This document shows positions 1-32,764 of a DNA stretch of 32,764 bases, in pieces. Position 1 is the stretch's first letter. The number at the start of each line of letters is the position of its first letter. The notes under the pieces are model-generated. The model saw only the letters and a program-made list of their open reading frames with translations, was not told the origin of the DNA and searched no databases. Source of the DNA: Prevotella sp. (GTDB taxonomy: Bacteria; Bacteroidota; Bacteroidia; Bacteroidales; Bacteroidaceae); assembly GCA_017474515.1 (NCBI GenBank), contig JAFVHN010000112.1, positions 1 through 32,764 of the forward strand, in the 5' to 3' direction. A program made the position numbers and the translations under genes.

Positions 1-307
1 AATCATTGACACCCATTGTCAACTCATTCCACGATGTCACGTTCTTCAAATGAGGTCACTTCCTTGCTCCTTTCCCTTTCGTTAATCAGTCAACCGTTGT
101 ACACTCTTGTCAACTTTTGTCAACCTTGTCCACGAGATGGCAAAATAAAAGCCCTCAAAATTCTCCGCGGTAGAAATGCGTTGCAAAGATAAGCGGATTT
201 TTGAGAACCACCAAAAAGCAAGTCCGAAGTGTTAAAATCTAAAAGTAGTTGATATACAGATATTTACCTCTATATGTTTTTCATTGTTTATAGTTGTTTA
301 GAGGTCT
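1..307. other. Left-edge non-coding DNA
   Basis: No open frame that I can support. The stretch 88-135 carries several spaced copies of GTCAAC/TTGTCAAC, a low-complexity pattern. A minus-strand promoter candidate lies at 184-215 and reads leftwards, so a gene may start near or beyond the left edge; a possible minus-strand ATG is at 14-16, but only five codons are visible. Confidence 0.4.
184..215 (-). promoter_or_regulatory. Bacteroidetes-type promoter reading left
   Basis: On the minus strand TTTG (215-212) is followed after 20 bases by TATCTTTG (191-184), matching the Bacteroidetes -33/-7 pattern. Transcription would start near 177 and run off the left end of the window. No gene is visible downstream within the window. 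Confidence 0.5.
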
Positions 308-318
308 CTAAATACAAC
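293..318 (-). terminator. Hairpin over the stop codon of the BspA-like gene
   Basis: GTTGTTTAGAG (293-303) pairs with CTCTAAATACAAC (306-318) with a small bulge. The stop codon of the BspA-like gene (308-310) lies in the right arm. No clear T-run follows on the minus strand, so termination is uncertain. Confidence 0.3.
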
Positions 319-751
319 CAGAGAAAGCAGACTTGCCGATGGAGGTCACGCTGTTGGGAATAGTGACGGAGGTCAGGCCGCTGCAACCAGAGAAAGCTCC
401 TTCGGGGATCCATTTCACGCAGTTGGGGATGGTGACGGAGGTCAGGCTACTGCAATTATAGAAAGCAGAAGAGCCGATGGAGGTCACGCTGTTGGGGATG
501 GTGACGGAGGTCAGGCCGCTGCAACTACGGAAAGCCTCATCGCCGATGGAGGTCACGCTATAGGTGATTCCTCCATTCACGACAGTTGGGGGGATGTTTA
601 CTGTGCCAGTATATCCTCCACTGGGCATTTTTGTCACTTCCGCCGTTTTTGACGAAGAATTCAGGTTGTAGGAAATACCATCGATTAAAGTGGCAGCCTG
701 CGCGAAGAGGGGCAGGAGGGAGAGGAGGAGAAGGGAGAAATACTTTTTCAT
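308..751 (-). CDS. Short BspA-like leucine-rich repeat protein, probably truncated
   Basis: The 147-residue product starts with a signal peptide (about residues 1-20, hydrophobic [10 protein letters not shown] then AQA). From about residue 65 it has 23-residue LRR_5/BspA repeats of the form [17 protein letters not shown]: three full units and a fourth that breaks off after SAFSGC, where an Ile and a stop codon follow. BspA proteins usually run to many hundreds of residues and are surface proteins involved in adhesion. Here the repeats stop mid-unit, the 3' end falls in a hairpin, and no LRR coding remains beyond it. I infer a deletion between repeats or a decayed gene; a functional short form cannot be excluded. 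The near-identical repeat units (69-base period) would favour recombination. No strong promoter is seen upstream. Confidence 0.75.
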
Positions 752-862
752 AATTTATGGGTGTTTGCGGGTGATTTATTGTTGTTTACGTTGTTTACAG
801 GCGAAAAGTTGATGGTAAAACGAGTTTTGCAAGGTATAAAAGAGAAGGAAGTGCGGATTGTT

Positions 863-941
863 GGGACGTGATGTATCGCGTCCGCCAACGCATACCGCTT
901 TTATACATTTCTTTGCTTGCGGACGTGATACATCACGTCCC
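863..941. repeat. REP-like pair of palindromes
   Basis: The 22-base arm at 863-884 (begins GGGACGTGATG) and the arm at 920-941 (ends ATCACGTCCC) are reverse complements with one mismatch, separated by 35 bases. Each arm is itself palindromic: GGACGTGAT-AC-ATCACGTCC at 921-940. A palindrome within an inverted pair is the layout of REP/BIME elements. No RAYT transposase is in the window. Confidence 0.6.
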
Positions 942-1264
942 TACATCCGGCGAGATTCTTCATTTTCAAATTGAGAAATTTGCGAAACATGAGTTAGTGT
1001 TTGTTGTTTATGCGCCCCGTTATAGTGGCGGCGGACGCGACATGGCACGGTCAAACGACCGGCGGAAAAGAGGGACTTGGATTATCGGTTACAAAAGTAC
1101 GAAGATTTTTCTTTCAAAGCAAGTTTTCCCGCGTTTTTTTTTATTTGAAAGAGAAGGAATACCGAAGTTGGGTCGTGTGCTTTGTTTACAAAAGGAGAAT
1201 TGGTGTTTATGCGCTCCTGTATCGTGGCAGCCGCCTGCTTTGTCATTTTTCATTTTTCATTTAT

Positions 1265-1340
1265 CATTTAGCGCAGCGCTTTTCATTTGTCATTTAGCGT
1301 AGCACTTTTCATTTGGCGTAGCGCCTCACGCTCATTTTGT
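1265..1340 (+). repeat. Imperfect 26-base tandem repeats
   Basis: CATTTAGCGCAGCGCTTTTC (from 1265) recurs at 1291 as CATTTAGCGTAGCACTTTTC, each followed by ATTTG, and a third degenerate unit (GCGTAGCGCC...) runs from 1316. Each unit holds a small GC palindrome such as AGCGCAGCGCT. Non-coding. Confidence 0.6.
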
Positions 1341-1538
1341 CAAGTTTTTTCATGGTTTTTTGGTTATCGCAGGAGGTTTGACGGCAAATTTCGAGGAGAG
1401 ATTTGGCAAATTGAGGGGAGAGAATTGGCAAATCTCTGCCCGAAATTTGCCGTCAAAACCTGCCCCGTTTACAAACCGCTGAAAATCAATAATTTACAAA
1501 AACGGCGGAAAACGGCCCGTTTTGTCAAATATTTTTAC
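1336..1538 (-). repeat. Dispersed hairpin element, copy A
   Basis: First of three copies of the same element (others at 7424-7624 and 27223-27410). The core, read on the minus strand from 1501 to 1375, is 127 bases and aligns without gaps to the other two. Outer arms TTTGACGGCAAATTTCG (1377-1393) and its exact complement (1441-1457) enclose an inner hairpin built on AGAGATTTG/CAAATCTCT. TTTGTCAA occurs at both ends (1336-1343 and 1521-1528), exactly 185 bases apart, as in copy B. Confidence 0.75.
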
Positions 1539-1874
1539 CTGTTTATATACATGCCGCTATCTACCAAAATAAAGAACTCTGCTTCCGTATATTCTACATT
1601 TCTGACAATGAGTGTCACTTCGTGACAGAAATCTTAAAAATATAGTTGTGTGATTCGTGAAAATTTGATGGATTTCTCGCCGTTGGCGACTAAACACCAA
1701 AGTTTTGTGTATGAAAGCCATACATTGTAAGGGAATGAAACGCGGATTGCAGGGATTCTTTATTTCCAAGTTGCGAAATAAGCACTTTCTTACAAAGCAA
1801 GTATTTACGCGGTTTTTCAAATGGTCTCTATAGAAATAAGGAAACGAGATGGCGACGATTTAAAATAAAAAAAA

Positions 1875-1924
1875 TGGAATCATTTGAATAATTATCTTGG
1901 ACCGATAACATTCAAATGATTCCA
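1875..1924 (-). terminator. Terminator of the oxidoreductase operon
   Basis: TGGAATCATTTGAAT (1875-1889) and ATTCAAATGATTCCA (1910-1924) form a perfect 15-base stem, with an inner TTATC/GATAA stem. On the minus strand the hairpin is followed at once by a run of eight T (1874 downwards), a classic intrinsic terminator placed after the gamma subunit gene. Confidence 0.85.
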
Positions 1925-1975
1925 ATTTCTTTAAAAGATTGAAAGGTCTATTGTTAACCTTTCACATTTACTATT

Positions 1976-2518
1976 TTACATTTTCTCGATGATTTCGCGC
2001 CCTGCCTTGATGGCCTCCATGTTGAGCGGGATGAGGTGGTGATGGCGCTCGGGAAGGGTTTTGAAGAGGGCTTTCTCCACACCCTTGTCGCTGACGACAG
2101 GGGCCACCTGGAGCAGTCCGCCGAGCACTATCATGTTGAACACCTTGGCGTTTTTCATCTCCGCGGCCTTGTCCATGGCATCGATGCGATAGACGGTGAT
2201 GTCCTCGCGTGTGGGGGGATTGATGATGCCGTAGCTGTCGTAGATGAGGATGCCGCCGGGCTTCACCTTCGGCATGAACTTGTCGAGCGATGGCTGGTTG
2301 AGCACGATGGCAATGTCGTAGCGGCTGAGAATGGGCGACGAAATGCGCTCATCGCTGACGATGACGGTGACGTTGGCCGTTCCGCCGCGCTGCTCGGGGC
2401 CGTAGGCGGGCATCCATGTCACTTCCTTGTCTTCCATCAGTCCCGAATAGGCGAGGATTTTTCCCATCGACAACACGCCCTGTCCTCCGAATCCCGATAT
2501 GATGATTTCTTTTGTCAT
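1976..2518 (-). CDS. korC: 2-oxoacid:ferredoxin oxidoreductase, gamma subunit
   Basis: The 180-residue protein begins with the typical gamma-subunit sequence ISGFGGQGVLSMGKILA (residues 7-23) and carries PAYGPEQRGGTANV (about 37-50), a signature of the POR/KOR/VOR gamma family. In the complex this subunit supports coenzyme A-dependent oxidative decarboxylation of a 2-oxoacid with ferredoxin as acceptor. It is the last gene of a four-subunit set in the order delta, alpha, beta, gamma and is followed by a strong terminator. The substrate (2-oxoglutarate, branched-chain 2-oxoacid or another) cannot be settled from sequence alone; the four-gene form with a separate small ferredoxin fits KorDABC or VOR. 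I use kor as a family label. Confidence 0.85.
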   Translation of the reverse strand: MTKEIIISGFGGQGVLSMGKILAYSGLMEDKEVTWMPAYGPEQRGGTANVTVIVSDERISSPILSRYDIAIVLNQPSLDKFMPKVKPGGILIYDSYGIINPPTREDITVYRIDAMDKAAEMKNAKVFNMIVLGGLLQVAPVVSDKGVEKALFKTLPERHHHLIPLNMEAIKAGREIIEKM

Positions 2519-2536
2519 AGCTTTGTTCCTCCTTTT

Positions 2537-3301
2537 TTATTTTGTTGTGTCTTTCAAGTCACCTTGCGGATAATAGGGGAACATGTTCTCCTCCATCCAC
2601 TCGTTGGCTTTCTGCGGTGACATTTTCCATCCGCTGTTGCAGGTTGATGTGAACTCCACGAGGCACGAACCCTTTCCGGCCATGTTTGCCTCGAATGCTT
2701 TCCTGAGCGCTTTCTTGGCTTTGTTGATGTGGCCCACGGTGTCAACGCTCTGTCGGGTGACATAGCAAGTGCCTTCCAGCTGTGCGGCTATTTCAGGCAT
2801 CTTCAGCGGGTATCCGTGAAGTTCGGGCACGCGGCCGTAGGGACATGTGGCCGTTTTCTGGCCAAGCAGAGTGGTCGGTGCCATCTGTCCGCCGGTCATG
2901 CCGTAAATGGCATTGTTGACGAAGACGATGGTGATGTTTTCCCCGCGGTTGAGTGCGTGAATGGTTTCGCAAGTTCCAATGCAGGCCAGGTCGCCGTCGC
3001 CCTGGTAGGTGAACACGAGGCGGTCGGGCCACAGGCGCTTAATGGCGGTGGCGATGGCGGGTGCGCGTCCGTGTGCGGCTTCCTGCCAGTCGATGTCGAT
3101 ATAGTTGTATGCAAACACGGCGCATCCCACTGGCGACACGCCTACGGATTTTTCCTCCATGCCCATGTCTTCAATGACTTCGGCGATGAGCTTGTGTACC
3201 ACGCCATGCGAGCACCCCGGACAGTAGTGCATGGGGGTGTCGTTCATCAACGTCGGTTTTTTGTAAACCAGGTTTTCTGGGCTAATGATATTGTTTTCCA
3301 T
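2537..3301 (-). CDS. korB: 2-oxoacid:ferredoxin oxidoreductase, beta (TPP-binding) subunit
   Basis: The 254-residue protein has CPGCSHG (27-33) and the thiamine diphosphate/Mg motif GDGD (101-104) followed by NNAIYGMTGGQM (129-140), all hallmarks of the catalytic beta subunit. TPP bound here attacks the 2-oxoacid and electrons leave through iron-sulfur clusters to ferredoxin. Its length is usual for KOR/VOR beta subunits. It lies 18 bases upstream of the gamma gene and 4 bases downstream of the alpha gene, so the subunits are almost surely co-translated from one transcript. Confidence 0.9.
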   Translation of the reverse strand: MENNIISPENLVYKKPTLMNDTPMHYCPGCSHGVVHKLIAEVIEDMGMEEKSVGVSPVGCAVFAYNYIDIDWQEAAHGRAPAIATAIKRLWPDRLVFTYQGDGDLACIGTCETIHALNRGENITIVFVNNAIYGMTGGQMAPTTLLGQKTATCPYGRVPELHGYPLKMPEIAAQLEGTCYVTRQSVDTVGHINKAKKALRKAFEANMAGKGSCLVEFTSTCNSGWKMSPQKANEWMEENMFPYYPQGDLKDTTK

Positions 3302-3305
3302 GACG

Positions 3306-4388
3306 TTACATTAATTTTGTTCTTATTGCTTCTACGATTTCCTCGGGTTCGGGAACGATGCCTCCGAGGCGTCCGAAATGCTCTACCGGCACGGCACCGT
3401 TGATGGCCAGTCGCACGTCTTCGACCATCTGTCCGGCATTGATTTCTGCCACGAGCACGCCTTTCTTTCCTTTTGCCAGTTCTGCTATCTGCTTTGAGGG
3501 GAAGGGCCAAACGGTAATGGGACGGAAGAGCCCCAGCTTGAGTCCCTGTTCGCGTGCAATCTCGAGCGCTTTTTCCGAGATGCGTGCTGCCGATCCGAAG
3601 CTCACAATCATGTAGTCGGCATCTTCGCAACCGATGGTTTCATAGCGCACCTCGTTGTCGCGTATCTGCTGATATTTCTCCTGCAGGTGGATGTTGCGCT
3701 TCTCCATAATCTCGGAAGTCAGTTCCAGCGAGGTGATGACGTTACGCTTGCGTGTCTTGGGTTTTCCGGTGGAAGCCCAGGGACATTGCTCGATGACCTC
3801 TTCGTCGGTGCGGCGACGCTTATAGGGCGGGAGCACTATTTTCTCCATCATCTGCCCGATGACGCCGTCGGACAATATCATGGCCGGGTTGCGGTACTTG
3901 AAGGCGAGTTCAAAGGCCAGGTCCACAAAGTCGGCCATCTCCTGCACGGAGTTGGGTGCCAGTGTAATGACGTAGTAGTCGCCGTTTCCTCCGCCTCGTG
4001 TGGCCTGGAAATAGTCGGCCTGCGAGGGCTGAATGGTTCCCAGTCCGGGTCCTCCGCGCTGCACGTTGACGAAGACGCCGGGCAGCTCGGCCCCTGCCAG
4101 ATAGGCGATGCCTTCCTGCATGAGTGCCACGCCCGGGCTTGAGGAAGACGTCATCACCTTCTTTCCGGCTCCGGCCCCGCCATACACCATGTTGATGGCG
4201 GCCACCTCGCTTTCAGCCTGCACCATGACCATGCCCGTGGTTTCCCAGGGCTTCAGCTCGGCAAGCGTTTCAATGACTTCACTCTGGGGTGTGATGGGAT
4301 AGCCAAAGTATCCGTCGCAGCCGCAACGTATGGCGGCGTGGGCAATAGCTTCATTGCCTTTCATCAGGGTTACTTCTCTTTCTGCCAT
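3306..4388 (-). CDS. korA: 2-oxoacid:ferredoxin oxidoreductase, alpha subunit
   Basis: The 360-residue protein shows the alpha-subunit pyrimidine-binding domain with YPITPQSE (30-37) and an AESEVAAINMVYGGAGAG segment (about 78-95), and then a C-terminal domain II with GSAARISEKAL. It pairs with the beta subunit to build the TPP site. Unlike fused gamma-alpha versions, the gamma domain here is encoded by a separate gene at the end of the operon. Only 4 bases separate it from the delta gene upstream and from the beta gene downstream. Confidence 0.9.
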   Translation of the reverse strand: MAEREVTLMKGNEAIAHAAIRCGCDGYFGYPITPQSEVIETLAELKPWETTGMVMVQAESEVAAINMVYGGAGAGKKVMTSSSSPGVALMQEGIAYLAGAELPGVFVNVQRGGPGLGTIQPSQADYFQATRGGGNGDYYVITLAPNSVQEMADFVDLAFELAFKYRNPAMILSDGVIGQMMEKIVLPPYKRRRTDEEVIEQCPWASTGKPKTRKRNVITSLELTSEIMEKRNIHLQEKYQQIRDNEVRYETIGCEDADYMIVSFGSAARISEKALEIAREQGLKLGLFRPITVWPFPSKQIAELAKGKKGVLVAEINAGQMVEDVRLAINGAVPVEHFGRLGGIVPEPEEIVEAIRTKLM

Positions 4389-4392
4389 AGCC

Positions 4393-4626
4393 TTAGTCCT
4401 CCATTCTTTTTTTGTAAACAGTAATACATCCGTCAGGGCATACGATAGCGCAGGAAGCGCACCCGATGCAGTTGTCGGGATTTACGGCTTCCACGTAGGG
4501 ATACCCATGCACGTTCACTTTTTTTGCGGCCAGTGCGATGACGTCCTTAGGACAAGCCACAGCACAGAGCGAGCATCCTTTGCATCGCTCGGTGTTCACC
4601 ACAATGGCGCCTTTGAATTTTGCCAT
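4393..4626 (-). CDS. korD: 2x[4Fe-4S] ferredoxin-like delta subunit of the oxidoreductase
   Basis: A 77-residue protein with two complete cluster motifs, CKGCSLCAVACP and CIGCASCAIVCP, each CxxCxxCxxxCP. This is the delta subunit that takes electrons from the TPP centre and hands them to external ferredoxin. It opens the kor cluster. Upstream (4627-4689) is a 63-base gap with a small hairpin CCCGC-GGTGT-GCGGG (4669-4683) lacking a T-run; I see no convincing promoter in the gap, so transcription from folD is possible. Confidence 0.9.
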   Translation of the reverse strand: MAKFKGAIVVNTERCKGCSLCAVACPKDVIALAAKKVNVHGYPYVEAVNPDNCIGCASCAIVCPDGCITVYKKRMED

Positions 4627-4689
4627 AATATTTTTATTTAGGGTTATTTGAATAGGATTTCCAGTTTACCCGCGGTGTGCGGGCCATAG

Positions 4690-4869
4690 TCAGGGGTTAT
4701 ACATGTCTTTGCAATAGAAATTCAAGATGTCTTCGAGCATCTGGCGGGCGGTGGCGGCGGGTCCGTCGGGGTCGAGTTCCTCGGCCTGCATGTAGTAGCT
4801 GATGGCCTCGCCGTATTTTCCCTGCTTCCTGCTCTCGTTGCCCAGGCGGTAGTATTCGTCGGCCGTCAT
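4690..4869 (-). CDS. Small single-TPR protein
   Basis: A 59-residue protein starting [11 protein letters not shown]. Residues about 5-38 fit one tetratricopeptide repeat ([21 protein letters not shown], with the A/G, Y and D/P positions typical of TPRs). No signal peptide. The ATG overlaps the folD stop codon as ATGA, so it is translationally coupled to folD. Longer in-frame extension upstream is out-of-frame folD sequence and is not credible. Function unknown; a scaffolding or protein-contact role is a guess based on the fold. It sits between folD and the four kor genes. Confidence 0.7.
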
Positions 4870-5744
4870 TGGTAGTACTCCTTTTTGCCTGCTGCCAGCG
4901 TGTTCTTCATCAGCGAGCAGATGGTCATGGGGCCTACGCCTCCGGGAACAGGCGTGATGAAAGAACACTTGGGAGCCACCTCGTCGAACTTCACGTCGCC
5001 GTTGAGCCTGTAGCCGCTCTTCCGCGTTGCGTCGGGAACGCGGGTGGTTCCCACGTCCACTACCACGGCACCCTCTTTCACCATGTCGGCCGTCACGAAG
5101 TCGGGCTGCCCTATGGCGGCGATGATGATGTCGGCGGCGCGGCATTCGTCCTTCAACGTCTTCGACCTGCTATGGCACACTGTCACGGTGGCGTCGCCAT
5201 ATTGCTTCTGCATCATCAGCTGCGCCATGGGCTTGCCCACGATGTTGGAGCGTCCCAGTATGACGCATTTCTTTCCGCTTGTGGCAATGCCGTAGCGCTT
5301 CAGAAGCGTGAGGATGCCGAGCGGTGTGGCCGAGACGAAGCACGGCAGGCCGATGGCCATCCGGCCCACGTTGACGGGATGGAAGCCGTCAACATCTTTC
5401 CTGTAGTCGATGGCCATGATGACCTTCTGTTCGTCGATATGGCGTGGCAGTGGCAGTTGTACGATGAAGCCGTCCACGTCGTCGCGCCTGTTGAGTTCAT
5501 CCACGCAGGCCAGCAGTTCCTCCTCGGTGACGTCGTCCTCATAGCGTATCAGTGTGCTCTTGAAGCCGCAGGCCTCGCAAGCCAGCACCTTGTTCTTAAC
5601 GTATGTCTCGCTGCCGCCGTCGTGGCCCACCAGCACTGCCGCCAGGTGGGGTTGTCGTCCACCGGCGGCCACTATCTGTGCCACTTCTTCGGCTATTTCT
5701 TTCTTTATCTGTGCGGCTGTTGCCTTGCCGTCAATGATTTGCAT
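4866..5744 (-). CDS. folD: Bifunctional methylenetetrahydrofolate dehydrogenase/cyclohydrolase
   Basis: The 292-residue protein has the FolD signatures in order: YVKNK (48-52, catalytic Lys52), QLPLP, DVDGFHP, the NADP-binding [10 protein letters not shown] (about 178-187) and [10 protein letters not shown] near the C-terminus. It interconverts 5,10-methylene-, 5,10-methenyl- and 10-formyl-tetrahydrofolate in the cytosol, feeding purine and formylmethionine synthesis. Length is normal. It lies 104 bases downstream of ffh on the same strand with no clear promoter between, and overlaps the TPR gene by 4 bases. Confidence 0.95.
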
Positions 5745-5848
5745 AATGGCGAATTTTTATTTTTTATGCTTTGTTTTGGGGAGTTCAGGAGTTCAGGCGA
5801 TGGTTTAACCGATTGTCTTAACTCCTTCATCGGGCTGACATTGCTTTG

Positions 5849-7192
5849 TTATTTCCCCATTCTTCCTCTCATGCCTTTCATGGCGCCCATCATGTTTCCC
5901 ATGCCTCCGCCGGTCACCATTCTCATCATTTTTCTTGTCTGGTCAAACTGCTTGATGAAGCGGTTCACCTCCTGAATGTCGGTGCCTGAGCCTTTTGCAA
6001 TGCGGTTGCGGCGGCTTTTGTTCAGCAGGTCGGGGTTGGCCCGCTCCTTGGGAGTCATGCTCTGAATGATGGCCTCAATGCGCTTGAAGGCATCGTCGGG
6101 GATGTCGATGTCCTTCAGCTGTTTGCCTACGCCGGGAATCATTCCCGCCAGGTCTTTCAGGTTGCCCATCTTCTTGATTTGCTGAATCTGGCTGTAATAG
6201 TCGTTGAAGTCGAACTTGTTCTTGGCAATTTTCTTCTCCAGCTTCTTGGCTTCCTCTTCGTCGTAGAGCTGCTGTGCCCTTTCCACGAGGCTCACCACGT
6301 CGCCCATGCCGAGTATGCGGTCGGCCATTCGCGAGGGATGGAACACGTCGATGGCTTCCATTTTCTCGCCCGTTCCTATGAATTTGATGGGCTTGGTCAC
6401 CACGGTGCGAATGCTGAGTGCCGCACCGCCTCGTGTGTCGCCGTCGAGTTTGGTCAGCACCACGCCGTCGAAGTCGAGCCTGTCGTTGAATTCCTTGGCG
6501 GTGTTCACTGCATCCTGGCCCGTCATGGAGTCCACGACGAAGAGCGTTTCCTGCGGCTGAACGGCCTCCTTGAGCGAGGCAATCTCGTTCATCATTTCCT
6601 CGTCGATGGCCAGTCGGCCGGCGGTGTCAACAATCACCACGTCGATGCCCTTGGCCCGGGCTTCGCGAATGGCATTGTTGGCTATCTCCACCACGTTTTT
6701 GTTGCCGTCTTCGCTATATACGGGCACGCCGACACTCTCGGCCACCACTTTCAGCTGCTCGATGGCAGCGGGGCGATAGACGTCGCAGGCCACCAGCATG
6801 GGCTTCTTGTGCTGCTTGGTTTTCAGCATGTTGGCCAGCTTGCCCGAGAATGTGGTCTTACCCGAGCCTTGCAGTCCCGACATGAGGATGATGGCCGGCC
6901 GGCCCTCCACGTTCATCGGCACTGCCTCGCCGCCCATGAGCTCGGCCAGCTCGTCGTGAACAATCTTCACCATCAGCTGTCCGGGCTTGATGGCCGTGAG
7001 CACTTTCATGCCCATGGCTTTTTCTTTAACCTTGTCCGTGAACTGCTTGGCCACCTTGTAGTTAACGTCGGCATCGATAAGCGCACGACGCACGTCCTTT
7101 AACGTTTCGGCAACGTTAATTTCGGTAATTTTTCCCTCTCCTTTTAAGATCTTGAACGACCGTTCAAGTCTGTCGCTTAAATTCTCAAACAT
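5849..7192 (-). CDS. ffh: Signal recognition particle protein Ffh
   Basis: The 447-residue SRP54 homologue has an N domain, then the G domain with GLQGSGKTT (106-114), DVYRPAAIEQL, DTAGRLAIDEEM, TKLDGDTRGG and the closing GTGEKMEAIDVFHP, and a C-terminal M domain with the RNA-binding SRRNRIAKGSG segment and a Met-rich tail (MMRMVTGGGMGNMMGAMKG). With 4.5S RNA it binds signal sequences of nascent chains and docks to FtsY at the membrane. Full length. No SRP RNA gene was found nearby. Confidence 0.97.
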   Translation of the reverse strand: MFENLSDRLERSFKILKGEGKITEINVAETLKDVRRALIDADVNYKVAKQFTDKVKEKAMGMKVLTAIKPGQLMVKIVHDELAELMGGEAVPMNVEGRPAIILMSGLQGSGKTTFSGKLANMLKTKQHKKPMLVACDVYRPAAIEQLKVVAESVGVPVYSEDGNKNVVEIANNAIREARAKGIDVVIVDTAGRLAIDEEMMNEIASLKEAVQPQETLFVVDSMTGQDAVNTAKEFNDRLDFDGVVLTKLDGDTRGGAALSIRTVVTKPIKFIGTGEKMEAIDVFHPSRMADRILGMGDVVSLVERAQQLYDEEEAKKLEKKIAKNKFDFNDYYSQIQQIKKMGNLKDLAGMIPGVGKQLKDIDIPDDAFKRIEAIIQSMTPKERANPDLLNKSRRNRIAKGSGTDIQEVNRFIKQFDQTRKMMRMVTGGGMGNMMGAMKGMRGRMGK

Positions 7193-7236
7193 ACAAATAT
7201 GTAAACGTTAATTATCCTTATCTTTATTTTAACTTG

Positions 7237-7244
7237 CAAATATA
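7237..7244 (-). promoter_or_regulatory. Candidate -7 box for ffh
   Basis: TATATTTG on the minus strand fits TAnnTTTG and lies about 45 bases upstream of the ffh start. No good -33 TTTG is found at the expected distance; instead an 8-base inverted repeat (7251-7278) occupies that place and could be a regulator site. Confidence 0.4.
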
Positions 7245-7423
7245 ATAAAAAAGGTGCACCACACCTAATTTGCACCTTCCTTTTAAACAATTTTAAACAA
7301 TAATCTTTCTTTGCTTGGGATTTTCTTATGTTTTGCGGTGCTGGCGCAGTGTTGCGATGGTATCGCAACAAACGTGACAAAGGGCTTGCGAGGGGGGGGG
7401 GTAACGAGGTTGGGAAATTTTAT

Positions 7424-7624
7424 GAAAAATCTTGACAAATTCAGCGAAATTTCATGGATTTTGTAAGTCGTTGACTTTCAGCAGGTTGAAAATACCGGTT
7501 GGTTTGACCGCATTTTTTGGGGAGAAATCTTGAAGATTTCACCTCTCAATCTTCAAGATTTCTCCTTGAGATTTGCGCCCAAACCCTTTCGGGTATTAAA
7601 AATTTTAAGAAAAATCTTGACAAA
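7424..7624 (+). repeat. Dispersed hairpin element, copy B
   Basis: The core at 7459-7585 is 127 bases and aligns gap-free with copies A and C. Its inner stem is perfect over 18 bases: GGAGAAATCTTGAAGATT (7521-7538) with its exact complement (7548-7565), loop of 9. The outer arms GGTTTGACCGCA (7501-7512) and TGCGCCCAAACC (7574-7585) pair imperfectly. GAAAAATCTTGACAAA flanks the core on both sides (7424-7439 and 7609-7624), 185 bases apart. Confidence 0.75.
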
Positions 7625-7641
7625 ATGCGAGCCGAAAATGG

Positions 7642-8565
7642 TCACTCGCGGTAGAACCATCCAATGAACTTATTGAGCCAGGAAATGGAAAAGCGGAACC
7701 AGCGGTAGGTGCTCACCTCCTTGCCGCCGAAACTGAGAATGAAGTCGCGGTAAGGATTGTGGCTGAAGGGCAATCCGGCATCCATGAACCTTATGTGCCG
7801 GTAGTGGCTCTGGTAGGCCTGCTCAATGGCGGCCCAAACGGTGGCCGTGTCGGGATGTAGGCGCGAATGGCTCTTTCGTTTCGATGCCAGGTACCACAGG
7901 TAAGCGTCTTCCTTGTCGTAAACACAGGCACATCCGCCGATGGTTCGCCCGCGATGGGTGGTGCGGAAGAGGCGGGCATGGCGGCTTGCCAACAATTCGG
8001 CAAACAGCCGTTCGGAGGGAAGGTATCGGCGCACCTTCAGGGAGAAGAACTGGCGCAGCATGCGGTGGAAGTCGCGAAACTCGCTGAAATCCTCCACTTC
8101 ATGCACTTCCACGCCGGCCTCGCCGATGGCTTTTATCCGCTCAAGCATTTTCTCCGAGAGCCGCTCGCGAGGGGGCTTCGAGTGGAGGCTGTTGTGAACC
8201 TCCATCCAATGGACGGGGAAATAGCCGTTTTGGCGGAAAAGGCGGTAGCCGAACATTTTCTGGGTGAGGTTGCTGAACTCGATGTACATGCACATCTTGC
8301 GCTGGAACTTGCGGGTGATGGCATCGAGCATCAGGTTGAAAAGATGTTCACGGTCTTCGCCGGCGGCATATTCGCCCTCGCTGTAAACGCGGCCTTGCGT
8401 GAAAAGATAAGGCGGAATGAGCGAACCGCGACGGCGAAGGGAGGCCAGCAGATGAGCCACCACGCGCGGGCCGCGGCGCACGACAACCATGAACGGCGTT
8501 TCGCCACGCGTCTTTTCGAGTATCTTGAAATACTCGGTGCTGTGGTAAAAAAGCTGGCAGTCCAT
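7642..8565 (-). CDS. FemAB/GNAT-like acyltransferase-fold protein
   Basis: With the ATG at 8565 the product is 307 residues (MDCQLFYHSTEYFKILEKT...). The C-terminal half resembles the acetyltransferase fold of FemAB/BioF2-like proteins: ARLFRTTHRGRTIGGCACVY followed by AYLWYLASKRK and then a conserved end, HIRFMDAGLPFSHNPYRDFILSFGG split over two strands. Such proteins transfer an amino acid or acyl group; the substrate here is unknown. No signal peptide or membrane span. The frame stays open upstream to a TTG at 8655 and a GTG at 8619, but a well-formed promoter (8656-8625) overlaps that part, so the ATG is preferred. A minor risk is a leaderless GTG start. Monocistronic by context. Confidence 0.65.
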   Translation of the reverse strand: MDCQLFYHSTEYFKILEKTRGETPFMVVVRRGPRVVAHLLASLRRRGSLIPPYLFTQGRVYSEGEYAAGEDREHLFNLMLDAITRKFQRKMCMYIEFSNLTQKMFGYRLFRQNGYFPVHWMEVHNSLHSKPPRERLSEKMLERIKAIGEAGVEVHEVEDFSEFRDFHRMLRQFFSLKVRRYLPSERLFAELLASRHARLFRTTHRGRTIGGCACVYDKEDAYLWYLASKRKSHSRLHPDTATVWAAIEQAYQSHYRHIRFMDAGLPFSHNPYRDFILSFGGKEVSTYRWFRFSISWLNKFIGWFYRE

Positions 8566-8624
8566 GGCCGGCAATCCCCCACTCTGCTCGATGACCTCGG
8601 TCGATAGCTGTTCGTTCACGAAGG

Positions 8625-8656
8625 CAAAGATAAAGGAATTTGTGCAGAGTGCCAAA
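8625..8656 (-). promoter_or_regulatory. Promoter of the FemAB-like gene
   Basis: Minus-strand TTTG (8656-8653), 20 bases, then TATCTTTG (8632-8625): both boxes match the Bacteroidetes consensus. Transcription would begin near 8619, giving a leader of roughly 54 bases before the ATG at 8565. Confidence 0.7.
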
Positions 8657-8783
8657 TATTTAACTGATTTTTAGTTGAAAAGTCGTTAAATTGAAAGTTG
8701 ATAAAATGAAAATTAACTGACATCTTTTATTTAACCTTTTAAAATATTTTGGTTTGTCACCTTTAAAGAAAGGACGCGAAGTG

Positions 8784-8814
8784 TTGTGAGAACCGAAAAA
8801 AAGTCGTAACTTTG
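8784..8814 (+). promoter_or_regulatory. Promoter of the nitroreductase operon
   Basis: TTG (8784-8786), 20 bases, then TAACTTTG (8807-8814), 23 bases ahead of the ATG at 8838. Matches the Bacteroidetes -33/-7 pattern. Confidence 0.7.
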
Positions 8815-8837
8815 CAGTCAATAAAACTTTATTTGAT

Positions 8838-9365
8838 ATGGAAAATTTCAAGGATTTGGTTCAGGTGCGCCGTAGCCACCGCAAGTTTACCGAAGAACAG
8901 ATAGATGCCGACGACGTTCAGCTCATCCTCCGTGCCGGGCTGATGTCGCCAACGTCGAAGAGCCAGCGCGCGTGGCATTTCGTCGTGGTTGACGACAAGA
9001 CAGACATTGAGAAGATTGCAGATGCCAAGGACCTGGGCAGCCAGTTCATCAAGGGTGCCCCGTTGGTGGTCGTGGTTTTGGGCGACCCCCTGCAAAACGA
9101 CTGCTGGGTGGAAGACGGCAGCATCGCCGCCATTTCCATGCAGTACCAGGCCGAGGACTTGGGGCTTGGCTCGTGCTGGGCGCAGATGAGGGGACGGGGA
9201 CTGTCCGACGGCACCAGCGCCGACACCGTGCTCAGGGGCATTCTCGACATTCCCGAGAACATGAACTGCCTGTGCGTGCTCGCCTTTGGACATAAGGCCG
9301 ACGAGCGAAAGCCGCAAAACGAGGACCGGCTGAAATGGGAAAACGTTCACGTGGGAAAATTTTGA
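8838..9365 (+). CDS. Nitroreductase family protein
   Basis: A 175-residue flavin-dependent oxidoreductase of the nitroreductase superfamily: RRSHRKF (11-17) is the usual N-terminal FMN-phosphate contact, [12 protein letters not shown] the next FMN-binding loop, and [10 protein letters not shown] the typical mid-domain motif. Family members reduce nitro compounds, quinones or flavins with NAD(P)H; the physiological substrate is not evident. It is one of the small single-domain forms common in Bacteroidales and lacks the ferredoxin domain found in some relatives. First gene of a three-gene run; the next ATG follows its stop after 4 bases. Confidence 0.85.
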
Positions 9366-9369
9366 AGGC

Positions 9370-9888
9370 ATGATTAACTATGACCTGAAAAAAATCAGGA
9401 GCATCGTCTTCGACGTGGACGGCGTGCTGAGCAGTGAAACCATTGTGCTCAATGCCGACGGTGAGCCTTTGCGCACGGTGAACATCAAGGACGGCTATGC
9501 CATTCAGCTGGCCCAGAAAATGGGTCTGCGCATTGCCATTATCACTGGCGGATGGACAGACGCGGTGAGGCTCAGGTATGAGCGCCTGGGCGTGGAAGAC
9601 ATCTACATGAAGTGCGCCGTAAAGATAAAGACCTACGACGAGTTCCTGAAAAAACATGGACTGAAGGATGAAGAGGTCATCTACATGGGCGACGACATTC
9701 CCGACCTGGAAATCATGCGGAGGGCCGGTTGTCCGTGCTGTCCGGCCGATGCCTGTCCGGAAGTGAAGGAAGCCAGCCGATATGTCAGCGGTAGGAAAGG
9801 CGGAAAGGGCTGCGCCCGCGACATCATTGAGCAGGTGCTCAGGGCACAGGGCAAATGGATGGCCGACGAGAAAGCATTCGGATGGTAG
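9370..9888 (+). CDS. kdsC: KdsC-type HAD phosphatase (3-deoxy-D-manno-octulosonate 8-phosphate phosphatase)
   Basis: The 172-residue protein has the HAD motif I FDVDGVL (14-20; nucleophile Asp15, acid/base Asp17), motif II in IITGG (57-61) and motif [10 protein letters not shown] (107-114) with no cap domain, the pattern of tetrameric KDO-8-P phosphatases. Length matches KdsC. The expected role is the release of phosphate from KDO-8-P during synthesis of the lipopolysaccharide inner core. Other capless HAD sugar phosphatases are close in sequence, so the exact substrate is inferred. Tightly spaced after the nitroreductase. Confidence 0.8.
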
Positions 9889-9910
9889 TAAGTCATTAGA
9901 AAGAAACGAA

Positions 9911-10480
9911 ATGAAAAAGAAAATAATACTTGCAAGCAACAGCCCGCGGCGAAAAGAACTGCTGGCCGGACTGGATGTTGACTTCGAGGTGAAAGTGTTG
10001 CCCGACATCGACGAGAGCTATCCCGACGACCTGCCCGTGGAAGATATTGCACAATTCATTGCAAAGGAAAAAGCGGCGGCATACGTTGAATTGCTCAAGA
10101 GCGACGAACTGCTCATCACGGCAGACACCATCGTGGTCGTGGATAAAGAAATTCTGGGGAAGCCGGAGGACGAAGATGATGCCCGCAGAATGCTCAACAC
10201 CATCAGCGGAAGGACGCATCAGGTCATTACCGGTGTCTGCCTGATGACAAGCGAAAAAACAAAAGCCTTCGCCGTTGTCACCGATGTCACCTTCAAACAA
10301 CTGACAGACAAGGAAATAGATACTTATATCAAGAAATACAAGCCCTTCGACAAGGCCGGGGCCTACGGCATTCAGGAATGGATTGGCTATATTGGCGTGA
10401 CCAATCTTTCAGGCTCCTATTTCAATGTGATGGGATTGCCCGTGCAACGCATCTATACCGAGATGCAGGACATGTTATAA
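9911..10480 (+). CDS. maf: Maf-like nucleotide pyrophosphatase
   Basis: The 189-residue protein starts MKKKIILASNSPRRKELL, the diagnostic Maf N-terminus, followed by the catalytic TADTIV (70-75, Asp72), GKPEDEDDARRML, SGRTHQVITGV and GAYGIQEW. Maf proteins hydrolyse dTTP/UTP or modified nucleotides to monophosphates and may limit misincorporation. The ATG at 9911 is chosen over an in-frame extension that would run far into kdsC. It lies 22 bases after kdsC and is followed by a low-complexity stretch and a long inverted repeat facing galK. Confidence 0.9.
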   Translation: MKKKIILASNSPRRKELLAGLDVDFEVKVLPDIDESYPDDLPVEDIAQFIAKEKAAAYVELLKSDELLITADTIVVVDKEILGKPEDEDDARRMLNTISGRTHQVITGVCLMTSEKTKAFAVVTDVTFKQLTDKEIDTYIKKYKPFDKAGAYGIQEWIGYIGVTNLSGSYFNVMGLPVQRIYTEMQDML

Positions 10481-10590
10481 AAAGTGTAAAGTAAAAAGTG
10501 TAAAGTGAAAAGTGTAAAGTAAAAAGTGTAAAGTGAAAAATGAAAAGTGAAAAATGAAAAGTGAAAAATGAAAAGTGAAAAATGAAGAGT
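10481..10590 (+). repeat. Low-complexity AAAGTGTAAAGT / GAAAAATGAAAAGT tract
   Basis: About 110 bases made of short purine-rich units: AAAAGTGTAAAGT repeated, passing into GAAAAATGAAAAGT repeats. Non-coding; probably grown by slippage. Its end is the left arm of the adjoining inverted repeat. Confidence 0.75.
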
Positions 10591-10652
10591 GAAGAATTTG
10601 CTACCGCCATTGTTTAGGGCTGAATGCAAATTCTTCACTCTTCACTTTTCAC
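10575..10652. terminator. 27-base inverted repeat between convergent maf and galK
   Basis: The arm 10575-10601 and the arm 10626-10652 are reverse complements over 27 bases with one mismatch (GAAGAGTGAAGAATTTGC against GCAAATTCTTCACTCTTC), loop of 24. Located between the 3' ends of two convergent genes, it probably ends transcription from both sides. The arms lack a terminal T-run and are A/G- and C/T-rich throughout. Confidence 0.6.
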
Positions 10653-10664
10653 TCTTCACTCAGA

Positions 10665-11831
10665 TTAGCAAAGCCTTCTGGAGCCGTCGCCGATGACCAC
10701 GTCGATGACTTTCGGCTCCTTGCCGTATTTCTCGGCATACTTTTTCTTGGCTGTCTCGATGAAGGGACGGTAGAGTTCGTTCTTCACCAGGTTGATGGTA
10801 CAACCGCCGAAACCGCCGCCCATGATGCGGGAGCCCGTAACGCCACATTCCTTGGCGATATCGTTGAGGAAGTCGAGCTCTTCGCACGACACTTCATATT
10901 CCTTCGAAAGTCCCTCGTGGGTTTCATACATTTTCTTTCCCACCGTTTCGTAGTCGCCGGCAACGAGTGCGTCGCAAACGGCCAGCACCCGGTCTTTCTC
11001 GCCCAATACGAAATGAGCACGCTTGTAATCTTCTTCGCCAACTTCCTGACGTACCTCTTCAAGCTGTTCCCATGTGCAATCGCGCAGGGTCTCGAACTTT
11101 CCTTCGGGATGCTTGGCGGCAATGGCTTTCACAACGTTTTCGCAAGAATTGCGGCGGTCGTTGTAGGGCGAACCGGCCAGCTCATGCTTCACACAAGAAT
11201 TGAGCAGCACCAGTTTGTAACCTTTCGGGTCGAAGGGGAAATATTCAAATTCGCGGCTACGGCAATCCAGGCGCATGAGTTTTCCTGCCTGTCCGAACAC
11301 GCTGGCGAACTGGTCCATAATGCCACAATTAACACCGCAATAGTTGTGCTCGGTGGCTTGTCCGGCCAGGGCCATGTCCCACTGGCTCACCTTGTTGTCG
11401 CCGAATATGTCGTTCAAGCCGAAGGCGAAGCAGCTCTCCATGGCTGCCGACGATGACATGCCGGCTCCGAGGGGCACGTCGCCGGCAAAAGCAACGTTGA
11501 AGCCTTTCACGGGAACGCCGCGTTTCTGCATCTCCTTGGCAATGCCGTAGATGTAGCGGGCCCAGCTGGTCTTCGGGCCGGCGGGGTCGTCCAACTTGAA
11601 GTCCACGCGGTCTTTCAGGTCGATGGCATAGGCTCGCACCGTGTCTTCGGTGCCGTTGGCACGCATTTCAGCCATGATGCCAAGGTCCACTGCTCCGGGG
11701 AACACGAATCCTCCGTTGTAGTCTGTATGTTCACCAATCAGGTTGATTCTGCCGGGAGAGGCATACACATTTCCTGTCATTCCATCGAAGTGCTTCACAA
11801 AGCGGCTTCTTACGAAATCAATTTCCATCAT
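10665..11831 (-). CDS. galK: Galactokinase
   Basis: The 388-residue GHMP kinase has the galactokinase signature GRINLIGEHTDYNGG (27-41), the ATP-binding GHMP motif VPLGAGMSSSAAMES (119-133) and the third motif GGGFGG (338-343). It phosphorylates alpha-D-galactose to galactose 1-phosphate in the cytosol, the first committed step of the Leloir pathway. Two adjacent ATGs (11831 and 11828) could both start it. It follows galM after 38 bases on the same strand, an evident operon. galT and galE are not in the window. Confidence 0.97.
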   Translation of the reverse strand: MMEIDFVRSRFVKHFDGMTGNVYASPGRINLIGEHTDYNGGFVFPGAVDLGIMAEMRANGTEDTVRAYAIDLKDRVDFKLDDPAGPKTSWARYIYGIAKEMQKRGVPVKGFNVAFAGDVPLGAGMSSSAAMESCFAFGLNDIFGDNKVSQWDMALAGQATEHNYCGVNCGIMDQFASVFGQAGKLMRLDCRSREFEYFPFDPKGYKLVLLNSCVKHELAGSPYNDRRNSCENVVKAIAAKHPEGKFETLRDCTWEQLEEVRQEVGEEDYKRAHFVLGEKDRVLAVCDALVAGDYETVGKKMYETHEGLSKEYEVSCEELDFLNDIAKECGVTGSRIMGGGFGGCTINLVKNELYRPFIETAKKKYAEKYGKEPKVIDVVIGDGSRRLC

Positions 11832-11869
11832 AGTCGTATATTTTTAATGATTATTGGGTGTTCAGATGA

Positions 11870-12955
11870 TTAAACGGTGCCAAACTTGTAAATGGTCTTT
11901 TGCTTGTACTGTTGTCCGGGGTACAAAATGACCGACGGGAAATAGGGACGGTTGGGCGAATCGGGGAAATGCTGGCATTCAAAGCAGATGGCACTTCGGC
12001 GGGGGAATGTAGCGCCATGCTGTCCCTTATAGCCTGTTGCCCAGTTGTCGGTATAGACTTGCATGCCCGGCTCGGTGGTATAAACTTCCATGGTTCTTCC
12101 GCTATTGGGCTCGATGATGCGGGCCGCAAAGGTCAGCTCGCCCTCTTCGTGCTTGTTGAGCACAAAGCAGTGGTCGTAGCCAGCGCCGTTCTTGATTTGC
12201 TCGTGGTCGGCATCAATGTCGCGCCCCACGGCTTTCGGCGTGCGGAAATCAAAGGGCGTGCCCTCTACCTTGAGAATTTCTCCGGTGGGGATGCAGTTCT
12301 CGTCGATGGGGATGAAGAAATCGGCATTGATTTCGCACTCCAGGTCGTCGATGGTCGGCGTGGGATCGGCTATGCCGGCCAGGGAGAAGAATGCGTGGTG
12401 GGTGAGGTTGACAAGGGTTTTCTTGTTGGTGGTGGCCATGTAGCCGATGACCAATTCGTTGTCATCGTTGAAGTTATAAACCACGGTCACTTTCATTTCC
12501 CCGGTGAACCCTTCTTCCAGATAAGGAGAAACGTAGTTGAGGACAAGGGTGGTGTCGCTCATCTGAAGGGCATCCCATACCCGGGCGTGGAATCCCGTGG
12601 GACCGCCGTGAAGGGCATTGGGACCGTTGTTGATGGCCAACTGGTACTGCTTTCCATTGAGCTGGAACTTGCCTTCCTTGATACGGTTGCCGTATCTTCC
12701 AATCAAAGTGGAAAGATAAGGCTCGGGACTGTTAATGACTTCCTGAATGTTGTCGTGGCCCTGAATGACATTGCCAATGTTGCCGTCCTTGTCAGGTACC
12801 ATGATGGCCACCACCGCACCGCCATAGTTGGTGATGGCCACTTCGTTGCCCTGCGAATTCTTCAGGATGTAGAGGTCTGTATTCTTTCCGTTAATAGTGG
12901 TTTGAAAATCCTCTCGTTTCAAACCACACAAATTCTGTGTTTCACTTGTGCTCAT
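11870..12955 (-). CDS. galM: Aldose 1-epimerase (mutarotase)
   Basis: With the ATG at 12955 the protein is 361 residues (MSTSETQNLCGLKRED...). Family features are ITNYGGAVVAIMVPDKDG, the strand NRIKEGKF near residue 90, NALHGGPTGFHARVWD with the conserved His, NLTHHAFFSLAG with the catalytic His pair region, and the Glu-containing end. It interconverts the anomers of galactose and glucose and supplies alpha-galactose to GalK. No signal peptide, so it is cytoplasmic. A TTG three codons further upstream is possible but unlikely. First gene of galM-galK. Confidence 0.93.
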   Translation of the reverse strand: MSTSETQNLCGLKREDFQTTINGKNTDLYILKNSQGNEVAITNYGGAVVAIMVPDKDGNIGNVIQGHDNIQEVINSPEPYLSTLIGRYGNRIKEGKFQLNGKQYQLAINNGPNALHGGPTGFHARVWDALQMSDTTLVLNYVSPYLEEGFTGEMKVTVVYNFNDDNELVIGYMATTNKKTLVNLTHHAFFSLAGIADPTPTIDDLECEINADFFIPIDENCIPTGEILKVEGTPFDFRTPKAVGRDIDADHEQIKNGAGYDHCFVLNKHEEGELTFAARIIEPNSGRTMEVYTTEPGMQVYTDNWATGYKGQHGATFPRRSAICFECQHFPDSPNRPYFPSVILYPGQQYKQKTIYKFGTV

Positions 12956-12960
12956 AATTA

Positions 12961-12987
12961 CCAAGTTTTAGTTATAATCAAACTTGG
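12961..12987 (-). promoter_or_regulatory. Inverted repeat in the galM leader, possible operator
   Basis: CCAAGTTT (12961-12968) and AAACTTGG (12980-12987) form a perfect 8-base inverted repeat, 11-base spacer, ending 5 bases before the galM ATG and adjoining the expected transcription start. It may be a repressor site or an RNA hairpin that hides the ribosome binding region. Confidence 0.4.
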
Positions 12988-12989
12988 TG

Positions 12990-13021
12990 CAAATTAACGA
13001 AATTATTTCGAGAATAGCAAA
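12990..13021 (-). promoter_or_regulatory. Candidate galM-galK promoter
   Basis: Minus-strand TTTG (13021-13018), 20 bases, then TTAATTTG (12997-12990), one mismatch from TAnnTTTG. Confidence 0.5.
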
Positions 13022-13112
13022 CGAAACATCTAAAAATAAGCAAATTCGACGTTAAAAACAACTAAATAGGAAAAAAGAAGGAGTGCCTACGGTTGTTTTA
13101 ACATTAATTTGG

Positions 13113-14345
13113 TCAGCTTTGCCGGCCAATGTCAGTCAACAGGTCGGCCACGACGTAACTGCTTCCGCCCACGAATATGAAGTCGTCGGCAGAAGAATCG
13201 TTGAGGGCCTGGCAATAGGCCTGTAAAACGCTTGGGAACGACTGTCCGGTGAGTTGGAGGGCATCACCTTTTTCCTTTACTATTTGGTGAGGAATGGCCC
13301 GGTGTGTGCTGGCTTGAGTCCAATAATAGATGGCATCGTTTGGCAACAAACGCATGATGTTGTCGATGTCCTTGTCGTCAACCATTCCGAACACGATGCG
13401 AAGCCGGCGACAGGGCTGCGTCTTGATTTGCGGCGCAAGATATTGCCATCCCGCAAGGTTGTGGCCGGTGTCGCAAACGACGAGTGGATTGTGGCGGATG
13501 GTCTGCCACCGCCCCGAAAATCCGGTCATGCTGCACACGTCGGCCAGACCTTTTACAATGGCATCATCGCTGAGTCCCAAGACGCGGGCGGCACAAAGAA
13601 TGGTGCGTTTGTTCTTTTCCTGATAATTCCCGAAAAGTCCGAAAGGCGATGCTTCCAATGGGTCGGCGGCCATTTCTTCTGCAAAATAAACAGGGGCGTT
13701 TTCCTGCCGGGCTTTTTCTATAAAGACGGGTTTTGTCTCATTGCACGTTTCTCCGACCACCACCGGCACTTCCTTCTTAATGATTCCGGCTTTTTCGGCG
13801 GCAATCTGTTGGAGCGTATGGCCGAGGAATTGCGTGTGGTCAAAAGAAATGTTGGTGATAACCGACAGCATGGGCGAGATGATGTTGGTGCAATCGAGCC
13901 TGCCACCCAACCCTACTTCAATGACGGCCACATCCACCTCTTGTTCGGCAAAGTACTTGAAGGCCATGGCCGTGGTAAGTTCAAAAAAGGAAGGCTTCAG
14001 AGGCTCAAAGAAGTTCTTTTCTTTTTCCACAAAGTCAACCACCCATTCTTCGCTGACACACAGCCCGTTGACTTTTATTCGTTCACGGAAATCTACAAGG
14101 TGTGGCGAGGTGAACAATCCCGTCTTTAAGCCCTCGGCCTGCAACATGGCGGCCAGGGTGTGCGAGCAACTGCCCTTGCCGTTTGTGCCTGCCACGTGGA
14201 CGGTTTTGTATTTCTTATGGGGATGGCCGAAATGTTCATCCAGGGCCAGCGTGTTTTCCAGCCCTTCCTTATACGCCTTTGCCCCTACCCTTTCGAAGGC
14301 CGGAGTTGCATGATAGAGATAATCAATTGTTTCCTTATAGTCCAT
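13113..14345 (-). CDS. folC: Bifunctional folylpolyglutamate synthase/dihydrofolate synthase
   Basis: The 410-residue Mur-ligase-fold protein has the P-loop VAGTNGKGS (51-59), TSPHLVDFRERI (substrate binding), EVGLGGRLDCTN, and the FDHTQFLGHTLQQIAAEKAGIIK segment, all standard in FolC. It adds glutamate to dihydropteroate and to tetrahydrofolate. Normal length. The start ATG lies only about 9 bases after the T-run of the dnaJ terminator, leaving little room for its own promoter. Confidence 0.95.
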   Translation of the reverse strand: MDYKETIDYLYHATPAFERVGAKAYKEGLENTLALDEHFGHPHKKYKTVHVAGTNGKGSCSHTLAAMLQAEGLKTGLFTSPHLVDFRERIKVNGLCVSEEWVVDFVEKEKNFFEPLKPSFFELTTAMAFKYFAEQEVDVAVIEVGLGGRLDCTNIISPMLSVITNISFDHTQFLGHTLQQIAAEKAGIIKKEVPVVVGETCNETKPVFIEKARQENAPVYFAEEMAADPLEASPFGLFGNYQEKNKRTILCAARVLGLSDDAIVKGLADVCSMTGFSGRWQTIRHNPLVVCDTGHNLAGWQYLAPQIKTQPCRRLRIVFGMVDDKDIDNIMRLLPNDAIYYWTQASTHRAIPHQIVKEKGDALQLTGQSFPSVLQAYCQALNDSSADDFIFVGGSSYVVADLLTDIGRQS

Positions 14346-14353
14346 CTTTGCGA

Positions 14354-14399
14354 AAAAAGCGGCGCGGAAACGGTAGGCATTGCTTCCGTTTCCGCGCCG
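14354..14399 (-). terminator. Strong terminator between dnaJ and folC
   Basis: CGGCGCGGAAACGG (14360-14373) and CCGTTTCCGCGCCG (14386-14399) form a perfect 14-base GC-rich stem. On the minus strand a T6 run follows immediately (14359-14354). It sits after the dnaJ stop and just ahead of the folC start. Confidence 0.9.
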
Positions 14400-14410
14400 T
14401 TATGTCTTTA

Positions 14411-15571
14411 TCAGTTGAAATAATTCTTGAATTTATCGAAAATGCTTTTCTTCGTTTGCTGGTCGCCCTTGAAGTTGTCGCTTTTCTTCAGTTCCTCAAG
14501 CATTTTCTTCTCTTCCCTCGAAAGTTCTTTCGGCACATATACGCTGACGTTGACGATAAGATCGCCAATTTCGCGGCCATAGCCCTGAACGGGCGGCAAG
14601 CCCTTGTCCCTGAGCCGCAGGGTTTTTCCGGGCTGGGTACCGGGCTCAATCTTTATCTTCACCTTCGAGCCGTCAACGGTGGGTATCTCGGCCGTGCCGC
14701 CAAGCGCCGCCGTGGGGAAGTCGAGCAAAAGGTTATAGAGAATGTTCTCGCCGTCGCGCACAAAAATGTCGTTGGGCTCTTCTTCAATGAAGACCTGGAT
14801 GTTGCCGGGAGCGCCATTGTGAATGCCGGCATTTCCCTTGCCCGGCACGTTGACGACCATTCCCTCGGCCACGCCGGCAGGGATTTTTATCTCAACCACC
14901 TCTTCGCCTTTCACGATGCCCGAGCCATGACATTCGTGGCATTTGTTCTTGATGATAGTGCCTTCGCCTTGGCAAGTGGGGCAAACGCTTTGTGTCTGCA
15001 TCACGCCGAAAAGGCTCTGCGTGGTGCGAACTACCACGCCGCTGCCGTGGCATGTCGGGCAAGTTTCCGACTTGCTGCCTTCCTCGGCTCCCGTTCCGTG
15101 GCAATGCGAGCAGGCCACGTCTTTCTTTACTTTGAATTTCTTCGTAACGCCGGTGGCCACCTCCTGCAGGGTGAGCTTAACTTTCAGCCGAAGGTCGCTC
15201 CCCCGGTGATTGGCCGCCTGCCTTCCGCCGCCTCCATATCCCGAGAATCCGCCAAATCCTCCCCTTCCTCCGAACACGTCGCCGAACATGGAGAAGATGT
15301 CGTCCATGGAGAACCCTCCGCCAGAGAATCCTCCGAAACCGCCCATGTTTGGCCCGTCGAAACCGAACTGGTCATATTGTTGGCGCTTTTTCGGGTCGTG
15401 TAGCACGTCGTAGGCTTCGGCAGCCTCCTTGAACTTTTCCTCGGCCTCTTTGTTGCCGGGGTTGCGGTCAGGGTGGTATTTGATGGCTATTTTCCTATAA
15501 GCCTTCTTGATGTCGTCCTCGCTGGCGTTTTTGTCTATGCCCAGCACTTCATAGTAATCTCTTTTTGCCAT
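14411..15571 (-). CDS. dnaJ: Chaperone DnaJ
   Basis: The 386-residue protein has the full type I layout: J domain with HPD (33-35), Gly/Phe-rich linker (about 72-118), the zinc-finger domain with CSHCHGTG (154-161), CPTCHGSG (171-178), CPTCQGEG (197-204) and CHECHGSG (211-218), then the C-terminal substrate-binding domains. It stimulates DnaK ATPase and delivers unfolded clients. Located 51 bases downstream of grpE; dnaK is not in the window. No CIRCE element was seen ahead of the group. Confidence 0.98.
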
Positions 15572-15622
15572 TTGTTAAAAAGATGTGTTTGGTGTCATAG
15601 TGACAACATGTCATATCAGGGC

Positions 15623-16258
15623 CTATTGTCCCACCGCCACTTTGGCATGCCTGATTACTTTGTCGTTGAGCATATAGCCTGTCTGCACGCAGTCGATGAC
15701 CATGCCTTTTTTGTCGTCGCCCATACCGGGAACCATGGCAATGGCTTCATGGAAGTCAACGTCGAAGGGCTTGTCCTGAGTTTCAATTTTCTTTACGCCC
15801 AGTCCCTCGAGAATTTTCACGAACTTGTGGAAAATGAGCTCCATGCCCTCCTTTGCGGTGCCGGCATCGTCGGAGGCCGCCGACAGTGCCCGCTCAAAGT
15901 CGTCGAGCACGGGCAGTATGGCAATAATGGTTTTCTCACCGCCGTTTAGAATCAGTTCGGCCTTCTCCTTGATGGTGCGCTTGCGGTAGTTTTCAAACTC
16001 TGCCCGTGCCCTGAGATACTGGTCCTTGAGCTGTTCTATTTCCTCCTGCGCCTTTTCCAGTGGAGTCTTCTCCTCTTCCTGTTCTTCGGCCGGTGTTTCC
16101 TGGGGGTCTTCTGGCTTTTCCCTGGTGTCTTCGCTTGCCGTCTCCTGGGCGGCGGTTTCTGTTTCTACGGTTTCCTCGGTGATGTTTCCATCCTCGATTT
16201 CTATTTTCTTTTCTTCATCCATTGCTTTTGATTTTGATTTCTTTCTCAACCATTTCAT
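15623..16258 (-). CDS. grpE: Nucleotide exchange factor GrpE
   Basis: The 211-residue protein has a long acidic, Glu/Thr-rich N-terminal region (about residues 13-70), a helical segment QIEQLKDQYLRARAEFENYRKRT-type heptads typical of the GrpE dimer stalk, and the C-terminal beta domain ending GYMLNDKVIRHAKVAVGQ. It releases ADP from DnaK. A second in-frame ATG (16222, MDEEKK) could be the real start, since the first 12 residues are simply basic. Lies 38 bases after the ABC-F gene and 51 before dnaJ. Confidence 0.95.
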   Translation of the reverse strand: MKWLRKKSKSKAMDEEKKIEIEDGNITEETVETETAAQETASEDTREKPEDPQETPAEEQEEEKTPLEKAQEEIEQLKDQYLRARAEFENYRKRTIKEKAELILNGGEKTIIAILPVLDDFERALSAASDDAGTAKEGMELIFHKFVKILEGLGVKKIETQDKPFDVDFHEAIAMVPGMGDDKKGMVIDCVQTGYMLNDKVIRHAKVAVGQ

Positions 16259-16296
16259 GCAAACATCGTGCCATTAGTGAATGTTCTTGTTCTTAA

Positions 16297-18006
<1,710 letters not shown>

Positions 18007-18156
18007 TCAACAATCTTCTTTTCCGGCTTTCGTCTCGCGCGAACATTATTATTATATGCTTACAAATCAATGTTCCGCAACTTGAAGGCGTTCAGACTTC
18101 AGACGTGAAAAGACCATTATCACACGCCCCGGGTGGTGACAATCTTCAAGTTGGGT

Positions 18157-18225
18157 CCAGTCCTTCCCGCATCCTACTGCAGTCCTTTCCGCAAATGGAC
18201 TGCAGTCGTTTGCGGTCTGGACTGG
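18157..18225. repeat. Nested, overlapping inverted repeats
   Basis: Three pairs: CCAGTCC/GGACTGG (18157-18163/18219-18225), ACTGCAGTCC/GGACTGCAGT (18176-18185/18197-18206) and CCGCAAA/TTTGCGG (18189-18195/18209-18215). The second and third overlap, so they cannot form together. Confidence 0.6.
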
Positions 18226-18372
18226 CACAAATTATTATTTCTAATCAGCGTAACTCCCGAATTAAGTTCTACTTTGAACAAATTTGGATGAGATATTCAA
18301 CAAAAACGGTTCCACTTTGTTAATCAATATAAAATATTTCGCGTTTAGGCTTATAATTCAGAATAAACTCTT

Positions 18373-18380
18373 TACCTTTG
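18373..18380 (+). promoter_or_regulatory. -7 box of the secreted protein-pectate lyase pair
   Basis: TACCTTTG matches TAnnTTTG, 37 bases before the ATG at 18418. The -33 region has only a weak TTTA at unusual distance. Confidence 0.55.
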
Positions 18381-18417
18381 CAAAATATTTGATTACTATA
18401 TCTACTAAAAAATTATT

Positions 18418-18873
18418 ATGACAAGAAAACATTTATTGACGCTGGTATTGGCCGTCGTCTTTTGTCTGCCCATGATGGCCGACAAGGTGCAGACCATTAC
18501 CATCAACGGGCAAGCCGTGGAAAAGACCGTGGTGAGCCTTACCTTTGAGGGCGACAACGTGGTTTTGCACTTTGCCGACCAGACCACGCAATCGGCCGAC
18601 ATGGACGGTGTGGTGGTCGTATTCTCCGACGCCGTTCTTCCCACGGCCATCAACGCCCTGGAAGTGTTTGAACTGAAACAATCGGTTGACGGACAGCTGC
18701 GCATCGGCAACCTTGCCGAGGGCACACAGATCAACATCTACAGTGCCGCCGGGGCACACGTCATGCGTGCAACGGCTGCCAAGGGAGAAACCCGCCTCAA
18801 CATTGAGCAGCTGAAGAGCGGGGTCTATGTGATTTGTGCCGGCAACAAGGCCGTAAAGTTTGTAAAACGCTAA
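18418..18873 (+). CDS. Small secreted protein with type IX secretion-like C-terminus
   Basis: The 151-residue protein starts with a signal peptide (LLTLVLAVVFCLPMMA, cleavage about residue 21). Residues about 27-65 form a short beta module: ITINGQAVEKTVVSLTF, then EGDNVVLHFADQTTQSADM. The last 65 residues (LRIGNLAEGTQINIYSAAG... LKSGVYVICAGNKAVKFVKR, split) look like a type A sorting domain of the type IX secretion system: a predicted IY-x-x-x-G strand, LxSGVYV, and a basic end. It lies 19 bases ahead of the pectate lyase, with GGGAGG serving the next gene. Function unknown; I infer an exported companion of the lyase. Confidence 0.75.
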   Translation: MTRKHLLTLVLAVVFCLPMMADKVQTITINGQAVEKTVVSLTFEGDNVVLHFADQTTQSADMDGVVVVFSDAVLPTAINALEVFELKQSVDGQLRIGNLAEGTQINIYSAAGAHVMRATAAKGETRLNIEQLKSGVYVICAGNKAVKFVKR

Positions 18874-18892
18874 AACAGGGAGGACAAGAGAC

Positions 18893-21715
18893 ATGAAAAA
18901 GTTTTTACTCAGCATGATGGCCCTGATGGCCACGCTTTGCGTCCAGGCACAAGACTGGAATTTCGCTTCGGTGACCGATGAGGACGTCGCCCTGCTTGCG
19001 GCCGACGAGAACTGGTATCACGACACAAGTAGCAGCAACAACCGCTACGAATTGAGAGCCGACATCACCGCACAACCGCTGACGGCCAACGGGCAGGAAC
19101 TGGAGTATGCCCAGGGACTGCTGTTCACCTCAACAGTAGCGTCGTCGGGCAGCGGAAACCTGCGCATCGACATCAAGAACAAACGATTCTGGGTGGGCAG
19201 CACGTCCAACAAAATCATCATCCCCAACGTGGCAGCCGGCATGCAGATAACGGTTATCGGCAAGACCTCAAAAAACGACACGGCGCGCGGCATGGACATC
19301 TCTGACAACGTGACGCCCATCGACGGATATTTCGGACAGACCTCAGTGGACCAAGTAACCAACAAGGGCTTGGTGGAAACGGCCGGCGACGTGGAAATAT
19401 CGTTTACCGGAGGCATGTACATCTATGAAATCAAACTCGAGGAAGCCGACAACGACGACCCGGGCAACGACGACCCCATTGTGGCTCCCGATCAAAACGA
19501 CCTCTCCACCTCGGCCAACGCCATGAAGAACCAGGTGCTCGTCAACACCGATGCCGGCATCAGGTACTATAACGCCGACGATGTGCAGAGCATCGACTTC
19601 GAAGGCGACAACGTGGTGGTGAACCAGCAGGCCGGAACCTACACCTTCGCCGGCAACGTGTCGGACATCTCGTTCAAGAAGGCCAGCCAGGGAGAGCAGG
19701 GCAACATTGAGAACCAGGAAGGCAAGGTGAACATTATTGAGGCACGCGGATGGCTGGAGTCGGCATACGTGAAGTTCGACTTCTTCGAGGGTGCCAGCAG
19801 CTACAACGTCTATGTGAAGGGCGGGCAATTCTCGGATTACACAAAGATTGACGGCCCCCTGGTGCGCAAATACGACAATTACGCCCGCGCCGACATGGTG
19901 GGACTGGTGGCCGCCAACGGCTACACGATGAAGGTGGTGCCTGTGAATGCCTCGGGCGTGGAAATGACGGCCAACGCCAACGAGGCCACCGGCCTGAACG
20001 TATCGGCCTACGACCGCTCGGGCTTCGCCTTTAAGAACGCAACCACGGGCGTGGGAGCCTACAACAACGACGGATCGCTGAAGAGCGGCGCCAACGTCAT
20101 CTACGTGACCAAGGACAATGCAAAGACCGTGACGCTCAGCATGCAGGCAAAGGCGGGAGGCATGGAAACCATTACCGGCCTGCAGTCCATTCTCGACGAG
20201 TTTGAAAATGGAAAGCAAACCATTCCGCTGGCCATCCGAATCATCGGCACTATTTCCAAGAACGACCTAGACCATATTTCCAGCTCTGTTCAAGGACTGC
20301 AAATAAAAGGAAAGGGTTACACTCCGCTGAACCTCACCATTGAGGGCATCGGCGACGATGCCACCACCACCGGTTTCGGCTTCCTCATTGTCAAGTCGGC
20401 CTACATGGAGATGAGGAACCTGGCCAACATGCTCTGCCTTGAAGATGCCATAAGCATGGAAAGGGATAACGAGCATATCTGGATTCACAACATGGACATC
20501 TTCTACGGGCAGCCGGGAGGCGACTCAGACCAGAAAAAAGGCGATGGAACAATCGACCTGAAGACCGATACGCGGTATGTCACCATTTCCTACAACCACT
20601 TCTGGGACACCGGCAAGTCGTCGCTCTGCGGCATGAAGAGCGAAAGCGGACCCAACTGGATTACTTACCACCACAACTGGTTCGACCATAGCGACTCGCG
20701 CCATCCGCGCATCCGCACCATGAGCGTCCACGTTTATAACAACTACTTCGACGGCGTGTCGAAATACGGCGTGGGAGCAGCCTATAAGAGCAATGCCTTC
20801 GTGGAGAAGAACTATTTCCGCAACTGTAAGTACCCGATGCTCAGCTCGCAACAGGGCTCCGACATCGCCAACGGCGCCACGGGAACTTTCTCGGGTGAGG
20901 ATGGCGGCATCATCAAGTCGTTTGAGAACTACGTGACGGGCGGACGCGGCTATGTGACTTGGCAAAGCAATCACACCCAATTCGATGCTTATGAAGCCAC
21001 AACGCGCAACGAGCAGGTGCCCTCATCGGTAGTGGCGGCCCAGGGCGGAAGCACCTACAACAACTTCGACACCGACCAGAGCATCATGTACACCTACACG
21101 GCCGACGACGCCATGGACGTGCCCGAGAAGGTGACGGGATGGACCGGTGCCGGACGAATGAACCACGGCGACCTGCAATGGACATTCAACAATGCCACCG
21201 AAGACACCAACTATGAAGTCATCGAACCACTGAAGGCTGCTTTGACGAACTACAAATCCCAACTCGTTTCCGTCTATGGTGATCTGTCTTCAGGAAGCCA
21301 GGGCGGCGGCGAAGGCGGTGAAGGCGGTGAAGGCGGTGAAGGCGGCGAAGGCGGCCAGGGAGTCACCATCTCGTCGAGCGTGGAATGCAACTTCCAAAAC
21401 GAGGCACCCAGCAACAGCGCATTTACCGTGGTTGGCAACTATTCCAACTCGAAGGGAACGGCAACCGTCAACGGCACCACTTACACCGTTTGTCTGAAGC
21501 TTGAAAGTACCACATCGGTGAAGTTCACAATCGACAAGCCCATGACCCTCACCCTGGTGTTCGGTTCGCAAGACACCAAATATAATATTAAGGTGAACGG
21601 TACAAAGGTAACTGGCACCAACGGCGTGCTGACATACAACCTTACAGATGCCAAGCAATATGAACTTACAAAGGCAGACACGGGCAACCTGTTCTACATT
21701 GCTTTGAGCGAATAA
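18893..21715 (+). CDS. Secreted multidomain pectate lyase (PL1-like)
   Basis: The 940-residue protein has a signal peptide (MKKFLLSMMALMATLCVQAQ). Order: an N-terminal beta domain (about 21-185); a short module with SIDFEGDNVV (about 234-243); a fibronectin-like stretch with AYVKFDFFEGASSYNVYVKG; then the parallel beta-helix lyase (about 385-760) with HIWIHNMDIF, DGTIDLKTDTRYVTISYNHF and the PL1 motif SRHPRIR carrying the expected catalytic Arg; a Gly-Glu linker (about 804-822); and a C-terminal beta domain ending LFYIALSE. PL1 enzymes cleave polygalacturonate by beta-elimination with Ca2+. The C-terminal module could bind carbohydrate, which is inference. Co-transcribed with the small secreted protein. 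Confidence 0.88.
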   Translation: MKKFLLSMMALMATLCVQAQDWNFASVTDEDVALLAADENWYHDTSSSNNRYELRADITAQPLTANGQELEYAQGLLFTSTVASSGSGNLRIDIKNKRFWVGSTSNKIIIPNVAAGMQITVIGKTSKNDTARGMDISDNVTPIDGYFGQTSVDQVTNKGLVETAGDVEISFTGGMYIYEIKLEEADNDDPGNDDPIVAPDQNDLSTSANAMKNQVLVNTDAGIRYYNADDVQSIDFEGDNVVVNQQAGTYTFAGNVSDISFKKASQGEQGNIENQEGKVNIIEARGWLESAYVKFDFFEGASSYNVYVKGGQFSDYTKIDGPLVRKYDNYARADMVGLVAANGYTMKVVPVNASGVEMTANANEATGLNVSAYDRSGFAFKNATTGVGAYNNDGSLKSGANVIYVTKDNAKTVTLSMQAKAGGMETITGLQSILDEFENGKQTIPLAIRIIGTISKNDLDHISSSVQGLQIKGKGYTPLNLTIEGIGDDATTTGFGFLIVKSAYMEMRNLANMLCLEDAISMERDNEHIWIHNMDIFYGQPGGDSDQKKGDGTIDLKTDTRYVTISYNHFWDTGKSSLCGMKSESGPNWITYHHNWFDHSDSRHPRIRTMSVHVYNNYFDGVSKYGVGAAYKSNAFVEKNYFRNCKYPMLSSQQGSDIANGATGTFSGEDGGIIKSFENYVTGGRGYVTWQSNHTQFDAYEATTRNEQVPSSVVAAQGGSTYNNFDTDQSIMYTYTADDAMDVPEKVTGWTGAGRMNHGDLQWTFNNATEDTNYEVIEPLKAALTNYKSQLVSVYGDLSSGSQGGGEGGEGGEGGEGGEGGQGVTISSSVECNFQNEAPSNSAFTVVGNYSNSKGTATVNGTTYTVCLKLESTTSVKFTIDKPMTLTLVFGSQDTKYNIKVNGTKVTGTNGVLTYNLTDAKQYELTKADTGNLFYIALSE
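21305..21358 (+). repeat. Nine-base repeat encoding a Gly-Gly-Glu linker
   Basis: Five tandem GGCGG[TC]GAA units (21305-21349) plus a diverged sixth (GGCGGCCAG) inside the pectate lyase gene. Near-identical units suggest copy number can change by slippage, in frame. Confidence 0.85.
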
Positions 21716-21743
21716 CGGTTCCCTTAGTTTGTTTATTCAATCG

Positions 21744-21785
21744 CCGACGGCCGGATGCTCCACCTTCCGGCCGTCGGTAGTTTTA
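21744..21785 (+). terminator. Terminator after the pectate lyase
   Basis: CCGACGGCCGGA (21744-21755) and TCCGGCCGTCGG (21766-21777) form a perfect 12-base GC-rich stem with a 10-base loop, followed by TAGTTTT. Confidence 0.85.
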
Positions 21786-21880
21786 AGTGTAAAAAGGCCG
21801 GTTTTACATCATATTCTTTGGAAAAAGAGCCATAAAGTGTTGATATTTAGTTAAAATCGTTAAAAATATCCTGGCAATCC

Positions 21881-21911
21881 TTTGCCAATTCGCAGATTTA
21901 TAGTAACTTTG
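21881..21911 (+). promoter_or_regulatory. Promoter of rplU-rpmA
   Basis: TTTG (21881-21884), 19 bases, then TAACTTTG (21904-21911). Full match to the Bacteroidetes consensus. Confidence 0.8.
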
Positions 21912-22001
21912 CGGCCGATTTAGCCCGTGGAGGCTCAAGGAAGCGACAGCACGAAGCATGTCCGCCTCGCGGGAAAACCCGTTAAATGCAATAAACAAAA
22001 A
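21912..22001 (+). ncRNA. Possible structured leader of rplU
   Basis: About 85 bases of leader between the promoter and the L21 ATG, with potential hairpins: AGCC/GGCT (21922-21925/21932-21935), GAGGC/GCCTC (21930-21934/21964-21968) and CGGG-AAAA-CCCG (21970-21981). The first two share bases, so they exclude each other. This could be an autoregulatory ribosomal-protein leader, but I cannot match it to a known family. Confidence 0.35.
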
Positions 22002-22319
22002 ATGTACGCAATTGTAGAAATCAACGGTCAGCAGTTCAAGGCAGAGCAGGGAAAGAAGCTCTTTATCAACCACATCCGCGAGGCGGAAGAGGGCCAGACT
22101 GTTGAATTTGACAAGGTGCTGCTCGTTGACAACGAGGGCGCTGTCACCATCGGCACTCCCACCGTGGAGGGAGCAAAAGTAGTGTGTGAAGTTATCAACC
22201 CGCTCGTGAAGGGCGACAAGGTCATCGTCTTCAAGATGAAGCGCCGCAAGGACTATCGCAAGAAGAACGGTCACCGCCAGCAGTACACACAGGTAGAAAT
22301 CAAATCAGTAATCGCTTAA
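22002..22319 (+). CDS. rplU: 50S ribosomal protein L21
   Basis: The 105-residue protein starts [19 protein letters not shown] and ends with the [20 protein letters not shown]-type basic tail that is characteristic of L21. The frame is open further upstream to a GTG at 21927, but L21 proteins begin at this Met and the upstream part is the leader. It is a 23S rRNA-binding protein of the large subunit. rpmA follows after 18 bases. Confidence 0.97.
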
Positions 22320-22337
22320 TTCAAGGAGGACGTAACA

Positions 22338-22601
22338 ATGGCACATAAAAAAGGTGTAGGTAGTTCTAAGAACGGACGCGAGAGCGCATCGCAAAGGCTC
22401 GGCGTCAAGATTTGGGGCGGTCAGAAGTGCGTGGCAGGCAACATCATCGTGCGCCAGCGCGGAACACACCACAATCCCGGCACTAACGTGGGCATCGGCA
22501 GGGACGACACCCTCTATGCACTCGTGGACGGTACTGTGAACTTCAAGAAAGGCCGCAACAACAAGAGTACTGTTTCTGTAATTCCCGAAGCAGAGGCATA
22601 A
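22338..22601 (+). CDS. rpmA: 50S ribosomal protein L27
   Basis: The 87-residue protein begins [20 protein letters not shown] and carries [19 protein letters not shown], the standard L27 core. Its N-terminus reaches the peptidyl transferase centre; no cleavable Firmicutes-type extension is present. It has a strong Shine-Dalgarno AAGGAGG (22323-22329), which is unusual for Bacteroidetes genes and suggests efficient independent initiation. Second gene of rplU-rpmA. Confidence 0.98.
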
Positions 22602-22637
22602 CACAGGCAACATCTTATTCCAAACAAACAACACAGG

Positions 22638-22674
22638 CTCCCGGCTCTCGCACAGAGAACCGGGAGTTCTGCGT
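22638..22674 (+). terminator. Terminator after rpmA
   Basis: CTCCCGGCTCTC (22638-22649) pairs with GAGAACCGGGAG (22655-22666) with one mismatch; a modest T-containing tail TTCTGCGTT follows. Confidence 0.65.
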
Positions 22675-22767
22675 TATTACAGGCCCGCATGATTATTTCA
22701 TCGTCAAGTTTTTCAACCTTTTACATAATTTCTTTGGCATACTGGCACAAAATTCGGAAATTATAAG

Positions 22768-22775
22768 TAATTTTG
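22768..22775 (+). promoter_or_regulatory. Candidate -7 box for serS
   Basis: TAATTTTG fits TAnnTTTG, 39 bases ahead of the ATG. No -33 TTTG at the usual distance (one lies at 22733-22736, 31 bases away). Confidence 0.45.
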
Positions 22776-22814
22776 CATCCGTTTTAAGAAAAGTCATTAT
22801 TAAATCAGAATATT

Positions 22815-24137
22815 ATGCTCACATTGAAACTCATCAGCGAGGAGACCGACCGCGTGATACGTGGACTCGAGAAAAAGCATTTTGAAAACGCCAAAGAAGC
22901 CATCGACAACGTGCTGGCCATTGACAAGGCCCGCCGCGAGGCCCAGCAGCAACTCGACGCCAACCTCTCGGAAGCCAAGAAACTGGCCGCCCAGATTGGC
23001 AAGCTCATGAAAGAAGGAAAGAAGGACGAGGCCAATAACATCAAGGAAACCGTCTCACAACTGAAAGAAACCAACAAACAACTGGAAGAGCGCATGAACC
23101 AGGCGCAGGCAGACCTCAACACCCTGCTCTGCCAGATACCGAACATTCCTTACGACGAAGTGCCGGAAGGCCGGGCCGCAGAAGACAACCGCGTGGTGAA
23201 AAGCAATCTCAAGGAGTGCACCGAGAGCGATACCGTGGGCAACTGGACGGCAAATCCCGACAACGGAGAAGCCAAGCTTCCGCACTGGGAACTGGCAAAG
23301 ATATACAACCTCATTGACTTCGACCTCGGCGTGAAAATCACCGGTGCCGGATTCCCCGTTTACATCGGCAAGGGTGCCAGGTTGCAAAGGGCGCTCATCA
23401 ATTTCTTCCTCGATGAGGCACGCAAGAGCGGATATACCGAAATCATGCCGCCGACGGTGGTCAACCAGGCCTCGGGTTACGGCACCGGACAACTGCCCGA
23501 CAAAGAGGGGCAGATGTATCATTGCGAGGTTGACGACTTTTATCTCATCCCCACCGCCGAGGTGCCTGTCACCAACATTTACCGCGATGTCATCCTCGAC
23601 GAAAAAGACCTGCCCGTAAAGAATTGCGCCTACACCGAGTGTTTCCGTCGCGAGGCCGGCTCCTACGGCAAGGATGTGCGCGGGCTGAACCGCCTGCACG
23701 AGTTCTCGAAGATTGAAATCGTGCGTATCGACAAGCCGGAACATTCGCGCCAGAGCCACAAGGAAATGCTCGAACACGTAGAGGGATTGCTAAAGAAACT
23801 CGAACTCCCCTACCGCATTTTGCTGCTCTGCGGCGGCGACCAGTCGTTCACGTCGGCCATCTGCTACGACTTCGAGGTGTATTCCGAGGCACAAAAGCGG
23901 TGGCTTGAGGTGTCGTCGGTCAGCAATTTCGACACCTATCAGGCCAACCGCCTGAAGTGCAGGTTCAGAAATAGCGCTACTAAGAAGACGGAACTCTGCC
24001 ACACCCTCAACGGCTCGGCACTGGCCCTGCCGCGCATCGTGGCGGCCATTTTGGAAAACAACCAGACAGAAGAGGGCATCCGCATTCCCAAGGCACTGGT
24101 TCCCTACACTGGTTTCGAGCTTATTGAAAAAGATTAA
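22815..24137 (+). CDS. serS: Seryl-tRNA synthetase
   Basis: The 440-residue class II synthetase has the N-terminal tRNA-binding coiled coil (about residues 25-105, with heptads such as LKETNKQLEERMNQAQ), class II motif 2 in FRREAGSYGKD..GLNRLHEF (about 272-292) and motif 3 in LNGSALALPR (398-407). It charges tRNA-Ser and tRNA-Sec. A little longer than the E. coli enzyme. It precedes the Nfn fusion gene by 49 bases. Confidence 0.97.
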   Translation: MLTLKLISEETDRVIRGLEKKHFENAKEAIDNVLAIDKARREAQQQLDANLSEAKKLAAQIGKLMKEGKKDEANNIKETVSQLKETNKQLEERMNQAQADLNTLLCQIPNIPYDEVPEGRAAEDNRVVKSNLKECTESDTVGNWTANPDNGEAKLPHWELAKIYNLIDFDLGVKITGAGFPVYIGKGARLQRALINFFLDEARKSGYTEIMPPTVVNQASGYGTGQLPDKEGQMYHCEVDDFYLIPTAEVPVTNIYRDVILDEKDLPVKNCAYTECFRREAGSYGKDVRGLNRLHEFSKIEIVRIDKPEHSRQSHKEMLEHVEGLLKKLELPYRILLLCGGDQSFTSAICYDFEVYSEAQKRWLEVSSVSNFDTYQANRLKCRFRNSATKKTELCHTLNGSALALPRIVAAILENNQTEEGIRIPKALVPYTGFELIEKD

Positions 24138-24186
24138 CTCCCATAAAACTCATTCATCCCCCATTACCCCAACAACCCCGTTTACC

Positions 24187-26553
24187 ATGTTTAAGATAGT
24201 AAGAAAAGAACAATTCTCCGAGAAAGTTTTCCTCTTCGAGATAGAAGCCCCGCTGATAGCCAAGAGCCGCAAGGCCGGCAACTTCGTTATTGTGCGCGTT
24301 GGGAAAAAGGGCGAGCGCATGCCGCTCACCATCGCCGCCGCCGACAAAGAAAAGGGAACCATCACGCTTGTGGTACAAAAAGTGGGACTTTCATCAACGA
24401 AACTATGTAGCCTGGAGGCAGGACAATGTGTCACCGACGTGGTGGGACCTCTTGGAAATCCCACGCGCATAGAGAAATACGGCACGGTGGTATGTGCAGG
24501 AGGCGGACTCGGCGTGGCTCCGATGTTGCCCATCATTCAGGCACTGAAAGCAGCTGGAAACCGCGTGCTCTCTGTCATGGCCGGACGGTCCAAAGACCTC
24601 ATCATATTGGAAAACCAGGTGAGGGAATCGTCCGACGAAGTCATCATCATGACCGACGACGGCTCTTACGGAGAAAAAGGAGTGGTGACCGTGGGCATTG
24701 AGAAGTTCATTGAGCAGGAGCACGTTGACAAGGTCTTTGCCATTGGCCCCCCCATCATGATGAAATTCTCGAACCTCACCGCCCAGAAACACAACATCCC
24801 GTGTGAGGTGTCGCTCAACACCATCATGGTTGACGGCACGGGCATGTGCGGCGCTTGCCGTCTGACCATTGGCGGAAAGACAAAATTCGTGTGCATCGAT
24901 GGTCCCGAATTTGACGGGGCACTTGTGGATTGGGACGAAATGTTTAAGCGCATGGGCACCTTCAAGCGCGAGGAAATGGAGGAAATGGAACATTATCAGG
25001 ACCACCTCGACAACGGCGACGACGACAAAGACTCCGTTATCGCCGACGACGAAAAGCAGAAGGACGTGATGCTCGACGACGACCCCGCCAACGACACCAT
25101 AGAAATGCTGACCGACAAAAAAGCAGAGTGGAGGCAGGAACTGCGCAAAGCCATGAAACCCAAGGACCGCATGGCCCTGGAGCGCGTGCAAATGCCTGAG
25201 CTTGACCCGGTTTACAGGGCCACCACAAGAACCGAGGAGGTGAACATCGGCCTGACAAAAGAGATGGCCATGAACGAGGCCAAGCGATGCCTCGACTGCC
25301 CCAAGCCCTCGTGCGTGGAGGGATGTCCCGTCAACATAGACATTCCGGCATTTGTGAAAAACATTGAGCGCGGTCAAATCCTCGCCGCTGCCAAGGTGCT
25401 GAAAAACACGTCGGCCCTGCCCGCTGTTTGTGGAAGGGTATGCCCACAAGAGAAACAATGTGAGAGCAAGTGCATCCACCTCAAGAGCGGTGGACAGGCC
25501 GTGGCCATCGGCTATCTGGAACGCTTTGCCGCTGATTATGAAAGAGAAAGCGGACAAATGTCCATTCCCGAAATCGCCCCCTCCAACGGCATCAAGGTGG
25601 CCGTGGTGGGTAGCGGTCCCTCGGGCCTGTCATTCGCCGGCGACATGGTGAAGCGGGGCTACGATGTCTATGTGTTTGAGGCTCTTCACGAAATTGGCGG
25701 CGTGCTGAAATATGGCATTCCCGAATTCCGTTTGCCCAACAAAATCGTGGACGTGGAAATCAACAACCTCGCCAAGATGGGCGTACACTTCCAGACCGAC
25801 GTCATCGTGGGAAAGACCATCACGGTGGAAGAACTCGAGAAACAGGGCTTTAAAGGCATATTCGTTGGTTCGGGAGCCGGACTTCCCAACTTCATGGGCA
25901 TACCGGGCGAAAATGCCATCAGCATCATGTCGAGCAACGAATACCTCACCCGCGTCAACCTGATGGATGCCGCCAACCCGACCACCGACACTCCGCTGAA
26001 CCCCGCCAAGAACGTGCTCGTGGTGGGCGGCGGCAACACCGCCATGGACTCCTGCCGCACGGCAAAACGCCTGGGCGCCGACGTGACGCTTGTTTACCGC
26101 CGTTCGGAAGCCGAGATGCCGGCACGTCTCGAAGAGGTGAAGCACGCCAAGGAGGAGGGCATTCGATTCCTGACCTTGCACAACCCCATTGAATACATTG
26201 CCGACGAAAAGGGAGCCGTCAAGCAGGCCGTGCTCCAGGTGATGCAACTGGGTGAACCCGATGCTTCCGGCCGACGCTCGCCCGTGCCCGTGGAGGGACA
26301 GACCGTAACCATCGACGTTGACCAGGTGGTGGTGGCCGTGGGCGTAAGCCCCAACCCCTTGGTGCCCAAGAGCATTGAGGGCCTGGAACTGGGCCGCAAG
26401 AACACCATCGCCGTAAACGAACAGATGCGCTCCAGCCGCAACACCATTTTTGCCGGAGGCGACATCGTGAGAGGCGGTGCAACCGTCATCCTGGCCATGG
26501 GCGACGGACGGCGCGCTGCCCTCAACATGGACCGCCAACTTCAAGGAGAATAA
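24187..26553 (+). CDS. NfnA-NfnB fusion: FAD/NAD-binding electron transfer subunit joined to NADPH-dependent glutamate synthase-like subunit
   Basis: With the ATG at 24187 the protein has 788 residues. Residues 1-250 are an FNR-like FAD/NAD domain as in PyrK/SudB, with CAGGGLGVAPM (103-113) and Cys at 221, 224 and 236 for a [2Fe-2S] cluster. A strongly acidic linker follows (about 266-310). Residues 320-788 match the small subunit of glutamate synthase/NfnB: Cys-rich CLDCPKPSCVEGCP (368-381) and CGRVCPQEKQCESKC for two [4Fe-4S] clusters, FAD site VVGSGPSGLS, NADP site VVGGGNTAMDS and a final GGDIVRGGATV. Separate NfnA and NfnB form an electron-bifurcating NADH-dependent ferredoxin:NADP oxidoreductase. 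Databases often name such fusions by the dihydroorotate/glutamate synthase parts. An upstream in-frame TTG start within serS is not credible. Confidence 0.88.
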   Translation: MFKIVRKEQFSEKVFLFEIEAPLIAKSRKAGNFVIVRVGKKGERMPLTIAAADKEKGTITLVVQKVGLSSTKLCSLEAGQCVTDVVGPLGNPTRIEKYGTVVCAGGGLGVAPMLPIIQALKAAGNRVLSVMAGRSKDLIILENQVRESSDEVIIMTDDGSYGEKGVVTVGIEKFIEQEHVDKVFAIGPPIMMKFSNLTAQKHNIPCEVSLNTIMVDGTGMCGACRLTIGGKTKFVCIDGPEFDGALVDWDEMFKRMGTFKREEMEEMEHYQDHLDNGDDDKDSVIADDEKQKDVMLDDDPANDTIEMLTDKKAEWRQELRKAMKPKDRMALERVQMPELDPVYRATTRTEEVNIGLTKEMAMNEAKRCLDCPKPSCVEGCPVNIDIPAFVKNIERGQILAAAKVLKNTSALPAVCGRVCPQEKQCESKCIHLKSGGQAVAIGYLERFAADYERESGQMSIPEIAPSNGIKVAVVGSGPSGLSFAGDMVKRGYDVYVFEALHEIGGVLKYGIPEFRLPNKIVDVEINNLAKMGVHFQTDVIVGKTITVEELEKQGFKGIFVGSGAGLPNFMGIPGENAISIMSSNEYLTRVNLMDAANPTTDTPLNPAKNVLVVGGGNTAMDSCRTAKRLGADVTLVYRRSEAEMPARLEEVKHAKEEGIRFLTLHNPIEYIADEKGAVKQAVLQVMQLGEPDASGRRSPVPVEGQTVTIDVDQVVVAVGVSPNPLVPKSIEGLELGRKNTIAVNEQMRSSRNTIFAGGDIVRGGATVILAMGDGRRAALNMDRQLQGE

Positions 26554-26580
26554 GTCTCCCCCACCCTATTTATAAAAGGT

Positions 26581-26625
26581 GAAAAGTTGAGAAAGCAAAA
26601 AAATGCACGGCTTTCTCAACTTTTC
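26581..26625 (+). terminator. Inverted repeat after the Nfn gene
   Basis: GAAAAGTTGAGAAAGC (26581-26596) and its exact complement (26610-26625) form a 16-base stem with a 13-base loop. The right arm ends in a T-rich stretch. Probable terminator. Confidence 0.65.
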
Positions 26626-26670
26626 AACCTTTGAACTTTCCAATTTTCAACATTTCAACTCTTATTCAAA

Positions 26671-27039
26671 ATGAATGGTCTTTACACCATTATCCTGCTC
26701 ATATTGAGCAATGTCTTCATGACACTTGCTTGGTATGGGCATCTTCGTATGCAGCAGTCGGGCATCTCGGCACGCTGGCCGCTCTTTGCCATTATTGTTT
26801 TCTCGTGGGGCATCGCGTTCTTTGAATACTGCTGCCAGGTGCCGGCCAACCGCATGGGCTTCGAGGGCAACGGCGGTCCTTTCAACCTTGTGCAACTGAA
26901 AGTCATCCAGGAGTGCATCTCGTTAGCCGTCTTTGCCGTTATTGCCAACATCTTGTTTCAGCACCAGAACATCCACTGGAACCACATCCTGGCCTTTTTC
27001 CTCATCATCTGCGCCGTTTATCTGGTATTTATGAAATAG
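26671..27039 (+). CDS. DMT-type membrane protein, DUF486 family
   Basis: A 122-residue integral membrane protein with four predicted helices (about 3-22, 35-54, 75-95 and 100-120). The sequences SNVFMTLAWYGHL near the N-terminus and the AFFEYCCQVPANR loop followed by LKVIQE are the conserved DUF486 pattern, distantly related to small drug/metabolite transporters. Function is unknown in the family. It is bracketed by terminators on both sides, so it is likely transcribed alone; no clear promoter seen. Confidence 0.85.
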   Translation: MNGLYTIILLILSNVFMTLAWYGHLRMQQSGISARWPLFAIIVFSWGIAFFEYCCQVPANRMGFEGNGGPFNLVQLKVIQECISLAVFAVIANILFQHQNIHWNHILAFFLIICAVYLVFMK

Positions 27040-27077
27040 CGGGAAAGAAGGCTCAAAGTGTAAACCACAATTTTTCA

Positions 27078-27113
27078 AGACCTGTAGGACCAAAAGTCCC
27101 ATGGGTCTTTTTT
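27078..27113 (+). terminator. Terminator after the DUF486 gene
   Basis: GACC...GGAC-CAAAA-GTCC...GGTC forms a bulged stem (27079-27108) followed directly by a T6 run (27108-27113). Confidence 0.7.
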
Positions 27114-27222
27114 CATGCTCCCCGAAACTCTGTCGGTAAAACCGGTAAAATCGCATTGATGGACATGACCGAAACCATATAAAAAGGGCCTTGAAAAAGG
27201 TCCGAAAAACGGTAAAAAATAT

Positions 27223-27410
27223 TTACAAAACCGACGAATTTTTGCCCTTTTTGTAACTAACTGATTATCAAGGGTTTTAAAAACGCGCATGGTTTGACCG
27301 CAATTTTCATCGAGAGAATTGGCAAATCTCTCCCCTCAAATTGGCAAATCTCTCCTTGAAATTTGCGGTCAGACACAAAAAACATGGATATTTTTTTGAA
27401 AAATTTTTAC
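27223..27410 (+). repeat. Dispersed hairpin element, copy C
   Basis: The 127-base core (27249-27375) aligns gap-free to copies A and B. Outer arms GGTTTGACCGCAA (27291-27303) and TTTGCGGTC (27362-27370) pair; inside, AATTGGCAAATCTCTCC occurs twice (27317-27333 and 27339-27355). Copy A shares GAGAGAATTGGCAAATCTCT (27312-27331). The flanking TTTAC-type repeats are 184 bases apart. Confidence 0.75.
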
Positions 27411-27470
27411 ATTTTCATGGACAAAAACAAAGTCCCCCAACCTGTCATAAAATAAAAAATCGTTAATCTT

Positions 27471-27501
27471 TTTGTCATACCAAATAATCTTCGTATCTTT
27501 G
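27471..27501 (+). promoter_or_regulatory. Promoter of the PD40-phosphorylase-flotillin-MnmE operon
   Basis: TTTG (27471-27474), 19 bases, then TATCTTTG (27494-27501). Full consensus match, 26 bases before the ATG. Confidence 0.8.
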
Positions 27502-27527
27502 TTTTCTAAAATCCACATTTGAGAAAA

Positions 27528-28691
27528 ATGAAGATACTCAGACTTTTCATGGTCGCCGTCATGGCGCTCTCTTTCTGCATGGTTCAAGCCCAGAAGAAGT
27601 CGCAACAACCCGACAAACCCAAGGCCGAGAAACCACAGCCGTCGCCGGGTGACCTGCTCTTTGCCAACATGCTGGAGAGCACCCAGCGCATATTTGTCAT
27701 CGACAGCCTCGTGGTCGTAAAAAACAGTTTCCTAAGCCACATCCCCCTGCCGAGCGAGTGTGGAACGCTCAGCACCTACGATGCGTTTTTCAACACAGAG
27801 GGCCATGACGACAACTACGTCTTTGTGAACGAATTTGGCAACAAAGCCTATTTCTCGTTGAACGAAGACAACGGAAAAACGTCGCTCTACACCATGGACA
27901 AACTGGCCGGAAAATGGTCGAAGCCCGCCAAAATTGAGGGTATCAGCAGCAACGAGAGCCCCAACTTCCCGTTCATGATGGCCGACGGCACTACCTTCTA
28001 TTTCGCTCAGAAAGGCGACAACGCCATCGGCGGCTACGACATCTTCGTGACACGCTACGACAGCGACACGGGTTCGTTCCTCCGTCCCAACAACATCGGG
28101 CTGCCCTTTAACTCGAAAGCCAACGACTATTTCTACATGGAAAGCGAACTCGACTCCATCGGATGGTTTGTCACCGACAGGAACCAGCCCGAGGGGAAGG
28201 TGTGCATCTATACCTTCATTCCGCCGAAAAGCCGTAAAAACATCGACTTCTCGAACATGTCGGAAGAAAGAGTCATGAAATATGCTACCATTTACAGCAT
28301 CCGCGACACATGGACAAGCGAGAAAGAGCGCAACAACGCCTTGAGGCGCGTGAAAAACATGGAGGCACGGGCCGGCGGACCACAGGCCGAGGCAGGCCAA
28401 GAACCCTTCGTCATCAACGACAAACTGGTTTACACCTCATCTTCTCAGTTCCGCTCTGAACAGGCCCGAAAGGCGTTCACAGACCTGCAACAGGCATACA
28501 AACGCCTGACTGCCGACACCGAGCAACTGGAAGCATTGCGCGAACGCTATGCACAGGGCGACGATGCCGCAAGGAGAAAACTGTCGGCCATCATACTGGA
28601 GGCGGAAAAAGAATTGGAAAATCTTTTCGACAAGATAAAAAAACAAGAAAAGAACGTGAGAAACCTTGAAAACAACGCTTTGTCTAACTAA
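27528..28691 (+). CDS. Exported PD40/WD40-like beta-propeller protein with coiled-coil tail
   Basis: From the ATG at 27528 the product is 387 residues. A signal peptide (MKILRLFMVAVMALSFCMVQAQ) is followed by a Lys/Pro-rich stretch. Residues about 95-240 contain PD40-like blades: AYFSLNEDNGKTSLYTMDK, then FYFAQKGDNAIGGYDIFV and GWFVTDRNQPEGKVCIY. The C-terminal 100 residues are charged and helical (YKRLTADTEQLEALRERY, then EKELENLFDKIKKQEK), likely a coiled coil. No Cys lipobox, so probably periplasmic or surface-associated. Homologues in Bacteroidales are uncharacterised as far as I know. It heads a tight operon; the next gene starts 14 bases on. Confidence 0.8.
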   Translation: MKILRLFMVAVMALSFCMVQAQKKSQQPDKPKAEKPQPSPGDLLFANMLESTQRIFVIDSLVVVKNSFLSHIPLPSECGTLSTYDAFFNTEGHDDNYVFVNEFGNKAYFSLNEDNGKTSLYTMDKLAGKWSKPAKIEGISSNESPNFPFMMADGTTFYFAQKGDNAIGGYDIFVTRYDSDTGSFLRPNNIGLPFNSKANDYFYMESELDSIGWFVTDRNQPEGKVCIYTFIPPKSRKNIDFSNMSEERVMKYATIYSIRDTWTSEKERNNALRRVKNMEARAGGPQAEAGQEPFVINDKLVYTSSSQFRSEQARKAFTDLQQAYKRLTADTEQLEALRERYAQGDDAARRKLSAIILEAEKELENLFDKIKKQEKNVRNLENNALSN

Positions 28692-28705
28692 ATTATTATT
28701 TAACC

Positions 28706-29578
28706 ATGAGTAAGTTTTTTCCTGAATCTGAACTGATTATCAATGCTGATGGAAGTTGCTTCCACCTGCACCTGCGTCCTGAACAGCTGGCCGACAAGGT
28801 TATTCTCGTGGGCGATCCGGCTCGTGTGAATACCGTGGCGGCACACTTCGACTCGCGCGAATGCGAGGTCAGCAGCCGCGAGTTCCACACCATCACCGGA
28901 ACCTACAAGGGCAAACGCATCACCTGCCAAAGCCACGGCATAGGCTGTGACAACATCGACATCGTGATGAACGAACTCGACACCCTGGCCAACATCGACT
29001 ACGAAACCCGCACGCTGAAACCCGAACACCGCACACTGACCTGCGTGCGCATCGGCACCTGTGGCGGATTGCAGCCCTTCACACCCACGGGATGCTTCAT
29101 CGCATCGGTGAAAAGCATCGGGTTCGACGGGCTCCTTAACTTCTACGCAGGCCGTAACGACGTCTGCGACCTCGAAATGGAAAAGGCTTTCACCGAGCAC
29201 ATGGCATGGGACCCCATCAAGGGTGCGCCCTACGTTTCCGTTGCCGACCAGGAACTGATTGACCTTGTGGCTGGCGACGACATGGTGCGCGGATATACCA
29301 TTTCATGCGGCGGCTTCTACGGACCGCAGGGCCGCGAGCTACGCATTCCACTGGCCGACCCCAAGCAGAACGAAAAGGTTGAAGCATTTGAGTATAACGG
29401 CCTGAAAATATGCAACTTTGAAATGGAGTCGTCGGCAGTCTCGGGCCTGGCATCCCTGCTCGGACACAGGGCCATGACCTGTTGCATGGTCATTGCCAAC
29501 CGCTATGCACAAAAGATGAATACCGAGTATAAGAACTCCATCGACACGCTCATCGAAAAAGTGCTCGACCGCATCTGA
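28706..29578 (+). CDS. Nucleoside phosphorylase (uridine/purine nucleoside phosphorylase family)
   Basis: The 290-residue NP-I family enzyme has VGDPARV (about 32-38, phosphate contact), GIGCDNIDIVMNEL, RIGTCGGLQ (the central phosphate/substrate loop) and NFEMESSAVSGLA (ribose contact through EMES). It splits a nucleoside with phosphate into base and ribose 1-phosphate. The larger size and overall sequence look like the Bacteroidales uridine phosphorylase-like group, but base preference cannot be told from sequence. It starts 14 bases after the PD40 gene and ends 32 bases before the flotillin gene. Confidence 0.88.
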   Translation: MSKFFPESELIINADGSCFHLHLRPEQLADKVILVGDPARVNTVAAHFDSRECEVSSREFHTITGTYKGKRITCQSHGIGCDNIDIVMNELDTLANIDYETRTLKPEHRTLTCVRIGTCGGLQPFTPTGCFIASVKSIGFDGLLNFYAGRNDVCDLEMEKAFTEHMAWDPIKGAPYVSVADQELIDLVAGDDMVRGYTISCGGFYGPQGRELRIPLADPKQNEKVEAFEYNGLKICNFEMESSAVSGLASLLGHRAMTCCMVIANRYAQKMNTEYKNSIDTLIEKVLDRI

Positions 29579-29610
29579 ACATCATTGTAAACCACTTAAT
29601 TTCAAATATT

Positions 29611-31104
29611 ATGATTGGAATCAACCTGACATGGATTCTCGTGGCAGCTGCCGCTCTTCTTTTATTCATTATTATTTTCATTTCCTATGTGAAGGCTCCG
29701 CCATCCTACGCCTTCATCATCTCGGGTTTGAGCAAGGAGCCGCGCGTGCTCATAGGCTCCGGCGGATTCAGGGTGCCGTTCTTTGAGCGACTCGACAAGG
29801 TGTACCTCGGACAAATCACCGTGGACATCAAGACGGAAGAAAGCGTGCCGACCAACGACTTCATCAATGTGGACGTGGACGCCGTGGCTAAAATCCGCGT
29901 GACGCCCAATCCAGAAGGTACAAGGCTTGCAGCCAAGAATTTCCTCAACATGACGCCGAATGATATTGCCGGACAACTGCAGGACTCGCTTCAAGGCAAT
30001 ATGCGCGAAATCATTGGAACGCTCGACCTGCGCTCACTCAATACCGACCGCGACGGATTCTCGGACCAGGTGATGCAGAAAGCTCAGCCCGACATGGCGA
30101 AGCTCGGCATCGAAATCATTTCGTGCAACATCCAGAACGTCACCGACAAGGAGGGGCTCATTCATGACCTAGGTGCCGACAACACGGCAAAAATCAAGAA
30201 AGATGCCAGCATCAACAGGGCCAATGCGGAAAGGGACGTGAAAATTCAGGTGGCACACGCCGACAAGGATGCCAACGACGCAAGGGTGGACGCCGACACG
30301 GCCATCGCCATCAAGAATAACGCTCTTGCCCTAAGAAGGGCTGCCCTGAAAAAAGAAGCCGACACCGCACAGGCCGATGCCGACGCCGCATACGCCATTC
30401 AGCAGCAGGAACAGCAGAAGACAATCAACGTGAAAACCGTTGAGGCTCAAATCGAAAAGACCAAGAGGGAGCAGATTCTCTCGAAGGAACAGATTGAGAT
30501 TAAGCAGAACCAACTTGCTGCCGAAATTGAGAAAAAAGCCGATGCCGACAAGTATAAAGTGGAACGCGATGCTGCCGCCGAATTGGAACAACGCAAACGT
30601 GTGGCTGAAGCTCAGAAATATGAGGCAGAACAGCGGGCTATGGCACAAAACGCTGAATCTGACGCGGCCAGATATAAGCTTGAACAGGAGGCCATCGGTA
30701 TCAAGGCTAAAGGTGAGGCTGAGGCTTACGCCATTCAGAAAAAAGGTGAGGCCGAGGCACTGGCCATGGACAAAAAGGCCGAGGCTTACAAGAAGTACAA
30801 CAACGCCGCCATTGCACAGATGATGATCGAGATATTGCCGCAAATCGTTGAAAATGTGGCGAAACCAATCTCTGCCATCAAGGATGTCAACATCTATAGC
30901 TCCAACGGCAGTGGCGTAAGCTCACTTAGCGGAAATGTGCCCGTGGCCATCAAGCAGGCCTTCGACGTCATCAAGTCGGCAACAGGAGTTGACATGGCCG
31001 ACATCATGAGGGCCGGAAGCATTGAGGCCGTGACAACCCGCAACGTCAACCTTAACGACGAAGCCACTCAGGCGCTTGGCAACATCGTTAAAGACAAAGA
31101 GTAA
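29611..31104 (+). CDS. Flotillin-family membrane protein
   Basis: The 497-residue protein has one N-terminal membrane segment (about 6-26, ILVAAAALLLFIIIFISYV), an SPFH/PHB domain (about 28-200, including GSGGFRVPFFERLDKVYL and NVDVDAVAKIRV) and a long Ala/Glu/Lys-rich coiled-coil region (about 205-405) of flotillin type, ending in EAEAYAIQKKGEAEALAM repeats. Flotillins organise membrane microdomains and oligomerise. Comparable to YuaG/FloT. No NfeD partner gene is adjacent, which is common elsewhere. Its stop codon touches the mnmE ATG with no gap (TAA-ATG), indicating translational coupling. Confidence 0.92.
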   Translation: MIGINLTWILVAAAALLLFIIIFISYVKAPPSYAFIISGLSKEPRVLIGSGGFRVPFFERLDKVYLGQITVDIKTEESVPTNDFINVDVDAVAKIRVTPNPEGTRLAAKNFLNMTPNDIAGQLQDSLQGNMREIIGTLDLRSLNTDRDGFSDQVMQKAQPDMAKLGIEIISCNIQNVTDKEGLIHDLGADNTAKIKKDASINRANAERDVKIQVAHADKDANDARVDADTAIAIKNNALALRRAALKKEADTAQADADAAYAIQQQEQQKTINVKTVEAQIEKTKREQILSKEQIEIKQNQLAAEIEKKADADKYKVERDAAAELEQRKRVAEAQKYEAEQRAMAQNAESDAARYKLEQEAIGIKAKGEAEAYAIQKKGEAEALAMDKKAEAYKKYNNAAIAQMMIEILPQIVENVAKPISAIKDVNIYSSNGSGVSSLSGNVPVAIKQAFDVIKSATGVDMADIMRAGSIEAVTTRNVNLNDEATQALGNIVKDKE

Positions 31105-32469
31105 ATGAACATTCTGAACAACAACACCATTTGCGCCCCCGCCACAACTGCCGGGGGCGCAATTGCCATTATCCGTATCAGCGGAAAGGATACTTTTACC
31201 ATCCTCTCCGCCTCTTGTCAACTATGCTGTAACAATGTTGCAGCCAACACCATTCACCACACACACATCATCTCGCCAGAGGGACAGATCATCGATGAAG
31301 TGATGGTTGCCGTGTTCCGGCATCCGCATTCATACACAGGTGAAGACAGTGCCGAAATCTATTGCCACGGCTCGCGGTTTATTGTCAATGAGATACTGGA
31401 ACTCCTTTTGAAAAATGGTTGCCGAATGGCGGAACCGGGGGAATTTACGAAAAGGGCTTTCCTCAACGGGAAAATGGATCTCAGCCAGGCGGAGGCTGTG
31501 GCTGACCTCATTGCATCGAACAGCAGAGTCTCACACAAAGTGGCCATGTCGCAACTTCGGGGTAAAATATCAAGCGAACTCGGAGTGCTGAGGGAGAAAC
31601 TGTTGAAACTCACTGCATTGCTTGAACTGGAACTTGACTTTTCCGACCATGAAGACCTGGAATTTGCCGACAGAAGCGAATTGCTCGAATTAGCCCAAAA
31701 CATACAACAGCACATCGAACGGCTGGCCAATTCTTTTGAAACCGGACAAGCCATCAAAAATGGCATTCCGGTGGCCATCGTCGGTAAAACTAACGTCGGT
31801 AAAAGCACTTTGTTGAACCAACTTCTTAAAGACGACAAGGCCATCGTGTCGGACATTCACGGCACTACACGCGACACCATCGAAGACACCATTGACATTC
31901 AGGGCATCACGTTCAGAATAATCGATACCGCTGGAATACGCCAAACTACCGACGAAGTAGAGAAAATCGGCATCAACAGGACTTATAACGCTATGGAAAA
32001 AGCCCGCATCGTCATTTGGATGATGGATGAACAGGCAAATAAAGAAGAAATGGCCGACATCATGGAACATGCGAAAGGGAAATCTCTCATCCCTGTATGG
32101 AACAAAGTTGACATCAATCCCTGCTCAATCCAAGAAGCGAATGTTCTTGGAACCCCCGTCATCTCTATTTCAGCCAAAAATGGTCAAAACATAGCAGCAC
32201 TTGAACACGCCATGCTCAAAGCCGCCAACATCCCAGACCTTCAGGAAAACGACACAATCATCACTTCAGCTCGTCACTTTGAAGCACTGTCACAAGCCAA
32301 AAACAGCCTTGACAGAGTCATAAATGCCATCAACCAACAATTCAGCGGCGACTTAATTGCCGAGGACCTCCGCCTCACCCTCTCCCACCTCGCCGAAATC
32401 ACAGGCCCCGCCATCACCCCCCAAGAAACCCTCAACACCATCTTTCAACATTTTTGCGTGGGAAAATAG
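31105..32469 (+). CDS. mnmE: tRNA uridine-5-carboxymethylaminomethyl modification GTPase MnmE
   Basis: The 454-residue protein has the N-terminal folate-binding domain (TICAPATTAGGAIAIIRISG, with PGEFTKRAFLNGK), the GTPase domain with G1 GKTNVGKS (227-234), GTTRDT (253-258), DTAGI and NKVD, and the C-terminal FCVGK with the conserved Cys. With MnmG it modifies the wobble uridine of several tRNAs. Complete. Last gene of the operon; downstream sequence changes character. Confidence 0.97.
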   Translation: MNILNNNTICAPATTAGGAIAIIRISGKDTFTILSASCQLCCNNVAANTIHHTHIISPEGQIIDEVMVAVFRHPHSYTGEDSAEIYCHGSRFIVNEILELLLKNGCRMAEPGEFTKRAFLNGKMDLSQAEAVADLIASNSRVSHKVAMSQLRGKISSELGVLREKLLKLTALLELELDFSDHEDLEFADRSELLELAQNIQQHIERLANSFETGQAIKNGIPVAIVGKTNVGKSTLLNQLLKDDKAIVSDIHGTTRDTIEDTIDIQGITFRIIDTAGIRQTTDEVEKIGINRTYNAMEKARIVIWMMDEQANKEEMADIMEHAKGKSLIPVWNKVDINPCSIQEANVLGTPVISISAKNGQNIAALEHAMLKAANIPDLQENDTIITSARHFEALSQAKNSLDRVINAINQQFSGDLIAEDLRLTLSHLAEITGPAITPQETLNTIFQHFCVGK

Positions 32470-32490
32470 TCCGATTGCAAAGAAACACAT

Positions 32491-32595
32491 AAAATCTGCA
32501 AAAATAAGCCTGTAAATGCCTTGTTTTCAAGTGTTAAAGATTGTTCGGGTTTTTGCAGATTTTTGACTTAGGTATTGTTTGTTTGCAGATTTTTG
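32491..32595 (+). terminator. Inverted repeats after mnmE
   Basis: AAAATCTGCAAAAA (32491-32504) is exactly complementary to TTTTTGCAGATTTT (32550-32563). TTTGCAGATTTTTG occurs at 32552-32565 and again at 32582-32595 (30 apart), so the left arm could pair with either copy. Could end mnmE transcription; could also be recombinase arm-type sites. Confidence 0.4.
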
Positions 32596-32605
32596 CTTAA
32601 CTTTG
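32575..32605 (+). promoter_or_regulatory. Promoter of the recombinase gene
   Basis: TTG (32575-32577), 20 bases, then TAACTTTG (32598-32605), a perfect -7 box. Transcription would start near 32612 and give a leader of about 105 bases. Confidence 0.65.
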
Positions 32606-32676
32606 TCCCCCAGATGTCCCCCAAAGAGTGACGCACCCCCATTTTTTGTCCCCCGAAAGATGGTTTTTTGTCCCCC
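32604..32676 (+). repeat. Four helically phased TGTCCCCC repeats
   Basis: TGTCCCCC at 32604-32611, 32615-32622, 32647-32654 and 32669-32676. Start-to-start distances are 11, 32 and 22 bases, close to whole helical turns. The first overlaps the -7 box; all lie in the leader of the recombinase gene. Probable protein-binding sites. Confidence 0.6.
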
Positions 32677-32717
32677 GTGGCGACATTTGGTAGTAACTCG
32701 TTAAAACTATAAAGGCA

Positions 32718-32764
32718 ATGGCAAAGAAACAAACATCAACAACTCAACGAGGACAAGTCAAGCT
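32718..32764 (+). CDS. Start of a probable tyrosine recombinase/integrase (partial)
   Basis: ATG at 32718 opens a frame, MAKKQTSTTQRGQVK followed by the first two bases of the next codon (CT, so Leu), then the window ends. Many Bacteroidales phage- and element-type tyrosine recombinases start with a similar Lys/Thr/Arg-rich leader and RxxVKLR, but 15 residues cannot prove it. The support is context: a new promoter, repeats just upstream and a switch from housekeeping genes. Confidence 0.4.
   Translation, partial: MAKKQTSTTQRGQVK

Follow-up and report, generated by a model that had tools for sequence, protein, structure and literature searches.

A family of intergenic DNA elements of near-fixed length, kept apart along Prevotella chromosomes, as putative chromosome-organizing sites

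The intergenic element described here occurs three times in the window, the whole 32,764-nucleotide stretch of Prevotella sp. DNA that we analyzed (contig JAFVHN010000112.1, assembly GCA_017474515.1), and the three copies are probably members of an intergenic family of a few hundred DNA elements of near-fixed length. The distance kept between elements suggests a part in organizing or marking the chromosome rather than in making RNA. We propose that the elements are chromosome-organizing nucleoprotein sites, a putative role that we hold tentatively and to which we give slightly less than an even chance.

Results

Three copies of a composite element in the window

A first-pass annotation had described three related 127-base cores, at 1501-1375 (minus strand), 7459-7585 (plus) and 27249-27375 (plus), with flanking repeats at a constant distance. 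Both observations are confirmed. The cores align without a gap over 127 bases, with 99/127, 87/127 and 85/127 identities, and the flanking repeats, TTGACAAA / TTTACAAA, are direct repeats spaced about 185 bp apart. Among the eight best ungapped places for core 2, the top place outside the three elements reaches 54 identities. The corresponding eight places for cores 1 and 3 are without exception within elements, the eighth at 57 and 56 identities, so no outside place exceeds these values. The conserved unit is larger than the core, extending from direct repeat to direct repeat over mostly 207-214 bp, and the core itself contains two dyads, one of 33 bp and an 85-bp array with a 22-bp period. 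The order within an element is direct repeat, 33-bp dyad, 85-bp palindromic array, spacer, direct repeat.

Copy 1 (1334-1544, minus strand; intergenic; profile match 5-215 of 216, 198.5 bits) comprises the left direct repeat GTAAAAATATTTGACAAA at 1521-1538, the 33-bp dyad at 1468-1500, a palindromic array of 22-bp units with outer arms GGTTTTGACGGCAAATTTC / GAAATTTGCCGTCAAACC at 1375-1460, and the right direct repeat TGAAAAAACTTGACAAA at 1336-1352, all read on the minus strand. Copy 2 (7414-7626, plus; profile match 3-215 of 216, 161.5 bits) is placed between ORFs 5849-7192 and 7642-8655, and on the same strand carries the left direct repeat TGAAAAATCTTGACAAA at 7423-7439, a dyad with a degenerate right end at 7460-7492, an array with inner units of AATCTTCAAGATT type at 7501-7585, and the right direct repeat AGAAAAATCTTGACAAA at 7608-7624. 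Copy 3 (27205-27411, plus; profile match 4-211 of 216, 158.4 bits) has, again on the plus strand, its left direct repeat TAAAAAATATTTACAAA at 27213-27229, the dyad at 27250-27282, the array at 27291-27374, and a degenerate right direct repeat, TGAAAAATTTTTACATT, at 27397-27413. Direct repeats were delimited from the sequence and conserved alignment columns, as were the dyads of copies 2 and 3; that of copy 1 was assigned from the sequence and the dyad class in the copy alignment. Arrays were placed by their period together with the alignment (copies 1 and 3) or the sequence (copy 2). Two simple repeats were also noted in the window: a run of ten G directly upstream of copy 2 (7392-7401), a possible slippage tract, and a short tandem repeat between ORFs at 10538-10577, in which one 12-base string occurs three times at 14-bp spacing.

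Copy number and constancy of form

The assembly of the window's genome comprises 3.51 Mb in 118 contigs. Genome-wide, the 20-base pattern GRRATTTGSMRAATCTCTCC with up to three mismatches occurs at 124 + 127 places, compared with 0 + 1 for a control pattern. A sequence-only model (A1/R1), built from 42 copies, gave at least 150 matches in its own genome; all 150 listed span model positions 3-8 to 211-215, and the weakest among them has an E value of 3.2e-40. Our census covered 411,827 bases (contigs C84 and C66, the first 120 kb of C94, and the window) and contained 26 copies, every one of them full length (201-214 bp), with no fragment at E 0.01 in these 412 kb; from this density we estimate about 220 copies per genome. 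The reversed sequence of three census contigs gave 0 matches. At E values up to 1, a 72-copy profile added three census matches of 6 to 13 bits, one of which, at 12.6 bits, abuts the terminus of C84 and probably represents a copy truncated there. Outside the elements, the census stretch had no dyad even when two mismatches were allowed. The annotation would have been refuted by a lack of further copies with the same spacing; there are many, and on this point it is not refuted.

Pairwise identity averages 67.7% over 72 distinct copies (5th-95th percentile 56-78%, maximum 92.6%), yet length is nearly fixed: relative to the consensus columns, 40 copies have no indel position, 28 have one and 2 have two, with two outliers at 10 and 24. 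Near-random columns, such as those of the spacer between array and right repeat, hold their length, and across the 72 copies the spacers are nearly saturated with substitutions with their length retained. We read this as fewer indels and fragments than the neutral decay of old mobile elements would be expected to leave. The earlier suggestion of selection on form, drawn from a constant length despite diverged sequence, is thus upheld by the 26/26 full-length census copies and the 68/72 copies with at most one indel position. With genes predicted by a simple gene caller, any overlap with a gene stays within 60 bp for all 25 classified copies, and one touches a gene by 36 bp.

A symmetric dyad and a 22-bp array

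The 33-bp dyad reads TTTGYAA-N5-TGA-N3-TCA-N5-TTRCAAA and is present within two mismatches in 56 of the 72 copies; the direct repeat at the right end, GAAAAATCTTGACAAAA, is nearly invariant. The array has a period of 22 bp, with autocorrelation of 0.41 at lag 22 and 0.34 at lag 44 against a median of 0.25. Its inner ~44 bp fit better in one orientation in 44/72 copies and in the other in 28/72. This inner part (window 1394-1438 and equivalents) resembles a segment inverting between its arms. Outside the conserved unit, GGRTAR precedes 49/72 copies and GCTAAATGA follows closely after 22/72 (for example in the right flank of copy 1, window 1237-1330); these flanks look like optional leader and tail modules.

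The dyad and its architecture recur in relatives

Under strict filters, model R1 found no close relative of the element in 298 other sampled genomes of the genus; weak matches occurred in 5/298, the best with an E value of 1e-7, and an exact 25-mer of the outer stem had no match in named genomes. The dyad itself is more widely distributed. With at most one mismatch it is present in 19/99 other genomes and its reversed pattern in 0; a control pattern allowing two mismatches gave 1 + 1 matches in one of 10 genomes. Named genomes hold at least 96 dyad loci, including P. falsenii, P. corporis, P. vespertina, P. lacticifex and Xylanibacter rarus; among those listed, 45 are from Prevotellaceae and 91 from Bacteroidota, and single dyads in other families may be chance occurrences. 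The arrays beside the dyad differ greatly in sequence (GTCTTATAAGAGAATT in P. falsenii, AAAAAGTACGTACTTTTT in P. corporis). The same 22-bp period stands beside the dyad in the window's genome and in genomes G016, G004 and G023, and 90 pooled flanks of named Prevotellaceae loci have their top lags at 44 and 22. No peak at 22 bp is seen when flanks from Microscillaceae, Saprospiraceae or unplaced Bacteroidales are pooled; with Microscillaceae dyads lacking this period, the architecture claim is limited to Prevotellaceae. The Microscillaceae bin Prado074 accounts for 17 of the at least 96 dyad loci listed (L175, L177, L181, L193, L199, L203, L204 and others), probably a separate repeat family that shares the dyad.

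Large families were found in two of these relatives. In G016 (closed, 3.17 Mb), seven dyad loci could be aligned across 264 columns with no internal gap, and a model built from them gave at least 151 matches there. Of the 150 listed, 123 have a length of 240 bp or more; 62 on the plus and 76 on the minus strand among 138 places listed indicate no clear bias. A G004 model likewise gave at least 151 matches, which are shorter and more variable and include opposite-strand matches of the palindromic array, with 139 distinct places among the matches listed. At least three genomes of the genus therefore carry large element families of their own. Elements in a G016 census were long in 26/36 cases (222-281 bp) and partial in 10/36 (76-168 bp), so strict length constancy and the absence of fragments are best seen in the window's genome. 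For orthologous sites, we compared 116 proteins flanking 59 elements of the window's genome with 149 dyad-adjacent and 264 non-adjacent proteins of relatives; the comparison showed no positional conservation with the window's genome. The sole strong recurrent flank match, rpsA, was rejected as it concerns a different intergenic region, in two species that are each present twice.

Elements are over-dispersed along the chromosome

Spacing was compared with simulations in which the actual gaps between genes received elements in proportion to gap length, taken once the elements themselves had been removed. Distance cut-offs were picked after seeing the data. Elements are over-dispersed in the sampled stretches of all three genomes tested. 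None of 22 intervals in the window's genome is under 4.85 kb, where 5.7 are expected (P 0.0004, cut-off post hoc), and the coefficient of variation (CV) is 0.62 versus 0.83 simulated (P 0.044); among the matches listed genome-wide, 1 of 79 within-contig intervals is below 5.4 kb. The first 400 kb of G016 contain 36 elements at a median interval of 8.4 kb, with 1/35 intervals under 4.9 kb against about 9.9 expected. Intervals of 5-13 kb make up 29/35, against about 41% expected, and no simulation of 5,000 was as high. The CV over all 35 G016 intervals is 0.67 versus 0.85 (P 0.06). Outside two mobile islands, 33 intervals have a mean of 8.75 kb, an SD of 2.53 and a CV of 0.29, whereas the lowest CV among 10,000 simulations was 0.379 and their mean 0.78; the strong observed value depends on the post hoc exclusion of the islands. 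G004 has 61 elements in 352 kb, giving 59 intervals with a median of 5.1 kb and a CV of 0.56 versus 0.80 (P 0.002). Avoidance there is clear only below 2 kb (3 intervals versus 11.1 expected, P 0.0007; under 4 kb, 21 versus 24.7, P 0.12), and among the matches listed no interval is under 1.6 kb while the number at 2-4 kb is ordinary.

The longest intervals differ in content between genomes. Two long gaps in the G016 census, of 27 and 43 kb, both contain mobile DNA, as judged from 10 proteins scanned in each. One has Mu-like prophage genes (portal, MuB, protease), and the other integrases, a relaxase, VapE, type I restriction and Fic/BRO genes. A Mu-like prophage was noted at 117-160 kb of G016 (L320-L321). 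The window's genome has six element-free stretches of 27-33 kb, in which we scanned 10 proteins in three, 8 in one, 2 in C66 51-82 kb and 0 in C84 53-80 kb. Two hold mainly ordinary chromosomal genes, one holds ordinary genes with a type II restriction-modification pair and a BspA-like gene, and one is a polysaccharide locus. The ordinary genes in such stretches indicate that the lattice is incomplete in this genome. A rule that elements are absent from foreign DNA was therefore set aside: it fits both long G016 gaps but not most of the long gaps sampled in the window's genome.

Discussion

A putative role in chromosome organization

We propose that the element is a cis-acting DNA site, near-fixed in length, that would carry a putative multi-protein complex. 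One symmetric putative protein would occupy the conserved 33-bp dyad, and other putative proteins the 22-bp array, which corresponds to two helical turns, together with the flanking TTGAC direct repeats; length would then be fixed through helical phasing. Hundreds of such sites, placed at a minimum and roughly even distance, would split the chromosome into stretches of about 5-12 kb and could act as anchors or insulators of supercoiled loops, or in an equivalent chromosome-wide bookkeeping. A near-fixed composite site with a symmetric anchor and a two-turn array, kept apart in hundreds of copies, is as expected of loop-partitioning anchors. Median spacing that varies by species, at about 5, 8 and 12 kb, counts against the organizing-site reading. 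The scale of the elements is near that of the supercoiled domains of E. coli, which number 400-500 according to PMC3820752.

A broader form of this proposal seems to us arguable, although we lean somewhat against it. The elements may be genus-wide, quasi-periodic architectural sites, in which a conserved dyad for a conserved putative protein is joined to a helically phased 22-bp array with species turnover, recurring at intervals of 5-12 kb along resident DNA and lacking in newly acquired DNA. They would form a chromosome ruler or loop-anchor lattice, of which PINSR, a repeat of P. intermedia, would be one species dialect.

The first-pass annotation had listed a small non-autonomous element, a structured RNA and a nucleoid or recombination site as possible natures; the last is the option that the spacing data favor, and the first two fare less well. 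A structured RNA, or a REP-like transcription terminator or processing signal at operon borders, would account for the intergenic location and for the strong hairpins predicted for the three cores (-42 to -52 kcal/mol), and 42 copies do contain a small excess of covariation: 86.6% of cells are paired versus 85.4% in shuffled alignments and the covariation score is 0.133 versus 0.111 (0/500 shuffles as high for either), with 17 pairs changed on both sides versus 12.4 (3/500 shuffles). Across 72 copies, however, covariation does not exceed what column composition predicts. Watson-Crick cells number 1751/2220 in the outer stem versus 1708 expected and 740/1296 in the dyad versus 740.3, with one stem pair coupled (columns 98/166, 46 versus 37.1). 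G.T mispairs in the stem (122) hardly exceed A.C (110; expected 131.8 and 117.1), and dyad mispairs are as expected (G.T 202 and A.C 78, versus 194.3 and 71.9). Such weak-at-most covariation indicates that the arms are maintained mainly as sequence boxes. Copies between tandem genes are 5 sense and 8 antisense, and this mixed orientation, taken with the covariation, argues for a DNA site rather than an RNA. Also against an RNA, 10 of 25 copies in the window's genome lie between divergent genes (5.4 expected by gap length, P 0.03), an excess that would fit regulation, and so counts against the organizing-site reading as well, and that is missing in G016 (4/36 elements). Nor are terminators expected at an even spacing of 5-12 kb, and no Rfam family matched within the window at gathering scores. 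We therefore consider an RNA or terminator highly improbable.

We judge it unlikely that the element is a small, non-autonomous one mobilized in trans by a putative recombinase or transposase with target-site immunity. Target immunity would account for the minimum distance between copies, and a need for intact ends and binding sites for the fixed length; mobility also agrees with the many copies, their presence in both orientations, the direct repeat at either end, and species-specific families that must have spread within each lineage. The dyad can be read as 13-7-13, which we take to resemble a tyrosine-recombinase core. Against this, the terminal repeats are direct and not inverted, near-identical copies are absent among the 72, and fragments are absent among the 26 census copies. 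Solitary direct repeats number 0 outside elements in 412 kb, compared with 31 strict matches inside, the exact dyad occurs in 13 stretches of 2.9 million viral contigs, and the two mobile islands examined in G016 hold no element. The terminal inverted repeats in common with an autonomous element that mark a MITE were not found, the ends being direct repeats (the genome-wide partner search was for PF01797). A RAYT-driven REP was also rejected: the one Y1_Tnp gene genome-wide (PF01797; G000:C24:23184-23495) has no element in its 3.3-kb locus. ORFs 831-1292 and 1885-2100, which flank this gene (L049), contain nearly the same 25-residue string in translation, so that the Y1 gene is probably flanked by copies of its own repeat, unrelated to the element. 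Distinctly unlikely, in our estimate, is a species-specific self mark by which a DNA-uptake, recombination or defense system would tell own from foreign DNA, on a principle like that of uptake sequences or Chi. A constant dyad with a species-specific array, regular spacing and the mobile DNA in both long G016 census gaps would suit such a mark, and the available part of PMC1939737 remarks on the even spacing of uptake sequences. The size of the site (about 210-260 bp), the 27-33 kb stretches of ordinary genes without an element in the window's genome, and the lack of any uptake or defense gene tied to the element speak against a self mark.

Relation to known repeats

A match to a described repeat was the annotation's other refuting condition. 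The nearest described repeat is PINSR, which is the same kind of thing as judged here from its description. PINSR is 188 bp long, has 177 and 184 copies with about three quarters of loci common to two strains, lacks terminal inverted repeats and has no known function; it is intergenic, was judged non-coding, and is lineage-specific and absent from most strain-specific regions (PMC4755523). The element is likewise intergenic, non-coding and without terminal inverted repeats, with an estimated 220 or so copies, inside the range of some 150-250 taken for the comparison. P. falsenii is PINSR-positive by PCR (PMC4755523), and in it we find that palindromic units follow the dyad at intervals of exactly 22 bp. 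R1 has one weak match in P. falsenii genome G017 (E 5.4e-5), where the array differs; 101/101 sampled 30-mers are identical between G017 and the named P. falsenii locus. Section 3.4 of the PINSR paper mentions no dyad, 22-bp period or even spacing (PMC4755523), and the over-dispersed spacing of elements in all three genomes tested is new. Our literature search, with most subscription journals outside its coverage, found PINSR in Prevotella in PMC4755523 alone and found nothing that links Prevotella intergenic repeats with nucleoid or chromosome organization.

Other Bacteroidales carry intergenic elements with internal repeat arrays. As far as the available part of PMC4596501 describes them, these include BrickBuilt of Porphyromonas gingivalis (19 elements of 84-991 nt with an array of 23-nt direct repeats and IS5-like terminal inverted repeats) and PgRS/MITE464 (arrays of 41-nt direct repeats). 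Unlike BrickBuilt (PMC4596501), with its variable length and inverted ends, the element has a near-fixed length and direct-repeat ends. DNA uptake sequences, according to the available part of PMC1939737, are short, occur in 1471 and 1965 copies, and are spaced with significant evenness, yet less evenly than compaction sites should be. They share with the element its species specificity, very many copies and even spacing; unlike these short sequences, the element is a composite site of 210-260 bp.

The distance kept between elements and their common anatomy also bear on how such repeats are understood. Lineage-specific intergenic repeats like PINSR have so far been catalogued without a function, and a common anatomy of dyad and 22-bp array, together with a spacing rule, would unite isolated repeats as one system with a testable role. 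Fixed, loop-scale sequence sites that mark a bacterial chromosome would be a surprising addition to nucleoid organization. Since the array changes in concert from one species to the next, one may ask what makes a site found chromosome-wide alter its sequence. The elements might also help to tell resident from acquired DNA in a major genus of gut and mouth, a rule so far seen in one census.

Many intergenic palindromic repeats are known from enterobacteria as REP/BIME and ERIC, and BIMEs have been linked to gyrase. The element differs from these in its unit size of 210 bp, its direct repeats, a distinct 33-bp dyad, the 22-bp period and the lack of a linked RAYT gene. The dyad also occurs singly, with no evident 22-bp array, upstream of a small lipoprotein gene in apparently three species: at L139/L236 (G028, identical in sequence to UBA4330), at L143/L185 (G068, identical to RGIG7809) and at L233 (P. 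lacticifex). The next gene at L139/L236 and L143/L185 is rpsA. Judged from sequence, these loci suggest that the dyad may be able to work alone near a promoter.
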